A stretch of DNA of 55,379 nucleotides from Acidobacteriota bacterium (GTDB taxonomy: Bacteria > Acidobacteriota > Terriglobia > Acidiferrales > UBA7541). The stretch is taken from positions 1 to 55,379 of the forward strand of contig QHYM01000123.1 of the NCBI GenBank assembly GCA_003223295.1, written 5' to 3'. This document shows, piece after piece, positions 1 to 55,379 of this stretch (within the stretch, counting starts at the first letter, position 1; the number at the start of each line of letters is the position of its first letter). The position numbers and the translations under genes were made by a program. A model generated the notes under the pieces. The model was given only the letters and a program-made list of their open reading frames with translations, was not told where the DNA came from and searched no databases.

Positions 1-127
1 CCGAGAGTTTGAAAGCGACAGGAGATATCTTCAATTCTTTAAGCGCTTCTTCTCGATCGAAGGTATAGCGCCCGGACTGCTGGAGCCGGTCAACGTAGCT
101 GTGCAGAGATAAGGATTGCCGATTCAC
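1..127 (-). CDS. AbiEi-like antitoxin / transcriptional regulator, N-terminus only (runs off left edge)
   Basis: About 42 residues are visible, reading from a GTG at 127 to the window edge (VNRQSLSLHSYVDRLQQSG, then YTFDREEALKELKISPVAF). The pattern of a helix, then G-R-Y-T-F-x-R-E-E-A-L, then a short leucine-rich helix matches my memory of the N-terminal winged-helix domain of AbiEi-type antitoxins of type IV toxin-antitoxin systems. The GTG was chosen because the family starts just before this helix; an in-frame TTG lies at 133. No clear Shine-Dalgarno is visible, so the transcript may be leaderless. A perfect palindrome lies just upstream. The toxin partner (AbiEii-like), if present, would lie beyond the left edge. 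It could also be another short winged-helix regulator, because the diagnostic C-terminal domain is not in view. Confidence 0.5.
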   Translation of the reverse strand, partial: MNRQSLSLHSYVDRLQQSGRYTFDREEALKELKISPVAFKLS

Positions 128-136
128 AAGCAAAAG

Positions 137-153
137 GTATCATAAAGTGATAC
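137..153. promoter_or_regulatory. 17-bp palindrome upstream of the AbiEi-like gene (candidate operator)
   Basis: GTATCA-TAAAG-TGATAC is a perfect 6-bp inverted repeat with a 5-bp spacer. It sits 10 bp upstream of the GTG start of the minus-strand antitoxin-like gene. AbiEi proteins are known to repress their own promoters by binding inverted repeats, so an autoregulatory operator is a reasonable inference. Confidence 0.5.
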
Positions 154-379
154 TTTCTGCATGTCTATTGCAGAAGAATGACCAGAGTTCTTGCTCAGTG
201 GGAGGGCGGGGAGAAACTAGCCACGAAGTGCAATTCTTATCTTAGCGCTTATGGCTGGGTGGGACCCTGGTGGGGACCCCCAGAGTCTCTGACTGAAAAC
301 TGACAACTGAACACTGACGACTTGCCCTTCTTGCGCTATCCTTTGGTTGTCGCAAGCAGCGCTGTCGAAACCCGGTCCT

Positions 380-658
380 ATGAAAACGATACTCGCCTCC
401 ATTTTCACTACCGTCCTCATTGTGGCGATGACCCTCGCCGCCATGTTCCTCCTCGTGCGCGCGACGGTTTATTTGACTTCGCTGGAATCGCCGCTCTATC
501 GTGCTGCCGCCATGGGTACGGAGTTGCTCCTCGGCGTCATTCTTCTTCTTGGCACCACCTGGCTTGCCACGCACCTCGCTGTCCGCATCTTCGGCCCGAA
601 AGAGCCTCCGTCGATGGGTTCGCCCAAGTCCCTCTCCAATGGAGGACGCGTTGTCTGA
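380..658 (+). CDS. small two-helix membrane protein, function unknown
   Basis: The start [12 protein letters not shown] at 380 gives a protein of 92 residues. It has two hydrophobic stretches, roughly residues 4-26 and 45-70, joined by a short loop with charged residues, and a polar tail rich in Pro and Ser. This suggests a small inner-membrane protein with both ends on the same side. An in-frame start at 347 would add 11 polar residues and is less likely. Its end overlaps the start of the carboxyltransferase gene by 20 bp, so the two are probably co-transcribed and perhaps translationally coupled. I do not recognise a family. Confidence 0.55.
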
Positions 659-2249
659 AACCAAACGCAGCCTGATCCCCACGCCCAAGGCCCCCGAAGC
701 CCCCAAAGCCAATAACCGCGCGGAGGAGCTGCGTCGCCTGGAAGCGGAAGCCGAGGCTGGCGGCGGCCCCGAGCGCCGCGAGCGCGAACACCAAGCCGGC
801 AAGCTGACCGCGCGCGAGCGCATCCATCTGCTGCTCGACGAGGGCACGTTTGAAGAGCTCGACAAATTCGTCCGCCACCGCTGCGTGGATTTTGGTATGC
901 AGGAGCAGCGGCCCGCAGGAGACGGCTTCGTTACCGGCTTTGGACGAATCGACGGCCGCCTGGTTTACGTCTTCGCACAGGACTTTACTGTGTTCGGCGG
1001 CTCGCTCTCCGAAGCCAACGCGCAGAAGATTTGCAAAATCATGGACCTTGCCATGCGCGCCGGCGCTCCAGTAATTGGCCTGAACGATTCCGGCGGCGCC
1101 CGCATCCAGGAAGGCGTCGCTTCGCTTGCTGGTTACGCGGATATTTTTCTGCGCAACACGCTTTCGAGCGGCGTCATTCCGCAGATTAGCGCCATTATGG
1201 GCCCCTGTGCCGGCGGCGCCGTCTATTCGCCGGCCATCACCGATTTCATCTTCATGACCCGCGAAACTTCCTACATGTTCGTCACTGGCCCGGACGTCAT
1301 CAAGACTGTCACGCACGAGGAAGTCACCAAGCAGGAGCTCGGCGGCGCAATGACGCATAATGAAAAAAGCGGTGTCGCCCACTTCGTCGCGCGCGATGAT
1401 GCCGATTGCCTGGCCATGATTCGCGAGCTGATGAGTTTTTTGCCGTCAAATAATTTCGAGGATCCGCCGCGCCGCGCCACTTCCGATTTGCCTGCGCGCC
1501 GCGACGAAGCTCTCAACACGCTTGTTCCGCCGGACCCGCAGAAACCCTACGATATCAAGGATGCGATTCATTCCATCGTGGACGACAATTATTTCTTCGA
1601 AGTCCACGAGCACTATGCCAAAAACCTTGTCGTGGGTTTCGCGCGCCTCGACGGCCGCCCCATCGGCATCGTCGGCAACCAGCCTGCGTTTCTCGCGGGA
1701 GTTCTTGATATCAACGCTTCCGTGAAGGGCGCGCGCTTCGTGCGTTTCTGCGATGCCTTCAATATCCCGCTGCTCACTTTTGAAGACGTCCCCGGTTTTC
1801 TCCCTGGGACGCAGCAAGAATTCGGCGGCATCATTAAGCACGGTGCGAAGTTGCTCTTTGCTTTTGCGGAAGCCACGGTTCCGAAGATTACTGTCATTAC
1901 GCGCAAAGCCTACGGCGGCGCCTACTGCGTTATGGCTTCCAAGCACATTCGCACGGACGCCAACTTTGCCTGGCCCACCGCGGAAATCGCGGTGATGGGC
2001 CCGGAAGGCGCGGTCGACATTGTTTACAAGCGGGACTTGGCAAAAGTGGACGGTGCCGAGCGCGAGAAACTTCGTCAGGAAAAAATCGCCGAATTTCGCG
2101 AGCGCTTCACCAATCCCTTTGTCGCTGCGGAGCGCGGGTACATTGACGCAACATCCCGCTCTGAAAAACCTGCCTACATCCAAGCTTGTCTCCGTGAACT
2201 CTGCGTCCTCGGTGTTGAGATTCGCTTTCACTTCAGCAGGTATTCCTGA
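639..2249 (+). CDS. acyl-CoA carboxylase carboxyltransferase (beta) subunit
   Basis: A 536-residue protein of the PccB/AccD5 family. It transfers the carboxyl group from carboxybiotin to acetyl- or propionyl-CoA in the cytoplasm. Both crotonase-like halves are recognisable. The N-half has [20 protein letters not shown] and [13 protein letters not shown] (oxyanion-hole glycines). The C-half has [30 protein letters not shown] and [14 protein letters not shown]. The start at 639 lies before a Pro/Lys-rich leader and the conserved LTARERI helix. The biotin carboxylase and BCCP subunits are encoded 3 kb downstream, so this set is split. The last 20 or so residues do not look like the usual family tail and overlap the 3' end of the opposite-strand S9 peptidase by 22 bp. 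The substrate (propionyl- versus acetyl-CoA) cannot be told from sequence alone. Confidence 0.93.
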
Positions 2250-4165
2250 AGGAATTCGACGGTGGCGTAGAACTGGAAATCCTGGTTCGGCTTTTTCCGG
2301 TAGCCGTGGCCTTCGTCGTTGGCAATTATCAGCCAAACCGGTGTTCCTTGTTGTTTCAGCGCGTCGGCAATTTGCTGCGATTCGCTTACCGGGACGCGCG
2401 GATCGTTTTTCCCGGCGATCACGAGCATTGGCTTTTTGATTTTTTCGATATTGTTCATGGGCGCAATTGTCTCGAGGAACGCGCGCATTTTGGGATCGCG
2501 CTCGTCGCCGTATTCCGCGCGCCGTAAGTCGCGCCGATACGCTTCGGTATGCTCGAGAAATGTCACCAAATTCGACATGCCCACGACGTCCACGGAGCAG
2601 CGGATGCGGTCACTGTAAAACGTGGAAACGGCCAGCGTCATGTGGCCGCCGTAACTTCCGCCGGTCACCGCAATGCGCGCGGCGTCGAGTTCCGGTTGGG
2701 TGGCGATCCAGTCGAACAGTGCGTTGATATCTTTGTAGGTGCCCTCGCGTTTGAATCCATTATCGAGCAGGGAAAAAGCTTTTCCGTAGCCGGTGGAGCC
2801 GCGCACGTTGGGATAAATCAGCGCGATTCCCAGCTCGTTCAAAAAATAATTGTTGCGGCCAAGAAAAGTTGGCTGTGATTGCCCTTCCGGGCCGCCGTGA
2901 ATAATCACCAGCACCGGCCGCTTGCCAGTGAATTTTGCGGGTGGCTTGTGCAAAAATCCTGAGATCGTTTTTCCGTCGAAACTTTTCCAGTGGATCAGCT
3001 CCGCGGAAAGAAGCGATTCAGTTTTTGCGGCGGTTTCACTGTTGGTCCAGCGCTCGAGCTTCTCGGTTGCTACGTCCAACGAGTAACAATCTCCCGGCCC
3101 GCGCGAATGGTTCAGCGAGAAGCCCAGCTCATGCCCGTTTTTGTGCCAGCGCAAACCGCCGATCACTCCGGAGGGAATGTGCGGCAGCGGCATTTCTTTT
3201 CCGTTGCTGGTGTCGCGCACGTGCAGGACGCTCAAGCCTTCCTCGTCGGTCACGAACGCGAGCAGTTTTCCATCGTGTGCTAAATCAAAAGTCTCCACGT
3301 CCCAGTGAATCGAAGTGGTCAGATACGTGGGCTGCTTGGTTTGCAGATCGATGTACGCGAGCCGGTGGAATTCAGAATCTTTGTCGGTGGTGACGTAAAT
3401 TCCTTTGCCGTCTTTGCTGAATCGCGCTTCGCCATACGAAACTTTCGCAGTTGCATTTCGTGGCGTCAGTTCATTTTTCTGCCCTGTCGCTGTATCCACC
3501 AGCCACAAATACGATTCGTTGATCGAGAGTTCCTCGAGCAGCAAGATCTTCTTGTCGTCGGGAGACCAATCCTCGGGTTGCCATCCGCCTCCGGTCAATT
3601 GCGTCAACAAATGATCCGTCCTGGCATCGGCGGGATTCATTACCCACAAATCCGTGTCCTGGCCGGTGCGGCGCGTGGACATGTACGCGATGCGGTCGCC
3701 ATCGGAAGACCATGGGCCCATGAGGTTACGCGACTTTCCGTCGGTGAGCAGCGTGACGTCGCCCGTTTTGACCTCGTAGCGATAAAGTTGATACCATTCG
3801 CCGCCGCCAACATCTTTCATGAATACGATGTAGTCGCCGCCGTTGGGATGAAAGCGCCCGTTCGAAACAGAATCCGGAAAAAAAGTGAACTGCTGCCGTG
3901 CTCCACCTGGCATGGCCACGATGTGCAGTTGCGGCGTCTCCGCAAAGCGAGTGGAGATCAACATTTCATGACGCGTGGGATGCCAGTCCGAGAGACTCGC
4001 GCTTCGAAACGAGGCGTAACGCCCCGCCGTCTCGGCCAGCGTCGCGGGAATCTTCGGAACGCCATTGACAACCAAGTTCTCCGGCGGGGGAATAAAAGCG
4101 TCCTGCGCAAGCGCCGGCAGGGCCACGAAGAGTGCCAGCGCAAGCAAGAAACCAGACCGTTTCAT
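2228..4165 (-). CDS. exported S9 family prolyl oligopeptidase-like peptidase
   Basis: A 645-residue protein with a Sec signal peptide ([20 protein letters not shown]). Residues of about 45-390 form a WD40-like/TolB-like beta-propeller with repeated short motifs such as [11 protein letters not shown] and [13 protein letters not shown]-terminal alpha/beta hydrolase domain follows. The nucleophile elbow is GGSYGGHM (GxSxGG), the acid lies in [11 protein letters not shown] and the histidine in NDEGHGY, completing a Ser-Asp-His triad. Enzymes of this group cleave short peptides, often after proline or as acylaminoacyl- or dipeptidyl-peptidases, here in the periplasm. It is transcribed away from the ChbG-like gene and converges on the carboxyltransferase gene. 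The family call is firm; the peptide specificity is not. Confidence 0.93.
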
Positions 4166-4276
4166 CGGGGTGAATCCTCCGTTGGAAAAAGAACAAGGGT
4201 TCCTGTATACACCATCGCGCGCAGGGAGCGCGAAAGATTTTTGTCCGTGTTACCCTTGACGGTCACAAATTACTCC

Positions 4277-5215
4277 ATGGAGCTGCTTATGCGCCTGCGC
4301 ACACCCGCCGCTGTGGTCGCTTTTGTGCTTTCAATGGCCGCGAGTGGGCGCGCGCAGACGAAGACGGTCGCGGAGCGCCTGGGTTATCCGCCGGATTCGA
4401 AACTGCTCATTATCCACGCGGATGACCTCGCCGTGGCGCATTCCGTGGATGCGGCCAGCTTCGACGCGCTCAACAAGAATGCAGTGACATCGGCAAGCGT
4501 GATGGTGCCGTGTCCGTGGCTGAACGAAGTCGCTGCCTACGCGAAAGAACATCCCAACGCGGATTTGGGGCTGCATCTTACGCTGACGAGCGAATGGAAA
4601 ATCTATCGCTGGGGTCCTGTCGAAGCGAAAGACAAAGTTTCCAGCCTGCTTGATCCTGCCGGTTATCTGTGGCCAGAGACTGGACCGGCCGCGCAAAATA
4701 TCAAACCGGAAGAGGCGGAGCGGGAGATCCGCGCACAAATTGAACGGGCCATCGCCGCGGGAATTCATCCGACGCATCTGGACAGTCACATGGGTGTCCT
4801 TTTTGCAAAGCCTGAGCTTTTTGCAGTTCTCATCAAAGTGGCTCATGAATACCATCTGCCTTTCCTGGCGCCGCGGTTCCCCGGTGATCCGAACAAACTG
4901 ATTCCATTGCTCTCCGAAAAAGACGTCCTCCTTGATTCAGGAGTGATGGCCAATCCGTCCGTTTCCGCTGGAGCATGGAAAGAGTTCTATGGCAATGCGA
5001 TCAAGGATCTCAAGCCGGGGTTTTCGGAAATGATTGTGCACCTTGGTCACGACGATGCGGAGCTCCAAGCAGTGACGTTGGACCATCCCGATTTCGGTTC
5101 AGCCTGGCGCCAGCGGGACTACAATGTCGTGACAAGCCCCGAATTCAAGAAGGTGCTTGAGGAGAGCCACATCGTGCTCGTCAAATGGAGAGACCTCCAG
5201 AAACTGCTCAAGTAA
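4277..5215 (+). CDS. exported ChbG/YdjC-like carbohydrate deacetylase
   Basis: A 312-residue protein. ATG 4277 and ATG 4289 are both possible; each gives a signal peptide (RLRTPAAVVAFVLSMAASGRAQ). After it come the metal-binding HADD motif, the conserved TSASVMVPCPW stretch, DLGLHLTLTSEW and THLDSHMGVLF. These together mark the YdjC/ChbG family, metal-dependent enzymes that remove acetyl groups from N-acetylated oligosaccharides such as chitobiose. Most characterised members are cytoplasmic, so the leader suggests a periplasmic version. The gene is divergent from the S9 peptidase (111 bp between starts) and lies 80 bp before the biotin carboxylase gene. The natural substrate is unknown. Confidence 0.88.
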   Translation: MELLMRLRTPAAVVAFVLSMAASGRAQTKTVAERLGYPPDSKLLIIHADDLAVAHSVDAASFDALNKNAVTSASVMVPCPWLNEVAAYAKEHPNADLGLHLTLTSEWKIYRWGPVEAKDKVSSLLDPAGYLWPETGPAAQNIKPEEAEREIRAQIERAIAAGIHPTHLDSHMGVLFAKPELFAVLIKVAHEYHLPFLAPRFPGDPNKLIPLLSEKDVLLDSGVMANPSVSAGAWKEFYGNAIKDLKPGFSEMIVHLGHDDAELQAVTLDHPDFGSAWRQRDYNVVTSPEFKKVLEESHIVLVKWRDLQKLLK

Positions 5216-5295
5216 CCGGAACGAGGCACGAAGATACAGATGGTTAGCAGGGCGCCTTTCTCTCCTGCTAAACTCTTCCCTCGCTCCACGTTTCT

Positions 5296-6837
5296 ATGTT
5301 CAAGAAAATCCTGATTGCCAATCGCGGCGAAATCGCCGTGCGCATTCTCCGCGCGTGCCGCGAACTGGGCATGCAATCCGTCAGCGTATTCAGCGAAGCT
5401 GACCGCAAATCGCTGCACGTCCGGCTTGCCGACGAGGCTTATACCATCGGCCCCGCCCCTTCGCGTGAAAGCTACCTCCGCATTGACAAGCTGATGGACG
5501 TGGCACGCCGCGCGGGCTGCGATGCCCTCCATCCGGGTTATGGTTTTCTGGCGGAAAATGCCGCGCTGCCGCGTGCGTGCAGCGAAGCCGGGATCACCTT
5601 CATTGGTCCGCCTGCGGAGGCAATGGAAGCTCTCGGTTCAAAAACCGCCGGGCGCCAGCTTGCGCGCCGCGTGGAAGTGCCTACAGTCCCCGGCACGAAC
5701 GATCCGACCGAGAAATCCGAAGCGCGGGCCCTGGCGCAAAGCATGGGCTATCCCGTGTTGCTGAAAGCGGTGGCCGGCGGCGGCGGCAAGGGCATGCGGC
5801 TGGTTTACAGCGACGCGGAATTCGAATCGGCGTTTCGCGACGCGGCTTCGGAAGCGATGAATGCCTTTGGGGATGAGCGCCTATATCTTGAGAAATATCT
5901 CGAGCGGCCGCGGCACATTGAAATCCAGATTCTTGCCGACGCACACGGGCGCGTGGTTTCTCTGGGGGAACGCGAATGTTCCATTCAGCGGCGCCACCAG
6001 AAAGTAATTGAGGAAGCGCCCTCGCCGGCTGTCACGCCGGAATTGCGGAAGAAAATGAGCGCAGCGGCGGTGCGGCTGGCGCGCGCGGGCGGCTATGTGA
6101 ACGCAGGCACGATGGAATTTCTGGTGGACCAAAAGCTGAATTTTTATTTCCTGGAAGTGAACACGCGGTTGCAGGTAGAGCATCCCGTCACGGAACAAGT
6201 GACTGGGCTGGATCTCGTCAAACTGCAAATCGCTATCGCCGCGGGGCACCGCTTACCGTTTGCGTGGGAAGCCATCACGCCACGCGGGCATGCGATGGAG
6301 GTCCGCCTTTACGCTGAAGATCCTGAGAACAATTTCTTTCCTTCGCCGGGAAAAATTCTTTCGTGCCGCACGCCCGGCGGCCCGGGAATCCGCATGGACG
6401 AAGGAGTCTACGAAGGGTGGACGGTGCCCAATGAATACGACCCGCTGCTGGGCAAACTCATCGCCTGGGGCAACAGCAGGGAAGAGACGATTGCGCGGCT
6501 GCGACGCGCGCTCGACGAATACACCATCACGGGGATTCGAACGAATGCCGGATTATTTCGACGCATTCTGACGGAGCCGGAGTTTCTGCGCGGCGAAATC
6601 CACACACGATGGCTTGATGAACTGCTGCGGCGGCCTCGTGCGGCTGCTGCATCGTCCTCTTCGGATTCGAATAGGGAAGGCAATCCGGGCGGGGCGCACG
6701 AGGCGGCCGCCATCGCGGCTGCGATTTGGCAAGCGAAACAGAGCGCCGCGCAGGGGGCTGAGGCCTCTTCCGCCGACGAAAATTCCTCACGCTGGAAAAT
6801 GGAAGGCCGCCGCCAGCTTCTGGACCGCATGCCATGA
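5296..6837 (+). CDS. biotin carboxylase (alpha subunit) of acyl-CoA carboxylase
   Basis: A 513-residue ATP-grasp enzyme that carboxylates the biotin of BCCP using bicarbonate and ATP. The N-terminal biotin-carboxylase domain begins FKKILIANRGEIAVRILRAC. The ATP-grasp part has the glycine-rich loop VAGGGGKGMRLV, the bicarbonate/Mg region FLEVNTRLQVEHPVTEQVTG, and ERECSIQRRHQKVIEEAPS. The C-terminal domain carries MEVRLYAEDPENNFFPSPG. The last 60 residues are Ala/Ser-rich and less conserved. The stop overlaps the BCCP start by four bases (ATGA), a sign of translational coupling. It acts with the carboxyltransferase encoded at 639-2249. Confidence 0.95.
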   Translation: MFKKILIANRGEIAVRILRACRELGMQSVSVFSEADRKSLHVRLADEAYTIGPAPSRESYLRIDKLMDVARRAGCDALHPGYGFLAENAALPRACSEAGITFIGPPAEAMEALGSKTAGRQLARRVEVPTVPGTNDPTEKSEARALAQSMGYPVLLKAVAGGGGKGMRLVYSDAEFESAFRDAASEAMNAFGDERLYLEKYLERPRHIEIQILADAHGRVVSLGERECSIQRRHQKVIEEAPSPAVTPELRKKMSAAAVRLARAGGYVNAGTMEFLVDQKLNFYFLEVNTRLQVEHPVTEQVTGLDLVKLQIAIAAGHRLPFAWEAITPRGHAMEVRLYAEDPENNFFPSPGKILSCRTPGGPGIRMDEGVYEGWTVPNEYDPLLGKLIAWGNSREETIARLRRALDEYTITGIRTNAGLFRRILTEPEFLRGEIHTRWLDELLRRPRAAAASSSSDSNREGNPGGAHEAAAIAAAIWQAKQSAAQGAEASSADENSSRWKMEGRRQLLDRMP

Positions 6838-7334
6838 AGTACGAGGTCCGCATTTTCGGCAAAACACACATCGTCGAGTTCGCGCGCCATGGTGACGGCT
6901 GGCAAGCGCGGCTCGACGGCGAATCAGGCATTGCTGATGTCGTAGAAATTGCGCCGGACACTCTCTCTGTGTTGCTCTCGGGCAGGTCCTATGAGGTTTG
7001 CGTAACGCCATCTGGCGGCGGCCAACTGCAGCTGCAAACCGACGGCCTAGAATTCAACGCTGAGGTTATTGATCCGCGTTCGTGGCGAGGCCGGCGGCAC
7101 GGCAGCGCGGAAGCGGAGGGCCGCCAGCAGATTGTTGCGCCCATGCCCGGCAAAGTAGTGCGCCTACTGGTCAAAGCTGGAGATGCTGTTGAGGCAGGCC
7201 AGGGCCTATTGGTGGTGGAAGCCATGAAAATGCAAAACGAGATTCGTTCGCCAAAGAGCGGAACGGTTGAGCGAGTGGCCGTTGCGGAAGGCCAAGCCGT
7301 AAACGCGGGCGAAGTGCTCGCCTGGGTCAATTGA
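6834..7334 (+). CDS. biotin carboxyl carrier protein (BCCP) of acyl-CoA carboxylase
   Basis: A 166-residue protein. The C-terminal biotinyl domain (residues about 98-166) has the hallmark EAMKM with the biotinylated lysine at residue 132, followed by QNEIRSPKSGTVERV. The first 95 residues form a family-specific N-terminal region as seen in BCCP subunits paired with stand-alone biotin carboxylases. It is coupled to the biotin carboxylase gene by a 4-bp overlap. A diverged copy of the last third of this gene lies 1.3 kb downstream (8633-8722), on the far side of the FAD oxidoreductase gene. Confidence 0.95.
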   Translation: MKYEVRIFGKTHIVEFARHGDGWQARLDGESGIADVVEIAPDTLSVLLSGRSYEVCVTPSGGGQLQLQTDGLEFNAEVIDPRSWRGRRHGSAEAEGRQQIVAPMPGKVVRLLVKAGDAVEAGQGLLVVEAMKMQNEIRSPKSGTVERVAVAEGQAVNAGEVLAWVN

Positions 7335-7386
7335 GTTTAAGGAAAAGTGGTTGATTCATCTGGAGGATAAAGAAAGCTGCAGAAGA

Positions 7387-8568
7387 CTAGCATTTCTTGA
7401 AGCTGTCGAAGAAAGCCTTGTGCCTGGCCATGATTTCTTGTTTCTTTTCCAGATTGGGATCGAGCGTCCAAATTCCCCGTTCGTGAGTGCCTCCCAGAAG
7501 AATGCCATCCGTCCGCGGAAACATGTAGAGGTCGCCCTTGCCGATGGCGTATTGCACTTCGGGTTGGGGCAACAGGATGGTGAGTTGCCCCTTCAGAGGA
7601 GTTAATTCTTCATCGGCAAAGAGCGCTTTTGCGCCAAGACCGGTGCAATTGAATACCAGCTTTTCCGGCAAGTTCTGGATCTCGCCTCGATCGCGGATTT
7701 CCATTACTTTTATTGTCGCGCCCGCTATCCGGATGTCATTCAGCAACGCCGCCAAATAAACCGGCGGCTCGATGATCATCGTGTCGAACTGCCGCACAAA
7801 CGGGGCATCCTGGAATGGATGCTCGTGCGCAGACAGATCGCGCAGCTCTGGCACCATGGAGCGCAACACGCCGTCCTTTCCGAGATAGCCTTGTTCATCC
7901 CATGGCTGGTCGTTGAGAAAGTAGTTGCGCATCCAGCGAATTCCGTAGCGCGGCCCCACCATAATCTGGTAGCAGCGATAGGCAAACTCCGCCGCGGCAA
8001 GAAACTGTTGATCGAACAGAGACGTACGTTTATCAGGTTCAGACACCAGGAAGGGAAACCATTGGCCTCCTGCGATATTCGAGGTTGTGTTTGGCGGCAA
8101 GTCTTTTGTGTAAATCGTTACCGCAAATCCTGCTTCCTGCAGCAGCATGGCCGTTGCCAAACCTACGGCACCGCTTCCCAGAACAGCGACTGGTCCAGTG
8201 TGGCCCGGAGCGCCCAGGTCCACGGCAAGCTTCCCGGTTCCCCAGGAAAGTGTGATTCCTCCTCCGCCATGGCCGTAGTTGTGGACTACGAGCGTGTCGT
8301 CCAGCTTTTCCGCCCGCACCACAAAGCCTGAGGGGCGGAAGGGACGCAGCCCGACGACGGTTCTTATCTCGCGGTCCGCGGAAACATGCACAGGGGGCAA
8401 TCCGCACGCTCCGCCAAGGAATGAAGTATCTGGAGCCGCATAGGCGCGATTCACGGAGGAGGATGTGCCGCGTCTTGCTGCACAACCAGCAAGAAGGGAA
8501 AACGGCGCCGTAGCTGCGAGCGATGCACCTGCAAGACCCGTCTGACGGAGGAATTTGCGCCGATTCAC
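7387..8568 (-). CDS. Tat-exported FAD-dependent oxidoreductase (D-amino-acid oxidase fold), probable lipoprotein
   Basis: A 393-residue protein starting with GTG. The leader has a twin-arginine motif (NRRKFLRQ) and a lipobox (LLAGC), so it is probably folded with its cofactor, exported by Tat and lipid-anchored. The FAD-binding Rossmann motif is VAVLGSGAVGLATAMLLQEA at about residue 127. Other DAO-family stretches are LVFNCTGLGAKALF, LKGQLTILLP and GILLGGTHERG near the C-terminus. The family oxidises D-amino acids or related amines to imino acids with H2O2 release; the substrate here is not clear. The gene stands alone on the minus strand between BCCP and a duplicated BCCP fragment, as if inserted there. 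Confidence 0.85.
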   Translation of the reverse strand: MNRRKFLRQTGLAGASLAATAPFSLLAGCAARRGTSSSVNRAYAAPDTSFLGGACGLPPVHVSADREIRTVVGLRPFRPSGFVVRAEKLDDTLVVHNYGHGGGGITLSWGTGKLAVDLGAPGHTGPVAVLGSGAVGLATAMLLQEAGFAVTIYTKDLPPNTTSNIAGGQWFPFLVSEPDKRTSLFDQQFLAAAEFAYRCYQIMVGPRYGIRWMRNYFLNDQPWDEQGYLGKDGVLRSMVPELRDLSAHEHPFQDAPFVRQFDTMIIEPPVYLAALLNDIRIAGATIKVMEIRDRGEIQNLPEKLVFNCTGLGAKALFADEELTPLKGQLTILLPQPEVQYAIGKGDLYMFPRTDGILLGGTHERGIWTLDPNLEKKQEIMARHKAFFDSFKKC

Positions 8569-8632
8569 GGAACCAACATTAATGGAGAAAGGGTCACTGG
8601 ACGAAATGTTTTTTCGGCGACCGTAGCTGCAA

Positions 8633-8722
8633 ATGCAAAGCGAGATTCGTTCGCCAAAGAGCGGAACGGTTGAGCGAGTCGTCGTTGGAGACGCGGGCGA
8701 GGTGCTTTGTATCGTCGGCTAA
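8633..8722 (+). pseudogene. duplicated fragment of the BCCP 3' end
   Basis: Reading from ATG 8633 to TAA 8722 gives 29 residues, MQSEIRSPKSGTVERVVVG then DAGEVLCIVG. This matches BCCP residues 133-166 (MQNEIRSPKSGTVERVAVA... NAGEVLAWVN), with a five-codon in-frame deletion and a few substitutions. The first 16 codons are nearly identical at DNA level to 7230-7277. The lysine attachment site is not kept in frame. Both copies are on the plus strand and bracket the FAD oxidoreductase gene. It has no promoter or ribosome site that I can see, so it is best read as a relic of a duplication or insertion. Confidence 0.85.
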
Positions 8723-8746
8723 CTTGAGCCGGTTTCTTCAGTTGAG

Positions 8747-8781
8747 ATCCTGCGGGCCGCAAGAATCACGGCCCTCAGGAT
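8747..8781. repeat. REP-like hairpin element
   Basis: ATCCTGCGGGCCG (8747-8759) pairs with CGGCCCTCAGGAT (8769-8781) across a 9-base loop, 12 of 13 positions matching. No U-run follows on either strand, so it does not look like a Rho-independent terminator. It sits beside the BCCP fragment and downstream of the PPIase gene, a typical place for a dispersed extragenic palindrome. I see no second copy in the window. Confidence 0.55.
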
Positions 8782-8814
8782 GACACCATGGAAAGAAACC
8801 CTTTTGCCTGATAA

Positions 8815-9930
8815 TTAATGCCCGATGGAGCGTTGAGGCATGGAAGTCTTGGCAGCTTCCGGCAGTTTGCCGGCGGCTTCGATCACCTGTTGAGCCAGGT
8901 AATTTTGCACCTGAGCGTCATCGCGCGCAATGGCCAGATACGCGGAGCGCAGTAGTTGTTCCTTGCGGCTGCGCAAAGTATCGCGGATATTTTGTTGCAC
9001 CTGCGGCTCGGAAATGCTGCGCTGGCCGGCGGCTTCGCGTGAAATCAGTTTCAGGATGTGGAAGCTGATGCCGGTCTGATCGCGCGCTTCGATGGGCTGG
9101 CTCACTTGCCCGGGCTTAAGCCCGAGAACCGCTTTCTTGAGCGCGGGATCCACTTGAGGGCTGTTGAGGCCGGACTCCGGCACGTAGCCGAGGTCTCCAC
9201 CGGTCGAAGCCGTGTTCATGTCCTCGGAATAATCCATGGCAAGCTGGGCGAAGTCCGCGCCGCTGTTGAGGCGATCCATGAGCATTTTGGTCTTGCGAAT
9301 AGCCTCGGCTTCGTTGGTGGCGTCATCGTTCTTGCGATTGCGGATTTGCGGATCCTTGCGCGGTGTAACCTTGATCTGCGCGAGATGGTAAGTCGGCTCG
9401 GCCACGTTGAACTGCGTCTTGTTGTTGTTGTAGAACTCGCTCACTTCCTGGTCGGTGATGGAGATCTTGGCCAGCACTTCGCGGTTCAGCAATTTCTGAA
9501 TGGAGAGTTGGCGACGCAGGTCGAGCTTCAGATCGTCGACGGACATTCCCTGGTCCTTCAGCCGGCGCTGGAACTCGTCCTCGGTGTAAGGGCTCTTGAG
9601 CTCTGTGAATTTATCTTCGACTTCGCCGTCACTGGCCTCGAGACCAAGCTTCTTGGCGCGTTCGAGCAAAACTTCATTGATGATGAGTTCGTCGAGAACA
9701 TTCAGCTTGAGGGAGAGGGATTCTTCCTGAGAGGGCTCCTGACCCTCGGGGTTCACGCGCGTGCGGTAATATTTGTCCACTTCATCGCGCTTGACCTCTT
9801 TTCCATTGACGACCGCCCACACGTCGGGCGCATGCTGCGTCTGCTTGTTACACCCGGTCACGACAGAAAGGGCCAGCGCCGTTAACGGGAGCCAGGCTGC
9901 GCCGCGGCGTATTCCTTTTGAGCGGTCCAT
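8815..9930 (-). CDS. SurA/PrsA-like peptidyl-prolyl cis-trans isomerase lipoprotein
   Basis: A 371-residue protein from ATG 9930; a TTG at 9972 is in frame but would add residues before the leader. The leader ends in a lipobox (SVVTGC, Cys 27), predicting a lipid-anchored protein. A SurA-type N-terminal helical chaperone region follows (VWAVVNGKEVKRDEVDKYY, then LDELIINEVLLERAKKLGLE). A parvulin domain follows it (YHLAQIKVT, then FAQLAMDYSEDMNTASTGGD, LGYVPESG, VSQPIEARDQTG, FHILKLISRE). It probably helps fold secreted or outer-membrane proteins in the periplasm. It lies just downstream of rpmB on the same strand (52 bp gap) and may share its transcript. Confidence 0.88.
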   Translation of the reverse strand: MDRSKGIRRGAAWLPLTALALSVVTGCNKQTQHAPDVWAVVNGKEVKRDEVDKYYRTRVNPEGQEPSQEESLSLKLNVLDELIINEVLLERAKKLGLEASDGEVEDKFTELKSPYTEDEFQRRLKDQGMSVDDLKLDLRRQLSIQKLLNREVLAKISITDQEVSEFYNNNKTQFNVAEPTYHLAQIKVTPRKDPQIRNRKNDDATNEAEAIRKTKMLMDRLNSGADFAQLAMDYSEDMNTASTGGDLGYVPESGLNSPQVDPALKKAVLGLKPGQVSQPIEARDQTGISFHILKLISREAAGQRSISEPQVQQNIRDTLRSRKEQLLRSAYLAIARDDAQVQNYLAQQVIEAAGKLPEAAKTSMPQRSIGH

Positions 9931-9982
9931 GGGACGCCCCACCAATCGCCGGTCCACAAAGGGTAGGTTCAAGGTTGGAATC

Positions 9983-10174
9983 TCAGGCGGCTTTTTTCAC
10001 GCGGCCATTGCGGATGCACGCCGTACACACCCAAACATGCTTCTTGACGCCCGCCACAATCGCACGCGTGCGCTTCAAATTCGGGTTCCAGCGGCGCCGC
10101 CGCGTGTTGTTCGCGTGGCTGATGACGTTGCCGTAGTGCGGCGCTTTGCCGCAGAATTCACACTTCAGTGCCAT
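9983..10174 (-). CDS. rpmB: 50S ribosomal protein L28
   Basis: A 63-residue protein, usual length for L28. It starts MALKCEFCGKAPHYGN and contains SHANNTRRRRWNPNL and VWVCTACIRNGRV. The CEFC and CTAC pairs make this the zinc-binding (C+) form of L28. L28 sits in the large subunit near the E site. The gene reads toward the PPIase lipoprotein gene. Confidence 0.97.
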   Translation of the reverse strand: MALKCEFCGKAPHYGNVISHANNTRRRRWNPNLKRTRAIVAGVKKHVWVCTACIRNGRVKKAA

Positions 10175-10459
10175 TCGATTATCCTGCCCGGTTTGATTTA
10201 AACCTGAATTCTTGCTTTTCGGAGTCGCAAAACCAAGCTCTTCATTCTAACAGAGGGTCCACCGGTAACAAAGCGTCCCTTTCTGCCCCGTCTTGGCTCG
10301 GCAGCACCCTGTTCCACTGGACGGGTTTGCAGGGAGCCGTGCGAACCAGTAACCCCCGAAATGTGTTGAAGTGACAGGGTTTGTTTGCAAATTCTGCGGA
10401 CCTTGGCCCAGCGTACCATTGTTGGCTTTCAGCCTACCCATTATTTTCGCCCTTAGACC

Positions 10460-11524
10460 GTGCGGGAGTTTGCGCATGGAACCGATCGTAAGGACGAAAC
10501 CTTGGCAAATTCCACCGGCCCATCCAACGCTGTTCCTCAACCCACAAAAGACCCTCGGCCCCCGGCAGGGGCTCGGCGGCGCAGGTATTCCTACCTGCTG
10601 GCCGCAGTGGCAACGGCGTTGCTTTCGACGGTTGTGGGGTTTTTGGCAGGGCGGCTCCAAGGCAATTTCAAGAATTGGCTGAGGATTCATCCGGTGGTAG
10701 CAGCGGATTCGCAACCGGGAACGACGGCACTGGTTTCGACGCCCCAGGTGCGCGCGAAGAGTGCCGATGTTGAAGAAATCTCGCGCCTGGCGCCACAGCA
10801 GCAAGCGGAGCGTTTGCTGGAACTGGCCATTGATCAGCCCGATTTGTCGCTCGGCTTGATTCACCGGAACCTGACCTCCTGGCGCGGCCATCTCGAGGAT
10901 TCGGACCGACTTTTCCACCTGGTGCTCCAGGCGCTCAACTCCAATGATCCGCGAGTGCGCGTGGCTGCGGTGGAGATCGATTTGGCGGCCAACAACCTGA
11001 TGAAGGCGCCGGAGAGCGTGGACAAACTGCAACGCCAGATTCAAAACAGCTCCGAAGAGCGGTATATGGCGCTTTGGAGGCTTGGAGCGCTGGGGAATCG
11101 CGGCGTTGAGCCGACGGAAGCGTTTCGCACGCTGAAGCGCTACGCGCACGATCGAAACCAAGAAGTGCGCTTCTGGGCTGTGGAAGGACTGGCGATGCTG
11201 GGCAACCAGGAATCCATTGGCGAGTTGCTGGACCTGTTGGCGTGCGATCCGGCCGCCAAAATCCGCCAGCGGGCAGCGAACGGGCTGTCGCGATCGGGTC
11301 TGCTCACAGGAGAGCAGCGGCTGACCGCCGTTCCCGAGTTGCTGAACCTGCTTGATGACGATTCGCTCGACGCGGCGACACAAAACTTGGTTTACGCGAC
11401 ACTGGAAGCCATCACCGGGGCGTCCTTCGGCAAGAACGCCAGCGCCTGGCGCGATTGGTGGGCGCACCACGACACTCGCGAAAAGCATCCCACTCGCCGG
11501 CATCCTGGACTTTCCCTGGCATAA
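10460..11524 (+). CDS. membrane-anchored HEAT-repeat protein
   Basis: A 354-residue protein from GTG 10460. It has a short Pro-rich basic N-terminal tail, one transmembrane helix at about residues 44-64 (SYLLAAVATALLSTVVGFLA), and an all-helical soluble part. Helix pairs such as NDPRVRVAAVEIDLAANNLM, NQEVRFWAVEGLAMLGNQES and AAKIRQRAANGLSRSG are HEAT/armadillo-type repeats, which usually make protein-protein contacts. The soluble domain is predicted to face the periplasm. The start is uncertain, since no strong ribosome site is visible and an upstream ATG is out of frame. Its partner and role are unknown. Confidence 0.7.
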   Translation: MREFAHGTDRKDETLANSTGPSNAVPQPTKDPRPPAGARRRRYSYLLAAVATALLSTVVGFLAGRLQGNFKNWLRIHPVVAADSQPGTTALVSTPQVRAKSADVEEISRLAPQQQAERLLELAIDQPDLSLGLIHRNLTSWRGHLEDSDRLFHLVLQALNSNDPRVRVAAVEIDLAANNLMKAPESVDKLQRQIQNSSEERYMALWRLGALGNRGVEPTEAFRTLKRYAHDRNQEVRFWAVEGLAMLGNQESIGELLDLLACDPAAKIRQRAANGLSRSGLLTGEQRLTAVPELLNLLDDDSLDAATQNLVYATLEAITGASFGKNASAWRDWWAHHDTREKHPTRRHPGLSLA

Positions 11525-11670
11525 AACCTCCCGGGCATAACTTCTGCGTAGGTGGATTCCCTCAGGTTCATCCTGTAGGAACAAAAAATAGTTGACCGTG
11601 GAGCGCCTCTCTCGTAAAACTGTTCAAGCCCTGCCGAGCCAGCCTGTTCAAGAAAAAATCATGCAAAAGG

Positions 11671-12012
11671 ATGGGTATGCAGGGACACGAGCGTCGTCAT
11701 GGACACCGCTTCATCATGAGAGTTCCACTGCGGTTTCATGCGACGAAGGAAGCCGCTCTTCGGGAAGAATCAGTTTCCTCTATGAATATTTCGACGCACG
11801 GGGTTTATTTCGCCACGGATCAGAAAATAGACGAGGGCGTCCTGGTACAGTTGCATTTGAAAATGCCGAAAGAGATTGTCGGGGACGACGTGGGGGAATG
11901 GAGTTTTACGGGCCGCGTCGCGCACGTAGAACCGTTGAGCCGGCAGAATGGCAAGTCCGGAGTCGGCGTACAGTTCCTGTTCTATGAGGTTCCGCGTCCT
12001 TCGCTGAAATAA
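11671..12012 (+). CDS. PilZ domain protein
   Basis: A 113-residue single-domain protein, preceded by an AAAAGG ribosome site. Arginines in RRHGHRFIMRVPLRF and the loop NISTHGVYF correspond to the RxxxR and (D/N)xSxxG motifs by which PilZ domains bind cyclic di-GMP. The rest fits the six-strand barrel (SFTGRVAHVEPL, GVGVQFLFY). Such proteins often act as c-di-GMP-responsive regulators of motility or polysaccharide export. It converges on the Gfo/Idh gene with only 5 bp between stops. Confidence 0.85.
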   Translation: MGMQGHERRHGHRFIMRVPLRFHATKEAALREESVSSMNISTHGVYFATDQKIDEGVLVQLHLKMPKEIVGDDVGEWSFTGRVAHVEPLSRQNGKSGVGVQFLFYEVPRPSLK

Positions 12013-12017
12013 GCCAG

Positions 12018-13577
12018 TTACAATTCCCAGCCTTTGCGGCGTTCGGGAGCAACAAGTTTCTGGACGGCCTCCGAGTTTGTGACCTTCAGATTTGCCCGAT
12101 CCCAAGATAGTTTTTGTCCCGCACGGACAGCGAGGTTGCCGAGAAGGAGCGTCTCGGTGACATTTGCCGAGAATTCGAAGTTTCCGCCTGGCTTGACTTT
12201 GCTTCCCTTGCAGGCGTCAAGCCATTCGCGTTCGTTGCCGGGTGAACGAGGAAGAGTTTTCGGCGGCTGCTTGTAGGCGTCCATTTTTGCTTGCGGGATC
12301 AGTCTCGGATTTGCGCCATTGAAACCACACAAAATCTTGCCGCGATCTCCGACGAACAAGAGTCCTTCGTTGTCTTCTTCTCCACTGGCTTTCCGGGGCT
12401 GGCTTTCTTGCAACTCCTCGGGAGTTGGCGGCCGCAACCCTCCGTCGTACCAGGTGAAATTCACCGCGGGCATGTCGCTCCGTGGGCCGAATTGATAGCG
12501 GATGATCGAGGCGAGAGGGTAGGTTTCATCGTAACGGTCGGTGGAGCTGGCTTCGACACTGACGGGTGCTTCCAGCTTCAAGACGCGGAAAATTGTGTCG
12601 TAGCTGTAGCAGCCCATGTCCCCCAGCGCGCCGCAGCCAAAATCGGACCAGCCCCGCCAAACGAAGGGTAAATACGCGTGGTGGAATGGGCGCTCGGGAG
12701 AGGGCCCCAACCAGAGCTCCCAGTCCAAACCCTCGGGCAGAGGTTGTGTTTCCTTGGGACGTTCAACAGCCTGGGGCCAGAAGGGGCGGCTCGACCAGTT
12801 GTGCACTTCGCGCACAGACCCGATGGCTCCGTCCCAGATCCATTCGCAGAGCAAACGCGTGGCTTCTGAAGCTTGATTGCCGACGGCAATTTGCGTGGCC
12901 ACGCCGGTTTGGCGCGCAATCTCGGCGATCTTTCGTGCCTCATCGATTGTGTGCGTGAGGGGCTTCTGGCAGAAGACGTGTTTCCTTCTTTTCATGGCTG
13001 CCGCGGAGACCACGGCGTGGAGATGGTCGGTCGTGCAGACAACGACCGCGTCCACGTCCTTCTGCTTCTCAAGCAATTCGCGGTAATCGCTGTACGCGGA
13101 GCAGCCGTTGTATTTGCCGGAAGTTTGCCGAGAAGCGTAATAGGCGTTTACGATCTGCTGACACGGCTCGCGGCCGGCAACGCCGCTTGTGACTTTCATG
13201 GAATGCGTCAATTGAATGGGCTGATCGGGGCTCAGCCAGTCCCAGCCGGTGTCCACGCCAAGAAGGTTCCTTACCGATTTGCAGAATTCGTGAATGTCCC
13301 ATTGCGGATAATCCGCGCTGGCCTTGTTAGCGTCGCACACGGCCACGCCTTGTACGTCGGGTTCTTTCAAGAAGTGAAGCATGACGCGCAGGCCTTGCGC
13401 TCCCACGCCGATAAAAGCAATATTGACCTTGTCGCTGGGCGGCACGAAGCCGGGCCCGCCCAAGACGTGGCGAGGCACGAGGGAGAAAGCCATGGCCGCG
13501 CCTGCACTTTGCTCCAAGAATCTGCGGCGGCCGACTTTGCTGGCGGGTTTAGTGCTCTTGGCTCGTGTTGTTTGCAT
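12018..13577 (-). CDS. Tat-exported Gfo/Idh/MocA family oxidoreductase
   Basis: A 519-residue protein. ATG 13577 is preceded by GAGGTACACC, a good ribosome site, and gives a twin-arginine leader (GRRRFLEQSAGAAMAF). The NAD(P)-binding fold begins KVNIAFIGVGAQGLR. The catalytic region is VFCQKPLTHTIDEARK (the usual EKP lysine appears here as QKP), followed by VGNQASEATRLLCEW and the C-terminal beta-sheet domain. These enzymes oxidise or reduce sugars, inositols or sugar derivatives. The exported Tat form is common in Acidobacteriota and Planctomycetes. It is divergent from an aldo/keto reductase that also has a Tat-type leader, suggesting joint sugar redox work in the periplasm. Confidence 0.9.
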   Translation of the reverse strand: MQTTRAKSTKPASKVGRRRFLEQSAGAAMAFSLVPRHVLGGPGFVPPSDKVNIAFIGVGAQGLRVMLHFLKEPDVQGVAVCDANKASADYPQWDIHEFCKSVRNLLGVDTGWDWLSPDQPIQLTHSMKVTSGVAGREPCQQIVNAYYASRQTSGKYNGCSAYSDYRELLEKQKDVDAVVVCTTDHLHAVVSAAAMKRRKHVFCQKPLTHTIDEARKIAEIARQTGVATQIAVGNQASEATRLLCEWIWDGAIGSVREVHNWSSRPFWPQAVERPKETQPLPEGLDWELWLGPSPERPFHHAYLPFVWRGWSDFGCGALGDMGCYSYDTIFRVLKLEAPVSVEASSTDRYDETYPLASIIRYQFGPRSDMPAVNFTWYDGGLRPPTPEELQESQPRKASGEEDNEGLLFVGDRGKILCGFNGANPRLIPQAKMDAYKQPPKTLPRSPGNEREWLDACKGSKVKPGGNFEFSANVTETLLLGNLAVRAGQKLSWDRANLKVTNSEAVQKLVAPERRKGWEL

Positions 13578-13781
13578 GGTGTACCTCGAACAGCGGGGGG
13601 AGGATATCACCTCCGAGGGTTTGAGCGGAAGGTGAGACAAAGGGCCTCCGGATTTTCGAGTGCTTTTCCGTTTTCGCCTTTTGTTTCCGTCCGTGATTCC
13701 TTGGCGCATGATACCGAAGGGTCCTTTCTCGCGTCCAAGGAAAAGAGGAATCTTCGATTCGTGGCTGGAGTGGAGGTCTTT

Positions 13782-14666
13782 ATGAAACGGCGCGAATTCT
13801 TGCATCGGGCGGCTTGCGCGGCGGGTGCTGCCTGGATCCATCCCAAGGGATTTGGGCCCAAGGGATTTGGGCACGGGCCACTGACGATGCCCCCACTCTC
13901 AAGAAAGTTCAGCGCTTCCGACGGCGTGACGCTTGGGAGCACCGGTATCCAAACAAGCCGACTGGCGATGGGAACGGGAACGGTCGGCAGCGGGCATCAC
14001 TCGCACCAGACCGCGCTCGGCATCAAGGGGCTCTCCGACCTGCTTCTCAACGGCTACGAGCACGGCTTGAGATTCTTTGACACGGCGGATTCCTACGGCA
14101 GCCATCCCCACGTGGCCGAGGCGCTGAAGCACGTGCCGCGCCACAAAGTCACCATCCTCACCAAGAGCTGGGCGCGCGACGCAGCCACGGCCCGGGCCGA
14201 TCTCGATCGTTTTCGCCAGGAGCTGGGAACCGACTACATTGATATCTGCCTGATGCATTGCCTCACCGAGGGCGACTGGACGGAGCGCTTCCAGCCGGTG
14301 ATGGATGTGCTCTCCGAGGCCAAGCAGAAAGGCATCATCCGGGCGCACGGCTGCTCGTGCCACAGTATTGAAGCGCTGCGAGCCGCGGCCAAGTCACCGT
14401 GGGTCGAAGTCGATTTGGTGCGCATCAATCCCGTGGGGGCTTATATGGATGCCGCACCGGAAACCGTGGTGAGCGTTTTGCGCGAGATGCGCGCGGCCAA
14501 GAAAGCCATCATTGGGATGAAGGTTCTTGGGCAGGGGGAATTGCGCAACCGCCAGGACGAGGCGCTGCGGTATGCACTTTCGCTGGACCTGCTGGACGCC
14601 TTCACGATTGGGGCGGAGTCGAAATTCGAGCAGGAAGACTTGATTCGCCGCATCGCTGCCGCCTAA
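13782..14666 (+). CDS. aldo/keto reductase with Tat-type leader
   Basis: A 294-residue protein. The ATG at 13782 follows a GGAGTGGAGG ribosome site. The leader MKRREFLHRAACAAGAAW has a twin-arginine-like motif. The AKR barrel shows the catalytic Asp and Tyr in FFDTADSYGSH, Lys in VTILTKSWAR and a histidine in ICLMHCLTEGDW. NADP-binding residues are near the C-terminus. At about 290 residues including leader it is a compact AKR. The region just after the leader contains PKGFG twice, from a perfect 15-bp tandem DNA repeat. It is divergent from the Gfo/Idh oxidoreductase gene (204 bp between starts). The substrate is unknown. Confidence 0.88.
   Translation: MKRREFLHRAACAAGAAWIHPKGFGPKGFGHGPLTMPPLSRKFSASDGVTLGSTGIQTSRLAMGTGTVGSGHHSHQTALGIKGLSDLLLNGYEHGLRFFDTADSYGSHPHVAEALKHVPRHKVTILTKSWARDAATARADLDRFRQELGTDYIDICLMHCLTEGDWTERFQPVMDVLSEAKQKGIIRAHGCSCHSIEALRAAAKSPWVEVDLVRINPVGAYMDAAPETVVSVLREMRAAKKAIIGMKVLGQGELRNRQDEALRYALSLDLLDAFTIGAESKFEQEDLIRRIAAA
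13842..13871 (+). repeat. 15-bp tandem repeat inside the aldo/keto reductase gene
   Basis: CCCAAGGGATTTGGG occurs twice in direct succession (13842-13856 and 13857-13871). It encodes PKGFG twice, just after the Tat-type leader. The unit is itself nearly palindromic. The duplication is in frame and probably harmless. Confidence 0.8.
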
Positions 14667-14973
14667 TTAGATCTTCCATAATCATCACACCTGGACGTTG
14701 TGTATTTTGAGGTTGCGATTTCGCTAGCCGCGGAGCACGGATTCAGGATAGAATCCGTCATCTCAGGAATCGCCCACGCGATGCCACAATCGCGACGCGC
14801 TGGTTGCGCCGGGGCAGCGCCAAGGAAGTGAAGATGTTTGTCCCGCGAATTGCCCAAATTCAGTAATCCGCTCCCGCGGATTTGATTTTCCCGGTTCTCT
14901 TCCAATTCATTCTGCAACCGCGTTTGCGCCGTGGATCTTTGATGCGCGCTTACGCAGAGAGCTAAGGGTTTCT
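14667..14973. other. intergenic region before the MATE gene
   Basis: A stretch of about 307 bp between the aldo/keto reductase stop and the MATE start. It should contain the MATE promoter; an AAGGG ribosome site lies about 8 bp before the MATE ATG. A possible 84-codon minus-strand reading frame here has no recognisable features and is not annotated. I see no hairpin with a U-run. Confidence 0.4.
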
Positions 14974-16392
14974 ATGCCAGCCGAGCAAGTCACCGTTACC
15001 GTGCCGCCACCGCCTATTTGGAGTTCCATTCGGGAAGCACTTCGCGGCTCGCATCAGGACTTCACCAAGGGGAGCCTGAACCGCGCGATTCTACTGCTTG
15101 CCATCCCGATGATTCTTGAGATGGTGCTCGAGTCCCTGTTTGCCGTCGTTGATGTTTTCTGGGTCGGCCGCCTCGGCGCGGACGCTATTGCCACTGTGGG
15201 CCTTACGGAGTCGATGCTCAGTTTGGTGATGGCCATAGGGTTCGGCCTGAGTCTTTCCACCACCGCCATGGTCGCGCGCCGCATCGGCGAAAAAGATCCT
15301 GCGGGTGCGGCGGTCGCCGGCGTTCAGGCCATCGTCATAGGCGTGGTGTTTTCGGCCATGGTTGGCCTGCCTTGCCTTTTTTATGCACCCAATCTGCTCC
15401 GCTTGATGGGTGCGTCGCCGCAGATCGTCGCTACAGGCTCCGGTTATGCGCGCATCGCGCTCGGCGGCGGTGGCGTTATCATGATGCTCTTTCTCAACAA
15501 CGCTATCTTTCGCGGGGCCGGCGACGCGGCCATCGCCATGCGCCTGTTGTGGGTCTCGAACATCATCAATCTCATCCTCGATCCTTGCCTCATTTTCGGC
15601 TGGGGGCCATTTCCTAAGCTCGGCGTCACCGGCGCGGCCCTCGCTACTTTCACGGGCCGCAGCATCGGCGTGCTCTATCAGTTCTACCGCCTGCTCCGCG
15701 GTTCGGAGCGCATCCGCATTTTGCGCAGTCAACTCCGCGTCAACCTGGGAGTTCTCTTGCGCTTGTTGCGCGTTTCGCTGACTGGCATTCTGCAATTCCT
15801 CATCGCGCACACCAGCTGGATCGGCCTCGTACGCATCGTTAGCGTTTTCGGCTCGGATGCTTTGGCCGGCTATACCATTGCCATCCGCATACTTATTTTC
15901 ATCCTCTTGCCGAGTTGGGGTTTGAGCAACGCCGCCGCCACACTCGTTGGGCAGAATCTTGGTGCGAAGCAGCCCGAGCGCGCGCAAATATCGGTTTGGC
16001 GCACGGGCTTCTACAACATGCTGTTTCTCGGTATCATTGGCGTGATCTTTCTTGTTTTCGCCACTCCGGTCGTTCGTCTCTTCACGAACGATCCCGCGGT
16101 CGTGCCCTTGGCGGCCACCTGCCTGCGCATTTTGAGTTACGGCAACATCGCCTACGCGTATGGCATGGTGATGCTCCAGGCCTTCAACGGCGCGGGCGAT
16201 ACGGTTACGCCGACTTGGGTCCATTTTTTCGGCTTCTGGTTGCTCGAAATTCCGCTAGCATACTTTCTAGCCATCCCCGCGCACGTCGGCGCGAACGGTG
16301 TGTACATCTCCATCGTCGTCGCCGAAGCAGCGATTGCCACGGCTGGAGTTCTCCTTTTCCGGCGCGGCCGCTGGAAGGGCCAGCAAATCTAG
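14974..16392 (+). CDS. MATE family multidrug/toxin efflux transporter
   Basis: A 472-residue integral inner-membrane protein with about 12 hydrophobic segments arranged as two similar halves. Typical stretches are PMILEMVLESLFAVVDVFWV in the first helix, RGAGDAAIAMRLLWVSNIIN in the first half, and VMLQAFNGAGDTVTPTW in the second. MatE proteins export organic cations, drugs or metabolites in exchange for Na+ or H+. The first 35 residues are a hydrophilic Pro-rich tail. It is followed after 59 bp by a small ACT-domain gene that has its own strong ribosome site. Confidence 0.93.
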   Translation: MPAEQVTVTVPPPPIWSSIREALRGSHQDFTKGSLNRAILLLAIPMILEMVLESLFAVVDVFWVGRLGADAIATVGLTESMLSLVMAIGFGLSLSTTAMVARRIGEKDPAGAAVAGVQAIVIGVVFSAMVGLPCLFYAPNLLRLMGASPQIVATGSGYARIALGGGGVIMMLFLNNAIFRGAGDAAIAMRLLWVSNIINLILDPCLIFGWGPFPKLGVTGAALATFTGRSIGVLYQFYRLLRGSERIRILRSQLRVNLGVLLRLLRVSLTGILQFLIAHTSWIGLVRIVSVFGSDALAGYTIAIRILIFILLPSWGLSNAAATLVGQNLGAKQPERAQISVWRTGFYNMLFLGIIGVIFLVFATPVVRLFTNDPAVVPLAATCLRILSYGNIAYAYGMVMLQAFNGAGDTVTPTWVHFFGFWLLEIPLAYFLAIPAHVGANGVYISIVVAEAAIATAGVLLFRRGRWKGQQI

Positions 16393-16451
16393 GCAAAGCT
16401 TAGCCGACGTGGCGAACCAGGCGTATAATCGCGGCGACAAGGAGGTGCGGC

Positions 16452-16841
16452 ATGGCCAAAACCAAGCAGTTCACGATCTCCATCGATAACCAGCCCGGCA
16501 CAGTTGCACGCATCGCGAAGACACTCGGGGATTCGAAGGTGAATATTCTGGCGCTATTGGGAACGGCGCAGGGGACGGCTGGCACGATTCAGCTCGTCGC
16601 CGAGGACGCCAAGAAGGCCAAGAAAGCGCTGGATGCCGCCCGCATTGCGTATCAGGAAACACCTGCGGAGCAATACGAGCTGGCCAACAAGGCGGGCGCA
16701 CTGGCGCAATGCCTGAACCGGCTTGCCGCCAAGGGAGTGAATCTCAATTCGATTCACGCCACGGCCGCCAAAGGTGGGAAGAAGGCGGTTGTCGTTTATA
16801 CCCTGGAAGCGACCACGAAAACCGCAACGGCAACGGCGTAA
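16452..16841 (+). CDS. small tandem ACT-domain protein
   Basis: A 129-residue protein with an AGGAGG ribosome site. Two ACT-like halves are visible: FTISIDNQPGTVARIAKTLG with NILALLGTAQG, and YELANKAGALAQCLNRLAAK with VNLNSIHATAAKGGK. ACT domains bind amino acids or other small ligands and regulate metabolism. With no catalytic domain attached, this is a free-standing ligand-binding regulator. The C-terminal tail is a low-complexity TKTATATA stretch. The ligand is unknown. Confidence 0.8.
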   Translation: MAKTKQFTISIDNQPGTVARIAKTLGDSKVNILALLGTAQGTAGTIQLVAEDAKKAKKALDAARIAYQETPAEQYELANKAGALAQCLNRLAAKGVNLNSIHATAAKGGKKAVVVYTLEATTKTATATA

Positions 16842-17157
16842 ACCAAGGCTACTCTTCAGGAATTGAAGCATCGGCCTTCGACTGTCGAAGGCGTCTGAAG
16901 TCTAGGTGTGCCAGGCTCATCGCTTGAGGCTTTACTGCGTACGGGCCCTGTCAGCCACATTGTGGTAATTCAGACACGCCCAGTGGAACTCTGCTCAAAG
17001 TCTGCTACGCCTTTGTCTTTTTGTAAGGCGTTTTATATCAATAAGTTATGGGATTTATGCAATCGCCATGACCAGCGGCATTTGGAGTGCCTTGCATCGA
17101 TAGCAGGGTTTATAATTTCAGATAGAGGATCGGCTAAACGGAAAGGAGGTTGAGGCC
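16842..17157. other. intergenic region with a nested hairpin and a -10-like box
   Basis: After the ACT gene there is a perfect 8-bp hairpin, GCCTTCGA-CTG-TCGAAGGC (16874-16892), with outer CTTCAG/CTGAAG arms. No U-run follows, so it is at best a weak or Rho-assisted terminator. A TATAAT box lies at 17111-17116, before the transglycosylase gene, but I see no -35 at proper spacing. An 81-codon frame here has no recognisable features. Confidence 0.45.
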
Positions 17158-18516
17158 ATGTCGGTCAAGAAGTTCTTCCAGAAACTAGTCCGCTATGTGC
17201 TTTGCGTTGCCGCGGGCATGCTGGCCTTTGCCGCCTGCGGGTACACCGACTACCGCCTCTGGCCTCTGGACCTGCCGGCCTCGGCGCATCCGAGGGTTCC
17301 GGTGGCCGCCATCCAAGATAAGCGGCTGGTCATTCCTTTTTCGCCTGGCGTTCCCGCTGCGGAGATTGCCACGTTCAACGATCAGCTGGAAGCTTTTCTA
17401 CGTTTTGAGTATCTGCGCGGACGCGAAGCGCGTGCGGGGCACGACACTTCGCATATGCTTTTGACGGCGGTGAACACGCCCAAAGGACCGCGCTATAAGA
17501 TCTTCGTGGTTACCGAAAACGATCTGCTTACCGCAGTGCCGCAGGTGGCGAGCCTGGAAGGCCGCAACCTCATCTCGCATTATGAGTTCTACACCTGGTT
17601 GCAAAAGGATTATCCCTACTATCAACAGCAGAGCCATATGTTCGACGTCGCTTACGACGTGCCGACGGAGCAGAAACTCGAAACGATTAGCTCCTCCAAG
17701 CTGCTTCCGGCACTGGCCCAATTCCTCATCTTCAAATCCCAAACCGACAATCGCGTGATCGACGGCACCGACTCGGCGCCACGCCCGTTGACGAGAGAAC
17801 AGGCCACGCAACTTGCCACCGACATTCTCGATGTCGCGCACTTCTACGACCTGCCGCTCGATTACTTCATGGGCGTGGGCGCGATGGAAAACGACTACAT
17901 GGACGTGAACGGGGATCTGACGCACGCGGTGTGGAAGAAGCGCGCGCAGCGGGGAGACATCGTTCTGCGCCGCACGCGGAAACGCGTCATGGTCAGCAAC
18001 TACGCCATCGGCACCTGGCAAATTACGCGCGAAACGCTGCGCGCGGCGCACCAGCTTTATCTGCGGGACAAGCGCGACTACAGCCAGCTGCCTGCGCGCC
18101 TGCGCCCGCCCCGTGAGTTGGACCTGAACTCCGTCAATGATGCCGAGCTCACGACGTATGCCGGCTTGCTGTTGCGCGATTTGCTCGACCATTTTGGGGG
18201 CGACGTGGAAAAAGCTATCGGCGCCTATAATGGCGGCGTTCGCTCCCCTAATCCGGACTACGCTTCCGGGGTCAAGACGGTCGCGGATTATGCGCGGCGC
18301 ATCCTCGAGCATGCTTCGGCACAGGATGAACCGAACACAAACGCCAAGAACGCCGACAAGTCTCAACCTTCGGCCGCTTGCACGTCACCTGCACCCAGCG
18401 GCTCAGCCAACGCTAGTAACTGCTTGACGCCCGGTACGCCCAACTTGCCTGCCGCCAATGCTGTGCCAAATGTAGCGCCACAGCCAAAACCTCCGTATCG
18501 CCGCGACGACGACTAA
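17158..18516 (+). CDS. lytic transglycosylase-like (SLT domain) exported protein
   Basis: A 452-residue protein with a GGAGG ribosome site. A hydrophobic leader (YVLCVAAGMLAFAACG) could be a signal peptide, with a possible lipobox cysteine. The C-terminal half has the lysozyme-like transglycosylase pattern. The catalytic glutamate lies in GVGAMENDYMDVNG, followed by NYAIGTWQITRETLR, then IGAYNGG and TVADYARRIL. These enzymes cleave peptidoglycan between MurNAc and GlcNAc with formation of anhydroMurNAc. The N-terminal 190 residues are not recognised. The C-terminal 75 residues are a Pro/Ala/Asn-rich low-complexity tail. Confidence 0.82.
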   Translation: MSVKKFFQKLVRYVLCVAAGMLAFAACGYTDYRLWPLDLPASAHPRVPVAAIQDKRLVIPFSPGVPAAEIATFNDQLEAFLRFEYLRGREARAGHDTSHMLLTAVNTPKGPRYKIFVVTENDLLTAVPQVASLEGRNLISHYEFYTWLQKDYPYYQQQSHMFDVAYDVPTEQKLETISSSKLLPALAQFLIFKSQTDNRVIDGTDSAPRPLTREQATQLATDILDVAHFYDLPLDYFMGVGAMENDYMDVNGDLTHAVWKKRAQRGDIVLRRTRKRVMVSNYAIGTWQITRETLRAAHQLYLRDKRDYSQLPARLRPPRELDLNSVNDAELTTYAGLLLRDLLDHFGGDVEKAIGAYNGGVRSPNPDYASGVKTVADYARRILEHASAQDEPNTNAKNADKSQPSAACTSPAPSGSANASNCLTPGTPNLPAANAVPNVAPQPKPPYRRDDD

Positions 18517-18573
18517 TACGACACGCAAAAGCAAGTTCTGCGTGGATGCGTTGTGTGGAGTTGAAGAGCCGCT

Positions 18574-19659
18574 TTAGTGGTCGTGGGACTTGCCAGCCAT
18601 TTCGTGTATGTGAACTATCTTACGCCGCAGCGCCGGCATCTTGGAATCGTCGGTTGGGACGAAATAGCCTACGGCGATGCCCATTGCGCCGTTATGAAGT
18701 AGCTTTCCGGTGGGATTGTCGTAGGTGGCAGAAGTCTTCAGAACGTCGCCTGCGGAAAACGTGAAGCCGCCTTCCTGGACAAACAATTTCACGGGCACGG
18801 ATTCGAGCTGACCCTTCTCGTTGACTTGAGCGTCGAGCGTCGCCACGGTTTCCTTGCGCGAAATATCTTGCAGGACGATTTGCCTGCCGTAGTCATGCAA
18901 ATGCCCGCCGACGCCGAGCAGCACGCCGTCGTATTTCACGGTCACGGTTCCAGATTTCTCGCTCTTGCCCGCAGGCACGTCGTAACTGGAGTTTCCGCAG
19001 GCCTTCACGTCCATCCATGCAGGGTAGACATTCTTTCGTGGCGGAGTGTTTTCCGCAGCGCCCTGATAGGGAATCACAACTTCCAGATAAGCTTTGTCGT
19101 AGGAGGTGGCCGTCGGGTTATAGACCATCGTTTCGATACGGATTTGGTCGTCCTTCTGCACGCGATAGCCATAGCCGGGCACTTCGGCCCAGTCGGTCAT
19201 CTCGCTGCCTGCGCCGAAAATGTGCTCTTCCTTGTTAGGGCAGAGAAAGTCCGAGCGGTTTTCGTTCCAGAATGCGGTGTGATGTAGGACGGCTCCGGGA
19301 ACTGGGTTGCCAGTGGCATCCACCAGTCTTGGGTGGTACGCCAGGAGCCAGCCGTCGAAGGAGACTTGCCACACCTGGTCCGCAGGCTGCGGCATTTGCA
19401 TATGGCCGGTGTGCGGGGGGAGATTCATCGGGCCGACGCGGAGCGTGACGGTATGTGCGGCCGCGTCCACTTTTGCGTCAAGCGTTACGCCCTTGGCGAC
19501 CGCGTGGTGCATGCCTTCCTGCATGAAGCCGCCATGATGCTGGTGTTGCATGCCTTCCATGCCAGATTTCGGCTCAGCCGGCTTTTCTTGTGCGCAGGCA
19601 ACGCCTGCCGCCAGCAAGCTCATTGCCAAGAACGCGAATGAGAATTTGAAATTCCTCAT
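18574..19659 (-). CDS. exported His/Met-rich protein with copper monooxygenase-like (PHM) features
   Basis: A 361-residue protein starting MRNFKFSFAFLAM, with a signal peptide ending near ACAQ. Residues 34-52 are rich in His and Met (GMEGMQHQHHGGFMQEGMHH), a likely metal-binding segment. Further in are HH (126-127, VLHHTAF), an HxH (253/255, GGHLHDYG) and a Met (326, NGAMGI) shortly before VGYF. These spacings resemble the copper ligands of the two peptidylglycine-monooxygenase (PHM) domains, but similarity is weak and activity is not established. It may instead be a copper-binding or copper-storage protein. It is divergent from an amidohydrolase gene (135 bp between starts). Confidence 0.6.
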   Translation of the reverse strand: MRNFKFSFAFLAMSLLAAGVACAQEKPAEPKSGMEGMQHQHHGGFMQEGMHHAVAKGVTLDAKVDAAAHTVTLRVGPMNLPPHTGHMQMPQPADQVWQVSFDGWLLAYHPRLVDATGNPVPGAVLHHTAFWNENRSDFLCPNKEEHIFGAGSEMTDWAEVPGYGYRVQKDDQIRIETMVYNPTATSYDKAYLEVVIPYQGAAENTPPRKNVYPAWMDVKACGNSSYDVPAGKSEKSGTVTVKYDGVLLGVGGHLHDYGRQIVLQDISRKETVATLDAQVNEKGQLESVPVKLFVQEGGFTFSAGDVLKTSATYDNPTGKLLHNGAMGIAVGYFVPTDDSKMPALRRKIVHIHEMAGKSHDH

Positions 19660-19794
19660 GGTTGTACTCCAGACGGTGCGTGATCCTGCGCCAACCCCTC
19701 TCCATGATAGCGCCGAGGATGTCTCCACGTCTTGCAGGGGCTGCCACTTCGGCTGGAGTGGAATTCTTTGGGAAAAAGGCTACAATCTCGGCGC

Positions 19795-21225
19795 ATGAGA
19801 ACGCTTCGCTGCCTCGCTTTGCCCCTTTTACCGTTCGCATTAGCCCTGCTTTTGACGGCATACCTGGTGCACGCGCAAAAACCTGCAACCGCGGACCTGC
19901 TGGTTCTGAATAACGTGACGGTGGTGGACGTTCGAACGGGCACGCTACAAGCTGACCAAACAGTGATCCTGGAACGCAATCGCCTTTTGTCCGTGGGGCC
20001 GAGCAAATCCGCAAAATACCCGCGCAACGCGGATAGCGTGAATTGCAAGGGAGGGTACTTGATTCCAGGCTTGTGGGACATGCACGTGCATCTGGTGTTC
20101 GGCGACTGGTTCCCCGATGCTAAGGACATTTCGCTGCCGCTCTTTATCGCCAGCGGCGTGACCAGCGTGCGGGACATGGGTAGCGATCTCGACGTCGTGC
20201 AAGATTGGCGCAACGAAATTGAGGCTGGACGGATGATTGGTCCACGGATCCTTACTTCCGGCCCGATGCTGGATGGGCCGAAGCCGCGCTTCCCGAGTTC
20301 GATCGCGATTGCCACTCCTGAAGATGCACGCCACGCGGTGAATCACTTGAAGGATCGTGGAGCTGATTTCATCAAGCTGCAATCGCTGATTCCACGGGAT
20401 GCGGTGCTGGCGATTGCCGATGAGGCGAAGAAACAAGACATTGCGTTCGAAGGACACGTGCCAGATGCGATGCGCGCCAGCGAGATGTCCGAAGCCGGGA
20501 TGAAGAGCTTCGAACACCTGATCGGAATCTTTGAGGGGAGTTCACCTGCGGAAGACCATTTTTTGAAAGGAAACAAAACTGAAGGGCGGTTTCTGGCGAC
20601 CTATGATGAGGCGCGCGCGGCTTCCTTGGCCGCTTTGCTGGCGAAGAACCATACGTGGCAATGCCCCACGCTGGTGTGGGAGCGCGGAGGAAATCTTCTG
20701 GACGTGAGTGATTTTAGCGCAGACACGCGAGTGAAATATGTACCAGGGCCGTGGAAGAACAAAACGTGGAAACGGTTTAAAGAGGAAATCACGCAAGGAT
20801 ACGGCGCGGATGATATCGCCACGCGCAAGAAATTTGTCGACAAAGAGCTGGAAGTCGTGCGCATGCTGCACAAAGCGGGAGTGCCTTTCCTTGCAGGAAC
20901 GGACACGCCCGCGGGCGTTCATATTTTTCCCGGCTACAGTTTGCACGAAGAGCTGCAGCGATTCGTCGCAGCCGGGTTCACGCCGCTCGAAGCGCTGCAA
21001 ACTGCCACGCTCAATCCCGCGCGCTTCTTTGGAATGGAGGGGCAGCTTGGCACGATCGAGGAAGGAAAGATTGCGGATATGGTGCTGCTCAGCGCGAATC
21101 CTCTTGAGAATATTGCCAACACGCAGAAAATTGCGGGTGTGTTCGTAAACGGCCGATATTTTTACCACGCCGAAACCGAGAAGATGCTTGCTGGCGTGGA
21201 GGCTGCAGCCCGCCGGCATCCGTGA
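19795..21225 (+). CDS. exported amidohydrolase (imidazolonepropionase/prolidase-like)
   Basis: A 476-residue protein from ATG 19795 with a signal peptide (LALPLLPFALALLLTAYLVHA). It follows the amidohydrolase superfamily plan. A small beta-domain starts LLVLNNVTVVDVRTG. Next come the metal site DMHVHL, the lysine in DFIKLQSL, histidines in EGHVP and SFEHLIG, and the catalytic aspartate in LAGTDTPAG. The end carries EGKIADMVLLSANPLENI. Periplasmic members hydrolyse cyclic amides, dipeptides or similar compounds; substrate is unknown. It converges on the GH13 gene (36 bp gap). A TACAAT box just before the start may be part of its promoter. Confidence 0.9.
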   Translation: MRTLRCLALPLLPFALALLLTAYLVHAQKPATADLLVLNNVTVVDVRTGTLQADQTVILERNRLLSVGPSKSAKYPRNADSVNCKGGYLIPGLWDMHVHLVFGDWFPDAKDISLPLFIASGVTSVRDMGSDLDVVQDWRNEIEAGRMIGPRILTSGPMLDGPKPRFPSSIAIATPEDARHAVNHLKDRGADFIKLQSLIPRDAVLAIADEAKKQDIAFEGHVPDAMRASEMSEAGMKSFEHLIGIFEGSSPAEDHFLKGNKTEGRFLATYDEARAASLAALLAKNHTWQCPTLVWERGGNLLDVSDFSADTRVKYVPGPWKNKTWKRFKEEITQGYGADDIATRKKFVDKELEVVRMLHKAGVPFLAGTDTPAGVHIFPGYSLHEELQRFVAAGFTPLEALQTATLNPARFFGMEGQLGTIEEGKIADMVLLSANPLENIANTQKIAGVFVNGRYFYHAETEKMLAGVEAAARRHP

Positions 21226-21261
21226 TTATTCTCATCGGCTCTCGAAGAACCGCCAATCCGA

Positions 21262-23019
21262 TCAGTGAACGGATCCGACGAAAACGCCGAACGGCGCAAT
21301 GGTAAATTGCGCCAAGGGCATTGAATCCTGCTCGGGTAGCGGAGCTGCAAGCAAAGTTCTCGCGGAACTTCCTTTGAAGCCAAGCGAGGCGAGGTCCAGT
21401 TTCACCGTTCGCGGCTCGCCACTCATATTGAGCACAACGAGAATTGAGTCGCCGCTGCCGGGATTCTTGCACAAGTAGGCGAGAACATAGGGATCATCGC
21501 GGTCCAGAGACACATAGCTTCCGTTCCGCAAGCCAGGCTCGCTCTGGCGCATGGCGAGCAAACGTTTGTAGAAAGAAAGAATCGAATTGGGGTCGCCGGA
21601 TTCAACTTTGACATTGTATTCCGCGGCGCTGGGCGGGATCGGAAGCCAGGTGTGGTCCGCGGTACTGAATCCTGAGCCTTTCGAATTGTCCCACTGCATG
21701 GGTGTGCGCTCGCCATCGCGGCCCTTCTCTTCCGGCCAGCCGATCTTCCCGATGGGATCCTGGACATCCTCCTTGCGCGTGGGCGGCGTGGTTCTCATGC
21801 CAATCTCTTCGCCGTAATACATGAGCGGTGTCTGGCGCGTGGTGAGGAGGAGAGCAGCCATCAGCTTGGCGATCTGGTCATTGTGAACGCCGTCTCCATA
21901 GCGGTCCCATTGTCGCGGCTGATCGTGGTTGCTGAAAAAGAACTCGGGCTGGCCGTGTGCGGCGTTGTGGTCCGCTTCATCCAGCAACCGGCGGAACTCT
22001 GGCGCGGAGAGCTTGTTCACGTCGGCGATCTGAAAGTCCATGGGCAACTGGACTTCATCGTTTTTCGTGCCGTACATTTTCGTGAGCTCTTTGATGTTCG
22101 GCTCATCGGCTTCGCTGATCAGCACGGGGTTTCCGGGATAGGCATCGACGACGCGCCGCATTTCGCGCAGCACTTCGTGAATTTCGGGCAAATTGTCCGT
22201 GTATTTGTGCTGGATGTTTGGGTCACCGTAAGCATTCTTGCCGGGCAGAATCGGATCGTCGTGCAGGTTCGGATCTTCGAACAAGCGGGAGACGGCGTCG
22301 AGGCGGAAGCCAGCCGCACCGCGATCCAGCCAGAAGCGCATGGCGTCGTACATGGCCTTACGCACTTGCGGATTGCGCCAGTTCAGATCGGGTTGCTCGG
22401 TGTAAAAATGATGGTAGTAGTATTGGTTCGTCGCCGGATCCAATTGCCAGGCAGAGTGGCCAAACCACGACTGCCAATTGTTGGGAGGCTCGCCGGGGCC
22501 TTTACCGTCGCGCCAGATGTACCAGTCGCGCTTCGGATTGGTACGCGAGGAACGCGACTCTTTGAACCAAGAACACTGATCTGAGGTGTGATTGGGAACC
22601 AGATCCATGATCACCCGGACGTTTCTTTTCTTCGCCTCCGCCAGCAGGTGATCGAAATCCGCCAGCGTGCCGTAAAGAGGATCAAGCGCGGTGTAGTCGG
22701 CGACATCGTAGCCAAAATCCACTAAAGGCGAGGGATACATCGGGGTAATCCAAATGGCGCTAATGCCCAGGTCTTTCAAATAGTCCAACCGCGATGTAAT
22801 GCCATTGATGTCGCCGACGCCATCGCCGTTCGAATCCTGGAAGCTACGGGGGTAGATTTCATAGATCACAGCGTGTTTCCACCACGGGTCGTGCGCGGTC
22901 TCGCTGGTTTGCTTGTGCGCAGCTATTGGTGGAGCAGTTTGCTGCGCTCTGGCTGGAATCGCAAAAAGGCCAAGGCCAAGTGTTAGAGCGAGACGGGAAA
23001 ACTTAGCGAGCTTCGACAC
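21262..23019 (-). CDS. exported GH13 alpha-glucosidase / oligo-1,6-glucosidase-like enzyme
   Basis: A 585-residue protein from GTG 23019 with an AGGAGAG ribosome site and a signal peptide (LALTLGLGLFAIPARA). The GH13 barrel signatures are all present. DLVPNHTS is region I. The nucleophile Asp is in GFRLDAVSR, the acid/base Glu in LISEADEP, and the transition-state Asp in FFSNHDQPR. The start of the mature enzyme, VIYEIYPRSFQDSNGDGVGD, is typical of alpha-glucosidase, oligo-1,6-glucosidase and trehalose synthase-type GH13 members. A periplasmic location suggests cleavage of imported malto- or isomalto-oligosaccharides. It is the last gene of the redoxin/heme-copper/TPR operon (39 bp after the TPR gene). 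Confidence 0.93.
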   Translation of the reverse strand: MSKLAKFSRLALTLGLGLFAIPARAQQTAPPIAAHKQTSETAHDPWWKHAVIYEIYPRSFQDSNGDGVGDINGITSRLDYLKDLGISAIWITPMYPSPLVDFGYDVADYTALDPLYGTLADFDHLLAEAKKRNVRVIMDLVPNHTSDQCSWFKESRSSRTNPKRDWYIWRDGKGPGEPPNNWQSWFGHSAWQLDPATNQYYYHHFYTEQPDLNWRNPQVRKAMYDAMRFWLDRGAAGFRLDAVSRLFEDPNLHDDPILPGKNAYGDPNIQHKYTDNLPEIHEVLREMRRVVDAYPGNPVLISEADEPNIKELTKMYGTKNDEVQLPMDFQIADVNKLSAPEFRRLLDEADHNAAHGQPEFFFSNHDQPRQWDRYGDGVHNDQIAKLMAALLLTTRQTPLMYYGEEIGMRTTPPTRKEDVQDPIGKIGWPEEKGRDGERTPMQWDNSKGSGFSTADHTWLPIPPSAAEYNVKVESGDPNSILSFYKRLLAMRQSEPGLRNGSYVSLDRDDPYVLAYLCKNPGSGDSILVVLNMSGEPRTVKLDLASLGFKGSSARTLLAAPLPEQDSMPLAQFTIAPFGVFVGSVH

Positions 23020-23058
23020 GGCTTCTCTCCTGGAATGCTTCTAATTCGGGTCTTTGGC

Positions 23059-24159
23059 CTATGGCTTTGCTTCCGTACGGTTCTGCAACTGTTCCGACAA
23101 TTTGAGTTCGCGTTCGGCGTCTTCAGTCCGGCCCAATTCCCGGTAAGCCAATCCGAGCAAATGATGAGGAATGGGATTATTCGGATCCATGGCCAGCGCG
23201 CGCTGTAAGGCGCGCACGGCCAGCGCGAATTCCCCCTTTTTCTCGAGCACCTTTCCCATCAGGATGTACGGGCCCGTGGATGTGGCATCGAGCCAAATCG
23301 AGCGCTGCAGCAGCTTTTCCGCATCCTCGTATTTCTGTGCACGCGTGTAGGCGTCCGCCAGCTTGTAATACACCGCGGCGTCGCCGGGATTCAGCTCCAA
23401 TTCTTTTTGGAACTGCTCAGTGGCTTCGGGGATGCGCGACTTAAAGAGGTAAATCTCGCCGAGCAAGGAATGCACCAGCGGAAGTTTGGGATCCAACTCC
23501 ACCGCTTTCTTCGCGTATTCTTCGGCAACCACGTCAAAGTCGAAGCGCAACATCATGCGAGCGGTGAAGAGGTGGCTGGCCGCAGAATCGGAGGGAACAG
23601 CAAACATTTTGGCGAACGCTTTGCGCGAATTGGGATAGTCTTTGGTTTGCATGTAGCAAATGCCAAGAATGTAGGAAGCATCGACATTCGCGCTGGGATA
23701 CCAAGTTTGGACTTTTTCGAGTGGCGCGATGGCTTCTGAGGGCCGCCCTGCGAGGTAATAAGACAAACCCATCAACTGAATGGCTTCGCTATCGCCCGGC
23801 TCCTCTTCCAGGGCTCTCTTGAAACTTGCAACGGCCTTCAGATAATCGCCCTTCTTGTAATAGACGATCCCCAACTCATGTGAGAGCCTCTCCAGATTCG
23901 GCTGTTTGGCAGCTAGCGCTTCCAACTGCCCAATCGCCTCGTCAAACTTCCCTTGCTGCGACAAGCGCCGTGCTTCAGTAAACGCCGGATCCGCTGAACT
24001 ATTCGGCATTTGCTTGGCTGACTCTGGTGACTGAGCCATTTCTTCGTACGAAGGTTTGTGCGGCAGAGCTGTACCGAAAACGGGAAGAAAACCACTCAGG
24101 AGAGCGCAACTCGCTGCAAGCCCCAGCTTCCGTTTCCGCGGTATGGAATTCTCCACCAA
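23059..24159 (-). CDS. exported TPR-repeat protein
   Basis: A 366-residue protein starting with TTG 24159 or GTG 24156, with GGAG upstream. A hydrophobic leader (LGLAASCALLSGFLPVFG) precedes about eight tetratricopeptide repeats, for example LSHELGIVYYKKGDYLKAVA, YILGICYMQTKDYPNSRKAF and PHHLLGLAYRELGRTEDAER. TPR arrays bind partner proteins or peptides; no catalytic domain is present. It lies 15 bp after the heme/copper/TPR gene and 39 bp before the GH13 gene, so it belongs to that operon and may scaffold its products in the periplasm. Confidence 0.88.
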   Translation of the reverse strand: MVENSIPRKRKLGLAASCALLSGFLPVFGTALPHKPSYEEMAQSPESAKQMPNSSADPAFTEARRLSQQGKFDEAIGQLEALAAKQPNLERLSHELGIVYYKKGDYLKAVASFKRALEEEPGDSEAIQLMGLSYYLAGRPSEAIAPLEKVQTWYPSANVDASYILGICYMQTKDYPNSRKAFAKMFAVPSDSAASHLFTARMMLRFDFDVVAEEYAKKAVELDPKLPLVHSLLGEIYLFKSRIPEATEQFQKELELNPGDAAVYYKLADAYTRAQKYEDAEKLLQRSIWLDATSTGPYILMGKVLEKKGEFALAVRALQRALAMDPNNPIPHHLLGLAYRELGRTEDAERELKLSEQLQNRTEAKP

Positions 24160-24174
24160 AAGTAATTTCTCCAG

Positions 24175-26007
24175 TTACGGGTGCTTCGAATCCCGGCTGA
24201 TCTGCTCAAGGTTCTCGCGCGCCAACTTGTGATTGGGATCAATCTGCAAGGCGCGTTGAAGATGAACCTTTGCTTCCGCGAGATTGCCGGTTTCGGCCAG
24301 CGCGCCGCCCAAATTCGCCTCTGCATTGGCGTCGTCCGGACGCAGGCGGACGGCTGCGCGATAATGTTCAATCGCGTCAACGAATTTGTCCTGAGAAGCA
24401 AGAGCATTTGCCAAATTGTAGTGCGCGTCGAAATTGTCTGGCTGTGTCTTGAGTGCCGCGGAAAAATACGGAATGGCCTCGCCGAATCGGCCCACGGCTA
24501 AGAGAGACGCGCCAAGCGCATTGTTCGCCGTGGCATCCTGAGGGTGAAGGCGGACTGCCTGTTCGAAGTGTTGGATCGCGTCGGCTTGCTTGCCGCGGGC
24601 CATGAGCATAGCCGCAAGGTTGTACTGCGCTTCGAAGTCCCCAGGATTCTTCTCGACGTCGTGCCGCGCCATGGCTTCCTGCAGCTGCATGCGCGGATCG
24701 AAGGCGGTATCAGAAGAAGTGTGCGGAAGAACCTGAAGCCATAGATGGGCCATTTCGTCGCTCGAGCGGTTTCCGGCCACGACGCGGCGCGGAGGATCAT
24801 TTGGATTGGCAACATTTTCGCTGGAGTTGTCGTAGATGTAGCGCATGGAAATCGCGGTGCCCTTTGGCAACGCCAGTGGAACTGCGTAGCGATAAACAGC
24901 CTGCCAGTTCAAATTCCATTGGGGAATGTGAATAAGTGTTTTTGTGGAGCCGTCGGGCAAGGTCGCGAGGGCTTGCAAATCCTTGCCGAGATAGTGCGCG
25001 TGAGGATAGATGGCGAGCAGATCCACATCGACCGGAAGCGTGAATTGGTCCGTGACGACGAAATGCTTCTCACCGGGAGGGATGTCGAGCTGACGGTCGT
25101 TTTCCAATTGGAGCAGCAGAGGGAAGAGCGTTGCCGGCTTGTCGGTGAAGTACAGCCCTAGACTTGGCTGAATCTTCTCCTGTTTGCCAGAGGGCTGCAA
25201 GTGGATGTTCAGGACCAAATCGGTATCTTTGTCCAGGCGCAGAGCCATACCGTCGGGCTCGGGTTTAGGCACGGTGCCCGGCTTCCAGAAAAGGAAGTGG
25301 CTATCGGGATCAAAGGATTCAGATTCGATTTTGAGCTCCATGCCGGAGAAACCGGCGCCCGGCTCTTTTTCCTGGCGGCGCGCAGACTCACCGCGGTCCA
25401 CAAGAATGTTCGCGTGATGAACCACGCGTTTGTCGCCGGGCCGGATCTCGATGGCTTTCAGCCAGCGCGTGCGGTCAACCGGAGTCCGAAAAATGAAATT
25501 CCAGTACATATCGGAGCCAGTGGCGGGAAGCGTGTACGGTTTTTCCGCTTCGATAATTTTGTCCGGCTGGCCCAACTGCCAACCGGGGACGAATCGTGGG
25601 GCGCGAGGAAGATCGGCGGCAGCGCCCTCGACCGCTCCCTGCTCGACCCACTTTTGAATGACGGCTATCTGTTCGTCTGACAGACGGAGTTCGTCTGCAA
25701 ATTTGGACTCCTGCGGCTCCGGCAGCCAGGGGGGCATGAAGCGAGTCGACGTTACCGCAGCGATTAGGCGGGCGCGCGCCTTGGCGTCTGCATAGGTGAG
25801 AAGCGGGAACGGACCTGCTTCGCCGGGGCGGTGGCACGGGGCACAGTATTGAAAGAACATCGGAGCGATATCCCGATTAAAAGTCACCTGTTGTGCAGTC
25901 GGCCTGGGACGACGCACAGCAGGGCCCTCGTGCTTCGCAAAAGCTGCCGCGGTTAGGGAGCTCAATGCAAGCGAGCACGCAACAATAGTTCGGACTGAGC
26001 AGGTCAT
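24175..26007 (-). CDS. c-type heme / PHM-like copper monooxygenase / TPR three-domain exported protein
   Basis: A 610-residue protein. ATG 26007 overlaps the redoxin stop by four bases (ATGA), so the two are translationally coupled. After a signal peptide comes a cytochrome-like segment with the heme-attachment motif CAPCH (residues 55-59). The central part resembles the ascorbate-dependent copper monooxygenase (PHM/DBM) fold with every copper ligand in order: HH 197-198 (VVHHANIL), H269 (NIHLQPSGK), HxH 336/338 (YPHAHYLGK) and Met 419 (DEMAHLW). Residues of about 455-610 are four TPR repeats. Known members hydroxylate substrates using copper and electrons from a donor; here the heme may supply electrons. 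Function in this family is not established. Confidence 0.82.
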   Translation of the reverse strand: MTCSVRTIVACSLALSSLTAAAFAKHEGPAVRRPRPTAQQVTFNRDIAPMFFQYCAPCHRPGEAGPFPLLTYADAKARARLIAAVTSTRFMPPWLPEPQESKFADELRLSDEQIAVIQKWVEQGAVEGAAADLPRAPRFVPGWQLGQPDKIIEAEKPYTLPATGSDMYWNFIFRTPVDRTRWLKAIEIRPGDKRVVHHANILVDRGESARRQEKEPGAGFSGMELKIESESFDPDSHFLFWKPGTVPKPEPDGMALRLDKDTDLVLNIHLQPSGKQEKIQPSLGLYFTDKPATLFPLLLQLENDRQLDIPPGEKHFVVTDQFTLPVDVDLLAIYPHAHYLGKDLQALATLPDGSTKTLIHIPQWNLNWQAVYRYAVPLALPKGTAISMRYIYDNSSENVANPNDPPRRVVAGNRSSDEMAHLWLQVLPHTSSDTAFDPRMQLQEAMARHDVEKNPGDFEAQYNLAAMLMARGKQADAIQHFEQAVRLHPQDATANNALGASLLAVGRFGEAIPYFSAALKTQPDNFDAHYNLANALASQDKFVDAIEHYRAAVRLRPDDANAEANLGGALAETGNLAEAKVHLQRALQIDPNHKLARENLEQISRDSKHP

Positions 26008-26597
26008 TGGACGTTCGTGATGAAACACCCGACCCCTGGCTGATTCGGTGGCGCGGCCTTACCGGAGAGAGCGGCTTGGATGGCGTCGTCGAGTTCGTGG
26101 GTCGTGGCTGCGGGGCGGGCATGGCCGAAATCCTGGTACAGGTTATCGATGCGGCCGTGATACAGCAGTTGGCGCTTGGCGTCGAAAACAGCCGCCTCAG
26201 GGGTCACCTGGGCTTGGGCTTGAGCAACAAGCACGTGCTGGGGGTCGCGCAGGGCGGGAAGCTTGTAGCCATAATCCCGCTCGTGTTGGCGAATTTTCTC
26301 AGGAGATGCTGTTTCGCTGGGATAGACTAGCGAGAAACTTACTTTGTCGCCGTATTGTGAACTAATTCGCTGGATCAACGGCGCGTAGCGGTTGGAGATG
26401 GGGCAGTCTGTCCGCACGAAGACGAACACCACAGGCTTCCCCGAAGACGCCTGAAAAGGGTCTGCCGGCGTACCGTCAAGATGCAGGGCCGTCTTTTGGG
26501 CCGCTGGAGAAGCGGGCCATATCAAAAGGAAAAACGCCATTGCGACGAGAGGAAAGAAGGGTGCTCTCGGTTGTGCGGTAAAGGTAGAGCGACGCAT
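26004..26597 (-). CDS. exported redoxin / AhpC-TSA-like thioredoxin-fold protein
   Basis: A 197-residue protein with an AGGGA ribosome site and a hydrophobic leader (FFPLVAMAFFLLIWPASPAA). The thioredoxin-like fold has VVFVFVRTDCPISNRYAPLI, with a single cysteine in the place of the usual CxxC, as in one-cysteine peroxiredoxin-like proteins. The C-terminus has a second cysteine (GVGCFITNV). It is the first gene of the operon with the heme/copper/TPR protein and is coupled to it. It may keep that protein's copper or cysteines reduced, or detoxify peroxide made there; this is inference. Confidence 0.8.
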   Translation of the reverse strand: MRRSTFTAQPRAPFFPLVAMAFFLLIWPASPAAQKTALHLDGTPADPFQASSGKPVVFVFVRTDCPISNRYAPLIQRISSQYGDKVSFSLVYPSETASPEKIRQHERDYGYKLPALRDPQHVLVAQAQAQVTPEAAVFDAKRQLLYHGRIDNLYQDFGHARPAATTHELDDAIQAALSGKAAPPNQPGVGCFITNVQ

Positions 26598-26698
26598 GAA
26601 TGGTTCCCTGGAAGCGTACTAGCCAAAAAATTCTACTTCCTCATGAGCGCCCTGTCCATTTGCCAAGTCGATTGCTCGGGCCTTCTGAACACGCTCAG

Positions 26699-26730
26699 AA
26701 AAAAACGGGGAGCCGGTCAGGGCTCCCCGT
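26699..26730 (-). terminator. Rho-independent terminator of the TonB-dependent receptor gene
   Basis: Read on the minus strand, ACGGGGAGCC and GGCTCCCCGT form a perfect 10-bp stem with a 6-base loop, followed at once by a run of T. The structure lies 29 bp after the receptor stop codon and about 100 bp before the redoxin start. It therefore separates the receptor transcript from the redoxin operon downstream. Confidence 0.92.
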
Positions 26731-26758
26731 CGGGGTGGTAGGGGTGTCCTCGTCCTTG

Positions 26759-29700
26759 TTAGAAATTGACCTTCAGTCCGAACTGCAGTCGGCGCATCGT
26801 CGAGCCGAAAGCAAGGCCCGTGATGTTGCCGGCGCTGCTGCAATCGACGCAGCTATTTGGGCGATCAAAGTTAACGTGGTTGAAGACGTTGTAAGCGTTA
26901 AATTGGAACTGCGTCTTAAACCTTTCAGTGACGCTAAAGGTCTTGAACACGGAGAAGTCCGTGTTGAAGAATTTCGGTCCGCGGAAAGTGTTGCGTCCGA
27001 CGTCTCCGAACGTCTCCACGGCAGGCTGGGCCCATGAACCGCGAGTGCAACCTGGAGCGTTGAGCGCCTGCGTAGGTACAGGTAGGCCCGTTACAGGGTC
27101 AATCTTAAGGGCGCAATTGGGGTCGTTGGTTCCCGCGGGGGCAGGCGTAAACCAGTAGCCGGGCGTCTCCGGGTTTCCTGAGCGAGGGCCATTCTTCACG
27201 GATCCGACGATATCAGCTCTGCAAGGACCTGTATCGTTCGACGGGCTGCAAGAGTCTGGGTGTGGAGCGAACGGCAGGCCGCTGCCGATGACGGTAGCGC
27301 TGTTGATAGACCAGCCCCCGATCAAGAGATCGGCTGCGCGCCCTAAGTCGCTTGCCCACCGCTTGCCATGGCCAAACGGGAGATCGTAAACCTGTGTGAG
27401 GATAAGCAGGTGGTTACGATAGTCGTCATTCGGGCCATAGGCAACTCTGCGGTCGATGTTGTAGTAGCTTCCGTCGTAGTTCGTGGAGTGTTGGAACGTG
27501 TAACTGCCCTGGAAGGACAAACCACCCGCGAAACGCTTCTCGACGGTGGCCTGCAGGGAGTTGTAATGATTATCTGCATCGTTTCCGAAATAATCGATGC
27601 CCTGGGTCCATCCGTACAAGTTGTAGAAAGGTCGACGGTTGTTCTTCGGTACTCCAGCCGCAAAGCCAACTACCGTGGGCTCATTGGCCCCGTATGCTGG
27701 GCCACCACCGGCAAACTGGTGAGTTCCCTTGTTGCCTACATAGGCAAGGGTTGCGGAGAGTGTCGAAGTAACTTGCCGCTGCACTGTGACGTTCCACTGG
27801 TCGACGGTAGGCAGCCGGTTGTTGAAGGGCCGCGCGCGCGAGAAGACGTTGTCGGGTACAAGCGGACGGCCATTAACTCCGACGCACTGTGGTTTATCGG
27901 GAGTAAAGACACCACCGACCACACCGCTCGGGTCGGTGATCGCGTTACAGTTGCTGGTGGCCAGCGTGCCCCCGAGCTTGGTTGCGGGATCGAATGTTGG
28001 CGGACCTTGAGCGAGATTGAACACAAATCCGCCGGTGTTGGAATTGAGTTGCTGAGCTCCGAGGACCGGCAGATTTTGCGTGATTGCGTGGCCGAAGATA
28101 GAGCCAAACACACCGATGTCATAGCTTCGCCCGTAGCCGAGCCGGACCACAGTTTTGGAATTCGCTTGATACGCAATCCCAAGCCGGGGAGCGAAATGCT
28201 TGAAGCTCGTGCTCGTGTTCCCTCTCAGATCTACACCGTTCTGGCCCGCAACGCGCATTTCGCCGGTGGCCAGGTCAACCCAGCCGCCTCCGCCCGTTCG
28301 GGCTGCCGATTCCGGCCTGTAGATTTCCCACCGCAACCCAAGATTGACGGTTAGTTTCGGCGTCCAGTGGATCGTGTCCTGACCGTAGAAAAACAGCCGG
28401 GGCTGCGTCTCGTATGCATTGAGAGATTGGCTCGCGTAACGCTCGAAGTGGCTGGGCAAACCAAGCAAAAATCCAGCCAAGCCAGCCCCGCCATCAGCAG
28501 TACCAGCTATTGCCCCCTGGGCAGCGTCATTGTTGAAATCGAACTGGCCGGCGCGGTGAGAATCGCTGGGCACGCGCAGGTTATACGCATAGCGGACGTC
28601 TGCACCGAATTTAATGCTGTGCTTGCCGCGCATGTTCGTCCAATTATTCACAAACTGGTATTGATGTTCTTGCTCGATGAGGGGGCAGTTGCACTGGTTC
28701 ACGTGCAAGGAGTAGCCAAAAAGGAACTCAGAAGCTCCGGGCTGTTGGATGGTGAACGCCGGCATAGCCGAGGTAACCGCGTCCAAGTTAACACCTGGTA
28801 TGCCAGCGTCTGTGGCGGGTGTTGTGCCAAAGCCCCCGGGGCTCACATTCACCCGGTAGCGCATGTAGCCGAAGCGGACATCCGTCAAGAGTGTCGGGCT
28901 TAACGTGTAGTCAAAACCTGTGGCGATGCTCTGGTTGCGGACCGACGAGTTCCCGGCGAAGTCGCCGACGGAGGGATCGCTTGGCAGCGCGTGGCCGCCG
29001 ATATCGACGCCGAAAAGGCCTGGGCCAGAACGCTTGAACTGCTGAAAGCTGTAACGCCCAAAGACGTTTACTTTGCTCGTGGCGACAAAATCCGAGCGGA
29101 TATCGAAGCCATTGGAATCGAGGGTGTTGTTGCCGGAGCTGAAAAAATTATCACCCAGCGGCGTGGACGGCGTAGCGTTAGGCAGGGGAATCAGAGCTAA
29201 CAGAGCCTGCGCCTGGGCAGACAAACGATTTGCCGGTATCACGTTGCCTGGGAACTGAGCTCTGTTCGCGGGTGCGACGTTGCAAGCTGCCGTAAAGCCC
29301 GTTACTTTGTCCGTGCAGGGATCGTAGATGTTTTTGCCCAAATCGCTAAGGTTGGCTCCGGTACCGGCGCTGACACTACCTCTTTCGAGGGCGGTGGGCA
29401 CACGGTCTGAGGACGTGCCGCCAACGTGGCTGCGCTGACCCTGGTAATCACCAAAAGCAAAGAGCTTGTTCTTCTTAATGGGCCCACCAACAGTACCTCC
29501 GAACTGATTCCAGTTACCACTGGGCACGCCACCCTTTGCTGGCGCCTGTGTAAACGGATTGCGGGCGAAATTGGAATTGGAGCGCTCAAAATCGAACGCC
29601 GATCCGTGGATCTCGTTGGTGCCTGATTTAGTCTGCGTCGTCACGATAGCGCCGATTGCCTTTCCAAATTCCGCATCGTAATCCTGATGAATAATCTTCG

Positions 29701-30373
29701 TTTCGGCGATGGCATCGAGATTCGGATTGACAACGATGATTCCAAGGATCGGATCTTGGTTGTCTGTGCCATCGAGTTCAAACGCTGTACCGGCAAAGTG
29801 CTGCCCATTCGTTTCAATTTGCTGCGAACCTTGTGGGTTTTCGCTCGCGGCGTGACCCCAGTTGAGACGCTGTGCCCCAGGCGAAAGCAACTGCAATGTC
29901 GTAAAGTTTCTGTTATAGATGGGGAGGTCTTCCACGGTTCGAGACGAGAAGACCGTTGCGACGTCAGCCTTTTCGGTCTGAAGCTGAGGAACCTCGCCCG
30001 TGACCTCGACCGTTTGCGTGACCGCGCCCACCTGTAACTGAGCATCGACGCGAACAACGCTGTCCACATCGACGCGAGCACTGGCTACGTCATGCGCCTT
30101 GAATCCTGCCGCTTCGATATGAACCTTGTAGTTGTCTGGAATCAAGTGTGTCACAGAGTAACTTCCGCTCTCGTTCGTGACCGCTTCTTCTGTCGTACCC
30201 TTTGAGAGGTTGGTTACAGTGACCTTCGCACCCGCCACTGCATTCCCTTGGGGGTCTGTCACCGTCCCAACTATGCCCCCGTAGACAGCCTGGCCCGACG
30301 CCGTGCTGGTGCACAACAAAAACGCCAAGCAACCCGCTACCAAAATCCACCCCAAACTAACTTGCCTTTTCAT
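26759..30373 (-). CDS. Oar-like TonB-dependent receptor with carboxypeptidase-regulatory domain
   Basis: A 1204-residue outer-membrane protein. ATG 30373 follows AGGAGGGGTGCA, a strong ribosome site; earlier in-frame codons lack one. After a signal peptide (FLLCTSTASGQ) comes a CarboxypepD_reg-like domain (GGIVGTVTDPQGNAVAGAKV, residues about 32-115). A plug domain follows (VEDLPIYNRNFTTLQLLSPG), then a long beta-barrel of alternating aromatic strands ending in LQFGLKVNF with the C-terminal aromatic residue needed for barrel insertion. This architecture is expanded in Acidobacteriota and is thought to import large or complex substrates, often carbohydrates. It has a clear terminator and a divergent membrane regulator (456 bp apart). 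Confidence 0.93.
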   Translation of the reverse strand: MKRQVSLGWILVAGCLAFLLCTSTASGQAVYGGIVGTVTDPQGNAVAGAKVTVTNLSKGTTEEAVTNESGSYSVTHLIPDNYKVHIEAAGFKAHDVASARVDVDSVVRVDAQLQVGAVTQTVEVTGEVPQLQTEKADVATVFSSRTVEDLPIYNRNFTTLQLLSPGAQRLNWGHAASENPQGSQQIETNGQHFAGTAFELDGTDNQDPILGIIVVNPNLDAIAETKIIHQDYDAEFGKAIGAIVTTQTKSGTNEIHGSAFDFERSNSNFARNPFTQAPAKGGVPSGNWNQFGGTVGGPIKKNKLFAFGDYQGQRSHVGGTSSDRVPTALERGSVSAGTGANLSDLGKNIYDPCTDKVTGFTAACNVAPANRAQFPGNVIPANRLSAQAQALLALIPLPNATPSTPLGDNFFSSGNNTLDSNGFDIRSDFVATSKVNVFGRYSFQQFKRSGPGLFGVDIGGHALPSDPSVGDFAGNSSVRNQSIATGFDYTLSPTLLTDVRFGYMRYRVNVSPGGFGTTPATDAGIPGVNLDAVTSAMPAFTIQQPGASEFLFGYSLHVNQCNCPLIEQEHQYQFVNNWTNMRGKHSIKFGADVRYAYNLRVPSDSHRAGQFDFNNDAAQGAIAGTADGGAGLAGFLLGLPSHFERYASQSLNAYETQPRLFFYGQDTIHWTPKLTVNLGLRWEIYRPESAARTGGGGWVDLATGEMRVAGQNGVDLRGNTSTSFKHFAPRLGIAYQANSKTVVRLGYGRSYDIGVFGSIFGHAITQNLPVLGAQQLNSNTGGFVFNLAQGPPTFDPATKLGGTLATSNCNAITDPSGVVGGVFTPDKPQCVGVNGRPLVPDNVFSRARPFNNRLPTVDQWNVTVQRQVTSTLSATLAYVGNKGTHQFAGGGPAYGANEPTVVGFAAGVPKNNRRPFYNLYGWTQGIDYFGNDADNHYNSLQATVEKRFAGGLSFQGSYTFQHSTNYDGSYYNIDRRVAYGPNDDYRNHLLILTQVYDLPFGHGKRWASDLGRAADLLIGGWSINSATVIGSGLPFAPHPDSCSPSNDTGPCRADIVGSVKNGPRSGNPETPGYWFTPAPAGTNDPNCALKIDPVTGLPVPTQALNAPGCTRGSWAQPAVETFGDVGRNTFRGPKFFNTDFSVFKTFSVTERFKTQFQFNAYNVFNHVNFDRPNSCVDCSSAGNITGLAFGSTMRRLQFGLKVNF

Positions 30374-30829
30374 TGCACCCCTCCTGAACACTCTGCATTC
30401 TCCTGAATCGCTTGAAACTTGAAATTGAATGCAATTGCTTGCCTCAGAGCAGCTCATTCACCGCACAGGCCCGTTTCAATGCGTAGCACAAAAGCAAAAC
30501 TGCCGCCGCAGTTGTGATTGGCACACCCAGAGCGTTTTAAAATGAAAATGGTTTAAACGGCAATCTGTCGAACCGATAGGCTCGCAGCGAATAGCCCCCA
30601 AACTCCTCGAACTGCACCTTTTCGTCAGGTCTCAAATACCGCGACCATGTCCTCTGCTGAGCAAAGGAGACACTACACGCGGGCAGCCAAACTTGGGCCG
30701 ACGAGCAATTGTGATGGCTTCTATCAGGTTTTTGAGTAACTAGTCTAGTGTCTTGGGGTCTGATACGGTTACCTGGCGTAAGTTGCCGGATTTCAATGAA
30801 GTGCGAACCTGGTTACCAATGGTGTTACA
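30374..30829. promoter_or_regulatory. divergent promoter region, TonB receptor / winged-helix membrane regulator
   Basis: The 456 bp between the two divergent starts hold no gene. Two GGTTACC boxes lie in the 60 bp before the regulator start, and a small palindrome ACTAG-T-CTAGT lies at 30739-30749. These could be binding sites, but no -35/-10 pair is convincing on either strand. Confidence 0.4.
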
Positions 30830-32101
30830 ATGTCGGGCCAAGGTGGGAGAGTGGCGGACAGGGCTTATTTCCGGGGGCAGGTCGACAAACTCCTTAACAG
30901 TCATGCCTTGCATGGCTCTGAATCCCTATGCAAACTGCTGCGGTATTTGGCGGATCACGCTTTGGACCACCCCGGTGCTTCCCCCAAGGAATATCAAATT
31001 GCGACGGAGGTATTTGGGCGTCCGAGCGATTTCGATCCCCATTTGGACTCCACCGTTCGCGTTCAAGCGGGACGCCTTCGGGGCAAGCTGGCCGAATACT
31101 ATGCGTCGGAAGGCGCCGACGACCAGATTGCCGTCGACTTCCCCCGGGGCACGTATGCTCTCACTTTTCACGAACGTCCCGCGAGTACCGCTCGTAACCA
31201 CGTGGGCGCATCACACGAGTCTTCGCTCGAGCCGATCGGCGCAAGCCAAACTAGCCGCAGGTGGTACGCGGGGGTTCTCCTGGTGGCGGCTGCCCTGTCC
31301 GCTGTCGTGGCCGTCGCTACGGACCGCTTCCTGACGCGAAAAACCGCGGAAGCCCGGCTGAGTAGCGACACCCCCGATTTGCCGCTGGCCTTTCACGTTT
31401 TCTGGAAGGGGTTTCTCACCGGCCCGCAGGAGCCCTGGGTTATCTTCAGTAACGCCGCTTTCGTGGGCCGGCCATACGTGGGCATGCGCTATTACAATCG
31501 CGCCAAGGATTCCGGCGCGGCGATCCTGGATCATTACACGGGGGTCGGCGAAGTGCTGGCCGTGCACGCCCTCGATAGTGTTTTCGGAGAGCTTCATCAG
31601 CAAATTCGCGTCAAGCGCGGTAGCTTGTTTTCCCTGGACGATGCCAAGAACAACGACCTCATTTTCATTGGGTCTCCTTCGGAAAACTTGACCCTCTTGG
31701 AGCTGCCAAATACCCAGGAATTCATCTTCAAACAGATCACTTCGGGCAGGCGCATGGGCACTATGGAAATCATCAACTCTCATCCGGAATCGGGAGAACC
31801 GAAAGAGTTTCTTCCTACTCAGCCTGACGAAACGCTGACGGAAGACTATTCGATCATAGCCCTAAAACGAGGATTGAACCCTGCACATTCGGAATTGATT
31901 CTGGCAGGCGCCACAACCATCGGTACGCAAGCCGCTGTCGAGTATGTTTGCCAGCAAGCCTCGCTCGAAGAATTGTTGCTCCGGCTGTCCGTCTCCGACT
32001 CCGGCGAATTGAAGCCCTTCGAAGCGGTCATCCATGTGAAAGTAGCTCGCGGTGTGCCGGTGGGAACGGAACTTATCGCGTTGCGCAAAGGGCCATCGTA
32101 G
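30830..32101 (+). CDS. membrane-bound winged-helix-type regulator
   Basis: A 423-residue protein (ATG 30830; an in-frame GTG at 30851 with GGGAGA just before it is an alternative). The first 110 residues hold a conserved helical domain seen in many acidobacterial and rhizobial proteins: LLRYLADHALDHP, KEYQIATEVFGR, DSTVRVQAGRLRGKL and IAVDFPRGTYALTF. The last part looks like the recognition helix and wing of an OmpR/ToxR-like DNA-binding domain. A single transmembrane helix follows at about residues 146-164, then a 250-residue domain outside the membrane with no family I recognise. It probably senses a periplasmic signal and controls the divergent TonB receptor gene; this is inferred from position. 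Confidence 0.68.
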   Translation: MSGQGGRVADRAYFRGQVDKLLNSHALHGSESLCKLLRYLADHALDHPGASPKEYQIATEVFGRPSDFDPHLDSTVRVQAGRLRGKLAEYYASEGADDQIAVDFPRGTYALTFHERPASTARNHVGASHESSLEPIGASQTSRRWYAGVLLVAAALSAVVAVATDRFLTRKTAEARLSSDTPDLPLAFHVFWKGFLTGPQEPWVIFSNAAFVGRPYVGMRYYNRAKDSGAAILDHYTGVGEVLAVHALDSVFGELHQQIRVKRGSLFSLDDAKNNDLIFIGSPSENLTLLELPNTQEFIFKQITSGRRMGTMEIINSHPESGEPKEFLPTQPDETLTEDYSIIALKRGLNPAHSELILAGATTIGTQAAVEYVCQQASLEELLLRLSVSDSGELKPFEAVIHVKVARGVPVGTELIALRKGPS

Positions 32102-32156
32102 CCTTGCGCGTCATGCCGTCCCGGCTTGATTTCGAATTTACGCGAGCGCAAGAAAC

Positions 32157-33956
32157 TCACGGTGTTGGAGGCTTCAAGCGCGAATCGAGTTCGGCTGCTG
32201 CCTTGAATTCCTGGGCAGCGCCCTGCTTGTCGCCTTTTCGCTGCAAAGCCAATCCGAGCTGGTAATGTGCCGGCGCATATTCCGGCACGGATTGAATCGC
32301 CGCGCGAAACTGCGAAATCGCGCCATCGATATCCCCCGCGTTGAGCAAGCGCCGTCCTGAATTTGTGGCAAAGAGTGCCGCCTGCTCGTTGGTCTTCCGT
32401 TTCGCAAGGTCCGCTCCGGCGCGGCTCTCCGCTGCGGCGCCTTCCGCGTCGCCGAGCAGCCGCAGCACCGCTGCCAGTGTGGTGTGTGCGCCGGCGAACT
32501 CCGGCTGGAGACGGATCGCTTCCCGCAACGCCTTTGCGGCCTCCGCCAGCTCACCCTTTTGCTTCAACACCGTGCCCAGCGTGTAGTAGGCCTCTGCGTA
32601 ATCCGGCTTGGCACTGATTGCGGCTCGAAGTTCGTCAGCGGCCGCCGCAAAGTCGCCTTGCTGCCAGAGCGTCACGCCCAAGGTGTAGTGCGCGTCGGCC
32701 TGCCCGGGATCCAGTTCCGTTGCCCTGCGAAACTCCGCCATGGCTTCGGGCAGTTTGTCCTTTAGCTTGAGCGCCAATCCCAGATCATAGTGCAGGGTTG
32801 CGTCTTGCGGGGCTAGCTTCAAGGCCGCCTGAAAATTGGCCACGGCGGAATCAAAGTCCGAAACCTGCAGATACGCCGCTCCGAGATTTCCGATGTAGGT
32901 GCTGTCCTCCGGGCGCAAACGGATTGCTGCCTGAAATTCGGCAACGGCTCCTTGAGCATCCCCGTTCTGCAAGTAAGTGAGCCCCAAATTGTTGTGGACG
33001 TCAGGATTGTCCGGCTGCAATTTCAACGCCTGGCGAAAAGCCACCATGGCCCGCTCCGTTTCGCCCCTGTGCTGCAAGAGCATGCCCAAGCTGTTTTGGG
33101 CGTCAGGATAGTCCGCGTTCAACTTGACGCAAGCCTGCAACTCGTCAATCGCCGCGGCTGCCTTGCCTTGCGCCTTCAAAACCTGCGCAAAGTAGTAGTG
33201 GCTCCCCGGGTCGGAGGGTTCCAGTTGCGCTGCCGCTTGCAGGTGCGCGGCTGCCTCCATGATCGCCTGTCGTTGATACTGCAAAACGCCCAAGTGAAGA
33301 TGGGCCTTTGCAAAGTTGGGCTGTAGCCGCACCGCCTCGGAGAATTCCGCTTCCGCGCTTTGCGCGTCCGATTTCTGCGTCAGCACGGTTCCAAGGTCGT
33401 CATGCAATTCCGGCCTTTGTGGCTCAAGCTCGATCGCCCTGCGGAACTCGCCAATCGCGCCGTCAAAGTCCTTGGAGAAGTCGAGCACGCGTCCCAGCGT
33501 GCGATGTGTCTCCGAATCGTTGGGGGCCAGGCGCGTGGCTTCCTGCGACTCGCGCAGCGCGCCTGCCAAGTCTCCCTTGCGGATGAGCGCGTTAGCGAAA
33601 TTCACGTGTGCCTGCACAAAATCTGGCTTCAGGGTCAACGCCTTTTGAAATTGATGGATCGCAGCGTCGACGTCGTCTCGCGCGAGTAACACCCAGCCGA
33701 GGGAGTTGTGTCCCTCGGGACTCTGTGGCGCCAGGCGCACCACTGTTTCGAACGCAGTGCGGGCGGAATCCAGGTCTCCCTTTTGAAGCGCAGCCAAACC
33801 TCGCTTGTAGATCGTTGTTGCTTTCGATGCCGAGTCCGAAGGCGCGGAACTGGCAGACTGCCCATTACAAACGGTAGCAGCCGCGAAGGAATGAAAGAGA
33901 AGAACGGCAGAGATCCGAACAAGAAGTTTCCGGCGACGAACTAGGCTTGGTTTCAC
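32157..33956 (-). CDS. large exported TPR-repeat protein
   Basis: A 599-residue protein from GTG 33956 with AAGGG upstream and a hydrophobic leader. It is almost entirely tetratricopeptide repeats, about 15, of the 34-residue type, for example EGHNSLGWVLLARDDVDAAI, QAHVNFANALIRKGDLAGAL, PDVHNNLGLTYLQNGDAQGA and AHYQLGLALQRKGDKQGAAQ. Adjacent repeats are similar enough to suggest recent internal duplication. No catalytic domain is present. It is divergent from the broken CRTAC1 gene (136 bp between starts); CRTAC1 and TPR proteins often sit together, which hints at a shared surface or extracytoplasmic role. Confidence 0.88.
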   Translation of the reverse strand: MKPSLVRRRKLLVRISAVLLFHSFAAATVCNGQSASSAPSDSASKATTIYKRGLAALQKGDLDSARTAFETVVRLAPQSPEGHNSLGWVLLARDDVDAAIHQFQKALTLKPDFVQAHVNFANALIRKGDLAGALRESQEATRLAPNDSETHRTLGRVLDFSKDFDGAIGEFRRAIELEPQRPELHDDLGTVLTQKSDAQSAEAEFSEAVRLQPNFAKAHLHLGVLQYQRQAIMEAAAHLQAAAQLEPSDPGSHYYFAQVLKAQGKAAAAIDELQACVKLNADYPDAQNSLGMLLQHRGETERAMVAFRQALKLQPDNPDVHNNLGLTYLQNGDAQGAVAEFQAAIRLRPEDSTYIGNLGAAYLQVSDFDSAVANFQAALKLAPQDATLHYDLGLALKLKDKLPEAMAEFRRATELDPGQADAHYTLGVTLWQQGDFAAAADELRAAISAKPDYAEAYYTLGTVLKQKGELAEAAKALREAIRLQPEFAGAHTTLAAVLRLLGDAEGAAAESRAGADLAKRKTNEQAALFATNSGRRLLNAGDIDGAISQFRAAIQSVPEYAPAHYQLGLALQRKGDKQGAAQEFKAAAELDSRLKPPTP

Positions 33957-34092
33957 GCGAGAGAATCCCTTGACGCAACAGCAAAAATCTTAGCATGGTT
34001 GCGGATGGCCATTTTCGTTACACGCGGAACGGCCCCGTTCTGCCCGCCGGGTTGACCCGTGCCCGCCTCCACCTTACTATTCTTGAGATTGG

Positions 34093-35744
34093 ATGACTCT
34101 CCATTCCTTTTCTCTCCGCTCGCTCTTTCTTTTGGGGCTCTGTGCCTGGCTTTCCCTGCACATCGGCAAATCCGCGACTCAGGCCGCCGGGGCCGCCCAG
34201 ACCAAAACGGCCCCGCCGATCGCGCATTTCACGGACATGGCCACAAAGGCTGGGCTTACCGCACCGGTCGTCTTCGGCGGCGAAAACACGAAGAAATACA
34301 TCATCGAAACAACCGGCACGGGCGTTGCGATTTTCGATTACGACAATGACGGCTGGCCTGACATTTTCATCGTGAACGGCACCAAGTTGGAAGGTTTCGC
34401 CCCTGGCAAAGCCCCGAGGAGCCATCTCTATCACAACAACCACGACGGTACGTTCACGGACGTTACCGAGAAGGCAGGGCTCACGCACACCGGATGGGGC
34501 CAGGGAGTGTGCGTCGGCGACTACGACAATGATGGATTCGAAGACCTTTACGTTACCTATTATGGGAAAAACGTTCTGTACCGCAACAACGGGAACGGCG
34601 CGTTCACGGACGTCAGCGAAAAGGCCGGCGTTGCGGGAAACGGGAAAAACTGGGGTACCGGCTGTGCGTTCGTGGATTACGACCGCGACGGCAAGCTCGA
34701 TTTGATCGTTGCGAATTACGTGGACTACGACTCGGCCACTGCGCTCGCGCCCGGAGAGCGGCCTTCCTGCATGTGGAAGGGCGTTCCAGTCATGTGCGGG
34801 CCGCGCGGATTGCCGTGGGCGAAAAACATCCTCTATCACAATCTCGGGAACGGCACCTTCGAGGATGTCACGAAGAAAGCCAACATCGACACGACCAACG
34901 GGCACTACGCCTTCAGTGTATCGACGCTGGATTACGACGACGATGGCTGGCCCGATATCTTCGTCGCGTGCGATAGCACCGCAAGCATCCTCTATCACAA
35001 CAATCACGACGGCACGTTCACCGACGTTGCCGTCGTCTCCGGCGCCGCTTTCAACGACGACGGGCGCGAGCAGGCCGGCATGGGCTCGACACCTTTCCGG
35101 CCGGATTTGGGTTGAACACCCAGTATCTCGGATGGGGCACGATGTTCCTCGATGTGGACAACGACGGTTGGCCGGATTTGTTATTGGTCAACGGTCACGT
35201 CTATCCCGAAGTCGACAGCCAACATCTCGGCAGCAATTTTCGTGAGCCGAAGATCCTGTATCACAACAATGGCAACGGGACGTTCACCGACATCTCGGCC
35301 AGCGCTGGTCCCGCGATCAGCGCCGCCAGTTCGTCGCGTGGGCTGGCGATCGGCGACTTGTGGAACGATGGCCGTATCTCCGCGGTGATCAGCAATATGA
35401 ATGCGCCACCGATGTTGCTGGTGAATGACCTGCGCAATGGGAATCATTGGATCGCCCTTCGCACGGTGGGCACCAAGTCCAATCGGGATGGCATCGGCGC
35501 GAAGATCACCGTGAAAGCCGGCGCGCGAACTTTCGTCGATGAAGTGCGCAGCGGCTCGAGCTACGACTCGAATAGCGACATGCGCGTTCATTTTGGCCTT
35601 GGCGTCGCGGCTAAGATTGACTCCGTGCAAGTGCGCTGGCCCAGCGGGCTTGTCGAGAACTTCCAGAATTTAGCCGTCGACTCGATTCACACCCTGCGAG
35701 AAGGCTCCGGCACTCCCGCAAGCTCCGCTCCCCGCAAGCCGTAG
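34093..35744 (+). pseudogene. CRTAC1-family FG-GAP/ASPIC-UnbV protein, broken by an internal deletion and frameshift
   Basis: The first frame (34093-35115) encodes a signal peptide and calcium-binding FG-GAP/VCBS repeats (VAIFDYDNDGWPDIFIVNG, VCVGDYDNDGFEDLYVTYYG, CAFVDYDRDGKLDLIVANY). It stops after GREQAGMGSTPFRPDLG. The second frame (35112-35744) resumes with NTQYLGWGTMFLDVDNDGWP and ends with the ASPIC/UnbV part (GTKSNRDGIGAKI). The intact paralogue at 45527-47359 has about 36 more residues at this point (one whole FG-GAP repeat). At 35089-35108 the DNA still reads TFPAGFG in the second frame, so a deletion of 3n+1 bases joined two parts of the gene. A MAG assembly gap-collapse is the main alternative. 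Confidence 0.85.
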
Positions 35745-35776
35745 TACTGGCATCGATGAATGATGCTACATCAGTC

Positions 35777-36643
35777 TCATCTTGCGTCGGCTTCGGCGAT
35801 TCCGATGTATTTGTCTGCGCCACCGTAATAAAAGAGCCAGCGATCTTTCTGTGGAACCATACCTTCCACAAAGACGACGTTGGGGACTTGGCCAACTTTC
35901 TCCCATTCTTTTCCTGGCGAGAAAATTGGAGCATCCGAGCGATAGAGGACCTTTAGGGGATTATGGGAATCGAAGATCGCCACGCCTGTGCGATACACAA
36001 GGTGGTCGTCGGCGCCGTTATAAATCAGCACGATGCCTTGCTCGGTGAGAATCGGTGGCGGGCCCGGCTCGACAACGCGAGAATCAAATTTGCCTGGGCG
36101 GCGCGGGAGGACCGGAGTTTTGGTGGCTTCGGTCCAGTGAATCAGATCGCTTGAGTAGGAAAGGCCCATCTGGTCGGTGTTGTCCGCGGCTGTGCCGAGC
36201 CAGTACATCCAATACTTGCCATCGATTTTCGCCGGGACAATGGTGTTGTAGCCGGTGTAGGTGAGATAGAAAGTGTCACCGAACTTCTGGAGGCGCGGAT
36301 CTTCGACCCCGCCGTCTTTCTCATATTCAGCTTCCGGTGAAAGAACAGGTTCGGAACGGCGCGTGAAGTGAATCCCGTCTGCACTTTCGGCGTAGCCGAG
36401 GCGAGAAGTGCCCGCAGCGTCTTGGGCGCGGTAAAGCATGACGATTTTCCCGTTATGGAGAATAACCGCCGGATTGAACGTGCCGGCCGATTCCCACGTC
36501 GAGCCCTGCGAAGACAGGATGGGCTCGTTCGAGGCACGAGTCCAAGCGCCGAATGGAAGACTGATAGCTTGCGTGGCCCAGGCAACCGCGGCGAACGATA
36601 GCGCGCTCACGAACAGCAGAGCGGTGGAGCTTTTTCGGTTCAT
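35777..36643 (-). CDS. exported GH130-type glycoside phosphorylase/hydrolase
   Basis: A 288-residue protein (ATG 36643; GTG 36646 adjoins it) with a signal peptide (TALLFVSALSFAAVAWA). The five-bladed propeller motifs of GH130 are clear: TFNPAVILHNGKIVMLYRAQ, GGVEDPRLQKFG, YLTYTGYN, DSRVVEPGPPPI, VLIYNGADD, PNVVFVEGMVP and WLFYYGGADKYIGIAEA. Characterised GH130 enzymes act on beta-1,2- or beta-1,4-mannosides; many are phosphorylases that need cytoplasmic phosphate. The leader suggests a periplasmic member, which would more likely hydrolyse. It lies 64 bp downstream of the ADOP operon on the same strand and may be its last gene. Confidence 0.85.
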   Translation of the reverse strand: MNRKSSTALLFVSALSFAAVAWATQAISLPFGAWTRASNEPILSSQGSTWESAGTFNPAVILHNGKIVMLYRAQDAAGTSRLGYAESADGIHFTRRSEPVLSPEAEYEKDGGVEDPRLQKFGDTFYLTYTGYNTIVPAKIDGKYWMYWLGTAADNTDQMGLSYSSDLIHWTEATKTPVLPRRPGKFDSRVVEPGPPPILTEQGIVLIYNGADDHLVYRTGVAIFDSHNPLKVLYRSDAPIFSPGKEWEKVGQVPNVVFVEGMVPQKDRWLFYYGGADKYIGIAEADAR

Positions 36644-36707
36644 CACTCCGAAAGTCTAACACCGATCGATTTCCGTCCTTCATGGCGCTTCTGAAAGAAA
36701 GCATTCC

Positions 36708-39494
36708 TTACTCGTATCGCAACGCCACCATCGGATCGACGCGTGATGCTCGCCGCGCTGGCAGAAATCCCGCCAGCAGCGCAACGCCGGCCATCAGCAA
36801 CGCAGCCAGCGCGATATTCATGGGATCAGTTGCCGGCACGCCAAAGAGCATTCCCGAAATCCAGCGCCCACCCAACTGGCCTAGGGCGAGAGCCGCGGGA
36901 ATGCCCGCAGCAAGACCAACCGCGACGAGCAGCGAAACTTGCCGCATAACCATCCACAGGACGCTCCGCTTTTCGGCGCCGAGCGCCATGCGAATCCCGA
37001 TCTCCCGCGTGCGCCGTGCGACGGCGTGGGCCATTACTCCATAAAGTCCGATGGTCGCGAGCAGCGCGGCAAGGAATCCGAAAATCGATGAAAGGCCGGC
37101 GATCATGCGCTCAGTGGAAAGCGAATTGCTGATTTCTTCCTCGGTCGTACGCATGCCATAAACCGGAAGGCTCGCATCCATCGCGCGAACTTTTTCGCGT
37201 ACCGCCCGCATCACGGGAGCGGGATCGATGGCCGTTCGCAGGTACACGGTCATTCGGCTCTGCCCGGTGAAACCCGCGGCCAGATAGGGAAGAAACGCCT
37301 GTTCGGGAATGTCATCCCGCAGGCCGGTATACTTCGTATCTTTCACAACGCCGATAATCTCCATGTTGGTTTTGGTTCTCGGATCAGTGCCGAAGCCAAG
37401 GTGCAAACCGATCGGATTCCTCCCGGAAAAGTACCGCCGAGCGAACGTTTCATTGATGATGACCGCCATCGTGGACTCTTCCTCGTCCTGATCCGGGCCT
37501 TTCTTCACTGGGCGGCCGTCCTGCAGCGTGAAATCGCGCCCGGCGATGAACGACACGCCCAGCGTGGCAAAATAATTCGGGCTGATCTTGTTCATGTACG
37601 CTTCCGGATGATCGTCCGGTCTTGAGGGCGAGTAACCCTCCACGGTGAGTCCACTATCCCATTCGCTGCCCTGCAAAATGCGCACTGCCGCCAGGCCCAC
37701 CGACTGAACACCGGGAATCGTGCGCAGGTTTTCAGTCAAGCGCTGGTAAAAGTCTTTCGACTGCTCGGCTGTATAGCCGTTGAGCCAGGGATTGAGCTCG
37801 AAGCCGATGAGCCGCTCGACTGGGAAACCGGGGCTGACCCCGCGAAGATTTGTCAGCGTACGTAGGAAGAGTCCTGCGCCCACAAGAAGCACGAGCGAAA
37901 ACGCCACCTGCGCTATAACCAGCGCTTGGCGCAAGCCGCCACGCCCGCCGCGGACCACGGAGCCGGCTTCATCTTTCAGAGTGCTGTTGAGATCCGGTTT
38001 GGTGGACTGCAGTGCGGGCGCGAAACCAAAGGCTATTCCCGTGAGAAATGTAATGGCCAGAGTGAATAGAAGAATCCGCGCATCGGACGTCGTGGAAATG
38101 GTCAAGCCTGAAGAGTCCTCGGGCAAATAGATGGCCATCAGCGCCTGATCCGCCCAGAACGCCAGTGCCAGCCCTACGAGACCACCGAGCGTAGCGAGGA
38201 CCAGGCTCTCGATCAGGAGTTGATGAAAGATGCGGCCGCGGCTGGCGCCGATGGCCAGGCGGACGCCGATCTCTTTTTGGCGGCCCGCGGAGCGCGAGAG
38301 AAGAAGGTTGGCCAGGTTGGCGCACGCGATGAGCAGCACAAATCCCGTGATTGCCATCAGCACCCAGAGCGGCGTTCTCAGATCATTGCGCGTATACGAG
38401 TAGCCTTGCGAGCCAGGCAAAACGTTCACCTGCGATTTCACGAACTGCTCGCGATCGTAAGCCGAGGCGTGCCGGAATGCCGGTTCCTGCACCTCCATCT
38501 CGAGCATGGAATGCGTCAGCGGCTGAAGTGCCGCCTTGGCTTGCTCCCGGGTTATGCCAGGTTTCAAGCGCCCGAACGCCTGAGCCCAGCGCGTGCGCCG
38601 GTCGGTTAGCAGCGGAGTCTTGCGCTCGCCCATGAAAGCCTCTTGCATCATGATGGGCACGAAGAAATTCGCGGACCGGTCGGCCTCCACGCCGTCGAAT
38701 CCTGCTTGCGCTACGCCGATAACGGTCATATTGCGGTTGTTGACCAGCAGTGTTTTTCCAACGATGGCGGGATCGCCGCCGAAGCGCTGCCTCCAGAAGG
38801 CGTAGTTGAGCACCACCAGGGGCTCGCCGTTGGGCACGCGGTCGTCATCCGGCGTAAGCGTGCGGCCTAAAGCAGGATGGACTCCAAGCACGCTGAAATA
38901 CGTGCCGGAAACCAGCTCCACACGCACGCGCTCCGCTTGGCCACCGAAGGAGAGGCTGGCCGTAGTAAAACGGTGGCAAAACATGCCGGAGAAAACTTCG
39001 TGGTGTTCCTGGAAGTCGCGGTACATCGGGTAGGAGACCACGCTGTCGCCGGAGCTGTTGCCATAATAGTGCCCCACGATTTCCAGCAAGACCAGTTGCG
39101 GAGGGTCTTTCACCGGCAGCATGCGCAAAAGAATCTGATCAAGAAGAGTGAAGATGGCGGTGTTCGCGCCGATTCCGAGCGCCAGGGTCAATATGGCGAC
39201 GGCGGCAAACCCGGGCGACTTGCGCAGCATGCGCACGCTGAAACGCAAATCCTGCAAGAACACTTCGAGAAGGCGCGTGCCGAAAGCTTCGCGGCATTCT
39301 TCCTTGAATTTCTCGTGGCCACCGAATTCGATTCGCGCGCGGCGCGCGGCCTCGGCACGAGGCAAGCCCGAGCGCACGAGGTCGTCCGCGCGATTCTGCA
39401 CGTGCGCGCGCAACTCTTCGTCCAATTCACTCGTTATCTCAGAGCGGCGAAAAATCCCGTTGAACCAAGCCCGAATATGAGCCCACAGATTCAT
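36708..39494 (-). CDS. ADOP-type ABC transporter permease, third copy
   Basis: A 928-residue protein with a GAAGG ribosome site. It has the acidobacterial permease-prefix region (DEELRAHVQNRADDLVRSGL and ARIEFGGHEKFKEECREAFG), then two MacB-type periplasmic core domains, each linked to an FtsX-like membrane domain (LAILTL-type first helix, ANLANLLLSRSAGRQKEIGV, RTREIGIRMALGAEKRSVLW, RASRVDPMVALRYE at the end). No ATPase domain is present and no ATPase gene is adjacent, as usual for this orphan family. The prefix and core blocks closely match the two upstream copies. The role may be export or signalling linked to the PadR regulator; the substrate is unknown. Confidence 0.92.
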   Translation of the reverse strand: MNLWAHIRAWFNGIFRRSEITSELDEELRAHVQNRADDLVRSGLPRAEAARRARIEFGGHEKFKEECREAFGTRLLEVFLQDLRFSVRMLRKSPGFAAVAILTLALGIGANTAIFTLLDQILLRMLPVKDPPQLVLLEIVGHYYGNSSGDSVVSYPMYRDFQEHHEVFSGMFCHRFTTASLSFGGQAERVRVELVSGTYFSVLGVHPALGRTLTPDDDRVPNGEPLVVLNYAFWRQRFGGDPAIVGKTLLVNNRNMTVIGVAQAGFDGVEADRSANFFVPIMMQEAFMGERKTPLLTDRRTRWAQAFGRLKPGITREQAKAALQPLTHSMLEMEVQEPAFRHASAYDREQFVKSQVNVLPGSQGYSYTRNDLRTPLWVLMAITGFVLLIACANLANLLLSRSAGRQKEIGVRLAIGASRGRIFHQLLIESLVLATLGGLVGLALAFWADQALMAIYLPEDSSGLTISTTSDARILLFTLAITFLTGIAFGFAPALQSTKPDLNSTLKDEAGSVVRGGRGGLRQALVIAQVAFSLVLLVGAGLFLRTLTNLRGVSPGFPVERLIGFELNPWLNGYTAEQSKDFYQRLTENLRTIPGVQSVGLAAVRILQGSEWDSGLTVEGYSPSRPDDHPEAYMNKISPNYFATLGVSFIAGRDFTLQDGRPVKKGPDQDEEESTMAVIINETFARRYFSGRNPIGLHLGFGTDPRTKTNMEIIGVVKDTKYTGLRDDIPEQAFLPYLAAGFTGQSRMTVYLRTAIDPAPVMRAVREKVRAMDASLPVYGMRTTEEEISNSLSTERMIAGLSSIFGFLAALLATIGLYGVMAHAVARRTREIGIRMALGAEKRSVLWMVMRQVSLLVAVGLAAGIPAALALGQLGGRWISGMLFGVPATDPMNIALAALLMAGVALLAGFLPARRASRVDPMVALRYE

Positions 39495-39509
39495 CCTTCT
39501 TCCCTCGCC

Positions 39510-42224
39510 CTATTCCCAGCGCAAAGCGACGATCGGATCGACCGTGGAGGCGCGCCGCGCTGGAACGTAACATGCCAGAAGCGCAACGAAGAGGAGCAGC
39601 GCGGCGACCGCGGCAAAGGTCATCGGATCGTGAGCCGTGACGCCAAACAGCAGGCTTGCCATCAATCGAGTCAATGCCAACGCGACGCCCACTCCGATAG
39701 CCACGCCCAGCAGCGCCATATTCGCGCCCTGCCTCAGCACCATCTGCATCACATTTCCACGCTGCGCCCCAAGCGCCAAACGAATTCCAATTTCGCGCTG
39801 GCGTTGCGACACCGTATAAGAAATCACGCCATAGATGCCGATGATCCCCAGCACCAGCGCCATGGCGCCCGCGATCCCCAGCATGACCAGCGTGAAGGAC
39901 GTTCGCGCAACGGATTTGCCATACACTTCCTGCATCGTCCGTACGGACGCCAGCGGCAAGTTCGCGTTCACGGACCACACCGCCGCTCGAACTTCGTCGA
40001 GAAAGCTTTGTGTCCCCGCGCGCTCGCTTCGCATAACGAACGTCAGCGTCCGTTCCGTCTCGGCCGTCTTACGTCCGAATAGATACTCCATCATCGGCGG
40101 CCAATACACGATTGCCGGAGCCATCTCCTGCACGCCTCGTTGCCGAACATCCTGTATCACGCCGATTACCTCGTGCCACGGCATCGGCGAAAACTCCCGC
40201 AATTGTTTGCCAATCGCCGCCGAGGGCGTGCCCCACATCTCGCGCGCCAGATTCTCTGAAATCATCACTACAGGCCGCAGCCCATACACCTCATCCCACG
40301 TGAATTCCCGTCCAGCAACCAAACGCGTTCCTGCTGTATGCAAAAAGCCGGGGGAAATATATTTGTACAATCGCAGCGGCGGCATCACCCCATCGGGATA
40401 GGTCTTGTCCTGGGCGAAGATGCAGTCCCAACCCGAATCGAATCCCTCCATCGGCATGTCGCTCGCGAAGCCCACCGCCTTGACTCCAGGAATGGCTGCC
40501 AACTTATTGAGAATCTCGTTCTGTGTTCGCGCAGCACGCTCCGCCTCCGGGATCAACAGTTCTGGAATCGAAATTCGCATCAACTGCAAATGCCGCGCAT
40601 CCGTAAAGCCCGGCTCAACGGTTCCTAACGCCTCAAACGTCCGAATCAGCAGCCCAGCGCAGATGAGCAGCACCAATGCCATCGCCACCTGGCCAACAAC
40701 CAGCAGATTCCGGGCACGATGCCGCTCCCGGTTTACGCTGATGGTCCTGCCAGCGCTGCGCAGCTCCAGTGGGGTTCTCGGTCCCGCATACTTGAACGCC
40801 GGAATTAGTCCAAACAACAGCCCGGACAGCGCCGAAATCAGGAAAGCAAATCCCAGTGTCCGCGCATCAATCGAAATTTCGCTTAACCGCGGCAGATTCG
40901 CCGGACCCATCGCCACCAAAAACTGCACTCCGAAATAGGCTAGGCCGGCGCCAATCACCCCGCCCATCAGCGCCAGAATGACGCTTTCAACGAGAAGCCC
41001 ACGGACGATTCGCCCCCAGCTCGCGCCCAGCGCCGCGCGAACGGCCAACTCCTGCTGCCGTACTTCCACCCTCACCAGCAACAGATTCGCCACATTGGCG
41101 CAGGCGATCAGCATCACCAACCCAATGGTTCCCATTACCACCCATAGTGCTTCGCTTACATTTCCCACAACCTCCTGTCCCAACGGCCGAATCATCGGCG
41201 TAATTTTCCACGTCTCGTAAAAATGCGGATTCGTTCCCGGCCCGTTCGTAAAGGAATCCATCCAGATCGGCAGCATCCGCGTTATGTCCGCGTTCGCCTG
41301 CGTGATTGTCGCACCCGGCTTCAGTCGCGCGATTCCGTGGTATCCGAATCCCGCCAGAATCAACTTACCCCGATCGAATTGGAACGGCACGATTACATCG
41401 AAGTCCGTATCGGCGAATCGAAACCCTTTCGGCATCACGCCCACAATTTCCCGGGGCCGCGAATCCACCAGGACGTTACGCCCAATCGCGCTCCGGTCTC
41501 CTCCGAACCGCCGCTGCCAATATCCGTAGCTCAACATTACCCGTTGCGGGCCGCCCGGAATCTGGTCCGCCCCTGAAAGCCAGCGCCCCACTTCGGGCGG
41601 AACACCAAGTGCCTGAAGCACGCCGTCGCTGACGTCCACAGTCCGCACTTGTTCCGGCTCGGCCAATCCTGTGACATTCGCTGTGTCCGTCACCCACACT
41701 CCCAGGGATTGAAATGCGCGGTGGTGTTCGGCATAGGTGAAATACATCGAAGGCGAAAGCAACAGGCCATTTTCGAAATCCGCAAGTCCTGCCGCGCCCG
41801 GAGCAATTTGGTGCAGCGCCACCAATTCCTCCGCCCTCGGATAATTCAGCGGCTTCAGCAGCACGCTATTCGCAACGCTGAAGACTCCCGTGTTCGCCCC
41901 GATCCCCAGCGCGAGCGTCAATATGGCCACGGCTGTGAAGCCCGGTGATTTCCGCAGCATCCGCACGCCGAAGCGCACGTCTTGCAACAGCGCGTGCAGG
42001 AGATGAGCTCCCAGCGCTTCGCGACATTCTTCCTTGAATTTCTCATGCCCGCCAAACTCGATGCGTGCCCGCCGCTCCGCCTCACTGCGAGCCAATCCCG
42101 AGCGCTGCAAATCGTCAGCACGGTTTTGCACGTGCGCCCGCAGCTCTTCGTCCACATCATTCGTTATTTCGGAGCGGCGAAAAATCGCGTTGAACCACGC
42201 CCGAACGTGAGCTTCCAGGTTCAT
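39510..42224 (-). CDS. ADOP-type ABC transporter permease, second copy
   Basis: A 904-residue protein with a GGAGGGAACG ribosome site. The prefix has DEELRAHVQNRADDLQRSGL and ARIEFGGHEKFKEECREALG. The core has LQDVRFGVRMLRKSPGF, GANTGVFSVANSVLLK, GGPQRVMLSYGYWQRRFGGD and ANVANLLLVRVEVRQQELAV. The second half has SYTVSQRQREIGIRLALGAQ and ends RASTVDPIVALRWE. Two MacB_PCD plus FtsX units are present; no ATPase domain. It lies 15 bp before the next ADOP gene and 18 bp after the previous one, so all are one transcript. Its larger divergence from copies one and three suggests an older duplication. Confidence 0.92.
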   Translation of the reverse strand: MNLEAHVRAWFNAIFRRSEITNDVDEELRAHVQNRADDLQRSGLARSEAERRARIEFGGHEKFKEECREALGAHLLHALLQDVRFGVRMLRKSPGFTAVAILTLALGIGANTGVFSVANSVLLKPLNYPRAEELVALHQIAPGAAGLADFENGLLLSPSMYFTYAEHHRAFQSLGVWVTDTANVTGLAEPEQVRTVDVSDGVLQALGVPPEVGRWLSGADQIPGGPQRVMLSYGYWQRRFGGDRSAIGRNVLVDSRPREIVGVMPKGFRFADTDFDVIVPFQFDRGKLILAGFGYHGIARLKPGATITQANADITRMLPIWMDSFTNGPGTNPHFYETWKITPMIRPLGQEVVGNVSEALWVVMGTIGLVMLIACANVANLLLVRVEVRQQELAVRAALGASWGRIVRGLLVESVILALMGGVIGAGLAYFGVQFLVAMGPANLPRLSEISIDARTLGFAFLISALSGLLFGLIPAFKYAGPRTPLELRSAGRTISVNRERHRARNLLVVGQVAMALVLLICAGLLIRTFEALGTVEPGFTDARHLQLMRISIPELLIPEAERAARTQNEILNKLAAIPGVKAVGFASDMPMEGFDSGWDCIFAQDKTYPDGVMPPLRLYKYISPGFLHTAGTRLVAGREFTWDEVYGLRPVVMISENLAREMWGTPSAAIGKQLREFSPMPWHEVIGVIQDVRQRGVQEMAPAIVYWPPMMEYLFGRKTAETERTLTFVMRSERAGTQSFLDEVRAAVWSVNANLPLASVRTMQEVYGKSVARTSFTLVMLGIAGAMALVLGIIGIYGVISYTVSQRQREIGIRLALGAQRGNVMQMVLRQGANMALLGVAIGVGVALALTRLMASLLFGVTAHDPMTFAAVAALLLFVALLACYVPARRASTVDPIVALRWE

Positions 42225-42242
42225 CGTTCCCTCCTTTTCGCC

Positions 42243-44951
42243 TTATTCCCAGCGCAAGGCGACCATTGGATCGACCTTCATCGCCCGTCGCGCCGGCAAA
42301 TACGCGGCAAGGGTACCAACCACTAGCAAGGCGCTAGTGACGAACGCTAAAGTGGCGGGGTCATTCGGCGAAAGCCCAAAAAGCATGTGAGCGATAAGCC
42401 GTGAGGCCGCAAGCGCACCAGGCAGACCCATGAGCACTCCAGCAAGAACAAGGGCGAGCGCTTCGCGCAAAATCATCTTCAGGACGCGCAGGCGCGCAGC
42501 TCCCAAAGCCAAGCGGATGCCGATCTCGCGGGTCCGTTGAGCCACGGTATAAGCCATCAGACCGTAAAGCCCAATCGCTGCTAGCAAAAGCGTAAGCGCT
42601 CCAAAAAACCCCGAAAGCATGGCGGTAACGCGTTCCTGCAAGAGCGATCGGTCGATATTCTGCCGGACCGTCTTAATGGAGGTGACGTATTCGTGTCCGA
42701 GTGATTCGACGGTTTGCCGCAGCGGGCCGGCAATGGTAGCGAGCGGGAAGGTCGTCTGGACAAGTACATGGGACCATCCCATGTAGTCGCCGTATTGTGT
42801 TGCAGGGAGGTAGACCGTTGGCGGTGGTTGCTTGCGAATGTCGTACAGGCTGGCGTTGCTCACCACGCCTATGATCTGAAGGTTTTGCCACTTGCGTATG
42901 GTCAGGACATCGATGTGCTGGCCGATGGCATCGCCTTCTGGGAATAGCTTCTCAGCGAAGTTCTTGCTTACTATGGCCACACTCGGCGTATGTTCGTCGT
43001 CCTGCCAATTGAAACTGCGTCCACGCAATAGGCTTATCCCGGCGGTTTCAAACAACCCCGGCATGGCCATTTCGAAATCCGCCTCCTGGCCTTGGGCCTC
43101 GGTTCCAGCGATGCGTGCCCGCTCGGTCCACTCGAGGACGTTTCCAAACCTTGTATGCATCATTCCCGCGGAGACTACTCCTGGCAGGTGCGAGACGCGA
43201 TCCGTCAGCTCGCGGTAATAATCCACCAGCGCGAGATTCTTATAGCCGCCTGGCTTCGGAAAAAGGCTCACGTCCAGTGCGGCTCGAGTGTGAAAGCCCG
43301 GATCCACTGCGTGTAATTTTTCGAGGCTCCGGACGAATAACCCTGCGGATGCAAGCAGCACCACGGACAGAGCCACTTGCACCATGATTAATCCTTTGCC
43401 GAGTCTTCCGGTCCCGCCTCCCAGCGTGCGCGCGCTTTGCTGGAGAGCCGCGTTGGCATCTTCGTGCGTGGCGCGCCAGGCGGGCGCTAGTCCAAAGAGC
43501 ACACCAGTCACTATCGTCGCGCTGGCCGTGAATCCCAAGATGCGCCAATCGGGTGACAAGTTCAGCTCGGCGGGCACGATGTAGATTTGCCTGAGAATGA
43601 AAACGGCCAAGGCGCGGCTTGCCCAATACGCGAACACGCATCCCGCAATGGAGCCCGCTGCGGACAGCGCCAGGCTCTCTGTGAGCATTTGACTCGCAAG
43701 CCTTACGCGGCCTGCTCCGAGCGCAACGCGCACGCTCAACTCATGGCTGCGCGAGGCGGCGCGCGCAAGCATCAGGCTGGCCAGATTCACACACGCGACG
43801 AGCAGCACGAGGGCGGAAATAGCCAGCACTGTGTAAAGAGGCTTCTCGAAGCGGTGGCGCAGAAGCGAACCTCCTTTCGCTCCGGATTCCACCTTTAGCT
43901 GCAGCTCGTGAAAGCTGCCTAGTTCCGCGGACGTTTTATCGGGCGGAGCCATTTCTTCTCGAATTCCGGGCCACAGGGAGTCCAGCTGGGCACGAGCCTG
44001 TTCCAGCGTGACGCCTGGTTTCAGCCGCCCTGCTACTTCCAACCAGCGCGCGTCGCGGCGCTTCAGATACTTCTGCAAGTCCGGCTGCCCGCCGAGCAGG
44101 TGCGTTGCGGGAAGGGGCAAGCTTATTTCCATCTCGAGAGTGGCGCTCATTCCGGTGAATCGATTCCGCGTTACGCCGATGATGGTGAACGGGATTCCTT
44201 CGATCTTGAGCATTTTGCCAATGACATCCGGCGCGCCACCATAGTGGCTCTGCCAGAAGCCGTAGCTCACTACGGCCACTTGAGAGGCAGCAGCTGCGCT
44301 TAGGTTCTCTTCTTCGGAACTGAACAGGCGGCCGATCTGCGGCCAGGCACCCAACTCCGGGTAGAAATTGCCGTCGACCGTCCAAACATCGGCACGCGAT
44401 AGCGTGCCTTCCGTCTCCACGTTGAGGACGATGTCGCCCCACCAGGCAAAGGTTCCCGAGAACACCTTTTGGCTGCGGGAGAACTCCTGAAACATTGGCA
44501 ACGACAACGCAGCGTAATCGTCGCCGGGATCATGAGCGCCAAAGCGAACCAACTGCTCGGCGTGAGGAACCGGCAAATTGCGGAGCACCAGCCCATTGAG
44601 CAGTGAGAACGTCGCCGTGTTAACGCCAATGCCGAGCGCCAGCGTCAAGATGGCCACGGTTGTGAAGCTGGGTGATTTTCGCAGCATGCGCAAGCCGAAG
44701 CGCAAGTCTTGCAACAGCGCGTACAGGAAGCGCGTTCCCAGTGCTTCGTGGCATTCTTCCTTGAATTTCTCGTGCCCGCCGAATTCGATCCGCGCGCGCC
44801 GCTCCGCTTCGGCCCGATCCAGTCCCAAGCGCAGGAGGTCGTCGGCGCGATTCTGCACGTGCGCGCGCAGCTCTTCGTCTGTGTCGCTCTCAACGCGCTC
44901 ACGACGAAGGAGCGAAGAGACGGTGGAGCGAAGCGACGACAATAGACTCAT
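42243..44951 (-). CDS. ADOP-type ABC transporter permease, first copy
   Basis: A 902-residue protein. Its ATG overlaps the padR stop by four bases, with GGAGG in front, so translation is coupled to padR. The prefix has DEELRAHVQNRADDLLRLGL and ARIEFGGHEKFKEECHEALG. Core signatures are LQDLRFGLRMLRKSPSF, QVAVVSYGFWQSHYGGAPDV, VNLASLMLARAASRSHELSV and QRTREIGIRLALGAARLRVL, ending RAMKVDPMVALRWE. Two MacB-type core plus FtsX units without ATPase. It is the gene most directly linked to the regulator. Confidence 0.92.
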   Translation of the reverse strand: MSLLSSLRSTVSSLLRRERVESDTDEELRAHVQNRADDLLRLGLDRAEAERRARIEFGGHEKFKEECHEALGTRFLYALLQDLRFGLRMLRKSPSFTTVAILTLALGIGVNTATFSLLNGLVLRNLPVPHAEQLVRFGAHDPGDDYAALSLPMFQEFSRSQKVFSGTFAWWGDIVLNVETEGTLSRADVWTVDGNFYPELGAWPQIGRLFSSEEENLSAAAASQVAVVSYGFWQSHYGGAPDVIGKMLKIEGIPFTIIGVTRNRFTGMSATLEMEISLPLPATHLLGGQPDLQKYLKRRDARWLEVAGRLKPGVTLEQARAQLDSLWPGIREEMAPPDKTSAELGSFHELQLKVESGAKGGSLLRHRFEKPLYTVLAISALVLLVACVNLASLMLARAASRSHELSVRVALGAGRVRLASQMLTESLALSAAGSIAGCVFAYWASRALAVFILRQIYIVPAELNLSPDWRILGFTASATIVTGVLFGLAPAWRATHEDANAALQQSARTLGGGTGRLGKGLIMVQVALSVVLLASAGLFVRSLEKLHAVDPGFHTRAALDVSLFPKPGGYKNLALVDYYRELTDRVSHLPGVVSAGMMHTRFGNVLEWTERARIAGTEAQGQEADFEMAMPGLFETAGISLLRGRSFNWQDDEHTPSVAIVSKNFAEKLFPEGDAIGQHIDVLTIRKWQNLQIIGVVSNASLYDIRKQPPPTVYLPATQYGDYMGWSHVLVQTTFPLATIAGPLRQTVESLGHEYVTSIKTVRQNIDRSLLQERVTAMLSGFFGALTLLLAAIGLYGLMAYTVAQRTREIGIRLALGAARLRVLKMILREALALVLAGVLMGLPGALAASRLIAHMLFGLSPNDPATLAFVTSALLVVGTLAAYLPARRAMKVDPMVALRWE

Positions 44952-45289
44952 ATTTCCTCCGGTTGTGTGTCGAGGGCGGACGCGATGGCTGCAGCCAGCC
45001 GGTTCCAGCCGTCGGCTTCCTGCCGCAGCCGCTTGCGCCCCGTGGAAGTAAGTTCATAGAACTTTGCCCGCCGATTGTTGTCGGAAGTTCCCCAGCTTGC
45101 TTTGAGCAGGCCCTGCCGGACCAGCCTGAACAATGCTGGGTAGAGCGCGCCTTGTTCGATGAGCAGCGCGCCGTGGGAAATTTGCTCGATGCGCAGCAGC
45201 ACTCCGTATCCGTGCAGCGGCCCGAGAGAAACCGCTTTAAGGATCAAAAGGTCGAGCGTTCCGGGAAGGATTTGCGCTTGCGAAGTCAT
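44948..45289 (-). CDS. PadR family transcriptional regulator
   Basis: A 113-residue protein starting ATG 45289 with AGGAGG seven bases before. The winged helix is clear: LDLLILKAVSLGPLHGYGVL, then ISHGALLIEQGALYPALFRL (recognition helix, conserved GALYPAL), RQGLLKASWGTSDNNRRAKF (wing with conserved YELTSTGRK after it) and a C-terminal dimerisation helix. PadR proteins repress efflux or stress operons and are lifted by ligand binding. It is the first gene of the ADOP operon and its promoter is packed with a palindromic motif that overlaps its own ribosome site, so it most likely represses the whole operon including itself. Confidence 0.92.
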   Translation of the reverse strand: MTSQAQILPGTLDLLILKAVSLGPLHGYGVLLRIEQISHGALLIEQGALYPALFRLVRQGLLKASWGTSDNNRRAKFYELTSTGRKRLRQEADGWNRLAAAIASALDTQPEEI

Positions 45290-45341
45290 CGAGCCTCCTA
45301 AGTGGCTTAGGAGGATACGCCACGCTCTCCTAAGTTGTCAA
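45290..45341 (-). promoter_or_regulatory. padR-ADOP promoter with palindromic operator
   Basis: On the minus strand a perfect -35 box TTGACA (45336-45341) is followed after 18 bp by TATCCT (45312-45317), then the padR start at 45289. Three copies of an 8-bp half-site overlap it: CTTAGGAG just after the -35 (45327-45334), and the pair CCTCCTAAG-CCA-CTTAGGAGG (45294-45314), a perfect 9-bp inverted repeat spanning the -10, the likely start site and the ribosome site AGGAGG. A regulator bound here would block polymerase. PadR itself is the natural candidate. Confidence 0.8.
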
Positions 45342-45372
45342 GGAGAGAGTGTGAACAGGAGAGAGTGTGAAC
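45341..45372. repeat. 16-bp tandem repeat upstream of the padR promoter
   Basis: AGGAGAGAGTGTGAAC occurs twice in perfect direct succession (45341-45356 and 45357-45372), directly upstream of the -35 box of padR. It could be an additional protein-binding region or a simple slippage duplication. Confidence 0.85.
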
Positions 45373-45423
45373 CAGCAAGCTGATGAAAACGCGGCTGTCC
45401 TCATTCCGAGGGCGGTGCTTGCC

Positions 45424-45470
45424 CGAGGAATCTGCTTTTTTTCTCGAGTTCAGTAAGAGCAGGTTCCTCG
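45424..45470. repeat. imperfect long hairpin between padR and the CRTAC1 gene
   Basis: CGAGGAATCTGCT (45424-45436) pairs with AGCAGGTTCCTCG (45458-45470), 12 of 13 positions, around a 21-base loop that has a T-run near the left arm. It lies in the 3' region of the intact CRTAC1 gene, read on the minus strand, and upstream of padR. It may help end the CRTAC1 transcript, but the U-run is in the loop rather than after the stem. Confidence 0.45.
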
Positions 45471-45526
45471 CTCCGCTCGGAAAGCCGGCTTGTCGGGACT
45501 TTTTTTCGCAGCCTGGGAGGCATTAC

Positions 45527-47359
45527 TCACGATTTCTTGGATTTCTCCGGCTCGAACGCCATAGTCCGAACAATCCCTTCGCCTTCCTTAACGAAGATCA
45601 CCTGGTTCGGCTTGATGTCCTTGAAAGTATCCATGGTCCCACTCGGCCACCGAATCTCCAGCAGCTCCACTTTCCCTGCCTTGCCAATTCCAAAATGCAC
45701 TCGTAAGTCGTTTTGTGAAAAATACCCGCCGCCGCTGCGCACTTCGTCAATTTGCGAATGCGCAGTTTTCTCGCCCGGCGCACGCGTGACGCAGCGAAGC
45801 CGCGCTCCAATCCCGCTCCGGTTCGATTTCGTTCCGATCGTTTTGATCTTGATCCAGTTGTTGCCTGTCACGGAATCGCAGCGCAGCAGCTGGGGAAAAT
45901 CGTTCACCGTATTGACCACCACGTCGAGGTCGCCATCATTATCAAAGTCCCCGAAGGCGCATCCTCGCGCCGCCACGGGTGTCGAAATACTCGGGCCCGC
46001 ATCGTAGGAAACGTCCTCAAACTGTCCGTTCCGCAAATTCTTGTAAAGAAGTTTGCGCTGCAGGTAGCCGGCTTCGGTCTTCAGTTGTTCCACTTCCGGA
46101 TAGACATGCCCGTCGCAAATCAAAATGTCCGCCCAGCCGTCATTGTCCATGTCGAAAAAGCCGCAGCCCCAGCCGAGATATTGCGTGTGTTTGCCGAGTC
46201 CGCCCTGAAACGTGGCGTCTTCAAAATTCGCTCCGCCCAGATTGTGATACAGCGAAGGTGTGTCCCCGGCAAAATTGGTTTTCACGAGATCGAGATTCCC
46301 GTCGAGATCGTAATCCGCGGCGGAAATCCCCATGCCGGCTTGCGGCTTGCCGTCCGCGCTCAGCGCGCAGCCCGCTTCCAGCGCGATGTCCGTGAACGTT
46401 CCGTTCGTCTTGTTCTGATACAGCGCGCTCGCTGTCGAGTCATTGGCCACATAAATGTCCGGCCAGCCGTCATTGTCCAGGTCCGCGGTCAGCACGCCCA
46501 AGCCATAAGTCCCGTTCGCCTTCAAAATCCCCGACTTCTCACTGGCGTCCGTGAACGTGCCATCCCCGTTGTTGTGATAAAGAATGTTTTTTCCGCCGTT
46601 GAGGCCGGGCGGCCCGCACGCCACCATGATTCCTTTGTAGAGACAGGGCCCGGACTCGGGTACCGGCGCGGTTTTCAAGTCGAGATCAATGTAATTCGCC
46701 ACAAAAAGATCCAGGCGCCCGTCGCGGTCGTAATCCACAAATGCGCAGCCCGTGTTCCAGCGCTTGCCCGTGCCCGCCACGCCTGCCTTCTCGCTGACAT
46801 CCGTGAACGTGCCGTTGCCGTTGTTGTGGTACAGCACGTTCTTGCCGAAATACGTCACGAACAAATCGTCGAAACCGTCGTTGTCGTAATCTCCAACGCA
46901 AACTCCCTGGCCCCACCCGGCATGCACCAACCCGGCTTTGACCGTCACGTCGGTAAACGTTCCGTCGCGATTGTTTTTGAAAAGATGATTGGTCGGTTCC
47001 TGCCCCGCTGGAAAGCCTTCCAGGCGCGTGCCATTCACCAGAAAAATATCCAGCCAGCCGTCGTTGTCGTAATCGTAGAAAGCCACTCCGCAGCCCGTGG
47101 TTTCCAGGAGATATTTGTTTTTGTGCTCGCCGCCGAAAATCGTTTTGGCATGGAGGCCAGATTCGCGCGCCACGTTCAAGAAAGTAACGCCGAGGTCCTT
47201 TGCAGTAGGAGCGGGTGTTTGCGGGGGTGCCGGAAGAGCAGTCCCCGAAGAGAGCCGCCGCGCTCGAAAGGGAATTGCCAACGCGAGAACTCTTTCGAAC
47301 GGGAGCACCAGCGCCGAGCGGCAAAGCGAGCGAATGAATTTACGGCGCGTGGAAGCCAA
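45527..47359 (-). CDS. intact CRTAC1-family FG-GAP/ASPIC-UnbV protein
   Basis: A 610-residue protein starting with TTG 47359 behind AGGAAAGG. The leader TRRKFIRSLCRSALVL has a twin-arginine-like motif. Seven or more FG-GAP/VCBS repeats follow with DxDxDGxxD-type calcium sites (VAFYDYDNDGWLDIFLVNG, VCVGDYDNDGFDDLFVTYFG, SAADYDLDGNLDLVKTNF, CAFGDFDNDGDLDVVVNT). The C-terminus has the ASPIC/UnbV region (GTKSNRSGIGARL) with a lone beta-domain end. These form beta-propellers at the cell surface or in the periplasm and often associate with TPR proteins. This copy shows what the broken copy at 34093-35744 has lost. It is divergent from a glycoside hydrolase. Confidence 0.92.
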   Translation of the reverse strand: MASTRRKFIRSLCRSALVLPFERVLALAIPFRARRLSSGTALPAPPQTPAPTAKDLGVTFLNVARESGLHAKTIFGGEHKNKYLLETTGCGVAFYDYDNDGWLDIFLVNGTRLEGFPAGQEPTNHLFKNNRDGTFTDVTVKAGLVHAGWGQGVCVGDYDNDGFDDLFVTYFGKNVLYHNNGNGTFTDVSEKAGVAGTGKRWNTGCAFVDYDRDGRLDLFVANYIDLDLKTAPVPESGPCLYKGIMVACGPPGLNGGKNILYHNNGDGTFTDASEKSGILKANGTYGLGVLTADLDNDGWPDIYVANDSTASALYQNKTNGTFTDIALEAGCALSADGKPQAGMGISAADYDLDGNLDLVKTNFAGDTPSLYHNLGGANFEDATFQGGLGKHTQYLGWGCGFFDMDNDGWADILICDGHVYPEVEQLKTEAGYLQRKLLYKNLRNGQFEDVSYDAGPSISTPVAARGCAFGDFDNDGDLDVVVNTVNDFPQLLRCDSVTGNNWIKIKTIGTKSNRSGIGARLRCVTRAPGEKTAHSQIDEVRSGGGYFSQNDLRVHFGIGKAGKVELLEIRWPSGTMDTFKDIKPNQVIFVKEGEGIVRTMAFEPEKSKKS

Positions 47360-47525
47360 AAGAGGCGTACCTTTCCTGGAGAAGCCCGTGCTAGAATCCG
47401 GCGCTTTCTTTTATAGTAAGCCCTGCCGGGCAATGCAAGTTGCGACCTAACGAGTCCAGGAGAAATACAAATCCTTGTCCAACATTTCTAGTTTTTGCGT
47501 AGGGCAGTTTCGCCGGTGCTTGCTC

Positions 47526-50102
47526 ATGCGAACGGCTGCGTGCCTCGCCGCCCTCATCAGCTTTACAATCTCCGCTCTGCCCGCCTTGTGCCAGCAAGCG
47601 AAGGAAGCACCCGCGCCTATGGAACTTTCGCGCACCGTGCGGCCCTGGGAATTCCTGCCGGTCACCGGAACGCGTGCGGCCTTATTCGGAAATGAAACCG
47701 GCAAAATGGAAGCGTGGGTTTATCCGCTGAAACTTTTCCGCGAATTTCATTTGAATTTCCTCACCGAAGGCCGAGTTCTCCCCGCCGACACGCTTGCGAG
47801 AACCCTCACCGTGCGCCCGGAATCCGCCACCATTCTTTATGCCGGCGACACTTTCACGGTGCGCGAAACTTTTTTTGTGCCCGTGGACGCGCAAGGCGCC
47901 GTCATCCTGCTGGACGTCGAAACCGAGCAGCCTCTCGAGGTCGAAGCGGTGTTTCATCGGGACTTCCAATTGATGTGGCCGGCAGCCCTCGCAGCGTCTT
48001 ACCTGGATTGGAGCTCGCGGCAACACGCATTTTATTTTGGCGAAGAGCAGGGAAAATTTGTGGCGTACGTCGGTTCACCAACGGCAACCGACCCTCGCGC
48101 CGAATTCCAGAACAATTATTCGGAATCGCAGACCAGTTCCTTCCGTCTCGGCGCCACTGCAAAAGGGAAAGACACGAAAATGATCGTCATCGCGGGCTCC
48201 GTGGAAGGCAGTACTGCCGCGGCGAAAACATATCAACATCTGACGGCAGATTACGCGGCGCTGTTGCAAGAATCCCGAAAGTATTACCAGGACTATCTCG
48301 CGCGCACCGTCCGCATCGATCTTCCCGACACGCAAATCCAGCAAGCCTACGATTGGGCGCGCGTGAGCATGTTTCAGGGCCTCGTGACCAATCCCTATCT
48401 TGGCACGGGACTGGTCGCTGGCTACCGCACTTCCGGCGAAAGCCAGCGCCCAGGCTTCGCCTGGTTTTTCGGCCGGGATTCCTTTTGGACTTCGCTGGCG
48501 CTCAATGCCGCAGGCGATTTTTCGACGACGCGCACGGCGCTTTCGTTCATCAGCAAATTCCAGCGTGAAGACGGCAAGATCCCCCACGAGATTTCGCAGG
48601 GTGCGAATTTTGTGGACTGGTTCAAAGGCTATCCTTATCCGTATGCATCGGCGGATGCCACGCCGTTGTACATCATCGCGATGAACGATTACGTCATGGA
48701 AAGCGGCGACACGGCCTTCGCAAAAGAAAAATGGGACCGCCTTTGGAAAGCTTATGAATTCATGCGCTCGACTTACGACGAGCACGGCTTCCCGAAAAAT
48801 CTTGGCGTCGGCCACGGCTGGGTGGAAGGCGGCCCGCTGCTTCCGGTCAAAACAGAGCTCTATCAAACCGGGTTGGGCATCGAAGCGCTCCGCGCGCTCT
48901 CGAATCTGGCGCATATTACCGGCAAAGAAGATGCGAGCAAGGATCTCGCCAAGAATTTCGGGCAGCAGCGGCCGCTGATGAACGAAACGTTCTGGCTCGC
49001 TGACAAAAAACGCTTCGCCTTTGCGCTGGACAAGGACAATCACGCGGTGGACGAACCCGGCGTACTCGCCACCGTGCCGATGTGGTTTGGCTTGCTCGAT
49101 GAAGGCAAAGCGGACTCGATGATTACGCAGCTCGCCGATTTGGATCAGCAGACGGACTGGGGCATGCGTATCATCTCCGGCCATTCGCCGAAATTCAGCG
49201 GCGGCGGCTACCATTTCGGCTCCGTGTGGCCGCTGTTCACCGGCTGGGCGGCTGTCGGCGAGTATCGTTATCACCGCGTGCTGCCCGCTTATGAGAATCT
49301 GCGGGCCAACGCGCTGCTCACGTTTGACGGCTCGCTGGGCCACGTCAGCGAAGTTCTCTCCGGTGCGTACTACCAATCGCTCTCGACGAGCTCGCCGCAC
49401 CAAATCTGGTCCGCGGCCATGGTGGTGAGTCCCTTGATGCGCGGCATGTTGGGTCTACAAACGGATGCCGGGGCGGGAACGCTCACACTTACGCCGCACG
49501 TTCCTGCCGATTGGACTTCGTTCGCCGTCCGCAGCGTGCCCATCGGGTCCGCGAAAGTGGATTTGCAGTATGCCAAGGACCCGGAAGGCATCACGCTGGA
49601 GGTGAAAGCTTTGGGGGAAGTCACGGACAACTCCCCGCGCGCTGTCGAGTTTGCGCCTGCGGTCAGTTTGCGGGCCAAAGTCCTCGGCGCTGCGCTCAAT
49701 GGGCGCCCCGTGCCGTTTCATGTGCAGGCCAACAGTGTCGATCAGCATGTGCTTGTACGCATTCCCGTCTCCGGCGGAGCAAACACACTGCGCATCCGGC
49801 TCAAAGACGACTTTGGCGTGGCTTACACCTCCACTCTGCCAGCCATCGGAGCCACGTCCGAAGGCTTGCGAGTCGTCTCCGAGACCTGGACGCCGGCGCG
49901 CGACCGCCTGACGCTCGCCGTCTCGGGGCGGTCAGGCAGCCAGTACCGGCTTTCCGTCTGGAACGCCGGACAGATTGCGTCCGTGGCTGGGGCCAAGCTC
50001 TTCAAGGAGCCAGACGGAGGAGCGCAGCTGGTCGTGGAATTTCCGAAGGACCTCGCCGAGCCCGTCTCGCACGCGACCATTTCTCTCCAATTCGTCAAGT
50101 GA
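47526..50102 (+). CDS. exported (alpha/alpha)6 glycoside hydrolase, debranching-enzyme/GH63-like
   Basis: An 858-residue protein; ATG 47526 gives a signal peptide (MRTAACLAALISFTISALPA), while a TTG at 47475 is an alternative. The N-terminal 230 residues form a beta-sandwich. The (alpha/alpha)6 barrel has GFAWFFGRDSFWTSLALNAA, LSFISKFQREDGKIPHEISQ, a probable acid in WVEGGPLLPVKTELYQTGLG, and GGYHFGSVWPLFTGWAAVGE. This is the pattern of bacterial amylo-alpha-1,6-glucosidase-like and GH63-like enzymes, which cut alpha-glucosidic or mannosidic bonds. The C-terminal 200 residues are beta-rich and may bind carbohydrate. Periplasmic location suggests glycan degradation alongside the CRTAC1 and GH130 proteins. 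Confidence 0.78.
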   Translation: MRTAACLAALISFTISALPALCQQAKEAPAPMELSRTVRPWEFLPVTGTRAALFGNETGKMEAWVYPLKLFREFHLNFLTEGRVLPADTLARTLTVRPESATILYAGDTFTVRETFFVPVDAQGAVILLDVETEQPLEVEAVFHRDFQLMWPAALAASYLDWSSRQHAFYFGEEQGKFVAYVGSPTATDPRAEFQNNYSESQTSSFRLGATAKGKDTKMIVIAGSVEGSTAAAKTYQHLTADYAALLQESRKYYQDYLARTVRIDLPDTQIQQAYDWARVSMFQGLVTNPYLGTGLVAGYRTSGESQRPGFAWFFGRDSFWTSLALNAAGDFSTTRTALSFISKFQREDGKIPHEISQGANFVDWFKGYPYPYASADATPLYIIAMNDYVMESGDTAFAKEKWDRLWKAYEFMRSTYDEHGFPKNLGVGHGWVEGGPLLPVKTELYQTGLGIEALRALSNLAHITGKEDASKDLAKNFGQQRPLMNETFWLADKKRFAFALDKDNHAVDEPGVLATVPMWFGLLDEGKADSMITQLADLDQQTDWGMRIISGHSPKFSGGGYHFGSVWPLFTGWAAVGEYRYHRVLPAYENLRANALLTFDGSLGHVSEVLSGAYYQSLSTSSPHQIWSAAMVVSPLMRGMLGLQTDAGAGTLTLTPHVPADWTSFAVRSVPIGSAKVDLQYAKDPEGITLEVKALGEVTDNSPRAVEFAPAVSLRAKVLGAALNGRPVPFHVQANSVDQHVLVRIPVSGGANTLRIRLKDDFGVAYTSTLPAIGATSEGLRVVSETWTPARDRLTLAVSGRSGSQYRLSVWNAGQIASVAGAKLFKEPDGGAQLVVEFPKDLAEPVSHATISLQFVK

Positions 50103-50449
50103 CGTTGGCCGAACGCATCCCTCCACCCTGTGGCAGACACAGGACAATCAGATTTAGTAAGCCCCTTTTTTTTTATAAACCATACGAAATCGCCGGGTGG
50201 CTGTACTCCCCCCTTATCCTGAGCCAAGAAGGATCGCGTCCATCTTCAATGTTCCGTATATTCTTCCAAGTTCCGTATGCTCTAAGTCCTGTGTTTGCCA
50301 CTGTTGCAAAAAACTGCCGGGGTGTAGCCTTTTCTTCCCAAAATGGCACATTCCGGCTCCCGCCGGAACGAACCGGCCGCAAAGACTCGCCACTACAATT
50401 GCGAAAAAGGGCGTAGCCTTTTTGTGGGAATGAGCATAGCGCGACAAAG
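50103..50449. other. intergenic region with short repeats and a hairpin before the nuclease-helicase gene
   Basis: This 347-bp gap holds GTTCCGTAT twice (50251-50259 and 50270-50278), GTAGCCTTTT twice (50324-50333 and 50413-50422), and a perfect hairpin TTCCGGC-TCCC-GCCGGAA (50351-50368). A run of T at 50165-50174 follows the glycosidase gene, but no strong stem precedes it. No gene is seen. The promoter of the nuclease-helicase is presumably here, though I cannot place it. Confidence 0.5.
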
Positions 50450-53400
50450 ATGAAACTGGCGAAGGGACAAATTCGGCTGGCGGCGACGGACCTGGGGAAT
50501 CACCTGGCGTGCCGGCATTTGACCGTGCTGGATTTGCAAGTTGCGCAGGGGAAGCGCGCGGAACCGGAGTGGGCGGCGCCGGATCTGGCGGTGATTCGGG
50601 AGCGTGGCGAGCGGCACGAGCGGGAGTACCTGGCGCATTTGTGCGCGCAGGGGCTCACGGTCGAGAACCTGGGGCATATTCCGCACCAGGAAGAAGAGCG
50701 GCTGCTGGCGGAAACGCGCGCGCTGATGGAGCGCGGCGCGGAGGTGATTGCGCAAGGAGCGCTAAGCGACGGGGAATGGTTTGGGCGGCCGGATGTGTTA
50801 CGTCGTGTTGCGACGAAGAGCGAGCGCTGGGCGTGGTCATACGAAGTGGCGGATACGAAGCTGGCGCGGGAGACGAAGGCGGCGACGATTCTGCAATTGT
50901 CGCTGTATTCGGACTTGGTGGGGAGAATTCAAGGGACGATGCCGGAGTTTTTGTGGGTGGTGCCGCCGGGCGAAGGGTTTGCGGGCGAAAAGTATCGCGT
51001 GTCCGAGTATGCGGCGTATTACCGGTACGTGCGGGAGCGTTTGCGGAAGGCGGTGGGAGTGGAGGCGGGGGCGGAAACGGAAACGGAGACGGAAACGTAT
51101 CCGGAGCCGGTGGAGCACTGCAACGTCTGCCGATGGTTCCGCGAGTGTGATGCACGAAGGCGCGCGGATGATCATTTGTCGTTGGTGGCGGACATGCGGC
51201 GGCAGCAGCGGGATCAATTTGAGGCGTGGAATGCAGCAACGATGGCGAAGCTGGCGGCGCTGCCGATTCCGCTGAAGGAAAGGCCGAGGCACGGATCGAA
51301 AGAAGCCTATGAACGCAGGCGCGAGCAGGCGCGTGTGCAGGTGGAAGGGCGGACGGAGAAGAAGTTGAAGCATGAGCTGCTTCTACCGGTGGCGGAAGGG
51401 ATGGGATTTTGCCGGCTACCGGAGCCTTCGACGGGTGATGTGTTCATGGATTTCGAGGGCGATCCGTTTGTGGGGGAACAGGGCCTGCAATATTTGTTTG
51501 GGTTTGCGGTGCGGGATGCGGGCGGCGAATTGGTTTATGAGAAGCGATGGGCGCTGAACCGCGAGGAGGAGAAGAAGGGCTTCGAGTGGCTGGTGGATGA
51601 AATCATGCGGAGGCGGGAGGCGGACAAGAAGATGCACGTGTATCACTTCGGCGCGTACGAGCCGGGGACGCTGAAACGGCTGATGGGCATGCACGCGACG
51701 CGCGAGGACGAAATTGACCGCATGCTGCGCGCGGGAGTGCTGGTGGATTTGCATCAGGCCTTCAAACAGGGCGTACGAGCGAGCGTGGAAGAGTATTCGC
51801 TGAAGAAAATCGAAGCGTTTTATGGATTTGAGCGGAAGATACCGCTTGATGTTTCGCGTGCGGCGATGCGGTACGTCGAACACCGGCTGGAGTTGGGCTG
51901 GGGAGAGGAGAAGTTGCCCGAATCTGTTCGAGAAGCGATGGAGGGATACAACGGCGAGGACTGCTTTTCGACGGCGAAGCTGCGGGATTGGCTGGAAGAG
52001 GAGCGGCGGAAGCTGGTGGCGGAAGGGAAGGAAGTGCCGCGGCCGCCGGAAAAGGGTGGAGATCCTTCAGAGAAGTTACAAGAAAAGTTGGATCGAGCGG
52101 CCGAGTTGACACAGCGCCTTTGCGACGGGATTCCAACCGATCCGAAGGCGCGGTCGGAACTGCAGTCGGCTCAATGGCTGTTGGCGCAGCTTCTGAGCTG
52201 GCATCGCCGCGAGGATAAAAGGGCCTGGCAAGAAGGCTACAGGCTGGCAGAGATGAATGACGAAGACTTGCTCGACGAGCGAGTGGGCCTGACAGGGTTG
52301 CGTTTTGTGAAGAGAATCGACGCTGGACGACACGTGCCAACGGACCGCTATACGTTCAACCCACAAAAGAGCAACGTGCGTGCCGGCAAGGGCGTGTATT
52401 TCGGAGATGAGAAGTTCGGTGAAGTAATAGCTATCGACCATGTAAGAGGAATTGTGGACATCAAGAAGACGAAGAAGTCCGCCGAGGTCCATCCCCCGAC
52501 GGTCTATATGTGGGACACTCCGCTGCCCACAGATGCTCAGGCGGGTTCTCTTGATCGGATGGGCGAGTGGGTGGCGGTAAACGGGCCGGATGGGCCGGGG
52601 CAGCATCGCGCGGGGCGAGACTTGTTGCTGAGAAGGCCGCCGCGTCTTCTAGGTGGAGAGACGCTAAAGCCGCTGGCCTCGGAAAAGCCAGGAAACACGG
52701 CGAGCCGAATCGTGGTGGCGCTCGAGGAGTCCGTCTTTGCCATTCAAGGGCCACCTGGTTCGGGAAAGACGTATACGGGCGCGCGAATGATTTGCGAGCT
52801 GGTCAAAGAAAGGAAAAAGATCGGGATAACCGCCCTGAGCCACAAAGTTATTCGCAACTTGCTGGAGGCGGTGGTCCAGGCAGCGCATGAGAAAGGCATA
52901 GACGGAGTGCGCTGCATGCACCGAGAGCGGGACGGCGAGGAGAGCGACGGCGTCGCAGTAGCGAAGAAGGACAATGAGGAGGCGTTCGAGGCGCTGCACT
53001 CCGGCAGAGCCAATGTTCTCGGGGGAACATCGTGGCTGTGGTCCCCTGAGGAGGCGTTTGAAGCAGTGGACGTGTTGTTCATCGACGAAGCGGGACAAAT
53101 GGGGTTGGCGGATGTGCTCGCAGTGTCACAGGCGGCGAAGAGCTTGGTGCTGATCGGTGATCCTCAACAGTTGGAGCGGCCACTGAAGGGCAGCCATCCC
53201 GAAGGAGCGGAGAAATCCGCGCTGGAACACTTGCTCGGTGAGCGCAAGACGATTTCGGAGGACATGGGATTCTTGTTGCCCGAGAGCTGGAGGTTACATC
53301 CGGACGTTTGCAAGTTTACCTCCGAAGTTTTTTATGAGGGCAAGCTGAGTTCGCATGCGATTACGAGAAGCCGCGTGATGGCAGGGCACCAGTGGGTCAA

Positions 53401-53902
53401 GGAAGCGGGATTGTGGTTCGTTGCGGTGGAGCATGCCGGAAATCGGAACTCCAGCACGGAGGAAGTTGAGGTAGTGGCACGGATTGTGGAGGGGTTGCTG
53501 TCAGGCGAGGTGCAATGGTTTTACGGAGCAGGCAATAAGCGGCAGCTCCAGGAAAAAGATATTTTGATTGTGGCTCCGTATAACGCGCAAGTGGCGGATT
53601 TGTTGGCGCGGCTGCCGAGGATGCGGATTGGGACCGTGGACAAATTTCAGGGACAGGAAGCACCGGTGGTGATTTATTCGATGACGACGTCTTCGCCGGA
53701 AGAAGCACCGCGCGGGATGGAATTTCTGTATAGCCTGAACCGGCTGAACGTAGCGACGTCACGGGCGATGACGGCAGTAATCGTGGTGGGCAGTCCGCGG
53801 CTATTCGAGCCGGAGTGCCGCAGCCCGCGGCAGATGCAGCTTGCAAATGCCTTGTGTCGATACCGGGAAATGGCTTCTGAGCAGGATGCGTCGGCGATTT
53901 AG
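50450..53902 (+). CDS. TM0106-like RecB nuclease / RNase H-like / SF1 helicase fusion
   Basis: A 1150-residue protein with three parts. Residues of about 5-240 are a Cas4/RecB-type PD-(D/E)XK nuclease: D115 (GRPDVLRRV), the EVADTK strand (132-137), a QLSLYSDL helix, and four cysteines (C21, C224, C227, C233) placed like the Fe-S cluster of Cas4, AddB and Dna2. Residues of about 325-500 are an RNase H/DEDD-like fold starting VFMDFEGDP (D334, E336) with YHFGAYEPGTLKRL and YNGEDCFSTAKLRDWL. The rest is a Dna2/UPF1-type helicase with Walker A GPPGSGKTYT (767), Walker B FIDEAGQ, GDPQQL, VDKFQGQEAPVVIYS and ATSRAM. It should bind and unwind DNA or RNA-DNA hybrids and cut ends. The biological role of the family is not established. 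Confidence 0.9.
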   Translation: MKLAKGQIRLAATDLGNHLACRHLTVLDLQVAQGKRAEPEWAAPDLAVIRERGERHEREYLAHLCAQGLTVENLGHIPHQEEERLLAETRALMERGAEVIAQGALSDGEWFGRPDVLRRVATKSERWAWSYEVADTKLARETKAATILQLSLYSDLVGRIQGTMPEFLWVVPPGEGFAGEKYRVSEYAAYYRYVRERLRKAVGVEAGAETETETETYPEPVEHCNVCRWFRECDARRRADDHLSLVADMRRQQRDQFEAWNAATMAKLAALPIPLKERPRHGSKEAYERRREQARVQVEGRTEKKLKHELLLPVAEGMGFCRLPEPSTGDVFMDFEGDPFVGEQGLQYLFGFAVRDAGGELVYEKRWALNREEEKKGFEWLVDEIMRRREADKKMHVYHFGAYEPGTLKRLMGMHATREDEIDRMLRAGVLVDLHQAFKQGVRASVEEYSLKKIEAFYGFERKIPLDVSRAAMRYVEHRLELGWGEEKLPESVREAMEGYNGEDCFSTAKLRDWLEEERRKLVAEGKEVPRPPEKGGDPSEKLQEKLDRAAELTQRLCDGIPTDPKARSELQSAQWLLAQLLSWHRREDKRAWQEGYRLAEMNDEDLLDERVGLTGLRFVKRIDAGRHVPTDRYTFNPQKSNVRAGKGVYFGDEKFGEVIAIDHVRGIVDIKKTKKSAEVHPPTVYMWDTPLPTDAQAGSLDRMGEWVAVNGPDGPGQHRAGRDLLLRRPPRLLGGETLKPLASEKPGNTASRIVVALEESVFAIQGPPGSGKTYTGARMICELVKERKKIGITALSHKVIRNLLEAVVQAAHEKGIDGVRCMHRERDGEESDGVAVAKKDNEEAFEALHSGRANVLGGTSWLWSPEEAFEAVDVLFIDEAGQMGLADVLAVSQAAKSLVLIGDPQQLERPLKGSHPEGAEKSALEHLLGERKTISEDMGFLLPESWRLHPDVCKFTSEVFYEGKLSSHAITRSRVMAGHQWVKEAGLWFVAVEHAGNRNSSTEEVEVVARIVEGLLSGEVQWFYGAGNKRQLQEKDILIVAPYNAQVADLLARLPRMRIGTVDKFQGQEAPVVIYSMTTSSPEEAPRGMEFLYSLNRLNVATSRAMTAVIVVGSPRLFEPECRSPRQMQLANALCRYREMASEQDASAI

Positions 53903-53942
53903 GTTTGGGCAGGCGCCGTGACGGGAGGGAAGGCGGTGCGTA

Positions 53943-53963
53943 ATATAACGCAATGTGTTATAT
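53943..53963. promoter_or_regulatory. 21-bp palindrome upstream of the XRE regulator (candidate operator)
   Basis: ATATAAC-GCAATGT-GTTATAT is a perfect 7-bp inverted repeat with a 7-bp spacer, 37 bp before the XRE start. It contains -10-like TATAAC/TTATAT, so a bound XRE protein would cover the promoter. This is the usual layout of an autoregulated toxin-antitoxin operon. Confidence 0.65.
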
Positions 53964-53999
53964 GTTTTGAGATAAAGAACCGGAGACCGGGGATGGCGT

Positions 54000-54710
54000 A
54001 TGAAGGGGCAAGAACTTAAAGAAGCGAGGTTGCAGAAAGGCTGGACCCAGCAACAGGCAGCGGGAAGACTGGGAGTGACGCAGGCGTATCTTTCCATGCT
54101 GGAGCACGGGGTTCGCGCACTGCCTCATGGCTTGGCGCGGAAGGCGGCGCAGACGCTGCAAGCGCCTCCGACGACGTTGCCGTTACGCACGGAGACTTTT
54201 GCTGCGTTGCTGAGTAGCGCCGACAGAGCCCGGGTTAGCGAGAGATTGCGCGCGGAACTCGCGGCGTTGGGTTATCCAGGATTCGCCCACGTACGCGGAA
54301 GCGCGCAGCACAACCCCGCGGAAGTGCTGCTTAGTGCGCTAAACGCGTCGGAGCTGGACTCGAGGGTGGTGGAAGGGCTGCCGTGGTTGGTGTTGCGCTA
54401 TGCGGACATGGACTGGGATTGGCTGGTGCCAAACGCCAAGCTGCTGGATCGGCAGAATCGCTTGGGGTTTGTGACCGCGCTAGCGTCTCAACTGGCGGTC
54501 AAGTCGAACGACCCGAAGCGTTTCCAGAGGCTGCAGGAACACGCCGGGGTACTCGACCGTTCTCGTCTGGCAAGGGAAGATACGCTCTGCCACGATTCGC
54601 TGACGGAAGCGGAGAGAAACTGGCTTCGGCGAAACCGCCCGGCGGAAGCGGAGCATTGGAATCTGCTGACGGATATGAAGGCGGAAAATCTTCCCCATGC
54701 AACTGGCTAA
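54000..54710 (+). CDS. XRE-family HTH regulator, candidate antitoxin
   Basis: A 236-residue protein with GGGGA before ATG 54000. Residues 3-60 are an XRE/Cro helix-turn-helix (ELKEARLQKGWTQQQAAGRL, then VTQAYLSMLEHG). The C-terminal part is a conserved domain that I have only seen in such regulators: SELDSRVVEGLPWLVLRYAD, MDWDWLVPNAKLLDRQNRLG and FVTALASQLAV. The gene overlaps the nucleotidyltransferase gene by 14 bp, so the two are co-translated. This arrangement of an XRE protein followed by a DUF6036-like nucleotidyltransferase matches candidate toxin-antitoxin pairs. It could also be a simple regulator of the downstream gene. Confidence 0.78.
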   Translation: MKGQELKEARLQKGWTQQQAAGRLGVTQAYLSMLEHGVRALPHGLARKAAQTLQAPPTTLPLRTETFAALLSSADRARVSERLRAELAALGYPGFAHVRGSAQHNPAEVLLSALNASELDSRVVEGLPWLVLRYADMDWDWLVPNAKLLDRQNRLGFVTALASQLAVKSNDPKRFQRLQEHAGVLDRSRLAREDTLCHDSLTEAERNWLRRNRPAEAEHWNLLTDMKAENLPHATG

Positions 54711-55245
54711 GAGAATTCCCGAGCCTTGGGGATCGTTTTTGGAGGAACTCGACCAGCGGGCGTCGGGCGAGACGCGCCTGGATTGCCTGGGCGGGTTTGT
54801 GGTGACACAGCTTTACGGGTTTTCGCGAGAAACGTCGGATCTCGATGTGCTGGTCGTCGCGCCGGGGAAGGAACGTACGCCGCTGCTGGAGTCCAAGGCG
54901 GAGAGCTTCACAGGAAATACAAGGGTCTATTTGGACTCTGTGGGCGTGGCCAAGGTCCCGGAGGACTACGAAGAGCGGCTGACGGAAATGTTTCCGGGGG
55001 CGTACGAGCATCTTCGCTTATGCGCGTTGGACCCGTACGATCTGGCGCTATCCAAGCTGGAGCGCAACATTCAGCGGGACCGCGATGACGTGAGACATCT
55101 GGCGAGTTTTGTTCCTCGGGATCTGGAAATTCTCAAGGAACGGTATGGGAGAGAGCTTCGCTGGCAACTGGGGAATCCGGAGCGCGAGGATCTGACATTG
55201 AAACTGTGGATAGAAATGATCGAGGAAGAGAGGATGCGGCGATAA
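54697..55245 (+). CDS. DUF6036/AbiEii-like nucleotidyltransferase, candidate toxin
   Basis: A 182-residue protein. The MNT-type nucleotidyltransferase core is clear: LGGFVVTQLYGFSRETSDLD followed by VLVV, with the GG (32-33) and the catalytic Asp dyad D48/D50. The C-terminal helices LDPYDLALSKLERNIQRDRD with DVRHLASFVP match the lysine- and aspartate-rich tail of AbiEii/DUF6036 proteins. Toxins of this fold transfer nucleotides to tRNA or proteins and stop growth. The 14-bp overlap with the XRE gene and the shared operator support a toxin-antitoxin pair. Biochemical activity is not shown. Confidence 0.8.
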   Translation: MQLAKRIPEPWGSFLEELDQRASGETRLDCLGGFVVTQLYGFSRETSDLDVLVVAPGKERTPLLESKAESFTGNTRVYLDSVGVAKVPEDYEERLTEMFPGAYEHLRLCALDPYDLALSKLERNIQRDRDDVRHLASFVPRDLEILKERYGRELRWQLGNPEREDLTLKLWIEMIEEERMRR

Positions 55246-55289
55246 ATAAAAGGCGGCGGCCCCGATCAGAACAAGCTGACCGGGGCCGC
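55246..55289 (-). terminator. Rho-independent terminator of the minus-strand gene entering from the right edge
   Basis: GCGGCCCCGATCAG (55256-55269) and CTGACCGGGGCCGC (55276-55289) form a 14-bp stem with one mismatch and a 6-base loop. Read on the minus strand it is followed by CCTTTTATTT, a U-rich tail. It lies 30 bp beyond the stop of the right-edge gene. It also separates that gene from the convergent nucleotidyltransferase, whose stop codon is inside the U-rich part. Confidence 0.85.
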
Positions 55290-55318
55290 AATCGTTGATC
55301 TAATTGCTGTTTCTGGCT

Positions 55319-55379
55319 TCAGCCTTTCGCCGGGACGGTGACCGGCTTGGCGAGCCTAAAGGTCAACTGCGACTTGGCA
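55319..55379 (-). CDS. C-terminus of an unidentified gene (runs off right edge)
   Basis: The last 19 or so codons read AKSQLTFRLAKPVTVPAKG and stop at TGA 55319-55321. A short strand with LTFRLAKPVTV and a Pro/Lys end recalls the tails of exported acidobacterial proteins, but this is too short to name a family. A terminator follows, which supports a real gene. Confidence 0.55.
   Translation of the reverse strand, partial: AKSQLTFRLAKPVTVPAKG

Follow-up and report, generated by a model that had tools for sequence, protein, structure and literature searches.

A putative dicopper monooxygenase family with its own c-type heme and a redoxin neighbour in Acidobacteriota

The two-copper oxygen-activating core of PHM and DBM is known from animal enzymes that make hormones and neurotransmitters, and how electrons arrive at the two coppers and bridge the distance between them has been a long-standing question for both. 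A soil Acidobacteriota genome poses this question in a bacterial form: on contig QHYM01000123.1 (the window, that is the whole analysed stretch of 55,379 nucleotides), a single gene combines a heme attachment site, the ligands of such a copper core and TPR repeats, and it overlaps a redoxin gene. Does the encoded protein belong to the PHM/DBM enzymes, and would its electrons come from ascorbate, from its own heme or from the redoxin?

Layout of the locus

On the minus strand, the genes follow one another in the order redoxin, heme-copper-TPR, TPR and GH13. The redoxin gene (26004..26597, minus strand) is an ORF for 197 amino acids with a signal-peptide-like N terminus, as judged by eye, and it matches Pfam Redoxin at E = 5.6e-6. 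The gene of the heme-copper protein (24175..26007, minus strand; 610 amino acids) extends from ATG 26007 to the stop at 24175. Sequence and homologous junctions place its start codon over the redoxin stop in a shared ATGA (26004..26007, minus strand), so that the four-base overlap reported in the initial annotation is borne out. The listed ORF opens at GTG 26028, 21 bases 5' of ATG 26007; it is from the latter that the residues named in that annotation (C55xxC58H59, HH197-198, H269, H336/H338 and M419) each receive the number given to them there.

Downstream on the same strand, and in the order initially described, a separate TPR gene with a TTG start (23059..24159, minus strand; ORF and Pfam) follows after 15 bp, and a GH13 alpha-glucosidase-like gene (21262..23019, minus strand; Pfam Alpha-amylase, E = 3.2e-132) follows the TPR gene after a further 39 bp. 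A consensus scan placed a terminator-like hairpin (26704..26731, minus strand) between an upstream TonB-type receptor gene and the redoxin unit, as well as a promoter-like site upstream of the redoxin (26630..26658, minus strand; 10/12 matches). Such hairpins are in little excess (15 versus 11.9 +/- 3.5 in shuffles), and the promoter-like sites (5 versus 3.7 +/- 2.0) are likewise weak signals.

The copper core and the cytochrome part

Searched alone, the heme-copper protein matches Cu2_monoox_C (PF03712) at E = 0.005, its 16.7 bits lying under the Pfam gathering score (cut-off 23), and PF01082 (Cu2_monooxygen) is absent both from the Pfam rows shown for it and from a core-only scan at E<=0.01. 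Among 27 homologues, 19 match Cu2_monoox_C, 18 match Cytochrome_CBB3 and four match Cu2_monooxygen at E<=0.01. The profile of these 27 homologues finds rat PHM in the PDB with an E of about 1e-12 over profile positions 127-395, and in this alignment all six copper ligands (HH, H, HxH and the Met of SSDEM) are in register. An AlphaFold2 model of the 412-residue core, made from 45 sequences (pLDDT 89.1), retrieves PHM with Z 20.4 (262 residues, 3.5 A, 20% identity) and human DBH with Z 18.1 (272 residues) in a fold search, the next fold reaching only Z 8.1; these alignments span mainly model residues 120-412, so the cytochrome part is barely covered. In Foldseek, ranks 1-31 are PHM and DBH entries, whose TM-scores, normalised by query length, are moderate (0.41-0.49).

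The PHM/DBM-like double jelly-roll copper domain, supported by the profile match and the fold search, occupies 24694..25572 (minus strand). By alignment to PHM, its candidate CuH ligands are HH197-198 (25414..25419; H197 in 154/155 and H198 in 155/155 copies, opposite the PHM HH pair) and H269 (25201..25203; 155/155), and its candidate CuM ligands are H336 and H338 of H336-A-H338 (24994..25002; 154/155 each, opposite PHM HTH) and M419 (24751..24753; 153/155, opposite the Met of SSDEM), all on the minus strand. The spacing of the ligands is similar to that in PHM. It should be noted that the set of 155 copies left out those spanning <340 or >480 residues, including the heme-truncated copies L086:12419 and L088:6164, and that it includes near-duplicates of single loci from two collections (for example, L039/L120 and L041/L175). 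The initial annotation had proposed the copper ligands of the PHM/DBM monooxygenase fold, to be checked in a structure model and among homologues, and this proposal is supported by the profile match, by the predicted PHM-like core and by the retention of every ligand in 153-155 of 155 copies. The same three lines of evidence rule out a chance occurrence of the motifs. By fold and ligands, as aligned and modelled, the heme-copper protein is a divergent homologue of the copper type II PHM/DBM monooxygenases rather than a filed member, since the curated Pfam score for PF01082/PF03712 is not reached.

A cytochrome c-like domain (25642..25881, minus strand) precedes the copper domain. Its match to Cytochrome_CBB3 is weak (E 0.0013, under the gathering score); 18 of 27 family members match at E<=0.01. 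Two features expected of a c-type cytochrome, CxxCH and a conserved Met, occur in 155/155 copies: the heme attachment site at residues 55-59 (25831..25845, minus strand; C55, C58 and H59) and Met91 in FMPPW (25735..25737, minus strand), a candidate axial heme ligand; H198 and H269 are the copper ligands conserved to the same extent. The cytochrome c assembly family PF01578 has three matches in the source genome. At the other end of the protein, Pfam TPR families cover residues ~459-597 (24217..24633, minus strand), as the initial annotation had recognised. PADLOC returned TPR matches and one PDC-M16B match, the latter over the TPR part of the heme-copper protein.

The architecture can be compared with that of known enzymes. 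Rat PHM (1phm, 1sdw, 3mic) shares the double jelly-roll fold and the HH/H/HxH/M ligand order, to which the heme-copper protein adds an N-terminal cytochrome c-like domain and C-terminal TPR repeats. PHM has disulfides, whereas these are absent from the heme-copper protein because its core is cysteine-poor. Human DBH/DBM (4zel) has the same copper core; DBH carries an N-terminal DOMON domain, the place of which is occupied here by the putative c-type heme domain.

Which of the PHM properties are preserved can be read, in part, from further aligned positions. The counterpart of PHM Gln272 is conserved in 148/155 copies. The residues which bind the peptide carboxylate in PHM are R240, N316 and Y318: opposite R240, Tyr occurs in 104 copies and Gln in 32, with no Arg among the seven commonest residues (153/155 rows), while Asn opposite N316 and Tyr opposite Y318 are each found in 2/155 copies, mainly His or Asp and Trp standing in their places. 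The replacement of these carboxylate-binding residues rules out peptide amidation, that is PHM proper, and the heme-copper protein is therefore no peptide-amidating enzyme. Because the ligands and the Gln272 equivalent are conserved and the carboxylate residues replaced, the aligned residues make it likely that the copper chemistry has been kept and the peptidylglycine substrate has not.

Homologues of this core are common. At E<=1e-10 they were found in 66/297 genomes of a phylum draw and in 144/299 genomes of a class draw, often with several per genome; the source genome contains one further homologue on contig 175. Among named genomes, almost all of the best 80 of 377 relatives carry the label Acidobacteriota or that of one of its groups, most of these loci being metagenome bins. 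One locus (L111) is labelled Betaproteobacteria although it is 82% identical. No match to the core was obtained among plasmids at E 1e-5.

The redoxin and its association with the core gene

The model of the redoxin (pLDDT 89.7) adopts a thioredoxin fold, with 2ywo, 2cvb and 3u5r nearest in the fold search (Z 19.2). TTHA0593-type thioredoxin-like proteins (2cvb, 2ywi, 3u5r) are its closest PDB relatives by sequence (E 2e-18 to 2e-14) as well as by fold (Z about 19), and a C-terminal GCxI cysteine is common to all of them. Proteins of this type are not known to be linked to a copper protein. Where the redoxin has RTDCP, the CxxC is intact in 2ywi and 2cvb (CNHCP), whereas 3u5r has SNRCP and likewise lacks the first Cys.

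The redoxin had been described initially as a one-cysteine protein, which is wrong, since two cysteines are invariant in 20/20 and 30/30 redoxins of two alignments: C65 of RTDCP (codon 26403..26405, minus strand), with Arg at the first CxxC position, and C191 of the C-terminal GCFI (codon 26025..26027, minus strand), a residue also found in 2ywi, 2cvb and 3u5r. Only the first Cys of CxxC is missing; in place of a CxxC active site there is RTDC, with C191 near the C terminus as the second Cys. P133 of a TPE motif is invariant among the 30 sequences and presumably has cis-Pro geometry. Two better-known kinds of redoxin can be set aside. Sco copper chaperones have CxxxC plus a metal-binding His, and neither a CxxxC nor an invariant His was found in the alignment of 30 redoxins, which leaves a Sco-like copper site unsupported; a peroxiredoxin, the motif of which is PxxxTxxC, is ruled out by the absence of this motif on inspection of the same alignment.

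How tightly are the two genes coupled? In the 155 copies, a redoxin lies within 300 bp upstream in 61 (window included), is fused to the core in three and is found within 1500 bp in six; in the remaining 85 none was found, a label which includes copies near upstream contig ends and under which very divergent redoxins would be missed. In a set of 60 regions (59 from the best listed matches of the phylum draw and one from the own genome, several per genome and many cut by contig ends), there are 19 redoxin ORFs, 16 directly upstream of a core gene in the same orientation and three in one ORF with it; in these fusions the redoxin is N-terminal twice and C-terminal once. Of 58 distinct junctions among homologues, 51 offer a core start codon in a four-base (-4) overlap with the redoxin stop.

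The association was also followed from the side of the redoxin. The adjacency that a survey of genomes had been expected to reveal is confirmed for the closest redoxin homologues: in the class draw, the 20 best-matching redoxins comprise 18 that precede a core gene by no more than 300 bp, one at a distance of 1362 bp and one for which no core is listed. Among 53 weaker redoxins, 26 are upstream and six downstream of a core at up to 300 bp; at up to 3 kb there are two more downstream and one on the opposite strand, and 18 have no core listed in their vicinity. The 17 weakest redoxins used comprise one upstream of a core and 16 for which no core is listed. As this pairing drew on 90 redoxin rows (E to about 1e-16) and on core rows to about E 5e-88, the counts without a core are upper bounds. 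Within the same genus, 14/29 genomes have the redoxin, each of the 14 also having a closely related core (best E no higher than 1e-100), and the eight genomes with a distant core only, as well as the seven without any core, all lack it.

In a tree of the 155 copies, the redoxin-linked state is clustered, changing 20 times against a shuffled mean of 48.3; at least 12 of the changes are on supported branches, and changes are possibly overcounted owing to the label for copies with no redoxin found. The group which holds the window is linked throughout (33/33 rows). The family as a whole does not need the redoxin, because no adjacent one was found for 85/155 copies.

Electron supply, alternative readings and neighbouring genes

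Taking alignments and predicted structure together, we consider it fairly probable that the heme-copper protein is a dicopper monooxygenase with the PHM/DBM fold which is exported, probably to the periplasm, and receives its electrons via its own covalent c-type heme and not from free ascorbate. The built-in heme, as recognised in the sequence, suggests a donor other than ascorbate and is a plausible electron route. In such an enzyme, copper and heme would both be loaded, a periplasmic electron carrier would reduce the heme and the heme in turn the CuH side, and O2 would be activated at CuM, hydroxylating a C-H bond of a substrate other than peptidylglycine. The redoxin would be a dedicated, co-made partner with maturation as its most likely task: it could maintain the CxxCH thiols in reduced form or assist in metal loading; alternatively, it may be an extra reductant in the lineages which have it. 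The TPR tail is probably a binding site for a partner protein or a protein substrate. That heme and redoxin together could form the general electron route had been suggested initially. For the redoxin this is not supported, given the 85 copies with heme and copper sites beside which none was found; the heme seems more likely to be the general point of electron entry, with the redoxin as an accessory, since all counted copies have the heme site and only part of them an adjacent redoxin.

The same principle, heme to copper, is realised in cellobiose dehydrogenase and LPMO, where a b-type heme domain feeds electrons to a copper monooxygenase; these are separate proteins and of different folds. 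We rate at about even odds the broader reading, according to which the copies represent a large family of bacterial dicopper monooxygenases that do without ascorbate and have their own cytochrome c inlet and, in many Acidobacteriota, a dedicated two-cysteine redoxin: a counterpart of animal PHM/DBM which would draw on electrons of the respiratory chain and act on a new class of substrates. The PHM-like core is common in one bacterial phylum, with two copper sites and a covalent heme site in one chain. In a family of this kind, the heme would act as an internal reporter and the thiol partner is coupled to it, so that the electron-transfer question of PHM and DBM would become directly testable. 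No description of the family was found among titles and abstract starts of the full-text literature, a scope outside of which most subscription journals lie. PMC6107167 concerns NHLRC2, which is unrelated to the heme-copper family.

The cysteine content of the core bears on what the redoxin does. Besides the CxxCH pair, the core domain is devoid of cysteine in 48/61 redoxin-linked copies, in 59/85 unlinked copies and in none of the three fused copies, which have one extra Cys each. A core without other cysteines therefore offers a disulfide isomerase hardly any target other than the thiols of the apocytochrome, and its cysteine scarcity fits help with heme attachment, metal loading or electron supply by the redoxin. 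That the redoxin is a dedicated maturation factor, which keeps CxxCH reduced in a CcmG/ResA-like manner or delivers copper in a Sco-like one, is a tentative but serious possibility: ResA and CcmG are among its fold relatives after the 2cvb group, and the CxxCH cysteines are the sole ones in the core of most linked copies. However, the cysteine pattern is not specific, being shared by many unlinked copies and broken in the fusions, the redoxin has neither CxxxC nor an invariant His for a Sco-like site, its CxxC is not intact, and copies without a redoxin presumably still mature.

We regard it as unlikely that the redoxin is an obligate electron donor, the C65/C191 dithiol of which would reduce the heme or the coppers directly and so replace ascorbate. 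The tight coupling of the genes, the three natural fusions and the two invariant cysteines would agree with such a role, as would the scarcity of other dithiol targets in the 48 linked cores just mentioned, but the copies that possess heme and copper sites and no detected adjacent redoxin speak against it, and the redox activity of the redoxin is itself uncertain because the classical CxxC is absent.

Rather improbable, too, is a copper- and heme-binding protein without oxygenase activity, which would use the PHM scaffold as a metal or oxygen sensor, an electron carrier or a copper store. Non-catalytic members do exist, as follows from a paralogue (L095:5333-7321) in which four of the six copper ligands are gone, and the replaced carboxylate-binding residues could be taken in the same sense. 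Conserved residues are by themselves no proof of monooxygenation; nevertheless, the six ligands and the Gln272 equivalent are kept almost throughout the family, which would be needless for a mere scaffold.

Very improbable, finally, is an enzyme acting on sugars within an alpha-glucoside or trehalose utilisation unit, for although the GH13 gene comes next in the window and is present again in six of the 80 best-matching named loci, i.e. in close relatives only, it is found in 0/60 fetched regions (59 phylum-wide and one around the own second copy). Sugars had been named initially as a possible substrate in view of this neighbour, which is not conserved, so this suggestion is unsupported. A gene cluster, the tested member of which is a GH37 trehalase, occurs in the fetched stretch of 8/80 loci, in more than one arrangement, and would speak for such a unit; however, where the GH37 gene follows the TPR gene it is on the opposite strand, and trehalase is close to the core in few genomes. 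By eye, and among the matches listed in the class survey, it lies within 5 kb of the core in G350 and G562 and at about 9 kb in G543, other linked genomes having a trehalase on another contig or none listed. The trehalase link is a lead only.

Among the remaining neighbours, a separate TPR gene comes next in 14 of the 36 redoxin-linked copies whose flank is long enough and in none of 28 without a redoxin (named loci; contig ends led to the exclusion of eight linked and five unlinked copies). In one of the excluded unlinked copies (L142), a TPR gene adjoins the core; in L100, the TPR gene is in one ORF with the core, and the same bin also shows a split GH13 gene. A TonB-type receptor is present in 52/140 loci, which is of little weight because the family gives 80 matching pieces in the source genome, and as a specific partner it was rejected for this abundance. 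A protein cluster with FG-GAP/UnbV_ASPIC (Pfam on one representative) occurs in 28/140 loci, including a place beside the own second copy.

Variant and joined heme-PHM cores

The paralogue at L095:5333-7321 (L-numbers denote loci with homologues of the core, that is, the cytochrome c-like part together with the PHM/DBM-like dicopper domain) has kept the heme site, but four of its six copper ligands are gone, and, judged from these residues, it is possibly a non-catalytic member of the heme-PHM proteins. The heme motif of the core homologue at L011 (genome G242, contig C558) is of the CxxxCH type (CAQPCH), not CxxCH. Two complete cores stand in tandem within one 1389-residue open frame at L068:5165-9331, and a single open frame of 1005 residues at L100:7797-10811 comprises heme-PHM-TPR as well as the downstream TPR gene; this latter join may be an assembly error, since the adjoining GH13 gene is split over frames.

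Second copy and FG-GAP/UnbV_ASPIC neighbours

The genome of the window encodes a second heme-PHM homologue (G000:C175:9139-10407, corresponding to L096:5936-7441), beside which no redoxin gene was found. A gene of the FG-GAP/UnbV_ASPIC cluster, named after one Pfam-tested member, comes next on that strand after a gap of 80 bp on its downstream side; proteins of this cluster recur near heme-PHM genes (28 of the 140 loci, for example, L153:9832-11559).

Trehalase cluster and genes near the receptor

Near the place where the window has its GH13 enzyme, some relatives carry a trehalase cluster, assigned to GH37 from one tested member, either downstream of the TPR gene (L113, L115, L116, L122, L124, L133) or upstream (L136, L169); the window's genome gave no match to GH37. 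The window gene at 30830-32101 has no Pfam matches and resembles, by eye, a cluster present in 16 of the 140 loci, and 32157-33956 encodes a TPR-rich protein. Similar genes precede the TonB-type receptor gene in several close relatives.
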